A DNA stretch of 64,000 nucleotides from Thermococcus peptonophilus (GTDB lineage Archaea; Methanobacteriota_B; Thermococci; Thermococcales; Thermococcaceae), in assembly GCF_001592435.1 (NCBI RefSeq), contig NZ_CP014750.1:1426001-1490000 (forward strand), in the 5' to 3' direction. This document shows, piece after piece, positions 1 to 64,000 of this stretch. Numbering within the stretch: position 1 is the stretch's first letter; the number at the start of each line of letters is the position of its first letter. Below the pieces are notes generated by a model. That model worked only from the letters and a program-made list of their open reading frames with translations, was not told the DNA's origin and ran no database searches. The position numbers were made by a program, and so were the translations under genes.

Positions 1-2
1 TA

Positions 3-557
3 ATTGGTTACCACATAATAGCTTGGTATCTGCTCTGCATGGCCTTTTTCATGACTGGAAACGTTGTGGAAGCGGCAATTTCTGTTGTCGCCATATTCAT
101 CAAGATTTTTTCATTCACTCCCCTCTTCCTCCTCATGTGGCAGTGGATAATAGACATTCCTTTCACTTTGTACGCTCTCGCCTCTGGAAAGGAATGGACG
201 GTGACATCGGCTAGGGACGTCGGCCTGTGGATTATAAATGCCTCCCTGTTCAGTACCGGTTTGCTGGTTAGTGTCTGCTTTCTGGGGCATAAGTTAGAAG
301 GCTCTTCCCTTGAGATGGTCGATGAACTTTTGAGGCTGGGCAGGAACGATCACATCATCAAAAACCTTCTCCTGCTGTCCGCTCAGAGTGCCGCCTTCGG
401 TACCGTTGAGGCGTACCTCTTCCCGAAGCGGGGGAAGCTGGGCTTTCTTTTTCTTCTTGTCGTGGCAACTTTCGGTGCAGCTATTGCATGGGACATGCTA
501 CGGGGAGTTCAGCCTTCCTTCATCTTTATAAACCTCTCACCCAATCTCCTACCATGA
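3..557 (+). CDS. Multi-pass membrane protein, 5'-truncated by window edge
   Basis: Partial: the frame is already open at base 3, so the first in-frame ATG (39) is probably internal and the gene begins outside the window. About 184 residues are visible, mostly hydrophobic, with four or five likely membrane helices and one charged loop near the middle. I do not recognise the family. Its stop overlaps the next ATG (ATGA at 554-557), yet a TATA box for the next gene lies inside its 3' end, so the two may be transcribed separately. Confidence 0.6.
   Translation: MGYHIIAWYLLCMAFFMTGNVVEAAISVVAIFIKIFSFTPLFLLMWQWIIDIPFTLYALASGKEWTVTSARDVGLWIINASLFSTGLLVSVCFLGHKLEGSSLEMVDELLRLGRNDHIIKNLLLLSAQSAAFGTVEAYLFPKRGKLGFLFLLVVATFGAAIAWDMLRGVQPSFIFINLSPNLLP
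525..532 (+). promoter_or_regulatory. TATA box for the RsmC-like methyltransferase
   Basis: TTTATAAA lies 22-29 nt before the ATG at 554, the spacing expected for a leaderless archaeal transcript. It sits inside the 3' end of the upstream membrane gene. It supports 554 rather than the further upstream in-frame ATG (488) as the start. Confidence 0.6.
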
Positions 558-1141
558 GCCACTACTACTCAGAAGAGCCAAGCACTCCCCTTAAGACGAA
601 GACTATCGAGGTCTGCGTCAGAGGGGACTGCTTCAAGTTCATCACAGCGAGCGGGGTTTTCTCCTTCGGAAAGCTCGACAGGGGAACGGAACTCCTCATC
701 GAGAGCATGATCCTTCAGCCCGGGTGGAGGGTTCTCGACCTTGGCTGTGGTTATGGTCCTATAGGCATCGTTGCCTCTCGCCTTGTGCATTACGTGGTCA
801 TGACGGATGTGAACCGCAGGGCAGTCAGCATAGCGAAGAAAAACTTAAAAATCAACGGCGTTAGGAACGCAGAGGTTCGCTGGGGGAATCTCTACGAGCC
901 CGTCGCTGGAGAAAAGTTCGACTCCATAATCACGAATCCCCCGGTGCACGCTGGGAAGGAAGTCCTGAGGGAAATAGTTATAAACGCTCCACGGCATCTG
1001 AACGATGGTGGATACCTCCAGCTGGTCATCAAGACCAAGCAGGGGGCAAAGTATATTAAGTCCCTCATGGATGAGACCTTCACCGAAGTGAGAGAGCTCG
1101 CTAAGGGGAGCGGCTATCGGGTGTATGCCGGGATCGCCTAG
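554..1141 (+). CDS. RsmC/MJ0882-type class I methyltransferase
   Basis: 195-residue SAM-dependent methyltransferase. The glycine-rich motif I (LDLGCGYGPIG, about residues 61-71) and the N6/N2-type motif TNPP (about residue 122) place it in the RsmC-like family, whose members methylate guanine N2 in small-subunit rRNA; that this one acts on rRNA is inference. The start at 554 follows a TATA box at leaderless spacing and gives the usual family N-terminus MSHYYSEEP. Oddly, the last 15 nt, including the stop codon, lie inside the following tRNA-Ser gene. Confidence 0.8.
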   Translation: MSHYYSEEPSTPLKTKTIEVCVRGDCFKFITASGVFSFGKLDRGTELLIESMILQPGWRVLDLGCGYGPIGIVASRLVHYVVMTDVNRRAVSIAKKNLKINGVRNAEVRWGNLYEPVAGEKFDSIITNPPVHAGKEVLREIVINAPRHLNDGGYLQLVIKTKQGAKYIKSLMDETFTEVRELAKGSGYRVYAGIA

Positions 1142-1213
1142 CCTGGGATGGCGCGGGCCTTGAGAGCCCGTGGGCGTTAGCCCACCGGGGTTCAAATCCC
1201 CGTCCCGGCGCCA
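1127..1213 (+). tRNA. tRNA-Ser(UGA)
   Basis: 87 nt with encoded CCA. The acceptor GCCGGGA pairs with TCCCGGC, the anticodon loop CTTGAGA reads UGA, the class II variable arm is TGGGC-gtta-GCCCA, and the T arm contains TTCAAAT. The 5' acceptor and part of the D arm overlap the end of the methyltransferase gene by 15 nt. No TATA box is seen at the usual -30 position; the nearest TATA-like sequence is about 70 nt upstream. Confidence 0.95.
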
Positions 1214-1215
1214 AA

Positions 1216-1238
1216 ATCCCTTATCGTTTCAAAGGGAT
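1216..1238 (+). other. Short inverted repeat between tRNA-Ser and rps13
   Basis: ATCCCTT (1216-1222) pairs with AAGGGAT (1232-1238) around a 9-nt loop. It begins 3 nt after the tRNA CCA and ends just before the S13 ribosome-binding site GGAGGTG. It could mark a processing boundary between tRNA and mRNA, because no separate promoter for rps13 is visible. Confidence 0.4.
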
Positions 1239-1255
1239 GTGGAGGTGTATTCGTA

Positions 1256-1705
1256 ATGACCGAGAACTTTAGGCACATCGTCCGTGTTGCGGGAGTGGAT
1301 ATAGACGGGCATAAGCAGGTTAGGTGGGCCCTTACGGGCATAAAGGGCATCGGCATAAACTTCGCCACAATGGTGCTCAGGGTTGCAGGGATAGACCCGT
1401 TCATGAAGGCTGGTAACCTCACCGACGAGCAGGTGAAGAAGATCGAAGAGATACTCGCTGACCCGGTCGCCCACGGAATACCCGCCTGGGCCGTGAACAG
1501 GCCGAAGGACTACGAGACTGGCAAGGACATGCACCTCATCACCGCCAAGCTCGTTATGGCCTGGCGTGAGGATGTCAACAGGCTCAGGAGGATCAGGGCT
1601 TACCGCGGTATAAGGCACGAGCTCGGTCTCCCGGTTAGGGGACAGAGGACTAGGTCCAACTTCAGACACGGTACGACCGTCGGTGTGAGCAGAAGGAAGA
1701 AGTGA
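1256..1705 (+). CDS. rps13: Small-subunit ribosomal protein S13 (uS13)
   Basis: 149 residues, head of the 30S subunit, contacting tRNA and forming part of the intersubunit bridge. The N-terminal helix-two-turn-helix region (IKGIGINFA near residues 30-38) and the basic C-terminal tail ([12 protein letters not shown]) are typical of archaeal S13. The ATG at 1256 is preceded by GGAGGTG. First protein gene of the cluster; S4 and S11 follow at 10-nt spacing and 4-nt overlap, the standard archaeal order. Confidence 0.97.
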
Positions 1706-1715
1706 GGTGGTGTAA

Positions 1716-2258
1716 ATGGGAGACCCGAAGAGGCAGAGGAAGAAGTATGAGACTCCCTCTCACCCGTGGATTAAGGAAAGGCTTGACCGCGAGAGGGTCC
1801 TGAAGAGGAACTACGCCCTCAAGAACAAGAAGGAGCTCTGGCGCCACGAGACCCAGCTCAAGGAGTTCAGGCGTAGGGCGAGAAGGCTCCTCGCGGCCCG
1901 TGGAAAGCAGGCCGAGATCGAGAGGCAGCAGCTCCTCCAGAGGCTCTACAGGCTTGGTCTCCTTCCGGCTGATGCAGTCCTCGATGACGTTCTCTCGCTC
2001 ACCGTTGAGGACGTCCTTGAGAGGAGGCTTCAGACCATCGTTTACAGGAAGGGCCTCGCCAGGACTATGAGGCAGGCTAGGCAGCTCATCGTTCACGGCC
2101 ACATCGAGGTTAATGGTCAGGTCATCCGCTCTCCTGGCTACCTTGTCCTCCGCGAGGAAGAGGACACGATAACCTACGCCAAAGGCTCACCCTTCGCCAA
2201 GGAGGGCCACCCCGAGAGGATAGTTATCGAACAGGCTAGGCAGGGTGGTGAGGCATGA
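1716..2258 (+). CDS. rps4: Small-subunit ribosomal protein S4 (uS4)
   Basis: 180 residues, a primary 16S rRNA-binding protein of the 30S body. The N-terminal basic region ([17 protein letters not shown]) is that of archaeal/eukaryotic S4/S9e, and the S4 RNA-binding domain lies around residues 105-165 ([14 protein letters not shown], then [10 protein letters not shown]). GAGGTGGTG precedes the ATG. The stop overlaps the S11 start as ATGA. Confidence 0.97.
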
Positions 2259-2677
2259 GCGAGGAGCAGACCACTCAGGTTAACATAAAGAAGAAGGAGA
2301 AGTGGGGTGTCGCCCACATCTACTCCTCATACAACAACACCATCATCCACATCACCGACCTCACCGGGGCCGAGACCATCTCCAGGTGGAGCGGTGGTAT
2401 GGTCGTCAAGGCCGACAGGGACGAGCCCTCACCGTACGCGGCCATGATCGCCGCGAGAAGGGCCGCCGAAGAGGCCATGGAGAAGGGCATCACCGGCGTC
2501 CACATCAAGGTCCGCGCCCCTGGAGGAAGCAAGAGCAAGAGCCCGGGACCGGGTGCCCAGGCAGCCATTAGGGCCCTCTCTAGGGCCGGTCTCAGGATCG
2601 GAAGGGTTGAGGACGTTACCCCAATCCCGCACGACGGCACCAGGCCGAAGGGCGGGAGAAGGGGCAGGCGTGTCTGA
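2255..2677 (+). CDS. rps11: Small-subunit ribosomal protein S11 (uS11)
   Basis: 140 residues, platform protein of the 30S subunit. Diagnostic stretches include [18 protein letters not shown] near the N-terminus, [24 protein letters not shown] in pieces around 87-110, and the basic tail [10 protein letters not shown]. The ATG overlaps the S4 stop, which suggests translational coupling. RpoD follows after 30 nt. Confidence 0.97.
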
Positions 2678-2707
2678 CCCCTTACAACCTCTTTTTTGGT
2701 GATGCCA

Positions 2708-3487
2708 ATGGTAGAGTTTAAGATTCTTGAGAAGAGGCCCGACTCAATAAAGTTCATCGTCAGCGGCGTTGATGTACCGTTCGCGAACGCCCTTAGAAGG
2801 ACTATTCTTTCGGAAGTCCCAACCTTTGCCGTGGATGAGGTCGAGTTCCTTGAGAACGATTCTGCACTTTTCGATGAGATAATAGCGCACAGGCTTGCCA
2901 TGATACCGCTCATGACTCCTCATGAGAGGTTCTCGCTCGATGCCCTTGAGCTTGATGATTACACGGTTACCCTCTCGCTTGAGGCTGAAGGCCCTGGCAT
3001 GGTGTACTCGGGCGACCTCAAGAGCAGTGACGAGGATGTAAAGCCCGCCAACCCGAACATCCCCATAGTAAAGCTCGCAGAAGGTCAGAGACTAACGTTC
3101 AACGCTTACGCAAGGCTTGGCCGCGGAAAGGATCACGCTAAGTGGCAGCCTGGCTTTGTCTATTACAAGTACCTGACCAAAATACACGTCAGCAAGGACG
3201 TTCCCGACTGGGAGGAGCTCAAGGAGCTCGCTGAGAGGCGCGGACTTCCCGTGGAAGAGAGTGATGAGGAGATAGTCATAACCACGATAAAGGCCTTCTA
3301 TTTGCCCAGGAAGTTCGAGGAGCACATAGGTAAGGGAATCAGAGAGGAGATAGTGCCCGGTTCATTCGTGTTTACCGTCGAAACGAACGGTGAACTTCCC
3401 GTTGAGGAAATCGTGAGCATAGCGCTCAAAATACTAATGAGGAAGAGCGATAGATTTATAAACGAGCTCCATAAATTAGCCGACTGA
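2708..3487 (+). CDS. rpoD: RNA polymerase subunit D (Rpo3)
   Basis: 259 residues, the alpha/Rpb3-like assembly subunit of archaeal RNA polymerase; it dimerises with subunit L and nucleates assembly. The alpha motif around residues 22-45 ([20 protein letters not shown]) is clear. I place the start at ATG 2708 (MVEFKILEK), 6 nt after GGTG; upstream TTG, GTG and ATG codons in frame lie on or before that site. The protein has no cysteine, so it cannot carry the [4Fe-4S] cluster found in some archaeal D subunits. The TATA box of the next tRNA is inside its 3' end. Confidence 0.95.
3455..3462 (+). promoter_or_regulatory. TATA box for tRNA-Leu(CAG), inside rpoD
   Basis: TTTATAAA ends 27 nt before the tRNA 5' end at 3489. 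It lies within the last codons of rpoD, so coding sequence and tRNA promoter are superimposed. Confidence 0.6.
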
Positions 3488-3488
3488 C

Positions 3489-3576
3489 GCGGGGGTAGCC
3501 GAGCCTGGCCAAAGGCGCGGGATTCAGGGTCCCGTCCCGTAGGGGTTCCGGGGTTCAAATCCCCGCCCCCGCACCA
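3489..3576 (+). tRNA. tRNA-Leu(CAG)
   Basis: 88 nt with encoded CCA. The acceptor GCGGGGG pairs with CCCCCGC, the anticodon loop TTCAGGG reads CAG, and there is a class II variable arm. It starts 2 nt after the rpoD stop. Apart from the wobble base it is identical to tRNA-Leu(UAG) at 59208. Confidence 0.96.
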
Positions 3577-3637
3577 TAATTACGCTCACCCCGTCCGACT
3601 GTCGGTTTCCCTGCGAGAGCTTTGAGGAGGTATGTTC

Positions 3638-4003
3638 ATGGTTAAGAGAACTGGACCGACCGATATTAACCTGAGAAGGCTCATCCGCACCCTCAGGAAA
3701 AAGTCAAACGAGGAAGGAGTCAAGATATGGAAGGACATCGCCTGGCGCCTTGAGAGGCCCAGGAGGCAGAGGGCTGAGGTGAACATCAGCAAGATCAACC
3801 GCTACACTAAGGACGGCGACGTTGTTATCGTCCCGGGAAGCGTCCTCGGTGCAGGAAGGCTTGAGCACAAGGTCGTCGTTGCAGCTTGGAAGTTCAGCGA
3901 GACAGCTAGGAGGAAGATAATCGAGGCCGGTGGGGAGGCCATAAGCATTGAGGAGCTTATGGAGAGAAACCCGAAGGGTAGTGGAGTAATCATAATGGAG
4001 TGA
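3638..4003 (+). CDS. rpl18e: Large-subunit ribosomal protein L18e (eL18)
   Basis: 121 residues, archaeal/eukaryotic-specific protein of the large subunit with an L15/L18e fold. The start is set at ATG 3638 ([15 protein letters not shown]), 6 nt after GAGGAGGT; the in-frame ATG at 3632 is only 1 nt from that site. The motif [19 protein letters not shown] lies in the middle of the protein. L13 follows after 6 nt in the conserved L18e-L13-S9 order. Confidence 0.95.
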
Positions 4004-4009
4004 TGGGCC

Positions 4010-4438
4010 ATGAGGATAATTAACGCTGAAGGACTCATACTCGGAAGGCTCGCCTCGAAGGTCGCCAAGATGCTCCTTGAGGGCGAGGAGGTAGTCATAG
4101 TCAACGCCGAGAAGGCCATCATCACCGGCAACAGGGAGGACATCTTCGCCAAGTACAAGCAGAGGATCGAGCTCAGAACCAGGACCAACCCGAGGAGGGG
4201 CCCGTTCTACCCGAAGAGGAGCGACGAGATCGTCAGGAGGACTGTTAGGGGCATGCTCCCCTGGAAGACCGACCGCGGAAGAAAGGCCTTCAAGAGGCTC
4301 AAGGTCTACGTCGGAGTTCCTAAGGAGTTCGAGGGCAAGGAGTTCGAGACCATAAGCGAGGCCCACATGTCGAGGCTTGCCACTCCGAAGTACGTTACCG
4401 TTGGAGAGGTTGCGAAGTTCCTCGGTGGAAAGTTCTGA
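4010..4438 (+). CDS. rpl13: Large-subunit ribosomal protein L13 (uL13)
   Basis: 142 residues, early-assembling 50S protein that binds 23S rRNA. Recognisable features are the N-terminal [29 protein letters not shown] near residue 35, and [21 protein letters not shown] in pieces around 64-84. The ATG follows GGAGTGATGGGCC. Tightly spaced between L18e and S9. Confidence 0.96.
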
Positions 4439-4449
4439 GGTGAGAAAAA

Positions 4450-4857
4450 ATGAGGGTCATCCAGACTGCTGGTAAGAGGAAGACGGCCGTTGCGAGGGCC
4501 ACCATAAGGGAAGGAAAGGGCCGCGTCAGGATCAACCACAAGCCCGTTGAGATCATCGAGCCGGAGATAGCGCGCTTCACCATCATGGAGCCACTCATCC
4601 TTGCCGGCGAAGAGATCGTCAGTAAGGTTGACATAGACGTCAAGGTTGAGGGAGGAGGCTTCATGGGCCAGGCTGAGGCTGCCCGCGTTGCCATAGCCAG
4701 GGCCCTCGTTGAGTGGACCAACGACATGAACCTGAAGGAAAAGTTTATGAAGTACGACAGGACAATGCTCGTCGGCGACAGCAGGAGAACCGAGCCCCAC
4801 AAGCCCAACCGCTCGACCAAGGGTCCGAGGGCCAAGAGGCAGAAGTCATACCGCTGA
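4450..4857 (+). CDS. rps9: Small-subunit ribosomal protein S9 (uS9)
   Basis: 135 residues. S9 extends a basic C-terminal tail toward the P-site tRNA anticodon; here the tail ends [12 protein letters not shown], the universal KR-terminated form. The N-terminal [14 protein letters not shown] is also diagnostic. GAGGTGA precedes the ATG by 6 nt. Confidence 0.97.
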
Positions 4858-4890
4858 TGCCTTTCCTTTAACCAATTTGAGGTGTGGAAA

Positions 4891-5088
4891 ATGATAGTCC
4901 CCGTCAGGTGTTTCACCTGCGGAAAGGTGCTGGCCGATAAGTACTACGAGTTCAAGAAGAGGGTTGAGGCCGGGGAAGACCCGGGTAAGGTCCTCGACGA
5001 CCTCGGTGTTGAGAGGTACTGCTGCAGGAGAACCCTGCTGAGCCACGTAGAGCTGATCGACCAGGTAATGGTTTATAAAGTCTACTAA
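4891..5088 (+). CDS. rpoN: RNA polymerase subunit N (Rpo10)
   Basis: 65 residues, the small zinc-binding Rpb10-like subunit. The zinc site is CFTC near the N-terminus plus the adjacent pair in YCCRR, as in the family. The start is ATG 4891 ([11 protein letters not shown]) with GAGGTG 6 nt upstream; the GTG at 4882 is part of that site. The TATA box of tRNA-Pro lies in its last codons. Confidence 0.95.
5072..5079 (+). promoter_or_regulatory. TATA box for tRNA-Pro(GGG), inside rpoN
   Basis: TTTATAAA-like sequence TTTATAAAG begins at 5072, 27-34 nt before the tRNA 5' end at 5106 and within the final codons of rpoN. The layout repeats that of rpoD and tRNA-Leu. Confidence 0.6.
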
Positions 5089-5105
5089 AAACCGCATTTC
5101 TGGGC

Positions 5106-5183
5106 GGGGCCGTGGGGTAGCTTGGTCTATCCTCCCGGCTTGGGGTGCCGGAGACCCGGGTTCAAATCCCGGCGGCCCCACCA
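5106..5183 (+). tRNA. tRNA-Pro(GGG)
   Basis: 78 nt with encoded CCA. The acceptor GGGGCCG pairs with CGGCCCC, and the anticodon loop TTGGGGT reads GGG. It differs from tRNA-Pro(UGG) at 59887-59964 only in the anticodon arm and the adjacent variable bases. Confidence 0.96.
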
Positions 5184-5219
5184 AAATTTGATCTGTGCAC
5201 AGGAAGTGGGGTGGTAGTC

Positions 5220-5393
5220 GTGTTTAGGTACACCCGCTTTGAAAAGGCCCGCATCATTGGAGCCAGGGCTCTACAGATAGCGATGGGAGCCCCGGTGCTA
5301 ATCGATGTACCCGAGGGAATTACTCCCCTTCAAGCGGCTCTCCTCGAGTTCGAGAAAGGTGTGATACCGATCACCGTAATAAGGCCGAGCTGA
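5220..5393 (+). CDS. rpoK: RNA polymerase subunit K (Rpo6)
   Basis: 57 residues, the omega/Rpb6-like subunit that clamps the largest subunit. The family core [21 protein letters not shown] is followed by [10 protein letters not shown] choose GTG 5220 (MFRYTRFEK), preceded by GGGGTGG; longer in-frame starts fall inside the tRNA-Pro gene. The enolase-like gene starts 6 nt after the stop. Confidence 0.95.
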
Positions 5394-5399
5394 TGAGAG

Positions 5400-6425
5400 A
5401 TGACGGTGATAGAGAACATAGTCGGCAGGGTAACAGTACTCAGGGGCGGCAGGTATTCGGTTGAGGTTGATGTTATAACTAGCTCGGGTTTTGGCAGGTT
5501 CGCCGCCCCGGTAGACGAGAATCCGGATCTCTACATAGCGGAAGCCCACAGGGCCGTCAGTGAGGTTGACGAGATAATAGGGCCAGAGCTTATCGGGTTT
5601 GACGCAACGGAGCAGGAGCTTATAGACAGCTATCTGTGGGAGATAGACGGCACCGAGAACTTCAGCCACATCGGTGCAAACACGGCCTTAGCCGTATCGG
5701 TTGCCACGGCAAAGGCAGCAGCCAGCGAGAAGAACCTTCCGCTCTACACTTACCTTGGCGGGACGTTCACCACCGAACTCCCAGTTCCGATACTTGAGTT
5801 CGCGAGCGACAGTGAGTTTGACTACTACGTAATGGTGCGCGATCTGATGGAGATAACCGATGTTGTTGATGCCGTAAACGGCGTGCTATCCAACCTCAAA
5901 GATGCGACTGTTGAAGGGTACTCAGAGGCGACAGAAAAAGCCAGCAGTGAGCTCGGTCTCGATGTTGCCCTGGGACTCGCCCAGAAGGCTCCCATTGACA
6001 TGGAAAAACTGCTGACCCTCGTTGAAGACAACAACGTGGCTTATCTAAAGCCAATGGGTGATGAGGAGCTCTTCCTTGAGCTTATTGCCGGAACTCACGG
6101 TGTTTTTATAGATGGGGAGTACCTGTTCCGCCAGAAGGATATACTAGACAGGCGCTACTACAACGCCCTGTCCATAAAGCCGATAAATCTGGGCACGCTC
6201 ACCGACTTATACAATCTTATTAACGACGCAAAGTCGGAGAGGATTGTTCCAATCCTCGCGGAGGCTCGCTTTGAGTCCTCCGACGAGGCGCTCGCCCACA
6301 TGGCCGTGGGCTTTAGGTGTCCGGCGGTGGTGCTCCGCAAGGACTCCATCGCCAAGCTCAACGAGCTGATAAGGATAGCCGAAGACCTTGGTGAAAGGGG
6401 TAGGGTGATAACGTTTGAAGGATGA
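5400..6425 (+). CDS. Degenerate enolase paralogue of unknown function
   Basis: 341 residues against about 430 for true enolase. The N-terminal domain is clearly enolase-like ([51 protein letters not shown]), and a weak barrel remains with [16 protein letters not shown] near 257-272 matching the catalytic-lysine segment. The GDEGGF loop, the DDLFVTN metal ligand and the SHRSGE motif are missing or replaced ([22 protein letters not shown]). It is therefore unlikely to be a glycolytic enolase. Its position between rpoK and rps2 suggests a kept, perhaps structural or regulatory, role, which is unknown. Confidence 0.7.
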
Positions 6426-6439
6426 GGAGGTGTGAAAAG

Positions 6440-7045
6440 ATGGAGGAGTACCTCGTTCCGCTCGATCAGTACCTTGCTGCCGGTGTCCACATAGGCACCC
6501 AGCAGAAGACCAAGGACATGAAGAAGTTCATATACAGGGTAAGGCAGGACGGACTCTACGTCCTCGACGTCAGGAAGACAGACGAGAGGCTTAGGGTTGC
6601 CGGCAAGTTCCTTGCTAGGTTCGACCCCGAGAGCATACTTGCCGTGAGTGTCAGGCTCTATGGCCAGAGGCCAGTTAAGAAGTTCGGCGAGGTCACCGGT
6701 GCTAGGGCAATTCCGGGACGTTTCCTCCCAGGAACTATGACCAACCCGCAGGTAAAGAACTTCATCGAGCCTGATGTCCTCATAGTTACCGACCCGAGGG
6801 CTGACCACCAGGCCCTTAAGGAGGCCGTTGAGATTGGAATACCCATAGTGGCCCTCGTTGACACCGAAAACTTCCTGAGCTACGTTGACCTTGCAATTCC
6901 GACCAACAACAAGGGCAGGAAGGCGCTCGCGCTCATATACTGGATACTCGCCAGAGAAGTCCTCTACAACAGGAAGGAGATCGAGAGCAGGGAAGACTTC
7001 AAGATACCGGTCGAGGACTTCGAGATGAGGATCATAAGAACCTGA
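6440..7045 (+). CDS. rps2: Small-subunit ribosomal protein S2 (uS2)
   Basis: 201 residues, 30S protein at the head-body junction. Motifs [36 protein letters not shown] and [16 protein letters not shown] are those of archaeal S2. The start is ATG 6440, 7 nt after GAGGAGGTG; the earlier in-frame ATG (6422) precedes that site. It follows the enolase-like gene by 14 nt. Confidence 0.96.
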
Positions 7046-7052
7046 GGGGAAA

Positions 7053-7061
7053 ATTTTTAAC
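7053..7061 (+). promoter_or_regulatory. TATA box for tRNA-Leu(UAA)
   Basis: ATTTTTAAC lies about 25-33 nt before the tRNA 5' end at 7086, in the gap after rps2. Position and sequence fit an archaeal TATA element. Confidence 0.5.
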
Positions 7062-7085
7062 ATCCCTAGCTTTAATTTCCCTCGC

Positions 7086-7173
7086 GCGGGGGTGCCCGAG
7101 CCTGGCCAAAGGGGGCGGACTTAAGATCCGCTGCCGTAGGGCTGCGCGGGTTCGAATCCCGTCCCCCGCACCA
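7086..7173 (+). tRNA. tRNA-Leu(UAA)
   Basis: 88 nt with encoded CCA. The acceptor GCGGGGG pairs with CCCCCGC, the anticodon loop CTTAAGA reads UAA, the variable arm is of class II, and the T loop is TTCGAAT. It is more divergent from the other two Leu tRNAs than they are from each other. Confidence 0.96.
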
Positions 7174-7177
7174 AAGG

Positions 7178-7389
<212 letters not shown>

Positions 7390-7719
7390 TCACTCTTCCT
7401 TCAGTTTTTTCAATGTTTCTTCGAGGAAGTTTATTCCCTCTTTTAGGAGTTCCTCGCCTTTTGGTGTGAGCTTGTAGTACTTTCTGGCAGGTTTACCCCC
7501 GGTCGTCTCCTGCCATTCTGAAGTCACGTACCCCTCTTTCTCTAGCTTATATAATACCACATAAGAGCTGACAGTGGCCGGTTCAAAGCTGAATGCCTCT
7601 TTTATCTTCTCCTTTAGCTCGTATGCGTACATGGGCCTTTCTTTCAAAAGCCGGAGTATGTAGAGCCACAGAACCTCCTTTGTAATCTTGTTCTGCAATC
7701 TCTCTAGGGGGGTCACCAT
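7390..7719 (-). CDS. PadR-family transcriptional regulator
   Basis: 109 residues. A PadR-type winged helix occupies about residues 15-95: LYILRLLKERPMYAYELKEKI (first helix and recognition region), VSSYVVLYKLEKEGYV, and the wing GKPARKYYKLTPKGEELL, followed by a short helix for dimerisation. The ligand and targets cannot be read from the sequence. It is divergent from the FUN14-like gene, which is a candidate target because they share a 108-bp spacer. Confidence 0.85.
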   Translation of the reverse strand: MVTPLERLQNKITKEVLWLYILRLLKERPMYAYELKEKIKEAFSFEPATVSSYVVLYKLEKEGYVTSEWQETTGGKPARKYYKLTPKGEELLKEGINFLEETLKKLKEE

Positions 7720-7827
7720 GCTCTCACCCTTTTGTTCTTTGTGAAATATTTCAGCGCCATATAATTTAAGGGTTTTGCCAACAAAAGGTTTATCTTTCTT
7801 CTCTCCTGATTTATTAGTGGTGGTCTC

Positions 7828-8127
7828 ATGGAGTTCGATATAAATGGGATGTTTGGGGATCTTGGTGTCGGTGCAATAGTGGGCTTTATAACTGGATACG
7901 CTCTGAAGAAGTTCGTAAAAATAGTGATGACATTAATAGGCGCGTATCTTTTGAGCCTCTTCTGGCTCCAGCAGAAGGGAGTGATAACAATAAACACTGA
8001 CAAGCTCTTCAACCTGAGTGAGAACGTGACTCAGCAGGTGCTCGGCCTCGGACAGAAGGCCCTTGGGATACTCCCAGGCACCGGTGCGTTTGTTGCAGGC
8101 TTCTACTTGGGATTCAAAAAAGGTTAA
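7828..8127 (+). CDS. FUN14-like small membrane protein
   Basis: 99 residues with glycine-rich amphipathic membrane segments (LGVGAIVGFITGYALKKFVKI and TGAFVAGFYLGFKKG), the pattern of FUN14-domain proteins. In archaea the role is unknown. It is probably an integral membrane protein with three short helices. It is divergent from padR-like and convergent with the phosphoesterase-like gene. Confidence 0.7.
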   Translation: MEFDINGMFGDLGVGAIVGFITGYALKKFVKIVMTLIGAYLLSLFWLQQKGVITINTDKLFNLSENVTQQVLGLGQKALGILPGTGAFVAGFYLGFKKG

Positions 8128-8132
8128 AGGAG

Positions 8133-8894
8133 TCAGACCTTTCCATGATAAAGTACCCTGATAAGCTCTTCCGGAAGGCCTTCTTTCTTGATTTTCTCCT
8201 CTATGAGCTTTTTCTCGTCCTCGTAATCCACTTCTATGAACTTGGTGTGTAGCGTGTCCACATCAACGAGAGCAAAGGTTGCTTTATGGTTCTTGCCTGG
8301 TGGATATCCAATGCTTCCGGGGCAGATGACTCTACCATAGCGGGTCATGGCGTTAACTGGATACTTGGGTGATGCAACGAAGAGTATCTCGTAGTCCTTG
8401 ACCGGCCTCATGATGGTCTCGTAGTAGCTGGTTGGCTGGTCTGGCAGTACAACTCCTCCAAACGGGTTAAGCGGACTTCCATATACTCCGAATATATCGT
8501 TCTTTCCAATCTTATCAACAAGATATATTGGAAGGTCCCTTATGAACTCGCGCCCTTTGTGACCAAGGGCTTCCCAGGTGTACTTGAGGGCCTTCTTTAT
8601 GTAGTCTGGATATTCAACTCTGTCAATGTAATCAGGTCCTTCAGCGTGGGGATCGCTCTCGGCTATTACCTGGTCTAACTCACCCCTAATGACTTTGACT
8701 GTGTTGTTCCTGATGAGGTCATCAAGAGCGTCAAGGACTTCCTTCGGATACGGGAACAGACCAATGATGTTGCCCAGAACATAATATTTTTCTATCTCAT
8801 ATCCCTCTTCCTTTAAGGCTTCTATCTTTTCGAGGGCCTTTGCCAGTGCTGGAAGGTTGCCGTTGATGTTTGCGAGAACAGCCACATACACCAT
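8133..8894 (-). CDS. Metallophosphoesterase-fold protein lacking metal ligands
   Basis: 253 residues with the layout of the YfcE/MJ0936-type calcineurin-like phosphoesterases, but the metal-binding motifs are replaced one after another: the DxH motif reads ANINGN, the GD motif reads LGNIIG, GNHD reads RGELD, and GHTH reads ASPK. The surrounding scaffold (NLPALAKALEKI, CPGSIGYPPG) is kept. It is therefore probably not a metal-dependent phosphatase; a binding role is possible. The ATG at 8894 has GGAGGTGGTGGG upstream. Confidence 0.7.
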   Translation of the reverse strand: MVYVAVLANINGNLPALAKALEKIEALKEEGYEIEKYYVLGNIIGLFPYPKEVLDALDDLIRNNTVKVIRGELDQVIAESDPHAEGPDYIDRVEYPDYIKKALKYTWEALGHKGREFIRDLPIYLVDKIGKNDIFGVYGSPLNPFGGVVLPDQPTSYYETIMRPVKDYEILFVASPKYPVNAMTRYGRVICPGSIGYPPGKNHKATFALVDVDTLHTKFIEVDYEDEKKLIEEKIKKEGLPEELIRVLYHGKV

Positions 8895-8946
8895 AGCCCA
8901 CCACCTCCGTTTTTCTTACCTAAAGAAAATAAAAATGTTAGAGTAT

Positions 8947-9024
8947 TTAAGCCTTTCGTTTCTTCTTTCTCTTTTTCTCGCCGGCAATTGCAATGAGGTA
9001 CGTGAGCACTGCGTCCTCTATCAT
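8947..9024 (-). CDS. Predicted 25-residue basic small protein
   Basis: MIEDAVLTYLIAIAGEKKRK plus KKRKA: a short hydrophobic or amphipathic start followed by a lysine/arginine run. The ATG has a strong site GGAGGTGA 5 nt upstream and a TATA-like TTAAAAAC about 110 nt upstream on the same strand. Function unknown. The architecture resembles the small gene at 13337. Too short for homology by eye; the ribosome-binding site is the main support. Confidence 0.45.
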   Translation of the reverse strand: MIEDAVLTYLIAIAGEKKRKKKRKA

Positions 9025-9273
9025 CTCTCTCACCTCCCCTCCATGTTATTGGTTATCTCGCGCGGTGGAGGAATGATTCGGGAAGTACTGGGAAATGCAC
9101 ATGGGAGCAACTAGTGAATAGGCACTCTGAAGTTTTTAATCGCTAACTGAGGGTGCGAAGTATACGAGTATAAACGACGCTACTAAACGTTTACTAATGG
9201 TCCTGATGACTGAAGACACATCAAGGGCCTAGAACGGCGGATTATCTTTCGAGGTATCACTGGAGAAGTTTTG

Positions 9274-9351
9274 TGGCGGACCGGCGGGGCTTCGAACCCC
9301 GGACCTGCGGCTTAGGAGGCCGCCGCCCTATCCTGGCTAGGCTACCGGTCC
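9274..9351 (-). tRNA. tRNA-Arg(CCU)
   Basis: 78 nt with encoded CCA on the minus strand. The acceptor GGACCGG pairs with CCGGTCC, the anticodon loop CTCCTAA reads CCU, and the T loop is TTCGAAG. Its promoter region is shared with the divergent Lrp-like gene. Confidence 0.95.
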
Positions 9352-9380
9352 ACTGCCCGCTAATCCCTCTTAGAGAAGGG

Positions 9381-9388
9381 TATTTAAA
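9381..9388. promoter_or_regulatory. Shared TATA region, tRNA-Arg(CCU) and lrp-like gene
   Basis: TATTTAAA is about 30 nt upstream of the tRNA-Arg 5' end (9351, minus strand) and about 22-38 nt upstream of the Lrp-like start codons (9410/9419, plus strand). A single A/T block could serve as TATA box in both directions. Confidence 0.45.
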
Positions 9389-9409
9389 GTTTACGGTGTA
9401 TTCTCTCCG

Positions 9410-9868
9410 GTGGTGATTGTGGTCGATGAGCTTGACATGAAGATACTGTCATTGCTCCAGAAAAACGCTAGGCTTTCCTACAGGGAGATAGCGAAGGAGC
9501 TTGGGGTGGCTGTTGGTACCGTATACAACCGCATTAAGCGTCTTGAAGAGAGCGGGATTATCAAGGGATACGCCCCGATTATTGACTATGAAAAGCTCGG
9601 CTTTGGTTTGACGGCCTTAATAGGGGTTAAGGCTCGGGGAAAGAAAATAATTGAGATTGAGCGGAAAATCGCAGAGAGCGGTAGGGCTATGATGGTCTAC
9701 GACATCACCGGTGAGTTCGATATATTCGTAATCGCAAAGTTCAAGGACAGGGCAGATATGAACAGGTTTGTAAAATGGCTGCTGTCGCTGGACGGCGTTG
9801 AAAAAACGAACACAAGCGTGGTCATGCAGGTTGTTAAAGAGGAACCTAGATTATCCCTTGAGGATTAG
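9410..9868 (+). CDS. Lrp/AsnC-family transcriptional regulator
   Basis: 152 residues. The N-terminal helix-turn-helix (LDMKILSLLQKNARLSYREIA through GTVYNRIKRLEESGII, residues 7-52) is followed by the RAM ligand-binding domain (IKGYAPIIDYEKLGF to the end), with the GEFDIFVIAKF strand. Such proteins bind amino acids or other small molecules and form octamers. Start choice is uncertain: GTG 9410, 9413 or 9419 are all near the expected transcription start, so the mRNA may be leaderless. Its 3' end overlaps the convergent gene by 18 nt. Confidence 0.85.
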   Translation: MVIVVDELDMKILSLLQKNARLSYREIAKELGVAVGTVYNRIKRLEESGIIKGYAPIIDYEKLGFGLTALIGVKARGKKIIEIERKIAESGRAMMVYDITGEFDIFVIAKFKDRADMNRFVKWLLSLDGVEKTNTSVVMQVVKEEPRLSLED

Positions 9869-10180
9869 AACTTCCCTGAGAAATCTTTCGGTAAAGTCTT
9901 GGAAGCTTTCCACGGGGAGAGTCACTTCTCTTTCATTGACTTTCCCCCTGAAAACAAACCTTCTGGAGGTTATCTCTCTAAGCTTGCTGAAGGAAGGATT
10001 TTCCTTTATTGTTTCCTCGAGAACCTTTGTGAATTCAACTTCGTCGACCTCTTCTATCACACCCTCTATAACCACGATCTTTCCGCAGTCTTCTTCGGAG
10101 CATTCAAATCTAAAAGGAACGCCGGGCGTAAACTCGACTGGGACGCTAAGCCCGGCGGCGTTGTAAACGAATCCCTTCAT
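9851..10180 (-). CDS. Conserved-type hypothetical protein
   Basis: 109 residues, no family recognised. It has an N-terminal beta-rich segment (VEFTPGVPFRFECSEEDCGKIVVIEGVI) with two cysteines five residues apart, and a charged C-terminus. No signal peptide or membrane helix. The start ATG 10180 has GAGGGAT upstream. It lies 9 nt downstream of the GfcR-like gene on the same strand and is probably co-transcribed with it. Confidence 0.6.
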   Translation of the reverse strand: MKGFVYNAAGLSVPVEFTPGVPFRFECSEEDCGKIVVIEGVIEEVDEVEFTKVLEETIKENPSFSKLREITSRRFVFRGKVNEREVTLPVESFQDFTERFLREVLILKG

Positions 10181-10189
10181 GGAAATCCC

Positions 10190-10903
10190 TCAGAGCTTTA
10201 TGAGGCTCTCAACGGGGAATGGGTGCTCCCCTTTGAGCTTTTCAACTTCGTCGCCAACACTTATCAGAAAGAACATCCCCACTGGCTTTGCGCCGGCTTG
10301 GTGCACCAGCTCCACGAGTGCCCTCTGCGTCTCCCCGCTCCTTATGACGTCGTCCACAATGAGCACAGTCTCTCCCTTCTTCAGAGCCCAGTGGGGAAGG
10401 TAGAGCGTCATAACGCTTCCCGATGCACTGGGTACGTAGTTTACTTCGTAGAACTTCTCGACGCCGACTTCCTTCTTCTTCTTTGCGTATATCAAGTCTG
10501 CTCCCAGCTCCCTTGCTATGTGTGTCCCCAGAACAATGCCGTCGGTTTCAGCGGTGAGGACTTTGTCAATGTCTTTGTCCATGTACTTGCTGGCAACTTC
10601 CTCCGCTATCAAACTCATCAGTGCAGTATCACTTAGGACGGGCATGTTGTCGAAGAATCCTCTTTCATCAAACTTTATCCTCTTGCGCACCTCTTCTTCG
10701 ATGTTAATGTAAGGTGCAAGCAGTTCCATAAGCTCTTTAGTCCTCTCTGAGCTTGGCAGTACTTTTCCCCTAACGTACCGGTTGAGGACTGTTATTGGCA
10801 ATCCCGTTATGCGGGACAGTTCTTCATACGTGTACGACTTCTTTAACAGCCTCAGGATTCTTATCAGTCTCAGCTTTTCCTGGACTGCCTTTAACTGGCT
10901 CAC
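10190..10903 (-). CDS. gfcR: GfcR-like PRTase-fold transcriptional regulator
   Basis: 237 residues. An N-terminal helix-turn-helix (YEELSRITGLPITVLNRYVRG, residues 25-45) is fused to a phosphoribosyltransferase domain with the PRPP loop VLIVDDVIRSGET (about residues 182-194). This is the architecture of archaeal GfcR-type regulators, formerly annotated as orotate phosphoribosyltransferase; haloarchaeal GfcR controls sugar catabolism. Here the regulon is unknown, and purine or PRPP sensing is possible. The start is GTG 10903, with GGAGGTGA 5 nt upstream. Confidence 0.75.
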   Translation of the reverse strand: MSQLKAVQEKLRLIRILRLLKKSYTYEELSRITGLPITVLNRYVRGKVLPSSERTKELMELLAPYINIEEEVRKRIKFDERGFFDNMPVLSDTALMSLIAEEVASKYMDKDIDKVLTAETDGIVLGTHIARELGADLIYAKKKKEVGVEKFYEVNYVPSASGSVMTLYLPHWALKKGETVLIVDDVIRSGETQRALVELVHQAGAKPVGMFFLISVGDEVEKLKGEHPFPVESLIKL

Positions 10904-10959
10904 TCTCTCACCTCCGGGTGGCCATGAATTAACAAGAAAATGTATAAATATGTTTCGGT

Positions 10960-11490
10960 CTAAACGCTCGCATTAACTTGGGTTTTCTGAGTCTCGTGAA
11001 TCACTCTTCGTCGATATTCCTCGATGATGTCTCCATATTCTTTCATGAGGAACTCTTTGGTTATGGGTTTACCTTCGGGATGATTAATGCCCGGGCAGAA
11101 TGAGTCTTCCTTCACGTAAATCTCCATTTTCTCTCCATGTTTCACAAAGACGAACGGATAAAGCCTGCATGCGAGCGGCCTGTGGTTGTAAATTTTGCAC
11201 TTCTTTGTTTCGGGATCAAGAAAGACGCATGCATCGGTAACAGGGTTTTTCTTTATCGCATACCCGAGAAACTTGTCTCCCCTGTAGAAGAGCTTTTCAT
11301 AATCAACGAACTCCCAGGCATTGTAGCCAAGTTCTTCGATTCTCTCTATGTCCTCATCCCTGAGCGGGATTTCAAGCCTCTCACAGCAAAGTCCGCAGTT
11401 TTCGAGGCACTTAAATTTGAAGGCTGGGTCGGCCTCGACCTTCAAGGTGACGAGGTCGATGGTCGCGACCCACTTTTTCAATTCCTTCAC
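10960..11490 (-). CDS. YkgJ-family cysteine cluster protein
   Basis: 176 residues with the metal-cluster pattern CLENCGLCCERL near residue 28, then CVFLDPETKKCKIYNHRPLACRLYPF in pieces around 88-113, and a final CPG. The family (YkgJ, formerly UPF0153) is thought to bind zinc or iron-sulfur; its reaction is unknown. The start is either GTG 11490, overlapping the previous stop as GTGA, or TTG 11481, which is better spaced from AGGGGGTGA. Last gene of the SRP54-RAM-YkgJ set on the minus strand. Confidence 0.8.
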   Translation of the reverse strand: MKELKKWVATIDLVTLKVEADPAFKFKCLENCGLCCERLEIPLRDEDIERIEELGYNAWEFVDYEKLFYRGDKFLGYAIKKNPVTDACVFLDPETKKCKIYNHRPLACRLYPFVFVKHGEKMEIYVKEDSFCPGINHPEGKPITKEFLMKEYGDIIEEYRRRVIHETQKTQVNASV

Positions 11491-11726
11491 CCCCTGTAGG
11501 CGCTTGCTATGAGGGTCTCTGTTAGTTCAATGTCCTTTATTTTCCTGAGAACTTCATCGTGGAACCTGTCTAGCTTCTCAATGCTGGGGACTTCGACACG
11601 GGCTATGATATCGTACTCCCCGTATACCCTGTAGGCCTCTTTGACACGGGGGTCTTTTATTATCTCCTGATAGACCTTTTCTTCGTTTCCGGGTTTCACA
11701 ACTATCAGAACGATTGCCTCTATCAT
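11487..11726 (-). CDS. Stand-alone RAM (Lrp/AsnC ligand-binding) domain protein
   Basis: 79 residues forming only the RAM domain: [21 protein letters not shown], then [15 protein letters not shown] and a final helix and strand. There is no DNA-binding helix-turn-helix. Such single-domain proteins form amino-acid-binding assemblies of uncertain role and may modulate full-length Lrp proteins. The ATG overlaps the SRP54 stop (ATGA), which implies translational coupling. Confidence 0.85.
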
Positions 11727-13069
11727 ATTCCCAGCCCCCCGAAATTGAACTTCTTGGCCATCTTCGCGAGCTTTCTCTTATTCAAGCTCTTGAACATCTT
11801 CTTCATCTGATTGTACTGGTTGAGAAGCTCCCTTACTTCTGCAGTGGTTGCCCCGGATCCTCTGGCTATGCGCTTTATCCTCGAATAGTTGATGATCTCT
11901 GGGTTTTCAAGCTCTTCTTCTGTCATTGAGTCCATTATGACTTTATACCTCTTTAGCTTTTCTTCCCCCACTCTAACGGCTTCTTCTGGGAGGGAATAGC
12001 CAAGTCCCGGTATCATCTGGAGTATCTGCTTCAGTGGGCCCATCTTCTGCATCGCTTCAAGCTGGGCGTACATGTCCTTGAGGTTGAACTTTCCGCGCAG
12101 GAACTTCTCCATGTCCTCTTCTTTAAACTCCTGCTCCTTCTGGAGCTCCTCTATCTTCTCTAGGAGGCCCTGTATGTCGCCGAGACCGAGCAACCTTGAA
12201 ACGAAGCGCTTTGGATCAAAGGGCTCAAGGTCGTCTATCCTCTCGCCGGTTCCGATGAACTTTATCGGAGCACCCGTCGCCGCGACTGCCGAGAGAGCTC
12301 CACCACCCTTGGCGCTTCCATCGAGCTTCGTCACGATTATTGATCCTATTGGGGTTGCCTCCTTGAAGGCCACTGCCTGGTTGTACGCCTGCTGACCTAT
12401 GGTACCATCTATTACAAGTATAACTTCATGGGGCTTAATGGCCTCGCTTATCTGCCTCATCTCCTCGATGAGGCCCTTCTCTTCCTTGTGCCTTCCCGCG
12501 GAGTCGACTATTATGACGTCAACACCCTTCTCACGGAAGTGCTCAACGCCTTCCCTCGCGAGCTTGACTGCGTCCTTCTCCTCGGGATCACCAAAAACCT
12601 CTATGCCAAACGGGTCGAGAAGCTGTCTGAGCTGGTAGTAAGCTCCAGGTCTCCAGGTGTCGGAACAGACAACGCCGACTTTGTACCCCCTCTTCTGAAG
12701 GTAGCGGGCGAGCTTTGCGACGCTCGTCGTCTTTCCGGAACCCTGGATTCCAACCGTGAGGATAACGGTCGGCTTGTGCTTTATCTCAAGGGGCTTTGCC
12801 TCGGTTCCGAGAAACTTGGTTAGTTCTTCGTACACGATCTTTATTATGTGCTCCTTCTTGCTGACACCTGCGGGAGGTTCTTCTTCGAGCGCACGCTTTT
12901 GTATCTGCTTTGTTAGTTGAAGGACGAGCTTAACGTTAACGTCTGCCTGGAGTAGTGCCCTCTGGATATCCCTCACTATCTCTTTGATCGTGGCTTCATC
13001 AACGGTGCTCGAACGGGCGAGTTTTTTGAGAGCGCTGTTCAGTGCTTGGCCGAGCTTCTCAAGTGCCAT
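11723..13069 (-). CDS. srp54: Signal recognition particle protein SRP54
   Basis: 448 residues, GTPase of the signal recognition particle that binds 7S RNA and signal sequences. N domain at 1-85; G domain with GIQGSGKTT (about 105-113), [19 protein letters not shown] and [13 protein letters not shown]-terminal methionine-rich M domain from about 300 ([20 protein letters not shown]). I set the start at ATG 13069 ([10 protein letters not shown]), after AAGGTGAGAAAA; the GTG at 13078 is the ribosome-binding site. Promoter TATA at 13103-13110. Confidence 0.97.
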
Positions 13070-13102
13070 TTTTCTCACCTTGTTTAGAGATGAATCATAG
13101 CC

Positions 13103-13110
13103 TTATAAAC
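13103..13110 (-). promoter_or_regulatory. TATA box for the srp54 operon
   Basis: On the minus strand this reads TTTATAAG, about 34-41 nt before the SRP54 ATG. It gives a leader of roughly 10 nt that contains the GGTGA site. Confidence 0.5.
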
Positions 13111-13336
13111 GGTTGGGTCTTTGAGTTCTTGTAAAATGTATCCATTTTATTTGATCCGCCGTTTTAAGGCCGCTTGAGATGTAATTTTTTGCACATTAAA
13201 GCTAAATCCAATTCTATGGTCTCTTTTATTGAGTTCGGAGTTCTTTTCGGTTCATTTCTGCGAAAAAACAATCTACAAAAGTTTTTAAACCTGAAAATGC
13301 TATTAGTTAACGGAGAGAAAAATAGGGGGTGAGAGA

Positions 13337-13447
13337 ATGCTTCCGTGGATGCTCGTTTACGAGTACATGTTCACCAAGGAGAACGAGAGGAGAAAGAGAA
13401 GGCCAATTCCTGAGGAGCTTGAGTACGTTGAGATGCTCCGCAACTGA
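13337..13447 (+). CDS. Predicted 36-residue small protein
   Basis: An aromatic and hydrophobic N-terminus (MLPWMLVYEYMFTK) is followed by a basic run (ERRKRRP) and an acidic tail. The ATG follows GGGGGTGAG by 5 nt, and a TATA-like GTTTTTAAACC lies about 50 nt upstream, so both transcription and translation signals are present. Function unknown. It shares its layout, though not its sequence, with the small gene at 8947-9024. Confidence 0.6.
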   Translation: MLPWMLVYEYMFTKENERRKRRPIPEELEYVEMLRN

Positions 13448-13615
13448 GTCGGATATAGGTTGTTTTTCTTTTTGACTGTTCTTATCAGTTTGGGGTTTTG
13501 TCTGTAGGGATTGTGTGTTGTTCGAATTGTTCGTTGATTGTCGAACTATTTTTTAACGAGTGTCTTTAGGAAAGCTTTTTATACATTGAAGTTGTACATA
13601 TTATTGGTGATACCT

Positions 13616-13825
13616 ATGCCAACGGTTATCAAGCGTGACCCCAAGAAGTTTTTGAAGGAGCTTCGCATCCATTACGGCGATGTCTGGAAGATGCCATCAA
13701 GCCAGTATTTGACCAGTCCTGATTTTGTTGTTGTTGACCCACGGACTGGAAAGAAGACGAAGGTCAGCTTTGTCTCCCTCGACGATGGGGAAGTTGTTGG
13801 AGTTGTGTACGACGACATCAGCTGA
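13616..13825 (+). CDS. Small hypothetical protein
   Basis: 69 residues (MPTVIKRDPKKFLKELRIHY at the start), soluble, probably mostly beta after an initial helix: FVVVDPRTGKKTKVSFVSL and EVVGVVYDD look like hairpin strands. Family not recognised. The ATG 13616 is 6 nt after GGTGAT, and a TATA box (TTTTTATAC, about 13576-13584) gives a short leader. Longer in-frame starts upstream would cross that TATA box and are rejected. Confidence 0.7.
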   Translation: MPTVIKRDPKKFLKELRIHYGDVWKMPSSQYLTSPDFVVVDPRTGKKTKVSFVSLDDGEVVGVVYDDIS

Positions 13826-13910
13826 TTTGTGACTGTCCTTTTTGATTATCCTTAGTACTACTTTTGGCAATCTATAAATACTCCCTGATTCTAAAACTCC
13901 ATGGTGGGTG

Positions 13911-15222
13911 ATGGGTTCTGTCGCGGGATATATATTCCGAGCTACTATCAATCGCACGTAACATTGTCGATCCTTACTTGAGGGCGCTTACCTATGCTAG
14001 AATCGGCTACTATATGTGCCAAGCCAAACACCCTAAGTATAAAGATGCGTTTTCCTCGGCTCTCAGGGCGATAGCCTCAATTGAAAGCGCACCCCTTATG
14101 GTCAATGCCTTGCTCGAAGTTGGAACTCTTCTGAGCGGTATAAACCCACAGAGTGCCAGCCGCGTTTTTGAAAGTGCCCATGAGGCCATCAGTGAAATGC
14201 CACAGCCGCTTAAGGATGATTTCCTGCAGCGCTTGGTGAAAAAGCTTGTCCAGGTAAACCTTATAGAAAAGGCGTTTGAGTATTCTTTAGAGCTTGAAAA
14301 CGAGGTTAAACGAAACGACTCTCTAATCTTGGTGCTGAACAGCTACGTCAATGAGGGAAATCTCAGAAATGCCCACAGGGTTGTGGAATACATTCAAAAT
14401 GAACCTTGGCGTTCTCTGGCTCTTTTCAGCATTCTCAAGGAGCATCTCAAGAGGGGAGAGCTTGGCACGGCTCTGGGCCTGCTTTCCCAGTTCAGAAGCG
14501 ATTACTGGCTTGGTGAGGCAGTGAAGTCTGTTGCCGTTTATCTCAAAAAATCGGACAACTTGGATTCTGCGGTTTATGAGAAGGTTTTCCAGTTTATGGC
14601 CAGCCTTTCGTCGGACGTAAGTAATGATGTACTTAAATCCTTCCTCGTTGGTCTGGCAGTTCAGGGTGAAATCAAGTTTGTTTCAGAGTCCCTTAAGAGA
14701 ATTCCCCGCGAGCAATGGGATGAAATAATCTCTGCAATTGTGTCCTCGATCATCGATAGGGGTGAGCTTGTTACAGAGTTCCTCGATTCGCTGCCCGAGG
14801 ACGCTAAAATACTCGCAGTAGGTTATGTACTAGACATCCTTCTTGAAAGGCCTCCAAGTTCAGAGTACCTAGAACTCGTCAGAAAAATCGGCTCTTTTGC
14901 TTCTTCAGAGCGCATTAAGGTCAAGGCAGTTCGTTATCTCTCAAAACTCCACGACTACGAGGGGGCTTGGAATCTTGCTTCCTCTATAAGTGACCCCCAC
15001 CTTCGTTCCCTTGCCTTTGGGAGTATAGCAATCGAGAAGCTAAAAGAGGGGGACATAGATGGAGCCATAGATGCGGCCCTCGAGGTCAAGGATCCGAGGT
15101 GGGGTTCATGGTTGCTCAGCGAGATTTTAGCGAAAATAGCAGAACTTCAGGCCAGCGGACAGGTAGTTGAAGACATCGAGGAGAGGGCAGAGAAACAAAA
15201 GCGCCTGTGGGCTGATGAATAA
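13911..15222 (+). CDS. Helical-repeat (TPR/HEAT-like) protein with apparent frameshift at its start
   Basis: About 435 residues of alpha-helical repeats with recurring units such as ARNIVDPYLRALTYARIGYY and SSISDPHLRSLAFGSIAIEK; no enzymatic motif. A TATA box (TCTATAAATA, 13871) and GGTGGGTG point to ATG 13911, but that frame stops after 16 codons (TAA 13959). The long frame is open from 13912 and has no ATG, GTG or TTG before TTG 13978. Removing one G from the GGG run at 13913-13915 would fuse ATG to the long frame. Likely a one-base frameshift or sequence error; otherwise a short form starts at TTG 13978. Related in style to the gene at 18511. Confidence 0.7.
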
Positions 15223-15263
15223 CGTTTTAAGGCACGTTTCTTTTATCTTTCCGGGTGATGTGG

Positions 15264-16067
15264 ATGCCAAGGATAGCGATAATAGGCGGTTCTGGAGTTT
15301 ACGACCCGGCACTTCTGACCAACATCAGGGAAGAAACCGTTAAGACACCCTACGGCTCGGTTAGGGTTAAGATCGGCGAGTACAACGGTGAGGAGATAGC
15401 CTTTCTGGCGAGGCACGGTGAGGGACACAGCGTTCCACCGCACAAGATAAACTACCGCGCAAACATATGGGCGCTCTATGAGCTTGGCGTCGAGAGGATA
15501 CTCTCAACTTCCGCTGTCGGCTCCCTCAACCTCGACATGAAGCCAGGGGACTTCGTTATCCTCGACCAGCTCATGGACTTTACCAAGACCAGACACTACA
15601 CCTTCTACGACGGTGAAGAAAGCCCGCACGACAGGAAGTTCGTGGCCCACGTGGACTTTACGGAGCCTTACTGCCCCGAGCTGAGGAAAGCCCTGATGAA
15701 CGCCGCCAGGGAGCTGGGCTTTACATACCACCCCACGGGAACTTACGCCTGCATGGAAGGGCCCCGCTTTGAGACGAGGGCTGAGATAAGGGCGCTAAAG
15801 ATCCTCGGGGCCGACGTCGTTGGCATGACCCAGTGTCCGGAGGCAGCACTTGCGAGGGAGCTTGAGATGTGCTACGCGAGCGTTGCCATAGTCACCAACT
15901 ACGCCGCTGGCATAAGCCCCAACAAGCTCACCCACACGGAAGTGGTCGAGCTTATGGCCCAGAAGTCCAACGAGATAAAGCTCCTGCTCATGAACACTAT
16001 CAAGTACATTCCAAAGGAAAGAAGGTGCCCCTGTAAGGATGCACTGAAGGGCGCGACCGGCGAGTAG
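15264..16067 (+). CDS. mtnP: S-methyl-5'-thioadenosine phosphorylase
   Basis: 267 residues, nucleoside phosphorylase family (MTAP/PNP). It releases adenine and methylthioribose-1-phosphate from the by-product of polyamine synthesis. Phosphate and base-binding motifs: GGSGVYD near the N-terminus, RHGEGHSVPPHKINYRANIW, and GTYACMEGPRFETRAEIR around 158-175. The tail ERRCPCKDAL carries a CxC pair, known in the Pyrococcus enzyme as a stabilising disulfide motif. The start is ATG 15264, 3 nt after the GGGTGATG site; upstream GTG and ATG codons are part of it. Confidence 0.9.
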   Translation: MPRIAIIGGSGVYDPALLTNIREETVKTPYGSVRVKIGEYNGEEIAFLARHGEGHSVPPHKINYRANIWALYELGVERILSTSAVGSLNLDMKPGDFVILDQLMDFTKTRHYTFYDGEESPHDRKFVAHVDFTEPYCPELRKALMNAARELGFTYHPTGTYACMEGPRFETRAEIRALKILGADVVGMTQCPEAALARELEMCYASVAIVTNYAAGISPNKLTHTEVVELMAQKSNEIKLLLMNTIKYIPKERRCPCKDALKGATGE

Positions 16068-16133
16068 TGTCCTTCTCCGTTCTCCCTTCTTCTTAGATGT
16101 GCTTACGTTTTGAACTTCAAGTTAAAGAAAGTG

Positions 16134-16141
16134 TTTAAAAA
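16134..16141 (+). promoter_or_regulatory. TATA box for the CoADR-like gene
   Basis: TTTAAAAA lies 34-41 nt before ATG 16175, giving a leader of about 10 nt containing AGGTGA. Confidence 0.5.
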
Positions 16142-16174
16142 CCCTAACCATAATACTGCTATTAGGTGAACCGA

Positions 16175-17518
16175 ATGAAGTACGATGTGGTTGTTATAGG
16201 TGGGAGTGCCGGCGGTCTAACGGCCGCGATCTCGGCCAAGAGGTTTTATCCCGACAAAAGCGTCCTCGTGATCAAGAAAGAGGACGTTTCCATGATTCCC
16301 TGCGGGATTCCGTACATCTTCGGTACCCTGAGGAGCGTTGAGGATGATGTTCTTCCAACGGAGAGGTTTCTCAAACCCCTAGGCATCGATGTTCTGGTCG
16401 ATGAGGTCACGGAAATAAATCCCAAGTCCAAGACACTCCTGACAAAATCGGGAAGGGGAATAAGCTGGGAGAAGCTCGTTCTGGCGACGGGGTCAAGACC
16501 TCAGATTCCTGACATCCCCGGCGTTGAGCTTGAGGGTGTGTACACCGTCTCCAAGGACTACCACTACCTCAAAGAACTCCGTGAGAGTGTTGAAGAGGCC
16601 GAGAGTGTTGTCATCATCGGCGGCGGTTTCATAGCCCTCGAAGTTGGGGATGAGATCAGGAAGCTCGGGAAGGACGTTACGATCGTTGTCAGAAGCAGGC
16701 TGTTGAGAAACTCTTTCGACCCCGAATTCAGTGAGATGATCGAGAACAGGCTCAGAGAAGTCGGGATAAACGTTGTTTATGGGCACGTGGAGGGGCTCGT
16801 CGGCAGGGAGAGCGTTGAAGGTGTCAAGCTCGTCGAAGGTAGGGAGATCCCTGCCGATCTAGTAATTCTCTCAACGGGCTACCGTCCAAACGTTGAGCTG
16901 GCAGTAAAAGCCGGTCTAAAAGTTACAAGATACGGCATTTGGACTGACGAGTACATGAGAACCTCCTGTCTGGACATCTTCGCCGTCGGCGACTGCGTTG
17001 AGCACAGGGACTTCTTCACCGGAAAACCCTTCCCACTGATGCTGGCCTCAACGGCAACCTTCGAAGCGAGGATAGCCGGAGCGAACCTCTTCAAGCTCCA
17101 GATAGTCAGGGAGAACAGGAGGACAATAGGCGCTTACTCCACCCACGTCGCCGGCTTAACTCTTGCGGCGGCAGGATTGACTGAGGAAGCCGCTAGAAAA
17201 GAGGGCTTTGAGGTCATTGTTGGACGAGCTACTGGCCCCGACAGGCATCCAGCAAAGTTCGAGGATACCTCTATGCTAACCGCCAAGCTGATATTCTCTA
17301 GGGACAGGGGTGCCATTCTGGGCGCTCAGTTAGCCGGCGGAAAGAGCGTTGGCGAGATGATCAATGTTCTTGCCTTGGCAATACAGAAGAGGCTTACGGC
17401 CAGCGAGCTCTACACCCTCCAGATAGCGACTCACCCGCTCCTCACCGCCTCGCCAGTCGGATACCAGATACTCCAGGCGGCTGAGGACGCCCTTGCGAAG
17501 CTGAGGGCGGGGGCCTGA
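16175..17518 (+). CDS. CoA-disulfide reductase / NAD(P)H oxidase-type flavoprotein
   Basis: 447-residue two-dinucleotide-fold flavoenzyme. FAD site VVVIGGSAGGLTAA (5-18); redox cysteine Cys43 in MIPCGIPY, the single-cysteine active site of CoADR; NAD(P)H site VVIIGGGFIALEVG (about 145-158); second FAD motif FAVGDC; C-terminal dimerisation domain. In Thermococcales these enzymes reduce CoA disulfide, polysulfide or oxygen, so the physiological substrate is open. The start is ATG 16175 after AGGTGA. Confidence 0.8.
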   Translation: MKYDVVVIGGSAGGLTAAISAKRFYPDKSVLVIKKEDVSMIPCGIPYIFGTLRSVEDDVLPTERFLKPLGIDVLVDEVTEINPKSKTLLTKSGRGISWEKLVLATGSRPQIPDIPGVELEGVYTVSKDYHYLKELRESVEEAESVVIIGGGFIALEVGDEIRKLGKDVTIVVRSRLLRNSFDPEFSEMIENRLREVGINVVYGHVEGLVGRESVEGVKLVEGREIPADLVILSTGYRPNVELAVKAGLKVTRYGIWTDEYMRTSCLDIFAVGDCVEHRDFFTGKPFPLMLASTATFEARIAGANLFKLQIVRENRRTIGAYSTHVAGLTLAAAGLTEEAARKEGFEVIVGRATGPDRHPAKFEDTSMLTAKLIFSRDRGAILGAQLAGGKSVGEMINVLALAIQKRLTASELYTLQIATHPLLTASPVGYQILQAAEDALAKLRAGA

Positions 17519-18129
17519 ATTCCCCTTCCATTTTCTAGCAAGCTTTTGAAAAAGCTTGACCAAAAATGTTCTCTTCTTTTTTGAACTTGTCCGTTGGTGG
17601 GCTTATGCACACTCAAAAAGCAACTTTGCGTGGGTTTACTCTCAAAATCTCGTTAATTGTGATTTCAGCTTTCTTTTTATTGCTCAAAGAGCGCTATACT
17701 GGTGGGAAAATCCTGTAAGTCTAGCAATTCGATAAATAAACCTACTCAAAAGCTAGCTTGTTAGAATTGTATACTAACTTTCAGCAATCCTTTGAGGACG
17801 CTTGAACGCTAGTGAGAGCGGCGCTGAAGCTTTTGAAAAAAGCTTCACCAAAAGTTTGTAGCTCTTCTTCGAGGTGGCTTTTATTCGGGATTTTTCACTG
17901 CTAGCGTGCTTGTTTTTGTAGTGAGAATATGTTTAGGGGGCTTCTTAGAAAGGTGTTTTCTTCTCTTTGACGCCCGAAGGCGTTGATTTTGAGTTAAACA
18001 CGTGTTAGCAGGATGAGTTTGGAAGTTCTCACTTTCAAGCACAACTACTCGATGAGAAAAATCACGTGAAATTGGCATTCTGGAAAAGAGCTACAAACCT
18101 TGATGAAACTTTGCCCAGCAAAGTTTCTA
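17519..18129. repeat. Non-coding hairpin-rich block A beside tRNA-Arg(GCG)
   Basis: 611 bp without a credible gene, AT-rich. It holds perfect inverted repeats: CAAGCTTTT/AAAAGCTTG (17539-17558), GAAGCTTTT/AAAAGCTTC (17826-17846), ACGCC/GGCGT around a CGAA loop (17970-17983; UUCG loop if read on the minus strand) and GAAACTTTGC/GCAAAGTTTC (18105-18127). The same motifs with similar flanks (GCTGAAGCTTTT, CAAAAGTTTG, TTTTCTTCT, GATGAAACTTT) recur in block B at 59296-59886. No coding or transposase remnant seen. A shared mobile element or a non-coding RNA gene are both possible. Confidence 0.6.
18105..18127 (-). repeat. tRNA-abutting 10-bp hairpin, copy 1
   Basis: GAAACTTTGC-cca-GCAAAGTTTC, a perfect 10-bp stem with a 3-nt loop. 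It lies 2 nt beyond the CCA of tRNA-Arg(GCG) on the minus strand and is followed by ATCAAGG. It is the same sequence family as 59298-59320 and 59861-59884. Confidence 0.75.
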
Positions 18130-18207
18130 TGGCGCCCCGGCGGGGATTTGAACCCCGGACCTCGAGGTCCGCAGCCTCGCGCCCTATCCAGACTAGGCCA
18201 CCGGGGC
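18130..18207 (-). tRNA. tRNA-Arg(GCG)
   Basis: 78 nt with encoded CCA on the minus strand. The acceptor GCCCCGG pairs with CCGGGGC, and the anticodon loop CTGCGGA reads GCG. Followed after 2 nt by the conserved hairpin of block A. Confidence 0.96.
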
Positions 18208-18233
18208 ACCCCGCTAACCCTTCTTGAAGACTC

Positions 18234-18274
18234 TTTATAAATTTAACCTTCGGAACAGACCGAAAGATTTATAA
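18234..18274. promoter_or_regulatory. Mirror-image divergent promoters for tRNA-Arg(GCG) and tRNA-Gly(GCC)
   Basis: TTTATAAA at 18234-18241 is 27-34 nt upstream of tRNA-Arg (minus), and TTTATAAA at 18267-18274 is 36-43 nt upstream of tRNA-Gly (plus). Between them CTTCGG and CCGAAAG form facing purine-rich upstream elements, consistent with BRE sites in opposite directions. Confidence 0.6.
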
Positions 18275-18309
18275 ACGAGTCCCAAATGAGTATCCTACGG
18301 GCTGGAACT

Positions 18310-18386
18310 GCGGTGGTAGTCTAGCCTGGCTAGGACAGCGGCCTGCCACGCCGCTGGCCCGGGTTCAAATCCCGGCCACCGCACCA
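18310..18386 (+). tRNA. tRNA-Gly(GCC)
   Basis: 77 nt with encoded CCA. The acceptor GCGGTGG pairs with CCACCGC, the anticodon loop CTGCCAC reads GCC, and the T loop is TTCAAAT. Confidence 0.96.
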
Positions 18387-18510
18387 CAATTTTCTGAGCT
18401 TTCCAAGCACTCAAAGCCTTCTTCTCATGACGATTTTATTTTGGGTGGCCCTTTTGAACACTCAGTTAATTTAGTTTCCATCTAGTTTAAAACTACGGGG
18501 CTAAAAGGGG

Positions 18511-19581
18511 CTAAAGAGCGTGTTCTCCAGTTTCAATTTTCCTACCCAGCTCAAAAAGCTCCTTAGAAGTTTTTCTTAGCTCTTCATCCTTTGACTTCTT
18601 GGCTTCTTTGAGCATCTCAAAGGCTAAGAACTTGAGAACTCTGGCTATCTTTGGGGGAGTTCCTCTCCATGAAAGAACTTCAAGAATGGCACTTTCGTTC
18701 ACACCGTTTTTCTTTGCAAGTTCGTATGCTACCAGCAGTCTTGGGAGGGGATCAAATACCTTTTGGATGTACTTCAGAGCCTTTTCAGCAGTATAACCGT
18801 AATGGTGTATAAGAGCATATCCCAGAAGGTTGGCAACTTCCAACTGGGAGAATATTCTTTCGACTCTTTCTGTGTGACCTCTTTCTAGGTACTTGATACC
18901 AACTCTCTCAAGGTATGCACTCCTCATGGGCTCGGGAAGCCCTTTGGCAAGTTTTTCGGCATCCTCGAGTTTGCCCTCATCCAAGAGCCTGTTTATGTAG
19001 CTTAGTACATATTCATTGGTCTGCCCTTTCCCTTCAAACTCTGGCTCGAGAGGCCGCCATTTGGGCCCCTTTTCGAAGCGTTCTATCACTCCGGTCTGAA
19101 CCTCCCCCTTTATCCTGTGTAGCGTGGCGCCGGGCATGAGCTTTCCGTCCTTGTAGACAATCCCATGCGGAAGCGGCTTCAGCTCTTTAAGATCCCTTTC
19201 GTCCAGCTTCAGGTCGCTGAGCCTTATCTCAGTCCCTCCGCGTGCAACCGCTATTGCCAGAAGATTGCTTACCGACCTGAAGGCCTTTTTTCTTGTGAAC
19301 TGGTTTTTGATAAGCCTCGCTGCCTCGATTGCCTTCTTGAACTCTCCATTTTTTGAAAAAAGGTAAGAAAGGGAAGCGAGAGTCTCGTCCCTGATCGACT
19401 GCTCTTCTATCTTACTCGCTATCTCAAGGGCTTTCTCGGGTTCACGTTCATAGCTCTCGGCAACCCACCGGAGCGCGTAGGAGCGCCAGTAGGAATCCCT
19501 AATTTTCTGGGCCTCTTTGAATGCCTCTTCCCTTTTTCCATCCCTCAGGAGGGTTTTGATCAGGAAGAGCCTCTCGTCCAT
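18511..19581 (-). CDS. Helical-repeat (TPR-like) protein
   Basis: 356 residues, predicted almost entirely helical with repeats such as YALRWVAESYEREPEKALEI and FSKNGEFKKAIEAARLI, interrupted at about 120-175 by a different segment (LPHGIVYKDGKLMPGATLHR) that may be a small beta domain. No catalytic motif, signal or membrane helix. The ATG 19581 follows GAGGGGTTGAA and lies 1 nt after the uridine phosphorylase stop on the same strand, so the two are probably one operon. Function unknown. Confidence 0.7.
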   Translation of the reverse strand: MDERLFLIKTLLRDGKREEAFKEAQKIRDSYWRSYALRWVAESYEREPEKALEIASKIEEQSIRDETLASLSYLFSKNGEFKKAIEAARLIKNQFTRKKAFRSVSNLLAIAVARGGTEIRLSDLKLDERDLKELKPLPHGIVYKDGKLMPGATLHRIKGEVQTGVIERFEKGPKWRPLEPEFEGKGQTNEYVLSYINRLLDEGKLEDAEKLAKGLPEPMRSAYLERVGIKYLERGHTERVERIFSQLEVANLLGYALIHHYGYTAEKALKYIQKVFDPLPRLLVAYELAKKNGVNESAILEVLSWRGTPPKIARVLKFLAFEMLKEAKKSKDEELRKTSKELFELGRKIETGEHAL

Positions 19582-19582
19582 T

Positions 19583-20416
19583 TCAACCCCTCAGACTTGG
19601 GTGCCACACCTTCTTCCCGGCCTTTTCTTTCTCCTCGTCCCACTCTGCGAGTATCTTGACGGCCTCACTCGCGACCAAAGCCGCTTCCTTCTCTCCTGCC
19701 TTACCAAACTCGTTGGTCACCCTGTTGGCAAAGACTGCGCATACACACCCTGCTCTGAGCCCGTAGATGTTGGCAAGCGTGTAAAGAGTTGCAGCTTCCA
19801 TTTCGAAGTTCGTCACGCGGGCCTGTCTGAGGTCGTCAACGATGTTCCTCGCGAAGCTCGGGAAGTACCCGTTCAGGCCAGGCCTCCCCTGTCCAAGGTA
19901 GAAGCTGTCGGTCGAGGCTGTTATCCCTACGTGGTATCTTACATCGAGGCTCTCGGCGGCCTCTATAAGGGCGAGGGTGACCTCAAGGTCTGCAACGGCT
20001 GGATATTCGACCCTGACGTACTGCTTTGAAGTACCATCGAGTCTCACAGCAGCTTTTGCTATGATGAGGTCTCCTATCTCAATTCCGGGCTGTATTGCGC
20101 CCGTAGAACCAACGCGGATGAATGTATCCGCCCCAATCGCGGCCAATTCCTCGACGGCGATGGCTGTTGATGGACCCCCTATCCCCGTAGAGGTCACACT
20201 TATCGGCACGCCTCTGTACTTCCCGGTGTGCGTCCTGTACTCCCTGTGGAAGGCTATCTCCCTCGCTTCGTCCCAGAGCGAGCTTATCTTGGGCACTCTC
20301 TCAGGGTCTCCTGGAAGGAGGACGTAGCGAGCAACATCGCCCGGCTTGCAGGCTATGTGGTACTGCATCCCCTCTTCAGTCTGGGGTCTTTCGGCTGATA
20401 CGAACTTTTCCACCAT
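19583..20416 (-). CDS. udp: Uridine phosphorylase
   Basis: 277 residues, NP-I nucleoside phosphorylase family, salvaging uridine to uracil and ribose-1-phosphate. Motifs YVLLPGDPERVPKIS (phosphate loop), STGIGGPSTAIAVEELAAIGA, and RVGSTGAIQPGIEIGDLII; VTNFEMEAATLYTLA near 180 is the nucleoside-binding segment with Glu-Met-Glu. The start is ATG 20416 (MVEKFVSAERP) with AGGTGG 6 nt upstream; the GTG at 20425 is that site. Purine phosphorylase specificity cannot be excluded by eye. Confidence 0.85.
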   Translation of the reverse strand: MVEKFVSAERPQTEEGMQYHIACKPGDVARYVLLPGDPERVPKISSLWDEAREIAFHREYRTHTGKYRGVPISVTSTGIGGPSTAIAVEELAAIGADTFIRVGSTGAIQPGIEIGDLIIAKAAVRLDGTSKQYVRVEYPAVADLEVTLALIEAAESLDVRYHVGITASTDSFYLGQGRPGLNGYFPSFARNIVDDLRQARVTNFEMEAATLYTLANIYGLRAGCVCAVFANRVTNEFGKAGEKEAALVASEAVKILAEWDEEKEKAGKKVWHPSLRG

Positions 20417-20476
20417 GGCAACCACCTTTTTAACCTGTGCTTCTTAATTCTCTCAAGACCTAAAAAAGGTGATGGC

Positions 20477-21541
20477 ATGCTCAGGTGTTCGAGGTGCGGA
20501 AGAACATACCCCGAGACGTTTAGGTTGAAGTGCGACTGCGGTGGAACGCTCTTAGTGGAGAAGAAGCACGTTGACTTCTTCGGAAGTCTTATGCCATACT
20601 TTGATGCTAGGAGGTACATCAACTTTCTGCCCGTTAGCGGGCACCTTCTCCCCCCTCCAGTGCCTGCCATAACGCCGACAGTTGAACTTCAGGTCGGCCC
20701 TGTTACTGCCCTCTTCAAGCTCGACTACCTTCAGCCCAGTGGTTCTTTCAAGGACCGGGGGACCTGGGTAACAGTCGCTAAACTTATGGAGGAGGGAATA
20801 AGTGAAGTAGTAATCGACAGCTCAGGAAACGCGGCCCTGAGCCTGGCTCTCCATTCCCTCCCCGCGGGAATTAAAGTCCACACTTTTGTTTCCTATGAGG
20901 CAATGCCATCAAAAATTTCCCTGCTCCAGCGACTGGGGGCAGTAATCCACTTCGTTGATGGAAACAGAATGAAAGTCTACGAAGAGGCCGTTGAGTTCGC
21001 GGAAAGGGAAGGGATAACGTATGTAAGCCACTGGCTTAACCCCTACTTCATCGAGGGGACAAAACTCATCGCCTACGAGTCCTACGAGCAGGTTGGAGTT
21101 CCTGACTATGCTTTCGCCCCAACAGGTTCTGGAACGCTCTTCATCGGTCTCTGGAAGGGCTTCAGGGAGCTTAGGGAGATGGGGGAGATAAACGAGGTTC
21201 CTCGGCTTGTAGCCGTCCAGGCAGAGGGTTACGAAAGCCTCTGCGAACGTTCCCTCATGAAAAACCGCCTTGCTGACGGGATAGCGATTCCCGAGCCTCC
21301 GCGAAAAGAGGATATGCTTAGGGCGCTGGATGAGAGCAATGGCCTCTGCGTAAGCGTTAGCGAGGCCGAGACGAGGGAGGCGTTTGACTGGCTCGTCAAC
21401 GCAGGATTCCTTGTAGAACCGACATCAGCCGTTGTTCTTGCTGGGATGTGGAAGCTCGTGGATTCAGGTGAGATCCCTGCTGGTTCGAAAGTCCTGCTTC
21501 CTCTAACTGGCTCTGGTCTTAAACTAACCGAACGTATTTAA
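20477..21541 (+). CDS. thrC: Threonine synthase
   Basis: 354 residues, fold-type II PLP enzyme converting O-phosphohomoserine to threonine. An N-terminal zinc ribbon (CSRCG, then CDCGG, residues 4-22) precedes the catalytic domain. The PLP lysine is in [11 protein letters not shown] (about residues 91-101), the phosphate-binding loop is [11 protein letters not shown], and a glycine-rich end [10 protein letters not shown] closes it. The GGTGATGGC site gives ATG 20477. It is on the short side for archaeal ThrC, so related PLP lyases remain possible. Confidence 0.8.
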
Positions 21542-21576
21542 ACTTTCGAGCTGAAAATTTGGTAGGGGTGATTAGG

Positions 21577-22455
21577 ATGGTGGTGAGATATCCAGCGGTC
21601 GCGGGAAGCTTCTATCCCGCTGGCGAGGAGTTAGTCCCCATGCTGGAGAGGTTTTTCAGTGACCTTGGCGAGGAGGGAAGCGAAAGGAGGATAACCGCAG
21701 GTGTTGCACCTCATGCGGGCTACGTATTCTCAGGCTATACAGCGAGCAGAACCTACAAGGCAATCTTTGAGGACGGACTTCCGGAGACGTTCGTGATCCT
21801 CGGACCGAACCACACCGGTCTCGGCTCGCCGATAGCGGTTCACCCGCCGGGCACGTGGATAACGCCCCTCGGCGAGATAGAGGTTGATGGAGAGCTGGCA
21901 AAGGAGATAGCAAAAATCTCCGGTATAGCTGACCTTGACGACCTTGCCCACAAGTACGAGCACTCCATTGAGGTTCAGGTTCCGTTCATACAGTACCTAG
22001 CAGAGAAGACCAGGAAAGATGTGAAGATTGTCCCGATAACACTCGGTATTCAGGACGAAGACGTTGCCGAAGACCTTGGGAAGGCCGTCTTCGAGGCAAG
22101 TAGGGAACTCGGCAGGGACGTAGTTGTCATAGCAAGCACTGACTTCATGCACTACGGCCCGGTTTACGGCTACGTGCCCTTCAGGGCTAGGGCGGACGAG
22201 CTCCCCCACAGGATAAAGGAGTGGGACTTCAGGATAATCAGGAGGATCCTCGATTTCGACGTCAGGGGAATGTTTGATGAGATAAGGGAGATGAACCACA
22301 CCATGTGCGGGCCAGGAGGGGTTGGGACGGCAATAGTCTACTCCCGCCTTGCTGGAGCAGTAGAGGCTGAACTCCTCCACTACACGACGAGCTTTGAGGT
22401 GAGCAGAAGCACTGATGCCGTCGTTGGATATGCGAGCATAGTCTTCAGGCGCTAG
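21577..22455 (+). CDS. Memo-family protein (AmmeMemoRadiSam system protein B)
   Basis: 292 residues. The Memo fold resembles extradiol dioxygenases; conserved histidines are visible in [15 protein letters not shown] (about 45-59), [19 protein letters not shown] and STDFMHYG. The family's archaeal role is unresolved; it is often linked to AMMECR1 and a radical SAM enzyme, neither of which is next to it here. The start is ATG 21577 after GGGGTGATT. Upstream in-frame codons overlap that site. Confidence 0.85.
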
Positions 22456-22490
22456 CGAAAGTGTGATAAGGGTTTTCCATATTTTCTACC

Positions 22491-22573
22491 ATGAACATCG
22501 ACGAGGTCGTTACCAGAATCCTCCAGCTCGGGGCGAGAACGTCAAGTTCATGATTTTGGAGGGTCAAGAATGA
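22491..22573 (+). pseudogene. Possible frameshifted micro-gene upstream of mvk
   Basis: ATG 22491 opens [14 protein letters not shown], then runs out of frame to a TGA at 22551. In the next frame the text continues [13 protein letters not shown] and ends in a TGA that overlaps the mvk ATG (ATGA), the usual coupling geometry. One base missing from the G run near 22531 would join the two parts into about 27 residues. This may be a decayed leader gene or a sequence error; no ribosome site is obvious. Confidence 0.3.
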
Positions 22574-23580
22574 GCGTTAAAAGGGTTCTTGCTTCGGCAC
22601 CGGCTAAAATTATCCTCTTCGGAGAGCACAGCGTTGTCTACGGAAAACCCGCTATAGCAGCGGCCATAGACCTCAGAACCTACGTCAGGGCCGAGTTCAA
22701 CGATACGGGAGCGATAAAGATAGAGGCCCACGACATAAGGACGCCGGGCCTAATAGTTTCCTTCACCGAGGACAGCATCTACTTTGAAAGCGACTACGGA
22801 AAGGCCGCTGAGGTTCTCGGCTACGTCAGGCAGGCGATAGAGCTTGTAAAAGAAGAAGCAGACGTAAACGGAAAGGGAATAACGGTCTCAATAACCTCTC
22901 AGATTCCCGTCGGTGCTGGTCTTGGAAGCTCGGCGGCAGTTGCCGTTGCGACCATAGGTGCTGTCTCAAGGCTCCTCGGACTTGAGCTGAGCAACGAGGA
23001 GGTTGGAAAGCTCGGCCACAGGGTTGAGCTTCTCGTCCAGGGCGCTTCCAGCGGCATCGACCCGACGGTTTCAGCCATAGGCGGCTTCATACACTATCAG
23101 AAGGGGGAGTTCGAGCACCTTCCCTTCATGGAGCTTCCAATAGTCGTTGGATATACAGGTTCGAGCGGTTCAACGAAAGAGCTCGTTGCAATGGTCAGGC
23201 GGAACTACGAGGAGATGCCAGAGATATTCGAGCCTATACTGAACTCGATGGGGAGGCTCGTTGAGAAGGCCAGGGAAGTGATCACATCGGATCTCGACAG
23301 GGATCTGAAGTTCCAGACCCTCGGAAAGCTGATGAACATAAACCACGGTCTCCTCGATGCCATCGGCGTTTCGACCAAGAAGCTCAGTGAACTGGTTTAC
23401 GCTGCCAGAACAGCTGGCGCTCTCGGGAGCAAGATTACCGGCGCTGGAGGCGGCGGCTGCATGTACGCCCTCGCACCGGGAAAGCAGAGCGAGGTGGCAA
23501 CGGCCATAGCGATAGCCGGAGGAACCCCCATGATAACGAAGATAAGCAGGGAGGGCCTGAGGATCGAGGAAGTCGAATAA
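22570..23580 (+). CDS. mvk: Mevalonate kinase
   Basis: 336 residues, GHMP kinase making 5-phosphomevalonate for archaeal lipid synthesis. Motif 1 [20 protein letters not shown] (11-30), the ATP loop [15 protein letters not shown] (about 115-129), and motif 3 [14 protein letters not shown] (about 288-301) are all present; the catalytic Asp is in SSGIDPTVS. The ATG follows GGAGGGTCAAG. It heads a region that also carries isopentenyl phosphate kinase, IPP isomerase and prenyl synthase genes. Confidence 0.95.
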
Positions 23581-23768
23581 TCCGTTTATCTCCTACTATA
23601 ATCTATTTTTAACAATCTACTGGCTGTATCATCAATTTCGGCTTTAGTTCATGGGTTCTATGGTTTGTTCTATCCTGCGCAATTTTAGTCACAAAAAGTT
23701 TTTAAAATGTTATGCGCATCCACTCTAAAGAGAGGTGTGAGATGTTATAATTACCAGGGGGTGAGACC

Positions 23769-24422
23769 ATGGACAAGGAGGTGCGCGAGTTCGAAAAAAT
23801 ACTTGATGGAATAAAGTTTGGGGAGAGCGTGATGGTAGAGTACTCTGGATACTCAGTACCCGCTGAGGGGCTCTATCACCTGGTTAAATGGGCAAAGGAG
23901 AAAGGCCACAAGGTCGTCATTGTGGACATCCTGGACACGCTCTACCTGTATTACCAGCACATAAAGCTCTACGGCAAGGATGCAGAAATACTCAATGACG
24001 TTACTGTCGTCAAGATAGGCGGGAGGTTTAAGGTGGGCAACGTCGCGGGCAGGATCAACATAACCGGGCCAACAATAGGTGAGAGGGCTTTCTCAGAGGT
24101 CTATCAGGATATAGTGAATGACGGCAATGTTGTCACGATAGTCCTCGGCCTAGCCAAGCTCATGATGCTCTACGCAGACTCGAAAAAGGACATCTTGAAC
24201 ATCGTCAACATAATCCTCTCCTACATCGGGGACGAGAAAGTCAAGGGCTTCCACTTTATCAACAGAGACTTGATGAAGGAAGTCTCACCGTACATAATCC
24301 CACTAATAGCTGAGCTGATGACCACCGTGATTAAGATAGAGCGGGTCGACGGAGTGAGCATGATGAGAGTCGTGAGGTCCCTCAACCCAAACATTGAGAA
24401 ATTGGAATTGAAGCTCAGTTAA
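23769..24422 (+). CDS. DUF257-family protein (Thermococcales type)
   Basis: 217 residues, resembling the Pyrococcus/Thermococcus-specific DUF257 family: SVMVEYSGYSVPAEGLYHLV and KGHKVVIVDILDTLYLYYQHIKL suggest a RecA/KaiC-like alpha-beta core without a canonical Walker A motif. Function unknown. The ATG follows GGGGGTGAGACC, and a TATA box (GTTTTTAAAA, about 23698) lies about 65 nt upstream. It is inserted between mvk and ipk but has its own promoter. Confidence 0.75.
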   Translation: MDKEVREFEKILDGIKFGESVMVEYSGYSVPAEGLYHLVKWAKEKGHKVVIVDILDTLYLYYQHIKLYGKDAEILNDVTVVKIGGRFKVGNVAGRINITGPTIGERAFSEVYQDIVNDGNVVTIVLGLAKLMMLYADSKKDILNIVNIILSYIGDEKVKGFHFINRDLMKEVSPYIIPLIAELMTTVIKIERVDGVSMMRVVRSLNPNIEKLELKLS

Positions 24423-24479
24423 TGAAATCCTGACAAATTCTTTAAACTCTTCTTCCCATTTTTTTAGTGGTGATTATGA

Positions 24480-25268
24480 ATGATACTCGTCAAAATAGGC
24501 GGGAGCGTCTTCAGCGACAAGGCTGGAGAGCCAGAGAACTTTGACACCGAAACCGTGAGGAGAATCGCCGGTGAGATAGCCGAGTTCTATCCCAACGAGG
24601 AGTTCATCGTGGTGCACGGCGGGGGCAGCTTCGGCCACTACCACGCGAGCGAGCACGCGATAAGGGACGGTCTCCCTGGAGAGTGGGAATCCGACAGAAG
24701 AAAGAAGATCGGGTTTTCCCTGACGCACCAGTCCATGCTGAGGGCCAACGCCCGCTTTATTGAGGTTTTTCTCTCCCAGAACCTCCCGGCGTTTTCGGTC
24801 TCAACGTCCTCCATCTTCTTGACGGAGAGAGGGGAGATAGTCTACGCCGACATTGAGGTTATCGAGAGGCTCCTTGAACTTGACTTCATCCCCATCCTCT
24901 TTGGTGATGTCTCCGTTGACGTCGCCCAGGGAGTAGACATCCTCTCCGGCGACCAGATAATGGCCTACCTAACGAAGATGCTGAAACCGAAAAAGGCAAT
25001 ATTCCTCATGGACGTTGATGGCATCTACGATGGAAAGCCCGGCGAGGGGACGCTCATTCCGGAGCTTGCCCGCGAGGAAGTTCCTGGCCTCCTCGAAAGG
25101 CTTCACTGCACCGCAGCCGGAACGGACGTTACCGGTGGGATATGCAACAAGCTGAGGAAAGCCTACGAGATGGCCCACTACTCTGAAGTTTGGTTTGTAA
25201 ACGGTAAAGTCCCCGGAAGGCTGAGCGGAGCTATTAGGGGAGACGGCTTCGGGACGAGGCTGAGGTGA
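24480..25268 (+). CDS. ipk: Isopentenyl phosphate kinase
   Basis: 262 residues, amino-acid-kinase fold. It phosphorylates isopentenyl phosphate to IPP, the final step of the modified archaeal mevalonate route. Nucleotide site KIGGSVFSDK (4-13), substrate loop VVHGGGSFGHYHA (about 43-55) with the diagnostic histidine that separates IPK from other kinases, and GTDVTGGICNKL near the end. The stop overlaps the ribosome-binding site and possible start of the next gene. Confidence 0.93.
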   Translation: MILVKIGGSVFSDKAGEPENFDTETVRRIAGEIAEFYPNEEFIVVHGGGSFGHYHASEHAIRDGLPGEWESDRRKKIGFSLTHQSMLRANARFIEVFLSQNLPAFSVSTSSIFLTERGEIVYADIEVIERLLELDFIPILFGDVSVDVAQGVDILSGDQIMAYLTKMLKPKKAIFLMDVDGIYDGKPGEGTLIPELAREEVPGLLERLHCTAAGTDVTGGICNKLRKAYEMAHYSEVWFVNGKVPGRLSGAIRGDGFGTRLR

Positions 25269-25273
25269 TGCTC

Positions 25274-26029
25274 ATGTTAGCCGAAGTCCTCACCATCGGC
25301 GATGAGCTTTTGACCGGCCACACCGTTGACAGCAACTCGGCCTTTATAGCTTCCAAGCTGGTGGAAAGGGGCTACTGGGTGAGGAGAATAACAACCGTCG
25401 GAGACGACGTCGAGGAGATAAAGACCGTTATTGGGGAGATACTCGCAAGGAAGCCTGAGGTCCTCGTCATCAGCGGCGGCCTTGGGCCGACTCACGACGA
25501 CGTTACAATGCTGGCAGTTGCGGAGGCCCTTGGCAAAAAGTTAATCCTGTGCGAGGAATGCCTTGAGAAGATAAAGGCCTTCTACGAGAGGCTCTACCGC
25601 GAGGGCTACATAGACGACCCGAGTCTCAACGAGGGGAGGAAGAAGATGGCCTACCTGCCAGAGGGGGCTGAGCCGCTTGAGAACACCGAAGGGGCGGCGC
25701 CCGGGGCTTTCATCGAGCATGAGGGTGTGAAAATCTTCGTGCTTCCCGGAATGCCGAGGGAAATGAAGGCCATGCTTGAGAAAGAAGTTCTTCCAAGACT
25801 TGGAAGAAGGAAGTTCCTCCAGAGAAAGTTTTTGGCCGAGATAACCGACGAGAGCAAGCTGGCTCCCATTCTCAGGGAGGCACTGAAAAAGTTCAAAGTT
25901 AAAATCCACTCCTCTCCCAAAGGCTTCGGGAAGTACATAGGGCTGATAATCTTTGCAGAAGACGAAGGAGAACTGGAGAAAACCGTTGAGTACCTCGAAA
26001 GCAGGGGGATAAAGCTGGAAGAAGCCTGA
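25274..26029 (+). CDS. CinA N-terminal / molybdopterin-binding-domain protein
   Basis: 251 residues, COG1058-type MoCF-biosynthesis fold: VLTIGDELLTGHTVDSNSAF (5-24), ISGGLGPTHDDVTM (about 66-79) and FVLPGMPREMKAML (about 155-168). In bacteria this domain is part of the CinA nicotinamide-nucleotide recycling enzyme; the stand-alone archaeal protein may act as an ADP-ribose or CoA pyrophosphatase or remain unassigned. The start is ATG 25274 after GAGGTGATG, which overlaps the ipk stop. Confidence 0.8.
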   Translation: MLAEVLTIGDELLTGHTVDSNSAFIASKLVERGYWVRRITTVGDDVEEIKTVIGEILARKPEVLVISGGLGPTHDDVTMLAVAEALGKKLILCEECLEKIKAFYERLYREGYIDDPSLNEGRKKMAYLPEGAEPLENTEGAAPGAFIEHEGVKIFVLPGMPREMKAMLEKEVLPRLGRRKFLQRKFLAEITDESKLAPILREALKKFKVKIHSSPKGFGKYIGLIIFAEDEGELEKTVEYLESRGIKLEEA

Positions 26030-26107
26030 CCTCTACCTCTTTTTCTTGAAATCCCTTTCATTGGAAAGGCTATTAACCACTTTTGTCCAGTTGTGTTGGT
26101 GGTCTCG

Positions 26108-26785
26108 ATGAAGAGGATAGGTCTCATCGGCGGAACAACTCCGGAATCAACCGCCTACTACTACCGCAAATACATCGAGATATCGAGGGAGCTCTTCGAG
26201 CCCTACTTCTTCCCGGAGCTCGTCATTTTCTCGATGAACTTCAGGGCCTTCAAGGACAACCCGCGCGGCTGGGAAGGGAGGAAGGAAATGCTGATCGAAG
26301 CAGCTAGGGCACTTGAGAGAGCCGGTGCTGAGGTAATTGGAATCGCCGCCAATACTCCCCACATAGTCTTTCCGGACGTCCAGAAAGCTGTAAATGCCGA
26401 GATGGTCAGCATAATCGAGGCCGTCGCGAACGAAGCTAAGAGGCGCGGCCTTAAGAAGCTCCTCTTGCTCGGAACAAAGACCACGATGGAGATGCCCTTT
26501 TACCGCGAGGCACTTGAAAAGAGGGGCTTTCAGGTTGTAGTTCCGGACGGGGAAGAGCGCGAGAGGGTAAACTCGATAATCTTCAACGAGCTGGCCCTAG
26601 GGAAGATGGAGAGCAAGCCGTACCTCGTTGAGCTGGTTGAAAAGTACGCCCGGGAAGGCGTTGAGGGTGTAATTTTGGGCTGTACTGAGCTCCCGCTGGC
26701 AATAAAGCCCGGCGACGTCGGCATAGAAGTCCTCGACAGCGCGGAGATTCACATGAGGGCGCTCATCGAGAAGGCGATGGAGTGA
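26108..26785 (+). CDS. Aspartate/glutamate racemase-family protein lacking one catalytic Cys
   Basis: 225 residues with the racemase layout: [19 protein letters not shown] at the N-terminus, [10 protein letters not shown] near 80-89 and [13 protein letters not shown] near 184-196. Two-base racemases need a cysteine before NT in the first motif and one in GCTE; here the first is alanine (AANT) and only the second is kept. The reaction may be altered or lost. GGTGGT precedes ATG 26108. Confidence 0.75.
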
Positions 26786-26832
26786 GCGGAAACTTCTTTA
26801 ACTTCCTTTCCCCTATCCCTTCGGTGGTTGTG

Positions 26833-27954
26833 ATGGGGGAGTTTGATAAGGAGGAACTCACGATCATCAGGAAGTTCGAGCACATAGAGCACTGCCTCAA
26901 GAGGAACGTGCAAGCCCACGTTACCAACGGTTTTGAGGATGTCCACTTCGTCCACATGAGCCTGCCCGAGATTGACAAGGATGAAATCGACCTGAGCGTT
27001 GAGTTCCTTGGGAGGAAGTTCGACTATCCGATTTTCATCGCTGGAATGACCGGCGGAACGAAGGGTTCCCAGCTGGCAGGGAGGATTAACAAGACCCTTG
27101 CCAAAGCCGCCCAGGAGCTCAACATACCGATGGGCGTTGGCAGTCAAAGGGCCATGATAAGGAAGCCCGAGACCTGGGAGAGCTACTACGTTAGGGACGT
27201 TGCTCCCGATGTGTTTCTCGTTGGAAACCTCGGTGCTCCTCAGTTCTCCGAGACAATCAGGGAGCGCTACGGCCTTGAGGAGGCGCTTAAGGCCGTTGAG
27301 ACCATCCAGGCCGATGCCCTGGCAATTCACATGAACCCGCTCCAGGAGAGCGTCCAGCCCGAGGGGGACACCCAGTACAGGGGCGTTTTGAAAGCTCTGG
27401 CAGAGCTGAAGGCCGAGTTCCCGTACCCGATAATCGCAAAGGAGACCGGGGCTGGCGTCTCCATGGAGGTCGCGGTGAGGCTTGAGAGCATCGGTATTGA
27501 TGCCATTGATGTGGGCGGCCTCGGCGGAACGAGCTGGAGCGGTGTGGAATACTACCGCGCAAAGGACGAGATTGGAAGGGATTTGGCACTCCGCTTCTGG
27601 GACTGGGGCATAAAGACGGCCATCAGCGTTGCAGAAGTAAGGTACGCCACAGAGCTCCCGATAATAGCCACCGGCGGGATGAGGGACGGCATAGCGATGG
27701 CGAAGGCTTTAGCGATGGGAGCCACCTTCGCGGGTGTTGCTCTACCTCTCCTCAAGCCAGCCGTCAAGGGCGACGTTGAGGGCGTCATAAAAATCCTCAG
27801 GCGCTACATAGAGGAGATAAGAAACGCCATGTTCCTCGTCGGGGCCAGAAACGTCGAGGAGCTGAGGAAGGTTCCGCTCGTGATAACCGGCTTCACAAGG
27901 GAGTGGCTGGAGCAGAGGATTGACCTGCCCTCTTACTTGAGGAACAGGGGGTGA
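26833..27954 (+). CDS. fni: Type 2 isopentenyl-diphosphate isomerase
   Basis: 373 residues, FMN-dependent enzyme interconverting IPP and DMAPP. TIM-barrel motifs: [10 protein letters not shown] (flavin site), [28 protein letters not shown] (substrate and Mg site), [22 protein letters not shown] and [21 protein letters not shown] (phosphate loops). The start is ATG 26833 after GGTGGTTG; earlier in-frame codons would read through the upstream intergenic sequence. Confidence 0.95.
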
Positions 27955-27960
27955 TATTTG

Positions 27961-28101
27961 TTGGGGATTTCACTTGTCGAAGTTTCTCAAGTTATCATTG
28001 CTATAGTAGCTGCATATGGAGTGTACGAAAGAATAAGAAAGTCCCCTGGAATAATATTTGGTAAGTCGATATCTGATTTTTATGTACAAATTTTTGGATG
28101 A
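27961..28101 (+). CDS. Short membrane-anchored protein in AT-rich insert
   Basis: 46 residues from TTG 27961, 5 nt after GGGGGTGAT and directly behind fni. One hydrophobic segment (ISLVEVSQVIIAIVAAYGVY) is followed by basic residues (ERIRKS). It overlaps the next reading frame by 20 nt. No family recognised. Base composition is far more AT-rich than the flanking fni and RNase J genes. Confidence 0.45.
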   Translation: MGISLVEVSQVIIAIVAAYGVYERIRKSPGIIFGKSISDFYVQIFG

Positions 28102-28846
28102 TATTGAAAGAGAATCAGAAAACATGCTCCTAGGAAGACCCAAGAGTCGTGAAAGACTTGTCTTAATTATAATCCCAGCAATAAGTTTTGTTTTTGTATA
28201 CTGGATGATCAAGACCATGATTTTTAGTTTGGTACCTAATGAAAAAGATATCTTGGATGCCCTTTTTGTAAATAACAACGGTGAAAACGGCATGGCTTTT
28301 CTTATGTATTTAAGTATGGCCCTATTTATGTCTTGGTTCTTTGGAAAAGGCATTATAGGGGATATTACTTTGAGACTTTCTCCACAAAAGTTATTGTCAT
28401 TTCTGGACAGGGCTATAATAGCATTCTTTGATAGTTTGATAGCATGGCTTGCTATATCAATAAGTATTGTAGCTTTTTTATACGCCATAGGGCAATACGT
28501 TTTATACCAGCAAGGGCAGATATCTAATCAAGGCTATCCTATAAGTGTGTTGTTGTTTTTAGTTTTATTTTTGGGCTATATTCTGATGTCATATTCCAGT
28601 CATAAAAAGCGTCTTATGGTAAAGCTAAAATATATTCTCGCATTATCAGGAGAAGCTAAGCTTCCTAGGGTTAAGCTAACATTAAAAAATGGCCAAATCC
28701 TTAAGGGTTTCTTAGTTCCGTTCTATTCTGACAAAAATGTTGTAGTTATAGTCTCCCTAGAAAACAATAGCATCAAAGTTAACAGAGTTCTGAAATATAT
28801 CCCCTGGGATGAAATTTCGATATTTGAACTAACTGATGAGACTTAA
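28082..28846 (+). CDS. Multi-pass membrane protein, AT-rich, probably acquired
   Basis: About 254 residues from ATG 28082 (MYKFLDDIERES); an in-frame start at 28058 is possible. Four likely membrane helices (for example LVLIIIPAISFVFVYWMIKT, IAWLAISISIVAFLYAIGQY, VLLFLVLFLGYILM), then a soluble tail of about 85 residues with beta strands (VKLTLKNGQILKGFLVP, VVVIVSLENNSIKVN). Codon usage favours A/T strongly, unlike its neighbours. Function unknown. It could form a two-gene unit with the preceding short protein. Confidence 0.6.
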   Translation: MYKFLDDIERESENMLLGRPKSRERLVLIIIPAISFVFVYWMIKTMIFSLVPNEKDILDALFVNNNGENGMAFLMYLSMALFMSWFFGKGIIGDITLRLSPQKLLSFLDRAIIAFFDSLIAWLAISISIVAFLYAIGQYVLYQQGQISNQGYPISVLLFLVLFLGYILMSYSSHKKRLMVKLKYILALSGEAKLPRVKLTLKNGQILKGFLVPFYSDKNVVVIVSLENNSIKVNRVLKYIPWDEISIFELTDET

Positions 28847-28854
28847 TGCACACC

Positions 28855-28862
28855 TTTTTAAA
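28855..28862 (+). promoter_or_regulatory. TATA box for RNase J
   Basis: TTTTTAAA lies 72-79 nt before the RNase J ATG, so transcription should begin near 28885 and place the following hairpin at the very 5' end of the mRNA. Confidence 0.5.
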
Positions 28863-28889
28863 CCCATGACAACAACTATGAGCAACGCA

Positions 28890-28917
28890 GCCCCACGCCT
28901 CGAGAGAGGCCTGGGGC
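28890..28917 (+). promoter_or_regulatory. GNRA-capped hairpin in the RNase J leader
   Basis: GCCCCACGCCTC (28890-28901) pairs with GAGGCCTGGGGC (28906-28917) with one mismatch in 12, closed by the loop GAGA, a GNRA tetraloop on a C-G pair. It ends just before the GGAGGAGGAT ribosome site. The position suggests protection of the 5' end, translational control or autoregulation. Confidence 0.6.
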
Positions 28918-28933
28918 AGGAGGAGGATTAGGC

Positions 28934-30268
28934 ATGATTAGAGTTTACACAATCAGCGGCTACGAGGAAGTCGGTAAGAACATGACCGCCGTCGGCTATT
29001 CTGACGGCAGGAAAGAGGAAGTTGTTATAATTGACATGGGCATAAGGCTCGACCGCGTTCTCATCCACGAGGACGTTAACATCCAGCAGTTTCCAACGAA
29101 GGAGCTCCAGAGGCTCGGCGCAATACCCGATGATTCAATTCTGAGAAACAAGAAGGTCGTGGCGATAACGTTCACCCACGGCCACCTCGACCACATTGGA
29201 GCGGTCGGGAAAATAGCACCGCACTATCCGGACGTTCCGATATACGGCACACCCTACACGATAAAGCTGGCCAAGAGTGAGGTCAAGAGCGAGCAGTACT
29301 TCGAGGTCAAGAACCCGATGTATGAAACTGAGTTCGGCGAGATAGTCCAGGTGAGCGAGAACCTGGCGATAGAGTTCGTGAGGACAACTCACTCGATACC
29401 TCAGGCGGCGATGGTGGTTGTCCACACTCCTGAGGGGGCAGTTGTCCATACCGGCGACTTTAAATTTGACAATAACAACCCGCTCGGAGAGAGACCAGAC
29501 TACAAGCGCCTAAAAGAGCTCGGCAAGGAGGGCGTTAAGGTTCTTATAGCTGAATCTACCCGCGTTGCCGAGCCAACCAAGACGCCGAGTGAGGCAGTTG
29601 CCCAGATGCTTTTGGAAGACTTCTTCCTCTACGAGGGAATGGACGAGAAAGGATTGATAGCGACCACATTTGCCAGCCATATAGCCCGTCTCCAGGAGCT
29701 CATCTGGATAGCAAACAAGATGGGCAGGCAGGCCGTCTTCGTTGGCAGGTCTCTGGCGAAGTACACCGGAATAGCCAAACAGCTCGGCCTGATAAAGATG
29801 AAGGGAGCGAGAGCAGTCAGAAGCCCGAACGCCATAAAGAAAGTCCTCGCCGAGGTATCGGGGGCGAGGGAGGACTACCTCCTCGTTGTTACGGGTCATC
29901 AGGGTGAGCCGGGGGCTGTCCTCACGAGGATGGCGAACGGCGAGCTCTACGACATAGGAAAGCAGGACACAGTTGTCTTCTCAGCAGGGACCATACCGAA
30001 CCCTCTCAACAGGGCACAGCGCTACGTCCTTGAGACAAAACTCAAGATGAAGGGCGTCCGGATGATAAAGGACCTCCACGTCTCTGGACACGCGAGCAGG
30101 GAAGACCACCGCTATCTCCTCAGGATGCTCAACCCAGAGAACATCGTCCCAGCGCACGGCGAGTTCAGGATGCTCACTCACTACGCCGAGCTTGCCGAGG
30201 AAGAAGGCTACCTGATAGGCAGGGACGTCTTCGTGTCGAGGAACGGGTACACGGTTGAGATTGAGTGA
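28934..30268 (+). CDS. rnj: Ribonuclease J (archaeal beta-CASP 5'-3' exonuclease)
   Basis: 444 residues, metallo-beta-lactamase/beta-CASP family, predicted processive 5'-3' RNA exonuclease. Zinc site FTHGHLDHIGA (about 77-87), HSIPQA and HTGDFKFD; beta-CASP motifs around STRVAEPT, ATTFASHIARLQE and VTGHQGEPGAVLTRM; final histidines in DLHVSGHASREDH and IVPAHGEFRML. No KH domains, unlike FttA at 56071. Its mRNA leader carries a stable hairpin. Confidence 0.93.
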   Translation: MIRVYTISGYEEVGKNMTAVGYSDGRKEEVVIIDMGIRLDRVLIHEDVNIQQFPTKELQRLGAIPDDSILRNKKVVAITFTHGHLDHIGAVGKIAPHYPDVPIYGTPYTIKLAKSEVKSEQYFEVKNPMYETEFGEIVQVSENLAIEFVRTTHSIPQAAMVVVHTPEGAVVHTGDFKFDNNNPLGERPDYKRLKELGKEGVKVLIAESTRVAEPTKTPSEAVAQMLLEDFFLYEGMDEKGLIATTFASHIARLQELIWIANKMGRQAVFVGRSLAKYTGIAKQLGLIKMKGARAVRSPNAIKKVLAEVSGAREDYLLVVTGHQGEPGAVLTRMANGELYDIGKQDTVVFSAGTIPNPLNRAQRYVLETKLKMKGVRMIKDLHVSGHASREDHRYLLRMLNPENIVPAHGEFRMLTHYAELAEEEGYLIGRDVFVSRNGYTVEIE

Positions 30269-30337
30269 GGGTAAAACTGATAAAGGATTCCTCCTCTCTT
30301 TTTTCAGCTTCACTTTCATTGCTCACGGGGTGGTATC

Positions 30338-31369
30338 ATGGGAAAGTACGATGAGCTGTTCGCAAGGATTAAGGAAAAGGCAAGGGATGTTGATAGGGTC
30401 ATCCTTGAACTTGTGCCGGAAAAGGAGCCGCTTGAGCTTTACAGGGCCGCGAGGCACTATCCCCTCGCAGGAGGAAAGCGCGTTAGGCCCTTCGTTGTTC
30501 TCCGTGCTGCAGAGGCAGTGGGCGGCGACCCTGAGAAGGCCCTTTATCCAGCCGCTTCCGTCGAGTTCATTCACAACTACTCCCTCGTCCACGACGACAT
30601 AATGGACATGGACGAACTCAGACGGGGCAGGCCGACCGTCCACAAGCTCTGGGGAGTGAACATGGCTATTTTAGCTGGAGATCTCCTCTTCAGCAAGGCC
30701 TTCGAGGCGATAGCGAAGGCTGATGTTCCGGCCGAGAAGAAGGCGAGGATTCTGGATGTCCTCGTCAGGACTTCGAACATGCTCTGTGAAGGTCAGGCCC
30801 TCGACATAGAGTTTGAGACGAGGGAAGAGGTCACTGTCGAGGAGTATCTAAAGATGATAAGCGGCAAGACCGGGGCGCTCTTCCAGGGTTCGGCCGAGAT
30901 AGGGGCCATAGTGGGAACCGACAACGAGGAGTACATCCAGGCCCTCTCAAAGTGGGGCATGAACGTCGGAATAGCCTTCCAGATATGGGACGACGTCCTC
31001 GATCTGATTGCCGACGAGGAGAAGCTCGGAAAGCCCGTCGGGAGCGACATAAGGAAAGGTAAGAAGACGCTTATAGTCAGCCACTTCTTCGAGCACGCGA
31101 GTGAGGAGGACAAGGTCGAGTTTATGAAAGTCTTCGGCAAGTATGCAGGCGACGCCAAGGGCGACGCGCTCATACACGACGAGAACGTTAAGGAGGAGGT
31201 CGCGAAGGCCATCGAGCTTCTCAAGAAGTACGGCAGCATAGACTACGCGGCAAACTACGCCAAGAACCTCATCAGGGAAGCGAACGAGGCCCTCAAGGTC
31301 CTCCCCGAGAGCGAAGCCAGGAAAGACCTTGAGCTTCTCGCGGAGTTCCTCGTCGAGAGGGAGTTCTGA
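30338..31369 (+). CDS. idsA: Short-chain prenyl diphosphate synthase (FPP/GGPP)
   Basis: 343 residues, trans-isoprenyl diphosphate synthase making C15/C20 chains for archaeol lipids. First aspartate-rich motif DDIMD at 86-90, with Tyr81 five residues upstream, the position that sets product length in T. kodakarensis IdsA; second motif DDVLD near 213. GGKRVRPF (45-52) and GKPVGSDIRKGKKTL bind diphosphate. GGGGTGGTATC precedes the ATG. Last member of the isoprenoid group. Confidence 0.94.
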   Translation: MGKYDELFARIKEKARDVDRVILELVPEKEPLELYRAARHYPLAGGKRVRPFVVLRAAEAVGGDPEKALYPAASVEFIHNYSLVHDDIMDMDELRRGRPTVHKLWGVNMAILAGDLLFSKAFEAIAKADVPAEKKARILDVLVRTSNMLCEGQALDIEFETREEVTVEEYLKMISGKTGALFQGSAEIGAIVGTDNEEYIQALSKWGMNVGIAFQIWDDVLDLIADEEKLGKPVGSDIRKGKKTLIVSHFFEHASEEDKVEFMKVFGKYAGDAKGDALIHDENVKEEVAKAIELLKKYGSIDYAANYAKNLIREANEALKVLPESEARKDLELLAEFLVEREF

Positions 31370-31426
31370 GCTTCACCTTCTTCCCCTTTCTGTTCTCCTA
31401 GAGTGTCCCTTCCCGTGCGCTAAACC

Positions 31427-31434
31427 CTTAAATA
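31427..31434 (+). promoter_or_regulatory. TATA box for the M20 peptidase gene
   Basis: CTTAAATA lies 33-40 nt before ATG 31467, giving a leader of about 8-10 nt. Confidence 0.45.
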
Positions 31435-31466
31435 CCATTTCGACGTTTATCTTAACGGTGGTCTAG

Positions 31467-32786
31467 ATGGACGTTCTAGAACTTCTCTCAAGCCTTGTGT
31501 CCTTTGAGACTGTGAACGACCCGGCCAGGGGGATAAGACCTTCCAAGGACTGCCCGGCCTTCATAAGGGATACGCTCGCATCGTGGGGGATAGAGAGCGA
31601 GCTGATCGAGCGCGACGGCTACTACGCGGTCTACGGTGAGATAGGGGAAGGAAAGCCGAAGCTCCTTTTCATGGCCCACTTCGACGTCGTGCCCGTAAAC
31701 AGGGAGGAGTGGGAAACCGATCCCTTCAAGCTTACAGTAAAAGGAGACCGCGCCTACGGCAGGGGGAGCGCCGACGATAAGGGCAACGTTGCTTCCATAA
31801 TGCTCGCGCTGAAGGAACTCTCGAAGGAGAAGCTTAACGGAAAGGTTCTCTTTGCATTCACTGGCGATGAAGAAATCGGCGGCAGGATGGCCATGCATCT
31901 AGCCGAAAAGCTCGCCCAAGAGAGAAAACTTCCCGAGTACATGGTAAACGCTGACGGGATTGGAATGAAGCCGATAATCAGGAGGAGGAAGGGCTTCGGT
32001 GTGACCGTTCGCGTTTCCGCAGAGAAAGCAATGGTTAAAGGTACTGTTAAGCGCGAGACCTTCAGGATAAGGACGCCCGTGCTGGAGACGAGGCACGCAG
32101 CGTACTTCCTGCCCGGCGTTGATACTCACCCGCTCATAGCGGCCTCGCACTTCCTCAGGAGCAGAGAGGCTTTTGCTGTTTCGCTCGAGGGGAAGTTCCT
32201 CAAGGGCAACGTCGTGCCGGGTGAAGTGACCCTTACGTACGTTTCTTCCGGTGAGGGTGAAGAGGTGGAGGTTGACCTTGGCCTCACGAGGCTCCTCAAG
32301 GCTGTGGTTCCCTTCGTGAGGGCTCCGATAAAAGCGGAGAAGTACAGTGACTACGGAGTCTCGATCACGCCCAACCTGTACTCTATCGAAGACGGGAAGC
32401 ATGTCCTCAAGTTTGACGTGAGGGCTATGAGCCGTTCAAAGGACGAAATTGAGTGTGCGATGAAAGAGATAGCCGAGTTCAACCTTCCAGAGGCAGAGGT
32501 TGAGGTTGCTACCAATGAGAAGGCGGGCTACCTCTTCACCCACCCGGAGGAAAAGATCGTCAGAGTAACTCTGGGGGTCCTTAAGGAGCTCGGCGAGAAG
32601 GCGGAGCCCGTTGAAGGGCCAGGAGCGGCCGACTCAAGGTTCTTCACGCCCTATGGAGTGAAGGCGATAGACTTCGGGCCAAGGGGAGGCAACATCCACG
32701 GCCCGAACGAGTATGTTGAGATAAACTCGCTCCGCAAAATGCCGGCGCTTTACGCTGAGCTGGCGAGGAGGCTGGTGAGGGAGTAG
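31467..32786 (+). CDS. M20-family (ArgE/DapE-like) metallopeptidase
   Basis: 439 residues, dinuclear zinc amidohydrolase. Metal and catalytic motifs: LLFMAHFDVVP (about 65-75), YGRGSADDKGNVASIM (about 99-114), AFTGDEEIGGRM with the general-base Glu pair (about 135-146) and the terminal histidine in GGNIHGPNEYVEI. A lid/dimerisation domain lies between. Substrate cannot be fixed; succinyl-diaminopimelate or acetylornithine deacylases and di-/carboxypeptidases share this pattern. Stand-alone transcription unit. Confidence 0.85.
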   Translation: MDVLELLSSLVSFETVNDPARGIRPSKDCPAFIRDTLASWGIESELIERDGYYAVYGEIGEGKPKLLFMAHFDVVPVNREEWETDPFKLTVKGDRAYGRGSADDKGNVASIMLALKELSKEKLNGKVLFAFTGDEEIGGRMAMHLAEKLAQERKLPEYMVNADGIGMKPIIRRRKGFGVTVRVSAEKAMVKGTVKRETFRIRTPVLETRHAAYFLPGVDTHPLIAASHFLRSREAFAVSLEGKFLKGNVVPGEVTLTYVSSGEGEEVEVDLGLTRLLKAVVPFVRAPIKAEKYSDYGVSITPNLYSIEDGKHVLKFDVRAMSRSKDEIECAMKEIAEFNLPEAEVEVATNEKAGYLFTHPEEKIVRVTLGVLKELGEKAEPVEGPGAADSRFFTPYGVKAIDFGPRGGNIHGPNEYVEINSLRKMPALYAELARRLVRE

Positions 32787-33114
32787 TTTGATCTTTCTCC
32801 CTTTTATTGAAATTCCTGAGTCAAAGACGTGATAGTTTTCCTCTCTGGTGCTCTTTTTCTGCTCACTTTCCAAACAGTCAATTTATCCTTGTGAGCTCTG
32901 ATTTTTTTATTTTCTCTTTTGCTCAAGTTCTGATAGCTGTTGAACTCGTTTTTTCAGGGAAGGTTAGATTATATTAAAAAACTTGGAATAGTAATATTTA
33001 TAAGGGTGCGCACTATAAAGCGTTGAAAATGCTAAATTGCAACAGTAATAGGTACAAAGAAACAAAAGAGGAGAAGTGAGAGTTGTTTTAAAAACAAGAG
33101 ATAAGGTGGTGAAG
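32787..33114. other. AT-rich intergenic region, no gene seen
   Basis: 328 bp between the M20 gene and a small membrane gene. It holds a TATA-like ATATTTATAAGG near 32995 and a second TTTTAAAA near 33083, either of which could serve the downstream gene. Strongly T-rich tracts follow the M20 stop and may terminate transcription. I see no coding signal or repeat. Confidence 0.5.
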
Positions 33115-33468
33115 ATGAAAAAACACTTATTTAAGGCTCTATTTACCTTTTTTGAAGATATGCTTCTCATTTATTTTTTAGGGGCTATAGCGGGTGTAGT
33201 AATATATCCTTTAATCAGTCTTCTAGCATGGACTAGGGGGAACTCCCTAGAGCTCGCATTCTCCATTGCTATTGCATTGTGGGGAGTCTCGATATTCCAG
33301 CGTGGAACTCTGTCGGTTCTGGACGGTAAATTACCGAGGTTTGCTGTTCAAGTTCTGGTCATTGCAGTCCCCATCATGTTTATTCCTGGCTATTGGTCAG
33401 TTGCGAGCCTTCTAGTGGGACTCTTGGGAGGTTACGCGGAGTACCAAAATAAAAGAGGTCGTAAATAA
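33115..33468 (+). CDS. Small multi-pass membrane protein
   Basis: 117 residues with three or four membrane helices (MLLIYFLGAIAGVVIYPLIS, LELAFSIAIALWGVSIF, VQVLVIAVPIMFIPGYW, SVASLLVGLLGGYA) and a basic tail. No family recognised. ATG 33115 follows AGGTGGTGA. It is AT-rich relative to leuS and the M20 gene and forms a pair with the next gene 26 nt downstream. Confidence 0.65.
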   Translation: MKKHLFKALFTFFEDMLLIYFLGAIAGVVIYPLISLLAWTRGNSLELAFSIAIALWGVSIFQRGTLSVLDGKLPRFAVQVLVIAVPIMFIPGYWSVASLLVGLLGGYAEYQNKRGRK

Positions 33469-33494
33469 GCGATATAAATTATCCGGGTGATATC

Positions 33495-34052
33495 ATGAAG
33501 TTCAGAGTGAGAGGTATCTTCTATCTTTTCATAATTTTCCTCTTGGTTGTTCAGGTAGGGGTAACCACTCACGAAAACGGGAAGCTGAAAAGAGAACAAG
33601 AGGGCATAAAGGAGAACCTCATTACTTCTCAGCTTACCCATGAAATCTTCGAGGTCAGACATCATGCAAAACTCATCAAAAGGCTCATGGGGCACCATTC
33701 AGATAATGAATCAAAACTCGCCCTGCTTATTGAGTTAAACAACACGAAATACTCCCTCTCAAAGCTGGAAATGAATACAGAGTACCTAGGAGCTTGGCTA
33801 GGATACGAAGATAAGACTCTGACCCCTTCTGGTGGCGATTGCCTGAAGGTTCTTGAAGTGATGTACTCCGATATCCAAAGTGGGGGCATGACTGACAAAG
33901 ATGTATCTCTCGTCAGTAGGAGCATTGATGTGATCATGAACTTCACCTATGTTTATCCACCAACCTACGAGAACATCGTGAGCGGGCTGAATGAAATGAA
34001 CAGAGAGTGCAGAGAACTGCTCCTGGAGGCAGACAAGACAGAGGAAAAATAA
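33495..34052 (+). CDS. Membrane-anchored extracytoplasmic helical protein
   Basis: 185 residues. An N-terminal basic start (MKFRVR) and one hydrophobic segment (GIFYLFIIFLLVVQVGV) suggest a signal anchor, followed by a charged, mostly helical domain with two cysteines (SGGDCLKVLEV and NRECRELLLE) that could form a disulfide outside the cell. Family unknown. GGTGATATC precedes the ATG. Convergent with leuS, 15 nt apart. Confidence 0.6.
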   Translation: MKFRVRGIFYLFIIFLLVVQVGVTTHENGKLKREQEGIKENLITSQLTHEIFEVRHHAKLIKRLMGHHSDNESKLALLIELNNTKYSLSKLEMNTEYLGAWLGYEDKTLTPSGGDCLKVLEVMYSDIQSGGMTDKDVSLVSRSIDVIMNFTYVYPPTYENIVSGLNEMNRECRELLLEADKTEEK

Positions 34053-34067
34053 AGGAGAGAAAAACCC

Positions 34068-36971
34068 TCACTCCACGAACACGGCCGGCTTCAGAGGCAT
34101 CGCCGCCTTTTTCTTTCCTCCCTTGTCCTCCTCGGGATTGATGACTATCTCGATGCCGAGCTCCTTCTCGATGAAGTCCTTCGCTTCCCTCAGGGCCTTT
34201 TCTTCGTCTATGCGCTTCACCTCAAAGGCCCTCTCCTTTATGAGACGCTGTATGAGCTTGCTAACTTCCTTGCCGTGCTTCCTCATTTCTGGGTCCTTCA
34301 TTAGCTCTGACATGGCAGATTTGAAGTCCTTCTTCTCTGCTACAACTTCAACTACCTTCCACTTCCACTCTGGAGCCGTGTAGATGTAGGCCCTCTTCGG
34401 GTTCTCTATCTTTGCAACCGTTATGATCTCCTTGATGTCCTCTATGAGGGACTTTACGAACTCTTCCTCGGCCTCAACGGTTTCGTTCCACCACTCCGGA
34501 ACCGGCTCGGGCCAGGAAGCGAGGCTAACGAAGCCCTCTCCTCCAAGCTTCTCCCAGAGCTCCTCGCTGATGTGCGGTGTGAACGGTGCCATCAGCCTGA
34601 CCCAGACATCGGCGAGCGTTCTCAGGACGTAGCGCTTCGCCTCGTCATCTCTTCCCTCAGTCCTCCTCAGGTACCAGCGGAGGTCGTTGAGGACCGTGTA
34701 GAACGCCCACTGTACAGCGGTTCTCGTCCTGAACTCCTCAAGGGCTTTGGTTGCCCCTTCAATGGCCTTGTTGAGCCTGTGGAGCATCCAGCGGTCTATG
34801 TCCTTCAGTTCGACGCCTTCCTTGGCCTCGTAGGTTGCGAACTCGTTTATCAGCTCGTAGAACCTTTCGACCTGCCTGCGGAGCTTTCCAACTTCCTTTC
34901 TCCTCCAGTCAAAGTCGCTGTCGTGCTCTGCTAATCCCATTATGTAGAGCCTAACAACATCTGCACCGTTCTCCTCGATTGCGTCAATGAAGTTCAGCAC
35001 GTTGCCCTTGCTCTTGCTCATCTTCTGGCCTTCCAGCGTTCCAAAGCCGTTTACCGCTATTCCCCTGGGCCAGTGCTTCCTGTCGAAGATGGCCACGTGG
35101 TTGAAGATGAAGAACGTCAGGTGGTTCGGGATGAGGTCTTTGGCTGAACAGCGCCAGTCGAGCGGGTACCAGTACTCGAACTCCTCCTTCATCTCGTGGA
35201 TAACCTCAGCTGGAATTCCAGTTTTCTCGCTCAGCCTCTTCTCTTTCTCTTCGCTGAACTCTTCGCGGAAGATGTAGTCGAAGAACTCCCTGTCGAGCTT
35301 CTCAGCGTCAAGTTTGCCTTTCTTCCTAAGATGGTTGATGTGCCTGCTTATGGTGTAGTAGGCCATGTAAATGGTCGAATCGCTCAAACTCTCGATGACC
35401 CAGTCCGGATCCCACGGGAGCGGCGTTCCAAGGCCGACCTTCCTGGCACAGGCCTTCTTGTCAAGCCAGTCTATAACTGCCTCAAACTGTGCCCTCCTGC
35501 TCTCGGGGTAGATCTTCATGTTGGCGAGCGCCTCTCTGGCCTTCTCCTTCCATTCGGGGTTCCCGTAGTCTATGAACCACTGGTCGTGGATTATCTTTAT
35601 GACGGCCTGGTTTCCAAACCTTGAGATGACCGGCTTGTCGGCGAACTCGTACATTATCTCGGCGATGCCCTTCTCCATCATTTCCTTTGCCACGAGCTCC
35701 TTGACTTCCTGCACGGGCTTTCTGGCGTAGGGCTCTATCTTAAAGATTCCCTTGTGGTACTCGGCCTTGTAGATGTTCTTGGTCGCCTGTTCAAGCTTCT
35801 CCTTGTCCTTCTGGCTCTTGACTCCGAGCCTCTCGGCCTCTTCAACCGCCGGGAACTCACCGTAGCCCTCAAGGCTTATCAGCGAGATGTAGCTTATCTC
35901 CTCAACGACGCGCGGGTCAATGTCGTACTTGAGCAGGATCTCGCTCTCCTTCTTCAGGTCTTCGAGGGCTATGTGGTCGAAGGGCGCGTGGGCTGGGACA
36001 CTCATGACGACACCCGTTGCGTTGTCCGGGTCAACGAACTCGGCAGGCAAAATTATGACCTCGTCGCCGGTTACAGGGTTCTTGACGTACTTTCCGATGA
36101 GCTTCTCGCCCTTGAACTCCTCTATGACATCTATCTCCCTGTCCTGGAAGGAGAGCTTGTAGGCGGCCTCCCTGCTGACGATCCAGGTCTCCTCCTTGTC
36201 TCCCTTCCTCACCTTGGCCTTCACGTAGGTAGCCTTGGGGTTCAGCCACATGTTGGTGACTCCATAGACCGTCTCGGGCCGCAGGGTCGCGGCTGGCAGG
36301 TAGATGGTCTCGCCGTTCTCTTCGAGAATGAACTTGATTATGACGTACTCCAGTATCTGAATGTCTTCGCCCTCCATTATGTCGTGGTCGCCGAGCGGAG
36401 TCCCAACGACTGGGTCCCACCTGACCCTGTGGGCGCCCTTGACGACCAAACCCATGTCCTTGAGCGTCCAGAACTGCCACTCTATGAACTTGCTGAAGGG
36501 CGGGAAGAGGCTTGTCGTGTGGAACTCCCTCGTCCAGTCAACGGAGAAGCCGGCCCTTATGAATGTCTCCTTAGCGGCCTTCATGAAGTACTTGACTATC
36601 TCCTTCGGGTCTTCGAACTTCCAGAGAATGTCCTCTGGGACCTTATAGACGTCGCGGTAGATGTGGATGGTCTTGGGATCGCGGTTTTTGATGCGCTCTG
36701 CTATTCCAACTATCGGCGCGCCTGTGATGTGCCATGCCATTGGGAACAGCACGTTGTAGCCCTGCATCCTCTTGAAGCGCGCTATTACATCTGGTATCGT
36801 GTAGGTTCTTGCATGCCCGACGTGGAGGTGGCCCGAGAGGTATGGGAATGCGACCGTTATGTAGAACTTCTTTTCCTTGGGCTTTGCCTTCCTGTCCGGC
36901 TCAAAAACCCTCGCTTCCATCCAGCGCTTCTGCCACTTCTCCTCAATCTCCTTGAAGTTAAGCTCAGCCAT
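34068..36971 (-). CDS. leuS: Leucyl-tRNA synthetase
   Basis: 967 residues, class Ia aminoacyl-tRNA synthetase of archaeal/eukaryotic type. HIGH motif as HVGHARTY (about 51-58); CP1 editing domain with [19 protein letters not shown] (threonine-rich region) around 225-245; KMSKSKGNV near 645; anticodon-binding domain from about 700; a C-terminal lysine-rich extension that contacts the long variable arm. The ATG follows GAGGAGGTATAGCC. The leader of about 120 nt is unusually long for this genome and can fold. Three tRNA-Leu genes occur in the same window. Confidence 0.97.
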
Positions 36972-37094
36972 GGCTATACCTCCTCAGAACTTTTTCAAAA
37001 GAGCGCGATTCAGACTCCAGAATAGGGGGGTTGTCTGAATAATCAGAGCGAAACGTCCGCTGAACGGTGGAGAAGGTACTCCCCCCTCATCGGC
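36972..37094 (-). promoter_or_regulatory. Long structured leader of leuS
   Basis: A TATA element (ACTTAAATA on the minus strand, about 37119-37127) predicts a start near 37094, leaving about 120 nt before the ATG. Within it CCCCCCT/AGGGGGG (37081-37087 with 37024-37030) can close a loop containing TCTGA-ataa-TCAGA (37034-37047) and GCG/CGC (37048-37060). Possible post-transcriptional control of LeuS synthesis. Confidence 0.5.
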
Positions 37095-37164
37095 ATCGGA
37101 GCGAGTAGCAGTTTTGAGTATTTAAGTTTTTTGGAATCCAAATCAAAAAGAAAAGGGGAAGCTA

Positions 37165-38358
37165 TCAGGCGTGCTTAACTATGAAGCTCTCAACGTCTTC
37201 GAGTAGGTCGAGGGCTGTGAGCAGGTGGGCCTTGGCCTCGGCTTTCTTTACGCGCTTGAGGAGCTCCGCGCTGAGGCGAACCTCCTGGGCTGCTGTCTTG
37301 AGCTTGAGCTGGGCAGCCCTGGTGTCAACGCCCTTTCTGTAGAGCTTGGCTAGTGCCTTAGCATCTTTTCCAATGCGCTCGTGGAGGCCCTTGATGAGCA
37401 TCGCCATGTCCTTCATTTCTTCCCTGACTTCCCTCTCGTGGGCCTTCCTCTTTATGAAGTGGATGGCCTTGTAGAACTCCTTAACTGTCTCTTTGTTGGC
37501 AATTATGACGTCGAGCGCTTCCGTGTAGTTGCCCTGGTCGGCCAGCTCCTTGACCTGCTCGTAGACGCTCTGGAACGCCTCTAGCCTCTCCTGGAGTTTG
37601 GTTGCATTTCTCCCGCTCTCGTTGGCCCTCTCTATGATTCTCTGGGCTATCTCTATGCCCTTCTCACCGCGCTTGAGGAATTCGTCAACGATCTTATCGG
37701 CATTGGCATAGGCGAGCTCCTTCCTTATCTCCATCAGCTTCTCATCGAGCCCCTTCTTGAGCTCCCTCGCAACCTCGAGGTCTTCCCTGGCTTTCTCAAG
37801 GTCTCTGTTCTTTATGTCCTCCATGACCTGCCTGTAGGCTTCCTTTGTCTGGTTGAGGAGCTGGGGCGCGTCTCCAACGTTTATCCCTTCCTCCTGGGCC
37901 TTTCTGATGGTCTTCTCAGCGGCTTTGAAGTAGGCCTGCATCCTCCTGAGCTCCTCCTGGATCCTCTCCCTGACATCGTTTCTCACGTTCTTGGCCTTCT
38001 CAAGGATAACCTTGTAGTGCCTCATAGCAAGGATGCCGTTTGCTATTGCACCCTCGTAGTTCCCATTCTGGTAGTCCTGGATGGCAACCTCACGGTATTC
38101 CTCAGCCTTCTGGTAGTGCTCGAAGACCGTTGAGTTCTCACTGACGTTTGTCTTCTCAATTATCATTGATGTTATATTGTGGAGCCTCTCAAGGGCGGAG
38201 ACTATGTGCTCTGCTACAGCCTGCATCTCGGTGGTACTGTTGTCCTGGATTTCCGGCGGCAGTGGGGCCGTCCCGGCCTCGTCTGCAAGTGCCATCCCTG
38301 CCGGGACTATGCTCCCCAGCAGGAGGCCTATTATCAACCATACCTTCAGCCACCTCAT
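37165..38358 (-). CDS. Secreted or surface-anchored helical protein
   Basis: 397 residues. An N-terminal signal peptide (MRWLKVWLIIGLLLGSIVPA, cleavage likely after ALA near residue 26) is followed by long charged helices with coiled-coil character, rich in E, K, R and A, and several N-x-S/T sites (DNSTT, HNITS, ENSTV, RNATK), consistent with glycosylation outside the cell. No C-terminal membrane segment is obvious. ATG 38358 follows GAGGTGATGGCC. Function unknown. Confidence 0.75.
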   Translation of the reverse strand: MRWLKVWLIIGLLLGSIVPAGMALADEAGTAPLPPEIQDNSTTEMQAVAEHIVSALERLHNITSMIIEKTNVSENSTVFEHYQKAEEYREVAIQDYQNGNYEGAIANGILAMRHYKVILEKAKNVRNDVRERIQEELRRMQAYFKAAEKTIRKAQEEGINVGDAPQLLNQTKEAYRQVMEDIKNRDLEKAREDLEVARELKKGLDEKLMEIRKELAYANADKIVDEFLKRGEKGIEIAQRIIERANESGRNATKLQERLEAFQSVYEQVKELADQGNYTEALDVIIANKETVKEFYKAIHFIKRKAHEREVREEMKDMAMLIKGLHERIGKDAKALAKLYRKGVDTRAAQLKLKTAAQEVRLSAELLKRVKKAEAKAHLLTALDLLEDVESFIVKHA

Positions 38359-38545
38359 GGCCATCACCTCGATAGTGTGTAGTGCTGAACTCCTATTTTA
38401 GGGACACGGTGAAAAAGCCTCTGAAACGCACGTTTCGAACGTTTGATAAGAATTTAGAGCTTTGTTGGGTAAAAAATGTCAAAAAACAAGCAATTTAGTT
38501 GAATGGAACACTGAGAACCGAGCTGGAACAAAAAATTTGGAAAGG

Positions 38546-39616
38546 TTACAGGATTATCAGCTCCCTATTCGCCTTGGTCAGTCTCTCCCCCTTATCTCCA
38601 ACCACAACAACGTCGTCCTCTATCCTCACACCGGCGAGGCCAGGTACGTAAATGCCAGGCTCTATCGTGAACGTCATACCTCTTTCAAGGGCTACCTCTC
38701 CATCCGGGCCGATGTAAGGTTCTTCGTGGACGTCAAGGCCGAGGCCGTGTCCTGTTCTGTGAGTGAAGTACTCTCCGTAGCCTGCCCTTGCTATCGTCTC
38801 CCTCGCGGCCCTATCAATTTCTTTGGCCTTTATTCCCTCTCTGACCGCCTGGAAGGCGTTTTCCTGCGCTTCTTTCACTATCTCGTATATTTCGACGAGT
38901 TTTTCATCGGGCTTTCCGATGGCTACTGTCCTAGTTATGTCCGAACAGTAGCCCTTCCACTTGGCCCCGTAGTCGAGGATAACCATGTCACCCTTCCGTA
39001 TCCTTCTGTCGCCCGGCTCGTGGTGGGGGTTCGCTCCGTTCTCACCGCTCGCCACTATCGGCTCGAATGAAATTCCGTCGCTCAGCTCCCGTATTCTGAG
39101 CTCTATCCTGAGTGCAAGTTCCTTCTCGGTCATTCCAATGATGTCCCAGCTCAGTATTTCCTCGAACACCCTGTCCACTACTTCTGCGGCCTTTTGCATA
39201 AGCCTAAGCTCCTCCTCGTCTTTCCGCATTCTTAGTTCCCTCATCAGCATGCTGAGCGGATAGGGGTCGAAGCTGTTTCTGCTGTGGAAAATCCCGATGA
39301 GCCAGTCAGCGCGCATGGTGTTCTCTATCAGGACTTTTCCACGGATTCCAAGCTCTTTCATTATCGTCTCAAGCTTTGAGTAGGGGTTTTCACCGTCCCT
39401 CCAGAACGTAACTGGAAAGTCCCCGATAACGTTCTGGTAGAGGCTCGGAGCGAGGAGGTGGTACTCCCCATCTGGGTTGACCGCGAGGACTGTAAGCCTT
39501 TCACCAGCCTCGTGAATGTTTATTCCGGTGAGGTAGTAGAAGTTCGCCCCAGGGCTTATCAGGGCCCCGTTGAAGCCTCTTTCTTCCATCAAGGCGGCCA
39601 GTTTTTCTATGCGCAT
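38546..39616 (-). CDS. pepQ: Xaa-Pro dipeptidase (prolidase)
   Basis: 356 residues, M24 'pita-bread' dinuclear metallopeptidase that cleaves X-Pro dipeptides. The creatinase-like N-domain covers 1-120. Metal ligands: Asp in MVILDYGAKWKGYCSDITR (two aspartates), His in RTGHGLGLDVHEEP, Glu in FTIEPGIYVPG and Glu in GVRIEDDVVV. The start is ATG 39616 (MRIEKLAAL), with GGTGGTG just upstream; the GTG codons at 39625 and 39622 are that site. Divergent from rpl15e. Confidence 0.93.
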   Translation of the reverse strand: MRIEKLAALMEERGFNGALISPGANFYYLTGINIHEAGERLTVLAVNPDGEYHLLAPSLYQNVIGDFPVTFWRDGENPYSKLETIMKELGIRGKVLIENTMRADWLIGIFHSRNSFDPYPLSMLMRELRMRKDEEELRLMQKAAEVVDRVFEEILSWDIIGMTEKELALRIELRIRELSDGISFEPIVASGENGANPHHEPGDRRIRKGDMVILDYGAKWKGYCSDITRTVAIGKPDEKLVEIYEIVKEAQENAFQAVREGIKAKEIDRAARETIARAGYGEYFTHRTGHGLGLDVHEEPYIGPDGEVALERGMTFTIEPGIYVPGLAGVRIEDDVVVVGDKGERLTKANRELIIL

Positions 39617-39660
39617 GTGCACCACCGGTTCTGATATTCCGCAACCCTTAAAAACTCACC

Positions 39661-39718
39661 CTCGAACCTCGAGCGACTAGGCGGGGCGAACCCGCGGGAT
39701 GTTCCCGTAAGGGAGAAC
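39661..39718 (+). promoter_or_regulatory. Structured GC-rich leader of rpl15e
   Basis: Between the shared TATA area (CTTAAAAAC near 39647-39655) and the L15e ribosome site lie CTCGA/TCGAG (39661-39673), GCGGG-GCGAA-CCCGC (39681-39695, a GNRNA-type pentaloop) and GTTCCC-GTAA-GGGAGAAC (39701-39718, a GNRA tetraloop with one bulge). Such GC-rich consecutive hairpins in an otherwise AT-leaning intergenic gap suggest a functional RNA fold. Confidence 0.5.
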
Positions 39719-39743
39719 CACAAACAGGGAAGAGGTGAACGAG

Positions 39744-40328
39744 ATGGGGATGTACAAGTACATTAGGGAAGCCTGGAAGAGCCCGAAGAAGAGCTACGTG
39801 GGAGAGCTCCTCAAGAAGAGGATGATCCAGTGGAGGAGGGATCCTGTAGTTAAGAGGATTGAGAGGCCGACGAGGCTTGACAGGGCCAGGAGCCTCGGCT
39901 ACCAGGCCAAGCAGGGCTACGTCGTCGTCCGCGTCCGCGTTAGGAGAGGCGGAAGGAAGAGGCCCAGGTGGAAGGGCGGAAGAAAGCCCTCCAAGATGGG
40001 TATGGTCAAGTACTCACCGAAGAAGAGCCTCCAGTGGATAGCCGAGGAGAAGGCCGCTAGGAAGTTCCCGAACCTCGAGGTCCTCAACTCCTACTGGGTC
40101 GGCGAAGACGGTATGTACAAGTGGTTTGAGGTCATTCTCGTTGACCCACACCACCCGGTCATCAAGAGCGACCCGAAGATAGCGTGGATAGCCGGTAAGG
40201 CCCACAAGGGCAGGGTCTTCCGCGGACTTACAAGCGCTGGTAAGAGGAGCCGCGGCCTGCTCAACAAGGGTAAGGGCGCCGAGAAGGTCAGGCCCAGCAT
40301 AAGGGCCCACCAGGGTAAGGGTAAGTGA
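39744..40328 (+). CDS. rpl15e: Large-subunit ribosomal protein L15e (eL15)
   Basis: 194 residues, archaeal/eukaryotic protein deep in the large subunit. N-terminus [20 protein letters not shown], basic middle [20 protein letters not shown], and end [20 protein letters not shown] are diagnostic. The start is ATG 39744 after AGAGGTGA; the in-frame GTG at 39735 is part of that site. Preceded by a leader with two hairpins; downstream genes (COG1325, rnp3) are also RNA-related. Confidence 0.96.
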
Positions 40329-40419
40329 TTTCCTTTCTCCTCTTCTCTTAACTTTGGTCTGAACTGTTCGTCCAAAGAATGTTTTTAAGTCCAGTTTACA
40401 ACCTGTTCCGGTGAGAAAG

Positions 40420-40875
40420 ATGGCACAGCTTAGAGCGCACCACGTCAGGCTTACCACGTTCATTCAGGCCACTGAGGACGAGGACAAAGTTCTCGATGCG
40501 ATAGCGACTTTCATACCGGAGGAGATAGACGAGGACGACGTCCTCTTTGACATCCTCGAAACTGAGGGATACTTCGGGAACCCGATAAAGGTGGTGAACG
40601 TCGAGATAAAGAGGAGCAGAGCGGTAAGAAAGTTCCTGGAGTACTTCAAGGAACTGCTAAGCGAGGGCGACAAGAGGTATCTCCTCGACCACCTCGATGA
40701 GAAGGTTGACGAGGAGGGGACTTTCTACGTCCGCTTCAACAAGCAGAAGGCCTACCTCGGGGAGGCAGAGGTTGACGAGGGGCCCGACGTCATCCAGGTT
40801 AGGATAAAGGTCAAGGCCTTTCCGATGAGGAAGGAAGCGGTCGTCAAAGCGATTAGGGAGTGGCTGGAGGAATGA
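40420..40875 (+). CDS. COG1325-type predicted exosome/RNA-binding protein
   Basis: 151 residues. The sequence (AQLRAHHVRLTTFIQATEDE at the N-terminus and FPMRKEAVVKAIREWL at the end) matches archaeal proteins annotated as RNA-binding and predicted exosome-associated. No enzymatic motif. A TATA box GTTTTTAAG at 40381 and GGTGA give the start at ATG 40420. Its TGA overlaps the Rpp30 ATG, so it is co-translated with an RNase P subunit. Confidence 0.8.
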   Translation: MAQLRAHHVRLTTFIQATEDEDKVLDAIATFIPEEIDEDDVLFDILETEGYFGNPIKVVNVEIKRSRAVRKFLEYFKELLSEGDKRYLLDHLDEKVDEEGTFYVRFNKQKAYLGEAEVDEGPDVIQVRIKVKAFPMRKEAVVKAIREWLEE

Positions 40876-41537
40876 GGGAGGAAGAAGTTTCTTTTTCGCG
40901 GGACTATTTTGTCGAGATGGACGTTAGGAGTGAAGAGGCCTACGAACTGGCAAGCGAATGGTTTGACGAAGTTGTCTTCACGAAGAAGCTCGTCCTCGAA
41001 AGCCCTCCAGATTGGGACTCCCTGAAAGATGAACTCAAAGAGCTCCGTGGAAAGTACGGAAAGGTCGCTATTCTACTCGTAACCAAAAAGCCGAGCCTGA
41101 TAAGGGAGGTGAAGAACAGGAACCTCAAGGCCCTCATCTACGTCCAGGGCGGCGATATGAGGATAAACAGGATGGCCATAGAGAGCGGCGTTGACGCTTT
41201 GATTAGCCCCTGGTTCGGCAGGAAGGATCCGGGCTTTGACCATACCCTGGCTAGGATGGCCGCGAGACGGGGAGTTGCGGTGGGATTCTCCCTTTCGCCG
41301 CTCCTCAATACTAATCCCTACGGGAGAGCGCAGATTCTCCGCTTTATGATGAAGACGTGGCAACTGGTGAGGAAGTACCGCGTTTTGAGGTTCCTCACTT
41401 CCTCAGCTGAAAGCAGGTGGGAAGTGAGGGGTCCGAGGGATTTGATGAGCCTTGGGATAAACATGGGGATGGAAATTCCTGAGGCGAGGGCGAGTCTGAA
41501 CTTCTACCCGAGAAAAATATTGGGAAAGCTGGGCTAA
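40872..41537 (+). CDS. rnp3: RNase P protein component 3 (Rpp30)
   Basis: 221 residues, PHP-like TIM-barrel protein that pairs with Pop5 in archaeal RNA-based RNase P, which removes 5' leaders from pre-tRNA. Motifs [40 protein letters not shown] and [15 protein letters not shown] are typical. ATG 40872 overlaps the upstream stop; the GTG at 40860 is rejected because it lies before GGAGGA. The window also encodes the RNA-free RNase P HARP (60209). Confidence 0.92.
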
Positions 41538-42859
41538 CCATCCAAAGCTGGGAAGTAATCTGGCTCGTAGTCTTGGAGCCTACCATCAAGGTAGTCCTCG
41601 TAGCCCTGTAAGTCGAGGAGGCCGTGTCCGCTGAGGTTGAACAGGATGACTTCTTCTCTGCCCTCTTTCTTCGCCTGAAGGGCGCGGTCTATGGCTCCTT
41701 TGATGGCATGGGCGCTTTCCGGGGCGGGGATTATACCCTCGGTCTTTGCGAAGAGGTGAGCCGCCTGGAAGACCTCGTTCTGGTGGTAGGCAACGGGCTT
41801 CACTATTCCGTGGTTTATCAGGATGCTAAGAGTTGGTGCAAGTCCGTGATAGCGGAGGCCGCCAGCGTGTATCGGCGGGACGTAGTAGGTGTGGCCTAGT
41901 GTGTGCATCTTCATTTTCGGTGTGTATCCCCCGGAGTCACCGTAGTCGTACTTGTAAACACCCCTTGTCATCGAGGGAGCGGCTTTGGGTTCAACCGCTA
42001 TGAACTCGTAATCTGCCTTTCCGCTCAGGACATCCCTGACGAAGGGGTAAGCTAAGCCGGCGAAGTTGCTTCCGCCACCGACGCAACCAATTATTACATC
42101 CGGCTCCTCAAATTCTTTCATATGCTCCTGCGCCTCAAGACCGATAACAGTCTGGTGCATTAGGACGTGGTTGAGGACGCTTCCCAGGGCGTAGCGGGCC
42201 TTTTCGTCCTTCAGGACATCTTCAATGGCCTCACTTATCGCTATTCCCAATCCACCGGGGTGGTTGGGATCCTCAGCTAGGAACCTCCGCCCTACCTCCG
42301 TTCTGTCGCTCGGACTCGGATAGATTTCCGCTCCATACAAGCGCATTATGGTCTTTCTATAGGGCTTCTGCTGGTAGCTCGCCCTTGCCATGTAAACCCT
42401 AACCTTCAGCCCAAGGAGCGCTCCAGCTAAACTCAAAGCGGTTCCCCACTGGCCCGCTCCCGTTTCCGTTACAAGTCTCTCTATTCCCTGTTTTTTGGCG
42501 TAGTAGGCCTGGGCTAAAGCGGTGTTTATCTTGTGGCTTCCGGTTACGGTTGCCCCCTCAAACTTGAAGTATATCCTTGCTGGAGTATTCAGGGCCTTCT
42601 CAAGGTTCGTGGCGCGATAAAGCGGTGTTGGGCGGCCTATTTTGGAGTAGAGCTCTCTGACTTCTTTCGAGATTCCAATGTACCTCTCCGTGCTTATTTC
42701 CTGCTTCACCAGCTCCCCAGCGAAAATCCTGAAGAGCTTCTCCGGCTCTATCGGCTCGTCCGTCTCGGGGTCGAGCGGCGGTGCCAGCGGCTCTGGTAAG
42801 TCCGGCAAGATGTTGTACCACTTCTTTGGTATTTTCGAATCGGGCAGAACGGCTTTCAT
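41534..42859 (-). CDS. trpB2: Tryptophan synthase beta chain, TrpB2 type
   Basis: 441 residues, longer than TrpB1 and with the TrpB2-specific N-terminal region ([20 protein letters not shown]). The PLP lysine is in [17 protein letters not shown] (about 112), the phosphate loop is [11 protein letters not shown] and the C-terminal motif is [17 protein letters not shown]. It makes tryptophan from indole and serine or phosphoserine, usually without TrpA; none is adjacent here. Convergent with rnp3, overlapping its stop by 4 nt. Confidence 0.93.
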
Positions 42860-43218
42860 TCTACCACCTCCGGGGTTTTTGAGCTAAAAGCTTTGGAAAG
42901 AACAAGTCCCAAAAACGAGGGAATAATGAGCGTGAAAGCTGTGAAGACGGATAACATTAGGGCTAGACAAGAAGTTTTGCCCCTTTCACAGCAGAGGCCA
43001 AAAACAAGCCCCCCTACTCACTCCAAAAGCAATCCCGCCCGTCAGTTTTCAGACTAACTCTCTTGAGAAGGAGCAAACTCTTAACGCCAAAAACAATCAC
43101 TCCTGGCACTCATTGGGCATCGTAGTTCCGAAGAGTTCAGGCTTTATATGTCTTTTGCTCGCATATTGGTAAAAATGACAGGAAAAGGCAGAAACAGAAC
43201 TAAAATTTTGACGTTTTG
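42860..43218. other. Intergenic region between trpB2 and a membrane-anchored protein
   Basis: 359 bp with no convincing gene. Next to trpB2 it carries GGAGGTGGTAGA and a TATA-like CTTTTAGC on the minus strand. Near 43144 a TTTATATG sequence on the plus strand looks like a promoter but leads only into the antisense of the next gene. The rest is a mixed sequence without repeats that I can identify. Confidence 0.45.
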
Positions 43219-44007
43219 TTACCTTATTGAGGGGCCACTTAGTATCTCTTCAATTTTTCTTACATCGGCTTTTCTTCCTTTCAGAGCTATTAATACTCTG
43301 TAATCCTCAGCGTCGCCCTGGAGAAAGTGCAGACCTCTGTCCTCTTTTTTCATGAGGTATTCAGCGTATTTCACCTGATCTTCGCTTGAGTACAGGAGCA
43401 TCAACACTTCAACGCCGTCACCGACGTTGACTTTAAAGTTCATCTTTGATAGGTACCAATCGGGCATCGGTCCCGTCCAGGTTCCAGCCCCTACTGAGAT
43501 ATTGTTTTCCATAAGTTTGTTTGCCACATACATTGTTTGCCTTAGAAGTATTATCTCAGGGGTTGGGGACTTTATCGGGCTTGAATCCAGGGGTCTGCCA
43601 CAGAGCCAGTGCTCTTCCGTTGCGTTGATGACGTCATTTGGTTTTCCCCTAATCGAAAGGAAGTGAGTGCCGTTATACGCCAGGTAGTAGGCCTTCTCGG
43701 CTTTTACCCACAGGCTCCACTGGCATGAGATGTTGCTCCAGTTCCCGGAGTTTATAGAGTATCCCAGGAGCTTTAACTGCTTTAATGAATCTCCGTAAAC
43801 TCGGGAAGCTGCTTGAGTGGTTGTATTTGCTATCTCGACGTCCCCTACCTTAACCCACGTCAGGTTGTCGAGAACTGGAGGGTCCGAAAGGCCCCAAAGC
43901 GGAGGTTTTGGGACTGGCTCTATCCTGTAATACTCCCAGTACCAAACAGCACTTAAAACTATCAACACAGCTAGTATGAGACCAATGATTTTTGGAAACC
44001 TGCTCAT
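43219..44007 (-). CDS. Membrane-anchored extracytoplasmic protein
   Basis: 262 residues. One N-terminal membrane helix (FPKIIGLILAVLIVLSAVWY) followed by an exported domain with four N-x-S/T sites (DNLTW, ANTTT, NWSNIS, YNGTH) and two cysteines. No family recognised. The start is ATG 44007 after GGGTGGTGG; the GTG codons upstream are that site. It lies 10 nt behind the next gene on the minus strand and is probably expressed with it. Confidence 0.65.
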   Translation of the reverse strand: MSRFPKIIGLILAVLIVLSAVWYWEYYRIEPVPKPPLWGLSDPPVLDNLTWVKVGDVEIANTTTQAASRVYGDSLKQLKLLGYSINSGNWSNISCQWSLWVKAEKAYYLAYNGTHFLSIRGKPNDVINATEEHWLCGRPLDSSPIKSPTPEIILLRQTMYVANKLMENNISVGAGTWTGPMPDWYLSKMNFKVNVGDGVEVLMLLYSSEDQVKYAEYLMKKEDRGLHFLQGDAEDYRVLIALKGRKADVRKIEEILSGPSIR

Positions 44008-44017
44008 TCCCACCACC

Positions 44018-44464
44018 CTATGCGGCCTCGGTCTGTTCGTATGGACTCTCGCCCTTTCTGTGCTTCATAAGGAGGGAGTACATAAACTCCCTCAGGTCTG
44101 GACTCATCCCATCGTCAAGCAGGATGTCAGCCTTTCCCCTGTATAACTTCTCTGCCTTTGTAGTCAGCAGTGCTATCTTTGGAGTCAGATACTCCAGAAG
44201 GGCCTTTCCCATTTCAGCGAACTCTTCCTCACTTAGTTCTTCGTCAGTCTCAAAGGCGATATAGACAACGAAGTACTTCATTTGAACAGCCAGAACACTC
44301 CCATTCTCAGTTACCTCGAAGAACGAAAAGTTGTACGTGCTTGATTTAACTCTCGCCAGGAGCAATCCCTTTATAGATACTGTGAGGGGGTTCCCCTCTA
44401 ACTCAAAAATTAGATCCTCGGCGAATTCCTCCTTCGCTATTTGATAGAGCTCCTCGACTCCCAT
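44018..44464 (-). CDS. Hypothetical soluble protein
   Basis: 148 residues, no signal peptide. A beta-rich centre (LIFELEGNPLTVSIKGLLLA, VLAVQMKYFVVYIAF) and helical C-terminus (FAEMGKALLEYLTPKIALLT), reminiscent of type III chaperone-like or YbjN-like small domains, though I cannot assign it. First gene of a two-gene minus-strand unit with the anchored protein. Divergent from nikR over a 71-bp gap. Confidence 0.6.
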   Translation of the reverse strand: MGVEELYQIAKEEFAEDLIFELEGNPLTVSIKGLLLARVKSSTYNFSFFEVTENGSVLAVQMKYFVVYIAFETDEELSEEEFAEMGKALLEYLTPKIALLTTKAEKLYRGKADILLDDGMSPDLREFMYSLLMKHRKGESPYEQTEAA

Positions 44465-44535
44465 TCTTATCCCTCACCGAGACTATTCTTCGAACACCTT
44501 TTTAACTTCTGCGAGAACATCGTAAAGGTGGTGGC

Positions 44536-44952
44536 ATGAGGATCATAAGATTTGGTGTGTCCGTGCCTGGAGAACTCCTCGAGAAGTTTGACCAGATAAT
44601 AGCGGAGAAGGGCTACGTTAACAGGAGCGAAGCGATAAGGGACCTTATGAGGGACTTCATAGTGCGGCACGAGTGGGAGGCGGGAGATCAGGAAGTCGCA
44701 GGGACGATAACGATGCTCTACAACCATGACGAGGCTGACGTTGTTAAGGAGCTCCTCGACCTTCAGCATGATTACCTCAACGAGATAATCTCGAGCATTC
44801 ACGTCCATATGGACGAGCACAACTGCCTTGAGGTGGTCATAGTCAAAGGAAAGGCTAAGAGGATAAAAGAAATCGCGGATAGGCTCCTGAGCCTCAAGGG
44901 AGTGAAGCACGGCAAACTCGTCATGACGGGAACTGGGAAGGAACTCCTCTAA
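44536..44952 (+). CDS. nikR: Nickel-responsive regulator NikR
   Basis: 138 residues. N-terminal ribbon-helix-helix ([20 protein letters not shown] to [14 protein letters not shown], residues 3-43) and C-terminal ACT-like nickel domain with ligands in [15 protein letters not shown] (His-x-His and Cys), plus a conserved His in [10 protein letters not shown]. In the presence of nickel the tetramer represses uptake or hydrogenase-related genes; none is adjacent. The ATG follows GGTGGTGGC. The 3' end overlaps rqcH by 4 nt. Confidence 0.92.
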
Positions 44953-46901
44953 CCCACTACTTCCACTATCTCTCCTCCTCCCGGGGGGAGGATAGCGTTC
45001 AGGTCTTCTTCCCTTATCTCGTAGCCCCACTTCTTGAGTATTCCGCGGAGCTTCTTCACGAGCTCTCCTTTCTTCATCGATCCGGGCCTTATGACGATGT
45101 ATCTATTGGTGTGAGCCTTGAGGGCCTCAACCGGCGCACAGACGACGTATTCTTCGCCCTCGTGGTTTATCACACCCACAGCCAGCTTGAGCGGAAGGCC
45201 GTGCATCCAGTTCCTCTTTCCGTAGACCATGAAGGCGCCCTTACCGAGGTACTCGCCGCTCGGGGCCTGCTTCGTGACCTGGTTGGGATAGGCCCAGTAG
45301 GCGTCGGCAGAGTATAGGCCCTGGCTCCAGGCCTTGCTCATGGAAACTGCGAACTGACAGGCCTCGAAGATTGTCTTCTCCCCGGCCTTCTGGCCGTTCT
45401 TTATGACGACGTGCGGAGCGCCGTAAACGTCCGCGTGGCAGTAGAGGTCGTTATCGTCCATGTGCTTCTTGACGAGAACCTCGTTGGTGCTCGCGTCCTT
45501 TCCTGCCAGAACTAGGAAGCCCTCACTTGAGATGAACCAGCGGAACTTCTCGAACCACTTCCTCTTTCTCCTCTCGAGCTTCTTCACTTTCAGCTCCTTC
45601 TTCTGCTCTTCCTCAATTAGCTTTTCCACTTCCTCCAGCTTCCTCTTCGTGTCTTCGTAGGCCTTCAGAGCACCCTCGTACTTGTGCCTGAACTTCTTGG
45701 CCTTTTCATAATAAAATTCGGCGTTCTCGCCTATGCTCTTCTCAAGGTAGAGCTTCACCTTTTTGCCGTCGAGCTCTATCGTTACGGCCTTCTCCTTCGG
45801 GTCTGTCCCTTTGACCATCAGCGCAACCTTGTTTCCTGCTTTCTTGCCCTCCTCTATCCTCCGCTTGAATTCATCCCAGCCGAGGCTTTCTGTGGCCTTC
45901 TTGAACTCCTCCAGAAGGCGCTCCACGAGGGCGTAGTTGGCGTAAATTGAATCTCCTATCTCCTGGTTCTCCTTCATACCCTTTTCGAATCCCTTGAGCA
46001 TCTCCTCCTGCTTTTTGAGAGTAGCCATCAGCTGTCTCTTCTTCTCTTCGAGCTTCTTCGTCTGCTCTATTTTGGCCTTCTCGAGTGTTATCTTCCCAAA
46101 GTACTCATCCAGGGCCTCGCTAAATGTTGGGAAATAGCGCTTCTCGAACCCTTCATAGATTTTCAGCTCTATCGGGACGACGTCGTGCATAGCTCCGTCT
46201 TTGAAGACTATATTCGGCCTCGGTTCGTCGTTAAAAGTTTCGATCATTGCATCATAGACTCTCTTCAGGTCTTCGTCGCTTAGCTCCTTGACAGGCGTCG
46301 TCTTCTCGAAGCCTGCCCTTAGTGAGATTTCCTCCGCGTACATCCCGCCCATGTTGAGCTTTCTAGCTAAAGCCCTGACGAGCTCAAGCTCCTCATTTTC
46401 TCTCATCAGCTCAAGGAACCTCTCAAAAGACACTTCAAGAGGGTTCTCTCTGGCCGGGGGAAACTTGTACTCTGCCTTCGGCTTTATTGCCCTGTCCTTG
46501 TACTCTTCATAACGGAGCGCGGCGACTATTTTGTTTTCGGAATCCACGAGGATGATGTTGCCCCTCCTGAAGAGCTCGCCGATGAGTGTATAATCTCCAA
46601 TTCTGATCTTGACAATTCTGTCGAACTGGTGCTGCTCTATGGCGTCTATGAAGCCGCCACCTAGGTGCTTCCTCAGGAGCATCGTGAAGCTCGAAGGGGT
46701 TTTTGGGGCCTCTTTGATGTAGCTCGTGAGGTGGAACCGCTTTCCCGCTTCTAGGATGAGGTCTGCCCTTCCTTCCCTCGTCCTCAGCTTGAACCTCACC
46801 TCGTCGCCATCGTGGTAAACCTTGTCAACGCGAGAACCGACCAGCCATTGAAGTTCGTGCACGATGTATCGTATGTCAATGCTGCTCATTTCTTCCTTCA
46901 T
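44949..46901 (-). CDS. rqcH: Ribosome rescue protein RqcH (NEMF/Rqc2 homologue)
   Basis: 650 residues. NFACT-N domain from residue 1 ([32 protein letters not shown]), HhH-like region, a long coiled coil (about 290-450, rich in E and K), and the NFACT-R domain [21 protein letters not shown] near 500. Such proteins bind obstructed large subunits and recruit tRNA-Ala to add C-terminal tails in bacteria; the archaeal role is inferred. ATG 46901 follows GGGTGAGAGA; the longer frame starts before that site. Confidence 0.9.
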
Positions 46902-46957
46902 TCTCTCACCCGAGAAAAGTTGAAAGGGGAGTTTATAAGGACTTATCTTTTGGGGAA

Positions 46958-47212
46958 TTACCACGCAAAGGCTACAAGGATTGCCGCGGCTATTGCCAGA
47001 ATGGCACGGTAGAAGTCGGACTTGGCACTTTCCAGAGCCTCGTCAAGAAAGACCCATGCCAGTCCAGCAACTCCTATGTCGAAGATAACTCCCCCAAGCT
47101 TCAAGACATCACTGAGGGGCATTGCAAGAGTCTTTATTATCGCCCCCAACAAGAGCACGCCAACGATACCCATCAAAATGCCCGGACCCGCTTCCTTTTT
47201 TAGGGACTCCAT
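46958..47212 (-). CDS. Small membrane protein
   Basis: 84 residues with three predicted helices (PGILMGIVGVLLLGAIIKTL, LGGVIFDIGVAGLAWVFL, AILAIAAAILVAFAW). No family recognised. ATG 47212 follows GGAGGTGAGCCC, a very strong site that itself contains the in-frame GTG giving the longer form. Lies between rqcH and the divergent branching enzyme gene. Confidence 0.65.
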   Translation of the reverse strand: MESLKKEAGPGILMGIVGVLLLGAIIKTLAMPLSDVLKLGGVIFDIGVAGLAWVFLDEALESAKSDFYRAILAIAAAILVAFAW

Positions 47213-47313
47213 TGGGCTCACCTCCAATATTTAGCAGGTGACGTTAAATTAACTTTTCCCCAAAGTTGTTGATGTACATCTTTTTGCTGGGGCTCAATTG
47301 AGGACACGCTAAC

Positions 47314-47321
47314 GTTAAATA
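47314..47321 (+). promoter_or_regulatory. TATA box for the GH57 branching enzyme
   Basis: GTTAAATA is 31-38 nt before ATG 47352, giving a short leader with GGTGATACC. Confidence 0.45.
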
Positions 47322-47351
47322 CTCAGGTGTGTAACCACTCCCGGTGATACC

Positions 47352-50508
<3,157 letters not shown>

Positions 50509-50552
50509 GAGAACACCCCCAAATCAAAAAGGGAAAGAAGGGATTTAATACC

Positions 50553-50660
50553 TTATCCTTTCGCTTCCTTCTCGGCGCTTAGGAGCTTGCTAACGCTCCA
50601 GTACACCATGCCGAGAATTACTGCCCATGCTATCAACATGTAGATTACCCAGCTCTCCAT
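50553..50660 (-). CDS. NSS transporter small subunit (MetS-like)
   Basis: 35 residues: MESWVIYMLIAWAVILGMVY, then a short charged tail (SKLLSAEKEAKG). One membrane helix. Position immediately after a neurotransmitter:sodium symporter gene, with GAGGTGATGGCA spanning that gene's stop, matches the small subunits described for bacterial methionine/alanine NSS importers (MetS). An alternative ATG 6 nt upstream lies within the ribosome site. Confidence 0.75.
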   Translation of the reverse strand: MESWVIYMLIAWAVILGMVYWSVSKLLSAEKEAKG

Positions 50661-50670
50661 TGCCATCACC

Positions 50671-52230
50671 TCAGACCTTGATGATTACCTCGTTCTTGTC
50701 GAGCTCCTCTTTGTACTTCTTCTTGATTGCGTAGTAGCTCTCGATGGCACCGAGGATCCACATGAGGATTATTGCCAGTCTAGCCGGCCACTCAAGGGTC
50801 GTCTGAACCAGCGGCTTGAAGTAGCCGATCATGGGTATCAGGAGCAGCAGCGGTGCGATGTAGAGGGTAACCCACTTGTAGAACTCTGGAACCCTGATCC
50901 AGGCTCCCTCATGAAGCTCCCTCCAGAAGTTGTCGGGTTTGAAGAGGTACACTGCAATGATTATGTCAAAGAACGCCAGCAGAGTTAGCTGGAAGCTTAC
51001 CCATGCGTCGACCTGATCCATGTAGCCGTTGATGTAGATGACTGGGAGACCCGCTATGAGGTACACGAGGAATATCACCCATGTACCCACTGACCTCTTG
51101 ATGTGCATGTCCTCTTCGAGCATTGCGACGAGGTAGTTGTACATTGCTATGGCTGAGGTGAATCCAGCGAACCACAGCAGGAGGAACCAGAGGGCGCCGA
51201 AGAGCCTTCCTATGTCGCCCATGCTGACGAAGACGTTCGGAAGGCTGGTGTACGAGAATCCAAGGCCGAACTTCTGGCCTATCCATTCGAGTGCGGCGGT
51301 CTTGCCCTGCTGGAGAACATCGGGTGGAACTATCTTCGGAGCGTAGGCGGTGGCGAGCGGTATGGCTATTGAACCACCGAGAACGACCTCGGCGAACTCA
51401 TTGAGTGAAACGGTGGCTATACCTGAGAGAGCTACATCATCCTTCGGGCCGAGGTAGCTGGCGTAGTTCTGGATTATGCCCATACCGAGGGACAGCGTGA
51501 AGAATATCTGCCCGGTCGCGGCCAACATGACCTGCCAGAGGTGGTCGCCGAGGTAGCTCCAGTTCGGAGTCCAGATGAAGCGGAAGCCGTCTATGGTGCT
51601 CCAGTTCGGGTCAACTGGGGAGCCTAGGGTGAATATGTATATTATCATTAGGATTGCAAAGATGTACAGGAGCGGCATCATTACCTTGACCCAGCGCTCG
51701 ATACCCTTGCTGACACCTTGGCCGACTGCAATCGCAAGCAGAATCACCGTTATGCCCCAGAAGAGCATGACCTGGCCGTGGTTGCTTAAGTAGTTGCTGA
51801 AGAATTCCCCTGTGGGCTGTCCGAAGTAGGAACCTGCCGCGCTGAAGTATGTGTAAGCGGCCGACCATCCGATCAGGTGCAGGTAGTAGCTGTTGAGGAG
51901 CACGGTCAGTGAGAATGCCAGCATTCCTGATATCACACCGAACCAGAACGCGCTCCTGGGCTTGAGGCTCTCCCTTGCCATGAGGTAATACGTTGGGCCG
52001 AGGGTACCGTGACCATACTTGCCACCGTAGCGACCGGCAACCCACTCAACCCACATCACTGGAATACCTAAGAAGAACAGCGCTATGAAGTACGGCACCA
52101 TGAAGGCGCCGCCACCGTTTTGGGCAACTTGGGTTGGGAATCTCACGAAGTTACCGAGACCGACTGCGTTTCCAGCCATGGCCAAAATTAAACCGAGCTT
52201 GGTCGCCCATTGATCCCTTTGGGCTTCCAT
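50671..52230 (-). CDS. Neurotransmitter:sodium symporter family amino-acid transporter
   Basis: 519 residues with about 12 membrane helices in the LeuT fold. The N-terminal signature WATKLGLILAMAGNAVGLGNFVRFP includes the Na+ site and unwound helix 1 (NAVGLGNFVRFP), and SLGMGIIQNYASY (helix 6 region) supports the family. Together with the small subunit it resembles MetP/MetS sodium-coupled methionine or alanine importers; substrate is not certain. GGAGGTGAGATATA precedes the ATG. A palindrome lies at its promoter (52273-52291). Confidence 0.9.
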   Translation of the reverse strand: MEAQRDQWATKLGLILAMAGNAVGLGNFVRFPTQVAQNGGGAFMVPYFIALFFLGIPVMWVEWVAGRYGGKYGHGTLGPTYYLMARESLKPRSAFWFGVISGMLAFSLTVLLNSYYLHLIGWSAAYTYFSAAGSYFGQPTGEFFSNYLSNHGQVMLFWGITVILLAIAVGQGVSKGIERWVKVMMPLLYIFAILMIIYIFTLGSPVDPNWSTIDGFRFIWTPNWSYLGDHLWQVMLAATGQIFFTLSLGMGIIQNYASYLGPKDDVALSGIATVSLNEFAEVVLGGSIAIPLATAYAPKIVPPDVLQQGKTAALEWIGQKFGLGFSYTSLPNVFVSMGDIGRLFGALWFLLLWFAGFTSAIAMYNYLVAMLEEDMHIKRSVGTWVIFLVYLIAGLPVIYINGYMDQVDAWVSFQLTLLAFFDIIIAVYLFKPDNFWRELHEGAWIRVPEFYKWVTLYIAPLLLLIPMIGYFKPLVQTTLEWPARLAIILMWILGAIESYYAIKKKYKEELDKNEVIIKV

Positions 52231-52272
52231 TATATCTCACCTCCGATTCCGTTGGTATTTAATTGGACTTAC

Positions 52273-52291
52273 GTGCCCATAGTACGGGCAC
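52273..52291. promoter_or_regulatory. Palindromic operator candidate at the NSS promoter
   Basis: GTGCCC-atagtac-GGGCAC, perfect 6-bp arms. On the minus strand it lies just downstream of the TATA box (about 52294-52304) and covers the predicted transcription start, a classic repressor position. Confidence 0.55.
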
Positions 52292-52696
52292 TTTGTATAT
52301 ATTCAGTCGTGGTATAAAAAGCTTTTGAACGGTAGTTTTCGACAAAAGACGATTTACTTGGGCGTAAAATAATCAATATCCAATTTTTGTCACTTTTTCA
52401 AATCTATCTTGACTCGTTATGTGGTTTTTAGACATCCCGACAATTTTTGAAACGGGCGGAAAAATCGTTTTAAACACGACTTCCCTATGGCCTGTTGCCC
52501 GATGATTGGAAAGAGAGTGAGCTGAGATGTGATGACCGACTTCTCGCTGAGGGCATTTCATCATTTTTATGAACTTTGGTGAACGTAAAAGTCCTTCAGT
52601 GTATAAAAATTTCTCGATGTACATCGCTTCTTTTGGCGAAATCCCCGAGAATTAGCCTTTATTCTTTTGGAAATTTAACTATTTAACTTTTTGTTC

Positions 52697-52711
52697 AAAA
52701 CAGACTGTTTT
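52697..52711. promoter_or_regulatory. Palindrome upstream of the gdhA TATA box
   Basis: AAAACAG-a-CTGTTTT, perfect 7-bp arms around one base, centred about 32 bp upstream of the gdhA TATA element (52731-52740). It could be an activator or regulator site. Confidence 0.45.
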
Positions 52712-52730
52712 CCAGCCTGTTTATCGAAAG

Positions 52731-52740
52731 GTTTATATAT
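52731..52740 (+). promoter_or_regulatory. TATA box for gdhA
   Basis: GTTTATATAT lies 49-58 nt before the ATG; transcription should begin near 52764, leaving a leader of about 25 nt with GAGGTGGT. Confidence 0.6.
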
Positions 52741-52788
52741 GCAAACGCCTAACCTAACCTCGCAGATTACCGAAATGAGGTGGTATGA

Positions 52789-54054
52789 ATGGTCGAGATT
52801 GACCCGTTTGAGATGGCTGTCCAGCAGCTTGAGAGGGCTGCCCAGTTCATGGACATAAGCGAAGAGGCCCTTGAGTGGCTCAAGAGGCCCATGAGGATTG
52901 TTGAGGTTAGCGTTCCCGTCGAGATGGACGACGGTTCTGTCAAGGTTTTCACCGGTTTCCGTGTTCAGCACAACTGGGCCCGCGGTCCGACCAAGGGTGG
53001 TATAAGGTGGCACCCGGCCGAGACCCTCAGCACCGTTAAGGCCCTCGCCACCTGGATGACCTGGAAGGTCGCCGTCGTTGACCTCCCCTACGGCGGAGGT
53101 AAGGGTGGCATCATCGTTGACCCGAAGAAGCTCTCTGAGAGGGAGCAGGAGAAGCTCGCGAGGAGCTACATAAGGGCCGTCTACGACGTCATCGGCCCGT
53201 GGACCGACATCCCGGCCCCTGACGTTTACACCAACCCGAAGATCATGGCCTGGATGATGGACGAGTACGAGACCATCATGAGGAGAAAGGGCCCGGCCTT
53301 CGGTGTCATTACCGGAAAGCCGCCTGGAGTCGGCGGTATCGTCGCTAGGATGGACGCCACCGCTCGCGGTGCCGCCTTCACTATCAGGGAAGCCGCCAAA
53401 GCCCTCGGTTGGGACGACCTCAAGGGCAAGACCATAGCCATACAGGGCTACGGTAACGCCGGCTACTACCTCCACAAGATAATGAGCGAGGAGTTCGGCA
53501 TGAAGGTCGTCGCCGTCAGCGACAGCAAGGGCGGCATCTACAACCCGGACGGACTCCCACCGGCTGACGAGGTCCTCAAGTGGAAGAAGGAGCACGGCTC
53601 AGTCAAGGACATGCCCGGAACTCAGCCCATTACCAACGAGGAGCTCCTTGAGCTTGAGGTCGACATACTGGCCCCAGCAGCCATTGAGGGTGTCATAACC
53701 AAAGAGAACGCCGACAACGTCAAGGCCAAGATCGTTGCCGAGGTCGCCAACGGTCCGGTCACCCCGGAGGCCGACGAGATACTCCACGAGAAGGGCATCC
53801 TCCAGATCCCGGACTTCCTCTGTAACGCTGGTGGCGTCACCGTCAGCTACTTCGAGTGGGTTCAGAACATAAACGGCTTCTACTGGACGGTTGAGGAGAC
53901 CAGGAAGAAGCTCGACGACAAGATGACCAAGGCATTCTGGGACGTCTTCAACACCCACAAGGAGAAGAACATCCACATGAGGGACGCTGCCTACGTCGTC
54001 GCCGTCAGCAGGGTCTACGAGGCAATGAAGCACCGCGGATGGGTGAAGAAGTGA
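52789..54054 (+). CDS. gdhA: Glutamate dehydrogenase
   Basis: 421 residues, hexameric NAD(P)-dependent enzyme linking 2-oxoglutarate and glutamate, abundant in Thermococcales. Substrate domain with [12 protein letters not shown] and the catalytic lysine in [12 protein letters not shown] (about 102-113); dinucleotide fold [12 protein letters not shown] (about 220-231); C-terminal [18 protein letters not shown]. The region around [20 protein letters not shown] resembles the T. litoralis/profundus form more than the T. kodakarensis form as I recall them. ATG follows GAGGTGGTATGA. Confidence 0.97.
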
Positions 54055-54177
54055 TTTCTTCTCCCTTTTTCATTGCCTTTAACTTTTTGCTTGCTTAACA
54101 TTCTGGTGGTTCTCAGGGATTTAAGAAGCCCAACTTGCAACTATCCAAAAATAGTTATAAAATAAAGAAACAGCCGT

Positions 54178-55344
54178 TTAAGCCTTCGTCCAGTACTCCT
54201 TTTCTTCCACCATTGCCCTAATCATTTCGTCCTCGTCCTTGAACATCGTTCTTCTCGATGGGTTCTGCATGCCGTAGAACTCCATGAACGGGCTGGGTCT
54301 CCTCTTGAACGGGTAGTAGAGGTATATCGCTGCTAAAGTCCTGTAGGCCTCTGCCATCTCGCTGATAACGCCAGCTGAAACACCTTCCGCATAATGGTAA
54401 ACCGCTATGGCCTTGCTCACATCAACGAGGTTGAAGTCCCTCTCAACGAGCTGTCTCCTGAGTATGTCGGTCGCCTGCTCTATGTCCTCCCTGTCGAGCT
54501 CCTCAACCACGTCCCCATCGAGGAGGTGCTTGATTTTAATTCTCTTGACCTTGGGGTTCCGATTGACCTGGTTGTCATATTCGGCCACAACCCACCAGTC
54601 GTCCAGCGCTCCGGGGTCAAGGACTGTGAAGTGCTCGCTGAGCTTCTCGTAGAAGCCCCTGACTCTGTGGTAGTACTCTTCTTCGTGACCCGTCATCGGA
54701 TAGCTTAAGTAAACCAGAGGCTTCTTGTTCTCCCGGAATATAAGGTCGAGGAAGACCTCGTGCGGGTGCCTTATGCCGAACTGAAGGACGTAGCGGACGT
54801 TGATTCCCTCCTTTTTCAGCTCGTGGACGAGGGTTTTGACGTGATTTATCGCATCCTCACGCCACATAACCAGCGTAGTCAGCTTGATGTTCTCGGGGTT
54901 TTCACCGAAGCGTTCGAACCACTCTGGGTCATTTATTATTCTTCTCCTGACAGAAAGGACGTCATCAAGGATTATGATGACCCTGTCTGGCCCCAAAAGC
55001 TTCAGGTTGCTCAGGGTGAACCCAATAACGCTCCCGCTCCCCCAGCGGAAGAGGCTTGGAGTCGATACCAGGTGGACTCTTTTGTCGCTTTCGTTAATTT
55101 CCTTTCTTATCCTCTCGAAGGCCTCGTCCCTTATTTCGTTCATCATGTCGGGGTGGCTTATTGCAAAGTCGAGGACGTTCTTCCGGGTAATTCTAACTCC
55201 GCGCTCCTTTCCTACCTCGCGGATGTAGTCAAAGACGTGGTAGTAGGCGTAGCTCTCTCCGTTTGCCCTTTCGAGGGCTTCGCTTATGTACTCGTCCCGT
55301 CCGTTGAGGGGAGGGCCAGTGAGAAGTATCACTTCCTTCCTCAT
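54178..55344 (-). CDS. Two-domain P-loop-like plus nucleoside deoxyribosyltransferase-like protein
   Basis: 388 residues. The N-terminal half begins [20 protein letters not shown], an altered P-loop (R in place of K) in an adenylate-kinase-like fold, with [12 protein letters not shown] and VIIILDDV strands. The C-terminal half begins [20 protein letters not shown] (about 212), continues [12 protein letters not shown], and has [20 protein letters not shown] near 330, a pattern like nucleoside 2-deoxyribosyltransferases and related nucleotide hydrolases. Combined function unknown. A leaderless start at ATG 55344 fits a TATA box near 55375-55385. Confidence 0.6.
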
Positions 55345-55449
55345 TTCATCACACCCTTCCAGAATTTGCCGAAACCTTTAAATACTCTTTCCCTAAAGGC
55401 CCTTCAGAGGTTCTTCTATTCTAAAAACCAAATCCAGGGGTGTTGTAGT

Positions 55450-56061
55450 TTGACTGAGAAGCTAAAGGGTACCACCACCGTCGGTATTGTATGTAAGGAC
55501 GGCGTAGTGCTAGCGGCCGACAGGAGGGCATCGCTCGGCAACATGGTGCTCTCTGAAGGGGTAACGAAGGTGTTCCAGATAGACGACCACCTGGCGATAG
55601 CCGGAGCTGGAACGGTCGGGGATATCCTCAGTCTCGTCAGACTGCTCAGGGCTGAAGCCAAGCTCTACCGTGCCAAGGTCGGCAGGGAGATGAGCGTTAA
55701 GGCACTTGCGACCCTTACATCGAACATACTCCACAGCGGCAGGGGCTTTGCCTACATGGCGTGGTTCCTCGTAGGTGGCTATGACTCTGTCCCAAGGCTC
55801 TACTCAATAGACGCCGCCGGTGGCGTAACCGAAGACCGCTTTACAGCGGCTGGTTCTGGTATGGAGTTTGCGTTCTCCGTTCTGGAGGAGAACTATCGTG
55901 ATGGTATTCCCCTTGAGGAAGGTGTTAGGCTTGCTCTCAAGGCCATCAAGGCTGCCACGAAGAGGGATGTTTTCACGGGTGGCGGCGTTACCCTCGTAAC
56001 GATAACGGAGGAGGGCTACCGTGAGTGGAGCGAGGAGGAGCTGAAGTCTCTTCTTGAGTGA
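55450..56061 (+). CDS. psmB: Proteasome subunit beta
   Basis: 203 residues from TTG 55450, 7 nt after GGGGTG. A 7-residue propeptide ending KLKG precedes the catalytic Thr8 ([20 protein letters not shown]); Asp in AADRRA and Lys in GVTKVFQI complete the active site, so this beta subunit should be proteolytically active after self-cleavage. The frame is open far upstream, antisense to the preceding gene, but the short start is the one that fits the family. Confidence 0.93.
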
Positions 56062-56070
56062 GGTGGTTCT

Positions 56071-58017
56071 ATGATACGCCGTGAAACTTTCGTTGATGAT
56101 ATTCTAAAGGAAATTAGGGAGATAATAGCTCAAATGGTTCCAAGGGAGGCGGGGATTACCGACGTTGAGTTCGAGGGCCCGGAGCTCGTCATATACGTCA
56201 AGAACCCTGAGGCCATGATGAAGGACGGCGAACTGATCAAAAACCTCGCCAAAGTCCTCAAGAAGCGCATAAGCGTCCGCCCGGACCCTGATATACTGCT
56301 GCCGCCGGAAAAGGCCGAGGAACTGATAAAGCAGCTCGTTCCGCCGGAGGCCGAGATAACAAACATAAGCTTTGATCCTTCTGTTGGTGAAGTCCTCATC
56401 GAGGCTAGGAAGCCCGGCCTTGTGATTGGAAAGAACGGTGAGACCCTCAGGCTCATCACCCAGAAAGTTCATTGGGCACCGAGAGTTGTGAGGACACCGC
56501 CGATACAGAGCCAGACCATATACTCGATAAGGAGTATCCTCCAGACTGAGAGCAAAGACAGGCGGAAGTTCCTGAGGCAGGTCGGAAGGAACATCTACAG
56601 AAAGTCTGAGTACAAGAGCAGATGGATAAGAATAACGGGTCTCGGGGGCTTTCGAGAGGTCGGCAGAAGTGCTCTCCTCGTCCAGACCGACGAAAGCTAT
56701 GTTCTGGTGGATTTTGGTGTTAATATTGCTGCACTCAAGGATCCAACGAAGGCTTATCCTCACTTTGACGCTCCGGAGTTCAGGTACGTTCTTGATGAGG
56801 GCCTCCTCGATGCAATAATTATTACCCACGCCCACCTCGACCACAGCGGAATGCTGCCGTACCTCTTCCGCTACAAGCTCTTCGACGGGCCGATTTACAC
56901 AACGCCCCCAACCAGGGACCTGATGACTCTCCTCCAGCAGGACTTCATCGAGATACAGCACATGAACGGCGTCGAGCCTCTCTACAGGCCGAAGGATATC
57001 AAGGAGGTAATAAAGCACACGATAACCCTCGACTATGGTGAGGTAAGGGACATAGCTCCCGACATAAGGCTCACCCTTCACAACGCAGGCCACATTCTGG
57101 GTTCATCAATAGTCCACCTCCACATAGGCAACGGTCTCCACAACATAGCCATAACCGGCGACTTCAAGTTCATACCGACAAGGCTCTTTGAACCGGCGGT
57201 GAGCAGGTTCCCGCGCCTGGAAACCCTTGTCATGGAGTCAACCTACGGTGGAAGCAACGACTACCAGATGCCGCGTGAGGAAGCAGAGAAGAGGCTTATA
57301 GAGGTAATCCACCAGACGCTGAAGCGCGGAGGAAAAGTGCTCATACCGGCAATGGCCGTGGGTAGGGCACAGGAGATAATGATGGTTCTCGAGGAGTACG
57401 CCCGCGTCGGTGGAATAGCCGTTCCCATCTATCTTGACGGAATGATATGGGAAGCTACTGCAATCCACACTGCATATCCTGAATACCTCAGCAAGCACAT
57501 CCGCGAGCAGATATTCCACGAGGGCTACAACCCGTTCCTGAACCCGATATTCAAGAGCGTCGCCAACAGCAGGGAGAGGCAGGACATAATAGACTCCGGC
57601 GAGCCGGCCATAATCATAGCGACCTCGGGTATGCTCGTTGGCGGGCCGAGCGTTGAGTACTTCAAGCAGCTCGCACCGGACCCGAAGAACAGCATAATCT
57701 TCGTCAGCTACCAGGCCGAGGGAACTCTAGGAAGGCAGGTTCAGAGGGGACTCCGCGAGATACCCATAGTCGGCGAGGACGGCAGGACTGAGGTTATTAA
57801 CGTCAACATGGAAGTCCACACGATAGACGGCTTCTCAGGCCACGCCGACAGGAGGGAGCTCATGAGCTACGTGGCTAGGGTAAGGCCGAGGCCAGAGAGG
57901 ATAATAACCGTCCACGGAGAGGCTCACAAGTGTCTCGATCTCAGCTCCAGCATTCATAAGAAGTTCGGTATCTCCACCCGCGCTCCCAACAACCTAGACG
58001 CCATAAGGCTCAAGTGA
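56071..58017 (+). CDS. fttA: Transcription termination factor FttA (aCPSF1)
   Basis: 648 residues, KH-KH-MBL-beta-CASP protein that cleaves nascent RNA and terminates transcription with its 5'-3' exonuclease. The KH region at 1-150 has PGLVIGKNGETL (the GxxG loop, about 113-124). Zinc site ITHAHLDHSGMLPYLF, HNAGHILGSS, ITGDFKF; beta-CASP motifs VMESTYGG, IPAMAVGRAQE, ATSGMLVGGPSVEYF and the final HTIDGFSGHADRREL and VHGE. The ATG follows GAGGTGGTTCT. Starts 9 nt after psmB. Confidence 0.97.
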   Translation: MIRRETFVDDILKEIREIIAQMVPREAGITDVEFEGPELVIYVKNPEAMMKDGELIKNLAKVLKKRISVRPDPDILLPPEKAEELIKQLVPPEAEITNISFDPSVGEVLIEARKPGLVIGKNGETLRLITQKVHWAPRVVRTPPIQSQTIYSIRSILQTESKDRRKFLRQVGRNIYRKSEYKSRWIRITGLGGFREVGRSALLVQTDESYVLVDFGVNIAALKDPTKAYPHFDAPEFRYVLDEGLLDAIIITHAHLDHSGMLPYLFRYKLFDGPIYTTPPTRDLMTLLQQDFIEIQHMNGVEPLYRPKDIKEVIKHTITLDYGEVRDIAPDIRLTLHNAGHILGSSIVHLHIGNGLHNIAITGDFKFIPTRLFEPAVSRFPRLETLVMESTYGGSNDYQMPREEAEKRLIEVIHQTLKRGGKVLIPAMAVGRAQEIMMVLEEYARVGGIAVPIYLDGMIWEATAIHTAYPEYLSKHIREQIFHEGYNPFLNPIFKSVANSRERQDIIDSGEPAIIIATSGMLVGGPSVEYFKQLAPDPKNSIIFVSYQAEGTLGRQVQRGLREIPIVGEDGRTEVINVNMEVHTIDGFSGHADRRELMSYVARVRPRPERIITVHGEAHKCLDLSSSIHKKFGISTRAPNNLDAIRLK

Positions 58018-58085
58018 TTTCTTCTTTTTCTCTTCGGGAAAGGTTTTAAAGCCCACCCAAGACAATTGGCTTTAGGTGAGAGAGA

Positions 58086-58451
58086 GTGAAGCTAACGGTC
58101 GAGCACAAGTTTTCGCTAACTGTTTACCTGTGGGGGGCAATCACTGGGATAGTCAGTGGTCTGCTCGCCTATTACAATGAGGCTGGCTGGCTGCTGGGTT
58201 TCCTCCTGTACGTTCTGGTTGATAAGTTCGTGATAGCAATCGTGAGGGAGCTCCCGGAGGACATTCCCGAGCCAAGGATGATACTCAGAAAGGCCTTCTG
58301 GGGCTGGTTCCTGTTCTGGCTCTTCTTCACGATGATGACCTACACTCTCGTGACGGACTTCCAGCCAGTCTGCTATTCAAACCAGAGCCTGCTCTACAAA
58401 ATGGTTGAAAGTGGAAACGCTTCAATAAAGTGCGTCTTTGCCATGGGGTGA
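58086..58451 (+). CDS. EMC6-like small membrane protein
   Basis: 121 residues with three likely helices (FSLTVYLWGAITGIVSGLLA, GWLLGFLLYVLVDKFVIAIV, WGWFLFWLFFTMMTYTLVT). The short spacing of the first two helices, then RELPEDIPEPRMILRKAFWG before the third, is like archaeal EMC6-type proteins, but this is a resemblance by eye only. GTG 58086 follows AGGTGAGA, and a TATA-like GGTTTTAAAG lies near 58041. Confidence 0.55.
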   Translation: MKLTVEHKFSLTVYLWGAITGIVSGLLAYYNEAGWLLGFLLYVLVDKFVIAIVRELPEDIPEPRMILRKAFWGWFLFWLFFTMMTYTLVTDFQPVCYSNQSLLYKMVESGNASIKCVFAMG

Positions 58452-58455
58452 TCGT

Positions 58456-59145
58456 ATGAACGTTGAAGAAATGAAAAAGGCCGTAGCTAAAGAGGCCCTC
58501 AAGTTCATTGAAGATGAGATGGTAGTTGGGCTTGGGACTGGCTCAACGACTGCCTACTTCATCAAGTACCTCGGAAAGCTCATTATGGAAGGGGAACTTG
58601 AGGACGTTTACGGCGTCCCAACTTCCCATCAGGCGAGACTTCTTGCCCTTGAGGTGGGGATTCCAGTTGTGAGCCTTGACGAAGTAGATGCGATAGACAT
58701 AGCCGTAGATGGTGCCGACGAAGTTGACCCGCACATGAACCTGATAAAGGGGCGCGGCGCTGCCCTCACTATGGAAAAAATCATCGAGTATAGGGCTGGT
58801 ATGTTCATCGTCCTGGTCGATGAGAGCAAGCTCGTTGAGTACCTGGGTCAGAAGATGCCCGTGCCGATTGAGGTTATCCCTGCCGCGTGGAGGGCAATCG
58901 CGGAGGAGCTTGAGGTCTTCAACGCGACGGCAGAGCTTAGAATGGCAGTGAAAAAGGACGGTCCGGTTGTTACTGACAACGGCAACTTTATACTGGATGC
59001 CAAGTTCGCCCGCATTGAGGATCCGCTCGACCTTGAAATAGAGCTTAACACAATACCCGGCGTAGTCGAGAACGGAATATTCGCTGACATAGCTGACATA
59101 ATCCTCGTTGGGACTCCAGAAGGCGTTAAGAGAATGGAGAGGTGA
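58456..59145 (+). CDS. rpiA: Ribose-5-phosphate isomerase A
   Basis: 229 residues, interconverts ribose-5-phosphate and ribulose-5-phosphate, which Thermococcales need because they make pentoses by the RuMP route. VVGLGTGSTTAYFIKYLG (about 24-41), IDIAVDGADEVDPHMNLIKGRGAAL with catalytic Asp and Lys in pieces around 79-104, and DESKLVEYLG are the family motifs. ATG 58456 follows GGGGTGATCGT, and the start overlaps nothing; the previous stop is 5 nt upstream. Confidence 0.95.
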   Translation: MNVEEMKKAVAKEALKFIEDEMVVGLGTGSTTAYFIKYLGKLIMEGELEDVYGVPTSHQARLLALEVGIPVVSLDEVDAIDIAVDGADEVDPHMNLIKGRGAALTMEKIIEYRAGMFIVLVDESKLVEYLGQKMPVPIEVIPAAWRAIAEELEVFNATAELRMAVKKDGPVVTDNGNFILDAKFARIEDPLDLEIELNTIPGVVENGIFADIADIILVGTPEGVKRMER

Positions 59146-59171
59146 ACTTTCTTTTTGCCTACTGAGTTAAA

Positions 59172-59179
59172 TTTATAAG
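59172..59179 (+). promoter_or_regulatory. TATA box for tRNA-Leu(UAG)
   Basis: TTTATAAG lies 29-36 nt before the tRNA 5' end. Confidence 0.6.
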
Positions 59180-59207
59180 TTTCTCAATTTTCGTTTTATC
59201 TGGCAGT

Positions 59208-59295
59208 GCGGGGGTAGCCGAGCCTGGCCAAAGGCGCGGGATTTAGGGTCCCGTCCCGTAGGGGTTCCGGGGTTCAAATCCCCGCCCCCGCACCA
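59208..59295 (+). tRNA. tRNA-Leu(UAG)
   Basis: 88 nt with encoded CCA. Acceptor GCGGGGG/CCCCCGC, anticodon loop TTTAGGG reading UAG, class II variable arm. It differs from tRNA-Leu(CAG) at 3489-3576 at only one base, the wobble position of the anticodon. Followed after 2 nt by a conserved hairpin. Confidence 0.96.
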
Positions 59296-59297
59296 CA

Positions 59298-59320
59298 GAA
59301 ATTTTGCAGGGCAAAGTTTC
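59298..59320 (+). repeat. tRNA-abutting 10-bp hairpin, copy 2
   Basis: GAAATTTTGC-agg-GCAAAGTTTC, ten pairs with one T-G wobble and a 3-nt loop, 2 nt beyond the CCA of tRNA-Leu(UAG), followed by ATCAAAG. Confidence 0.75.
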
Positions 59321-59860
59321 ATCAAAGATGGAATGTCCGTTTTTAAACTGCCAACTTTTTCCAAAAGCTTCCTCGCGAGGTTTGATCAAGGCTTGGGGTT
59401 CTTTCTAAAATTGCTCTACTACGAGGATTTTCAAGATACACAAGCTAGCATTAGTGAATTCCCTAAGTTTCAGCCTGCTGAAAAGGAGTTTTCTCACTTT
59501 GACGCCCTATGGGCGTCGATTAAAAAGCAAACTCACAAAGAGAGAGCAAATTAAAAATAGAATTCACAACCCAAGACAGCATTCAAAAAGAAAATCCCCT
59601 CAAAGCTAGCTAGTTAAAAACGCACACTCTCTTCCGCCAGCGCTGAAGCTTTTAGAAAAAGCTTGAGCAAAAGTTTGAATGTCTTCGTGAGATTTGCTGA
59701 GAATTGGGGATTCTTCTAGCTCACGAGTGGGGTAATGGGGGTTTTCTTCTTTTTAACGCCCATTGGGCGTTATACTGCGAGTAAACCCCTGAAAACAGCC
59801 AATTGGGGTAGAGAATCACTGAAAACTCGGCAGTGTAAAAAAGGACATTCGCTCTTTGAT

Positions 59861-59884
59861 GAAACTTTTCGCCAGAAAAGTTTC
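59861..59884 (-). repeat. tRNA-abutting 10-bp hairpin, copy 3
   Basis: GAAACTTTTC-gcca-GAAAAGTTTC, perfect 10-bp stem with a 4-nt loop, 2 nt beyond the CCA of tRNA-Pro(UGG) on the minus strand, followed by ATCAAAG. Stem bases differ from copies 1 and 2 but pairing is kept. Confidence 0.75.
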
Positions 59885-59886
59885 TA

Positions 59887-59964
59887 TGGTGGGGCCGCCG
59901 GGATTTGAACCCGGGTCACGGGCTCCCAAAGCCCGCAGGATAGACCAAGCTACCCCACGGCCCC
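59887..59964 (-). tRNA. tRNA-Pro(UGG)
   Basis: 78 nt with encoded CCA on the minus strand. Acceptor GGGGCCG/CGGCCCC, anticodon loop TTTGGGA reading UGG. A TATA-like CTTAAG lies about 35 nt upstream of its 5' end. Confidence 0.96.
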
Positions 59965-60105
59965 CCAGGACGGCGGTGCAGATTATGGCTGGTACTTCTT
60001 AAGCTTTTCGCTTGTCCTGTAAAGAACTTTGCGAGCAGCAAAGAAGTGTATTTTAAACTCTCAAAATATCATTTTTGAAGAATCATGTTCCCAGAAAAGC
60101 TGTTG

Positions 60106-60182
60106 TGGAGCCCCGGGCGGGGTTTGAACCCGCGACCTGCCGCTTACCAAGCGGCCGCTCCACCAGGCTGAGCCACCGGGGC
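60106..60182 (-). tRNA. tRNA-Thr(GGU)
   Basis: 77 nt with encoded CCA on the minus strand. Acceptor GCCCCGG/CCGGGGC, anticodon loop TTGGTAA reading GGU, T loop TTCAAAC. The sequence just after CCA (CTTTTCTGGGAA, then TTCTTCAAAA) looks like a decayed version of the hairpin that follows three other tRNAs here. Confidence 0.95.
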
Positions 60183-60207
60183 GTCGTTGATACGATGACG
60201 GAGAGGC

Positions 60208-60215
60208 TTTATAAA
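60208..60215 (-). promoter_or_regulatory. TATA box for tRNA-Thr(GGU), overlapping the HARP stop codon
   Basis: TTTATAAA on the minus strand, 26-33 nt before the tRNA 5' end at 60182. The TAA stop of the HARP gene (60209-60211) is part of it. Confidence 0.6.
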
Positions 60216-60805
60216 TTTTTCCCTTCGAGCTTCTCAACGAGTCCTTCGAGCACTTCCCTGAACACTGATGAGTCCACCCACTTTATACCCATCTTCTGCG
60301 CCCATGTGAGTATCCCAACGTCCGCTGACACTATGGTGGCATCCAGTTCCATCGCCAAAAGTATCAGCTCAAAGTCTTCCTTGCTGTCAACGATTCCCTC
60401 CCTCAAAGCTCTCCTGTAGTTCCTCCTCAGCTTCTGGATGATGTTATCAACGTTGTCAGTGTCCAGCACGCTCTCCCTCACGGCCTTTTCTGCTACCCTG
60501 AGCCCTTTGTCTATTCTCCGCCTGATGTCCTCTATAAGCTCGTAAACAACAAAGGCGGGTATCTTCAGCTCGTGGACGTTAGGGGGCTTCTTGATTATGT
60601 ACAGCTCTATTGCGGGCCTTAGTTCTTCGCTGTCGACGAAGTGCATGACCTCCCGGTATATACCCGGCGGCATGTAGAACTCGACCCTACCGAAGAGCTT
60701 CTCGGCATAGCCCAGGAAAGTTTTCATGGCCTCTCTGGGACTGTTCCCGAAGCTCTTTCTGACCTCGGGGTTCACGAATATACTTGTATCGAGGACGAAC
60801 TTCAT
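60209..60805 (-). CDS. RNA-free ribonuclease P (HARP; former RNA ligase partner/UPF0278)
   Basis: 198 residues, PIN-like metallonuclease of the HARP family (homologues of Aquifex RNase P), able to cut 5' leaders from pre-tRNA without RNA. N-terminus KFVLDTSIFVNPEVRKSFG, helical insertion around 110-150, and VDSKEDFELILLAMELDATI then SADVGILTWAQKMGIKWVD carry the conserved acidic residues. ATG 60805 follows GGTGGGC. In archaea that also have RNA-based RNase P its task is unclear. A tRNA-Thr gene lies 26 nt downstream. Confidence 0.85.
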   Translation of the reverse strand: MKFVLDTSIFVNPEVRKSFGNSPREAMKTFLGYAEKLFGRVEFYMPPGIYREVMHFVDSEELRPAIELYIIKKPPNVHELKIPAFVVYELIEDIRRRIDKGLRVAEKAVRESVLDTDNVDNIIQKLRRNYRRALREGIVDSKEDFELILLAMELDATIVSADVGILTWAQKMGIKWVDSSVFREVLEGLVEKLEGKNL

Positions 60806-60857
60806 GCCCACCACAACTTTATTTAAGATGCTCTCCCTTAAAAATCTGGGTGATTCG

Positions 60858-62066
60858 ATGAAAGTCGGTCTCGTTTTTGGAGTCAGTGAACTGGCAAGTC
60901 CTGAGGCCTTTAGAGAAGAGGCGGCGAACTTTGTTAGAGTACTTGAGTCCGATTTTGATGTTATCGGAGGGGAAATAATCCAGTCAAGGAGTGACTTCAA
61001 AAAGCTGAAAGAGAAAATAAACTTCAATGATGTTGACGCTCTGGTTCTGTTCCCGCTAACTGGTGGGACGGAGGGATTTCTTAAGGAGTTTTCCGTGTTT
61101 AGACGTCCAACTGTATTTTACGGGAACCCTTTCAACAACTCTCTCGCAGCTGCAATTGAACTCAGAGAGTACTTCAGAGACAGGCTTATTCCCTCTACCG
61201 TTGTGAAGAGCCCTGAAGAGCTTAAGGCTGCTCTTCTCGCATATGACGACATGAAAGATGTTCTCAACAGGTTCCTTAAATCCAGGATAGGCTTGATAGG
61301 CCGGATTTCTCCCTGGCTGATAAACGAGAAGCTGGACATACCATACACTCACATAAGCCTCAAAAAGTTCTATGAGTACTATGGGAAGACCACTGAAGAG
61401 AGGGGCTGGGAGGCCGTTAAGGAAATCGTCGAAAACGCCGAGGAGATTAGAGAGCCTGATAGGGAGTCTCTTGCAAAGGCTGGAAGGGTATACTTTGCCA
61501 TAAAGCGCATTCTTGAAGACTATCATCTTGAGGGCTTTACAATTGGGTGCTTTGACCTCATCGGGAAGATTGGAACTACCCCCTGCCTCGCCCTTGCCAT
61601 GTTCAATGCCCAGGGAATTCCGGCTGCATGCGAGGGGGAACTCAACGCCCTCATCGGCATGGTGATAACCCGGAAGTTCTTTGATAAACCTGCATTTATG
61701 GGTAACCTAGCGGATTTCGGCGAAAACCACGTTATCATCGCCCACTGTACGGCACCCCTGGTGTCAAAGTACATCCTTAGAACCCACTTTGAGAGCGGTA
61801 GGGGAGTCGGTGTTGCGGTTGAGTTCCTGCCGGGCAAGGCGACCCTTTTCAAGATACGCGGGAGGCACGCCGTTGTTGCGGGAGTTGAAGTTGAGGGCAA
61901 CGAGTTCCTTGAGTCGCGTTGCAGGACACAGGTGAGGCTGAAGCTTGAGGATGCCCCAGAGTTCGTTGATGGCACGCTTGGAAACCACCATCTCTTAGCC
62001 TATGTTGATCCAGAGGAACTCTCAGACCTTCTCAGCGAACTTGGCTTCGAGGTGATGCTGTATTAG
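60858..62066 (+). CDS. L-fucose/arabinose isomerase-family protein
   Basis: 402 residues. VGLVFGVSELASPEAFREEA at the N-terminus, DALVLFPLTGGTEGFLKEF, GRISPWLINEKLDIPYTHIS in the middle and CEGELNALIGMVITRKFFDK with FGENHVIIAHCTAP toward the end match archaeal proteins related to L-fucose isomerase; Glu in ACEGEL and His in IIAHCT may bind metal. Substrate unknown. ATG 60858 follows GGGTGATTCG; divergent from HARP, with overlapping TATA boxes in the 52-bp gap. Confidence 0.75.
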   Translation: MKVGLVFGVSELASPEAFREEAANFVRVLESDFDVIGGEIIQSRSDFKKLKEKINFNDVDALVLFPLTGGTEGFLKEFSVFRRPTVFYGNPFNNSLAAAIELREYFRDRLIPSTVVKSPEELKAALLAYDDMKDVLNRFLKSRIGLIGRISPWLINEKLDIPYTHISLKKFYEYYGKTTEERGWEAVKEIVENAEEIREPDRESLAKAGRVYFAIKRILEDYHLEGFTIGCFDLIGKIGTTPCLALAMFNAQGIPAACEGELNALIGMVITRKFFDKPAFMGNLADFGENHVIIAHCTAPLVSKYILRTHFESGRGVGVAVEFLPGKATLFKIRGRHAVVAGVEVEGNEFLESRCRTQVRLKLEDAPEFVDGTLGNHHLLAYVDPEELSDLLSELGFEVMLY

Positions 62067-62146
62067 TAGAGTGTGCCGTTCGTTTGAGAGCTTAGGCCAA
62101 AGGGTTATATATTTCTCCCTATTTTATTTCATGAGGGGTGAGTAAA

Positions 62147-62326
62147 ATGATGAGGCGTGCACAGGGAGCCTTGGAATATCTATTCATGGTCGCATTGGCC
62201 CTTATTATGGTCACGATTACTATCAGGTACGCTCATGAAGTTGCACGGAACGTTGCAGTGCAAATCAACCAGACTACCAGGGAGATATCAGAGATACTCA
62301 AGAACATGACGTCGTCTGGGCGTTAA
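62147..62326 (+). CDS. Pilin-like protein with class III signal peptide
   Basis: 59 residues. MRRAQGALEYLFMVALALIM is a class III (archaeal pilin/DUF361) signal: basic start, predicted cleavage between A and Q by a prepilin peptidase, then the hydrophobic helix. The remainder is a short soluble tail with two N-x-S/T sites. Probably a minor pilin or cell-surface peptide; no pilus assembly gene is adjacent. ATG 62147 or 62150; TATA GTTATATATT near 62104. Confidence 0.8.
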   Translation: MMRRAQGALEYLFMVALALIMVTITIRYAHEVARNVAVQINQTTREISEILKNMTSSGR

Positions 62327-62375
62327 AAGGAAACTCTATTAAACTTTGATTCTCTCCTTTTTGCGGTGTTTGAAA

Positions 62376-63194
62376 ATGAAAGTTGTGATGACGACCAAAG
62401 TTGACCTCGCTTCAATGAACATCAGGGAGAAGCTCATCGAGAACTTCGGGTTTAAAGAGGGCGAACTCCTTTTTGACGGCAGTCCAGTGTATCAGAAGGA
62501 TGACGTAGTGATACTGACAACTAATCAAGAGATGATTTACTACGACGGCCTCGATAAGGCTATCGAGCGCCAGACGGGAATAAAGCCCGAGATTATAGCC
62601 TTCGCTTCCAGGCACTCCAGCAAACAGAAGCTTCCAGCTCTTACAACCCACGTAACGGGGAACTGGGGGAAAGCCCCCTATGGGGGAAAAGATGAAAGCC
62701 TTGCAATAGCACAGCCAAGCGCTATGAAGCTTGCCCTGCTTAAAATGAATGAACTGAACGACCTTGAATGGACTGTCTGCTACGAGGCGACACATCACGG
62801 ACCTAGCGAGCTTGATGTGCCAAGCTTTTTCATAGAGATAGGTTCGAGTGAGGAGGAGTGGGTCAACGATAGGGCTGGTGAGATTATAGCGGACACTATA
62901 ATGTACGTCCTTGAGAACTACCAGAATTCAAAGTTCAAAGTTGCCGTTGGTATTGGTGGGGGGCACTACGCCCCGAAGCAGACAAAGAGGGCACTTCAGA
63001 CCGATTTGGCTTTTGGGCACATAGCTCCAAAATATGCTCACCCCCTCAGCAAGGAGCTTCTGCTAAAAGCCATTGAGAGAACAGCCGAGCGTGTTGAGGC
63101 GATTTACGTTGACTGGAAGGGTAGCAAGGGGGAGACGCGGCAGATGGCGAAGATGGTTGCGGAGGAGTTGGGACTTGAGTTTATTAAGGATTAA
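62376..63194 (+). CDS. dtdA: D-aminoacyl-tRNA deacylase (DTD2)
   Basis: 272 residues, archaeal/plant zinc enzyme that hydrolyses D-aminoacyl-tRNA (and acetaldehyde-modified tRNA in plants). Motifs [51 protein letters not shown] (metal and substrate) and [13 protein letters not shown] are characteristic. ATG 62376 follows GCGGTGTTTG; earlier in-frame ATG 62346 lies before it. TATA-like TATTAAAC near 62336. Confidence 0.93.
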
Positions 63195-63250
63195 GCCGAA
63201 ACATTTAAAGGACATGCCGGCCATTTACCCTTCAGTTTGGGTTAGCTATG

Positions 63251-63258
63251 TTTATATA
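63251..63258 (+). promoter_or_regulatory. TATA box for ftsZ
   Basis: TTTATATA lies 51-58 nt before ATG 63309; transcription should start near 63280, within the palindrome that follows. Confidence 0.5.
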
Positions 63259-63264
63259 CCACTC

Positions 63265-63283
63265 TCCCTCAAAAATTGAGGGA
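63265..63283. promoter_or_regulatory. Palindrome at the ftsZ transcription start
   Basis: TCCCTCAA-aaa-TTGAGGGA, perfect 8-bp arms, between the TATA box and the ribosome site GGAGGGTGA. As DNA it is a repressor-type operator position; as RNA it would be a hairpin at the mRNA 5' end. Confidence 0.6.
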
Positions 63284-63308
63284 ATCAAACTGTTTGGAGG
63301 GTGAACCC

Positions 63309-64000
63309 ATGTTAAAGCTGATTGAAGACGCAATTGAAAGGACCTCTGCCGCTCCGCAGGCCAGTGCTCCTGAGGTTAGAACTCAATCCGATATTGACGA
63401 GGAGCTTAAGAAGCTCCTTGAACAGATTCAGGCGAAGATATATGTTGTCGGTGTCGGCGGTGCGGGTTGCAACACGATAAACAGAATGATGCAGGTTGGA
63501 ATCCAGGGTGCCAAGATAATTGCTATGAACACCGATGCCCAGGATCTGTTGAAGGTTAGGGCTCACAAAAAGATTCTCCTCGGTAAAGAGTTAACTAGGG
63601 GTCTCGGAGCTGGAAACAACCCCAAGATCGGTGAAGAGGCAGCCAAGGAGAGTGAGAGGGAAATTAGAGAGGCTCTCGAGGGCGCTGACATGGTCTTCAT
63701 CACCTGCGGTCTTGGCGGTGGTACTGGTACTGGCGCCGCCCCGGTCGTTGCGGAGATCGCAAAGAAGATGGGAGCATTGACTGTGGCCGTTGTTACTCTC
63801 CCGTTCACCGTTGAGGGTATAAGGAGGATCAAAAACGCCGAGTACGGCCTTGAAAGGCTTAAGAAAAACACCGATACCGTCATAGTCATCCCGAACGACA
63901 AGCTCATGGAGGTTGCACCGAACCTGCCGATCCACATGGCCTTCAAGGTCGCCGACGAGATACTTGTCCAGGCAGTCAAGGGCATAACCGAACTTATCAC
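63309..64000 (+). CDS. ftsZ: Cell division protein FtsZ (5' part; continues beyond the window)
   Basis: 230 residues visible. N-terminal extension [17 protein letters not shown], then the tubulin-fold GTPase: [15 protein letters not shown] (about 45-59), NTDAQDL, and the signature [17 protein letters not shown] (about 136-152), followed by ENAEYGL-type region [15 protein letters not shown]. Forms the division ring. GGAGGGTGA precedes the ATG. Truncated at the window end only. Confidence 0.96.

Follow-up and report, generated by a model that had tools for sequence, protein, structure and literature searches.

Related repeat families and rearrangements

REP and BIME sequences are dispersed intergenic palindromes of bacteria that often form composite arrays, are homogenised, and have been proposed to affect transcription ends and recombination. 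The Thermococcus modules described here are similar in that they are also dispersed intergenic palindromes in arrays and are homogenised between copies. They differ in being longer, with nested stems, in being fixed to tRNA 3' ends in one orientation, and in belonging to an archaeal genus. MITEs, including archaeal palindrome-ended elements derived from IS200/IS605, are likewise small and non-coding, have palindromic or inverted ends, and occur in many copies. Unlike MITEs, the Thermococcus modules have a tRNA anchor and a set orientation and share identity tracts that ignore the element ends, and no target duplication or parent element was found for them. Most comparisons below are between T. 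peptonophilus and a genome of 2,088,737 bp, G012, which we take to be that of T. kodakarensis KOD1.

Thermococcus genomes have few insertion sequences yet are shuffled, which has been called paradoxical, and their mode of shuffling is unlike that of Pyrococcus (PMC2718504). T. onnurineus and T. sp. 4557 differ by two inversions, one ending at tRNA-Leu/tRNA-Thr and the other at tRNA-Leu/tRNA-Gly (Cossu et al., 2017; PMC5495485). The integrase Int-pTN3 did not invert the Leu/Thr pair in vitro, the Leu and Thr sites have no common sequence, and the cause of the inversions was termed elusive (PMC5495485). The Int-pTN3 model and the present analysis deal with the same rearrangements, some of which have endpoints at tRNA genes. 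In that model the integrase acts on short common sequences (PMC5495485), whereas here a repeat family beside the tRNAs supplies the common sequence; the integrase and the repeat arrays can act together.

The sRk48/sRk52 small RNAs of Pyrococcus abyssi are also repetitive, hairpin-rich intergenic sequences of Thermococcales; each Pyrococcus has several copies and T. kodakarensis a single one (PMC3124441). They were considered as a candidate identity for the modules and set apart, from their published description, by copy number and distribution (about 51 modules in G012, none detected in the Pyrococcus-like genus g3). The literature found does not mention such a repeat family; most subscription journals were outside the search, and an earlier description is possible.

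Two tRNA-anchored arrays in the 64-kb window

The window, i.e., the whole analysed stretch of 64,000 nucleotides from T. peptonophilus, contains two arrays. The original prediction had recognised one of them, block A, as part of a non-coding, hairpin-rich repeat family tied to tRNA genes. This was borne out, as the modules are located 3' of tRNAs. All four hairpins claimed were found (17539-17558, 17826-17846, 17970-17983, and 18105-18127), and no open reading frame of more than 65 amino acids lies within 17519-18130, in agreement with the claim that no gene explains the block. Block A (17538-18128) is composed of two different modules, type A and then type B2. This composition, the existence of at least four module types, the genus-wide copies, and the single orientation to the tRNA were absent from the prediction.

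The type A module, with a variant right end, occupies 17538-17785 on the plus strand (nhmmer profile A, positions 2-251 of 280, 178 bits; alignment with 11 other T. peptonophilus copies) and contains a left hairpin, CAAGCTTTT/AAAAGCTTG, at 17539-17558. A 39-bp linker (17786-17824, plus strand) connects it to the next module and corresponds to the A right end in its long form, which occurs in G012 too (GCCATCC..GGACGCTTGAACG..GCGGCGC in the junction table). The type B2 module (17825-18128, plus strand; nhmmer profile B2, positions 3-309 of 310, 322 bits) abuts the 3' end of the array anchor tRNA-Arg(GCG) (18130-18207, minus strand; ARAGORN and Rfam) at a distance of 1-2 bp. Its left terminal hairpin, GAAGCTTTT-nnn-AAAAGCTTC, appears in the hairpin listing at 17826-17846. 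The left subterminal arm, GTAGCTCTT (17858-17866, plus strand), is the partner of 18087-18095, based on the sequence and on the B2 consensus pairs 34-268 to 41-261 in 28 sequences. A T-rich tract then leads into the central GC hairpin ACGCC-CGAA-GGCGT (17970-17983), both together spanning 17956-17983 on the plus strand, as seen in the sequence, the alignment, and the consensus fold. The right subterminal arm, AAGAGCTAC, was located from the sequence together with an A-run at 18084-18095 on the minus strand; in the reading direction of tRNA-Arg, this run is a T-run about 43 bp past the tRNA 3' end. The right terminal hairpin, GAAACTTTGC-cca-GCAAAGTTTC (18105-18127; pattern search, hairpin and junction listings), adjoins the tRNA.

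In the second array, a complete B1 module at tRNA-Pro(TGG) continues into two partial modules, one C and one B1, that face tRNA-Leu(TAG). The left half is anchored by tRNA-Leu(TAG) (59208-59295, plus strand; ARAGORN), beside which lies the right end of the partial B1 module (59298-59359, minus strand; nhmmer profile B1, positions 182-244 of 246, 42 bits). The partial C module (59367-59617, minus strand; profile match) shows a 251-bp tract with 97% identity to a C module near genome position 1,528,700. A type A right-end remnant, GTTAAAAACGCACACTCTCTTCCGCCAGCGC, identified from the sequence at 59618-59643 on the plus strand, is fused where the two half-arrays meet. The complete B1 module follows at 59644-59885 on the plus strand (nhmmer profile B1, positions 2-245 of 246, 247 bits), next to its anchor tRNA-Pro(TGG) (59887-59964, minus strand; ARAGORN). 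Block A had been predicted to recur at 59.6-59.89 kb. The same series of hairpins is indeed present in the same orientation at 59644-59885, but it corresponds only to 17825-18128, because block A contains two different modules.

Ordinary Rfam matches elsewhere in the window were the C/D-box RNA sR58 (52498-52552) and the eL15 ribosomal protein leader (39681-39724).

Module architecture and types

Alignment of the T. peptonophilus copies distinguishes four module types, A, B1, B2, and C, of approximately 240-310 bp, which are built on a common plan. From the left end to the middle, the plan comprises a complete left hairpin of the AAGCTTTT or AAACTTTGC type, an RTCAAARG motif, a subterminal arm, an inner arm, a T-rich tract, and a GC hairpin; from the middle to the right, the two matching arms are followed by a type-specific right end. 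The subterminal arms are type-specific yet complementary (GAATGTC/GACATTC in B1, GTAGCTC/GAGCTAC in B2, GTGGTTC/GAACCAC in C, and GTATGC/GCATAC in A). The predicted variation of stem sequence with retained pairing is seen in the alignments and consensus folds. Compensatory changes are also present in the alignment, as in the type A central hairpin, whose two forms, GCGCTC/GAGCGC and GTGCCC/GGGCAC, represent a double compensatory change (pairs TA22/CG14 and CG24/TA14).

A terminal inverted structure of the kind that defines MITEs was identified, with a hairpin at both ends, an RTCAAARG-related motif inward, and a subterminal inverted repeat, although the structure is imperfect in A. Where a tRNA adjoins, the right end forms a complete hairpin, and 1-3 bases separate it from the tRNA; beside another module, only the left half of the hairpin is present before the left hairpin of the next module. 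The junction table indicates that the joint for a given type pair is nearly identical in T. peptonophilus and G012. The palindrome GAAACTTT-N3-11-AAAGTTTC occurs 16 times in the T. peptonophilus genome versus 0 times for a reversed-pattern control, and this control has one match each in just four genomes among 94 genomes of the family. Chance is excluded as the origin of the palindrome recurrence. These palindromes are dispersed, intergenic, and often paired, like those of REP/BIME.

Anchoring to tRNA 3' ends and distribution

Copies were counted with nhmmer profiles of the four module types. A total of 35 modules in 18 arrays were retrieved from the T. peptonophilus genome and 51 modules in 21 arrays from G012. 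The arrays hold 1-4 modules arranged head-to-tail and starting at a tRNA 3' end. A tRNA 3' end called by ARAGORN lies within 60 bp of the array in 16 of the 18 T. peptonophilus arrays and 17 of the 21 in G012, and several others abut tRNA ends or fragments that ARAGORN did not call. The gap between array and tRNA is 0-9 bp in nearly all arrays, mostly 0-2 bp, and in some calls the module and the tRNA end overlap by 1 bp. The right end of the module faces the tRNA in 76 of the 77 scorable modules of the two genomes, and the same tRNA-anchored layout was found in 40 stretches from 12 other genomes. A search by hairpin pattern alone recovered 80 hairpins in named genomes; 61 of them have a tRNA 3' end no more than 1.5 kb away, compared to 33% for random points, and 13 more are cut by a contig end. 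All but one of these 61 (60) are downstream of the tRNA, and 31 share its strand at a distance of no more than 12 bp. A majority of the tRNA genes carry no array. The tRNA 3'-end identity is 0.73 with an array and 0.69 without (permutation P of 0.009 and 0.004), a modest effect.

Further copies outside T. peptonophilus, which the original prediction had set as its test, were found: 58 of the 61 genomes of the genus Thermococcus contain modules. None were detected in two nearly complete genomes, G022 and G060. Many copies are present in one genome of a second genus of the family. Genera g3 (which we infer to be Pyrococcus), g5, and g6 contain no exact hairpins and no similar DNA except for marginal matches in g5. 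A hairpin-only scan of 84,980 species returned 75 matching contigs, all from Thermococcus, Thermococcaceae, or Thermococci. Plasmid and phage DNA gave no module match, and the Rfam searches, at gathering and relaxed thresholds, gave only tRNA-related matches at the tRNA itself and unrelated RNAs.

Array turnover and sequence exchange

Array content varies between orthologous tRNAs. In the syntenic comparison proposed for block A, the tRNA-Arg(GCG) array is B2 + A in T. peptonophilus and B1 + C in G012. The tRNA-Lys(TTT) gene has C in T. peptonophilus versus B1, A, B2, B1 in G012, and tRNA-Arg(CCT) in T. peptonophilus is without the four modules of G012 and is followed by 330 bp of other sequence. 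Module copies are often merely 70-85% identical. Within each genome, tracts of 80-325 bp with 90-99% identity have their ends within modules, span joints, and extend into tRNA genes. From this continuity over joints and into tRNA genes, the arrays evidently exchange sequence by recombination. Such a pattern is characteristic of recombination or gene conversion, not of element-sized jumps.

The tRNA-Arg(TCG) and tRNA-Arg(CCG) genes are swapped between the two genomes with unchanged gene neighbours (1494697 and 1266819 in T. peptonophilus; 1240853 and 1499113 in G012), probably by conversion through tRNA and array. At tRNA-Val(CAC) of G012, 62.9-86.2 kb is taken up by what resembles an integrated provirus and includes an integrase-like gene. 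One end of this region has the array next to a 3' fragment of the tRNA, and the other end has the complete tRNA. Apparently the same provirus-like arrangement is present at tRNA-Arg(TCT) (~320 kb/499 kb), and at these two tRNAs the proviruses displace the pre-existing array. About 2.6 kb of extra DNA in T. peptonophilus (G000:C1, 255986-258632) lies between tRNA-Val(TAC) and an apparent tRNA 3' end that is followed by an array; this insert looks like a small integrated element.

Arrays at synteny breakpoints and inversion endpoints

Breakpoints were mapped using the tRNA loci and their flanks as anchors instead of a whole-genome alignment, and the counts of 16, 17, and 7 given here were tallied by reading flank placements. 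The two flanks are at different places in G012 for 7 of the 16 testable arrays versus 0 of the 17 array-less tRNAs (Fisher P 0.003). The seven breakpoint arrays are those of ArgTCT, ValGAC, ValCAC, LeuCAA, MetCAT, AlaCGC, and GlnTTG. The ProCGG and Asp/Trp arrays were left out of the count because their marker pieces have no match in G012, two of three such pieces being without one. Compared with G012, T. peptonophilus has a clean inversion at 361-467 kb whose ends lie in the arrays of tRNA-Arg(TCT) and tRNA-Val(GAC), and ValCAC, MetCAT, and LeuCAA have exchanged their flanks as a three-membered ring. A further 4-6 breaks are outside arrays or unplaced; the compared DNA comprised ~11 kb of arrays versus 1.4 Mb of other sequence. 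The Poisson estimate for the breaks presupposes that their rate is uniform.

Genomes G014 and G021 are presumably the published pair, T. onnurineus and T. sp. 4557. The published tRNAs were placed presumptively, by comparing locus-tag spacing with gene order, and the inversion ends then correspond to LeuCAA and the ProTGG-ThrGGT interval for one inversion, and to LeuTAG and GlyTCC for the other. Type A modules or remnants are located at endpoints of both inversions, the Leu/Thr pair included. Both strains carry them at LeuCAA and ProTGG; in addition, 4557 has them at LeuTAG and T. onnurineus at GlyTCC. The remnants at the published endpoints score 14-87 bits, and some are short (15-31 bits). 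In T. onnurineus, the two modules of the first inversion are mutually inverted. The exact 4557 order requires an additional small local flip of the Pro-A segment.

Repeat arrays offer an explanation for inversion endpoints at non-matching tRNA genes, and as breakpoint sites they could help to explain the fast shuffling of Thermococcus genomes. With its presence at seven mapped breakpoints and both published inversions, the family provides a concrete inversion substrate that is testable by T. kodakarensis genetics. Only stretches of at least 500 bp of identical DNA are reported to recombine homologously in T. kodakarensis (PMC5495485). Because copies of the modules often fall short of such identity, some events may need a low-specificity integrase.

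T-runs downstream of tRNA genes

A run of at least 4 T is located 42-53 bp after the tRNA in 27 of the 35 module-bearing tRNAs versus 3 of the 56 tRNAs without modules. In all types, this run always comes past the hairpin and the subterminal arm. Among 101 copies of A, B1, and C, 80 carry a mid-module run of at least 5 T in the opposite direction, where about a quarter would be expected, compared to only 8 of 30 copies of B2. Archaeal RNA polymerase terminates at T-runs, which makes a two-way terminator beside the tRNA plausible. Such a local role would be based on the hairpin and T-run downstream of the tRNA and, in A, B1, and C, on the opposite mid-module run. From these sequence features, the module probably terminates both transcription leaving the tRNA and antisense transcription entering it.

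Origin and spread of the modules

We favour, as a probable reading, a genus-wide family of non-coding modules just 3' of tRNAs that is spread and homogenised by recombination, with inversions between arrays and perhaps a terminator function for the tRNA. The modules would be spread and homogenised by ectopic homologous recombination or gene conversion, in exchanges anchored by the tRNA gene on one side and by resident modules on the other. Strand exchange starting in a tRNA or its module would copy the array to a new tRNA, in the same orientation and exactly 3', which the modestly higher 3'-end identity of array-bearing tRNAs would fit. With exchange anchored on the tRNA and the resident modules, no transposase would be needed to explain why position and orientation are fixed. 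Arrays at different tRNAs lie inverted to each other, so a crossover between arrays in inverse orientation would flip the chromosome segment between them. The recombinase may be RadA or a low-specificity integrase. No closely related genome pair showing the arrival of a single module was found, and recombination may not be the sole route of spread. A 'tRNA-associated mobile repeat' was the nearest of the readings originally offered, the movement seen in the sequences being inter-array recombination rather than transposition. We put forward more tentatively, as conceivable but not likely, that the arrays are the principal built-in chromosome-inversion substrate of Thermococcus, consisting of orientation-locked, tRNA-anchored cassettes, possibly with a dedicated recombinase, and giving a mode of shuffling distinct from that of Pyrococcus.

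The inverted terminal structures, the type-specific conserved ends, and the regular joints could also be those of MITE-like non-autonomous elements. A transposase or recombinase acting in trans would recognise the terminal hairpins and place each element either immediately 3' of a tRNA or at the hairpin of a module already there, always in one orientation, like Tn7 at its attachment site. The four types with common ends and different middles, the rule-like single position and orientation, and the varying module content among orthologous tRNAs are consistent with this. However, no target-site duplication was seen in the array ends and flanks inspected (none of which was a clean empty site), and no larger copy carrying a gene between its ends was found in T. 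peptonophilus or G012, all T. peptonophilus sites being short modules. The negative plasmid and phage searches also argue against such elements, as do the identity tracts, which stop inside modules and not at module ends, and the X-Y joints, which are constant per pair across species as if inherited as blocks. We regard MITE-like insertion as unlikely. Selection by the host, with rearrangement as a side effect, is a quite improbable account, in which the modules would be tRNA insulators or terminators, or chromosome-structure sites for docking of SMC or nucleoid proteins. It would fit the dyad symmetry retained while sequence varies between and within types, the constant distance of the T-run, and the occurrence in 58 of 61 genomes. 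The modules are dispensable, however, as more than half of the tRNAs are without an array, orthologous tRNAs differ, and no modules were detected in G022 and G060; the literature on SMC or TrmBL2 docking sites provided no link to tRNA repeats.

A structured non-coding RNA family processed from, or encoded beside, tRNA transcripts is suggested by the compensatory changes in the type A central hairpin, the nested stems in the consensus folds, and the GNRA-like loops on one strand in the tRNA-side hairpin of A. We consider this very improbable, since folding is comparable on both strands, Rfam gave no match, and the T-run 42-53 bp after the tRNA would halt sense transcription; the sections consulted in published transcriptome studies of T. 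kodakarensis and T. onnurineus also mention no such RNAs. Covariation was rejected as proof of an RNA, because any DNA palindrome keeps its pairing and both strands fold comparably. The long non-coding RNA of the original prediction accordingly found no support, with no promoter found either. Its decayed integrative element is not supported either: the modules have no coding remnant and the same non-coding plan in all copies, the far ends of arrays are without tRNA sequence, and no tRNA-fragment duplication surrounds the arrays. The tRNA fragments in G012 (62.9 kb and ~320 kb) mark provirus-like insertion beside an existing array. An integron-like cassette array does not fit either, the modules being non-coding and no recombinase gene accompanying the arrays examined, although trans-acting enzymes are possible.

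Module sites and sequences away from tRNA genes

At least one module site, conserved between genomes, is not at a tRNA; it is located upstream of a gene starting ATGGCCTGGCACGTC, with the right flank CTTTGCAAAAAAATT, in T. peptonophilus (G000:C1, 1406592-1406895), G012 (C1, 1349322-1349561), and L259 (4816-4844). A G/C-rich stretch, e.g., TGGGGGG-CCCCCCA-CACCCCCAG, borders the far ends of some arrays (T. peptonophilus 1024733 and 1406560; L322 3292).
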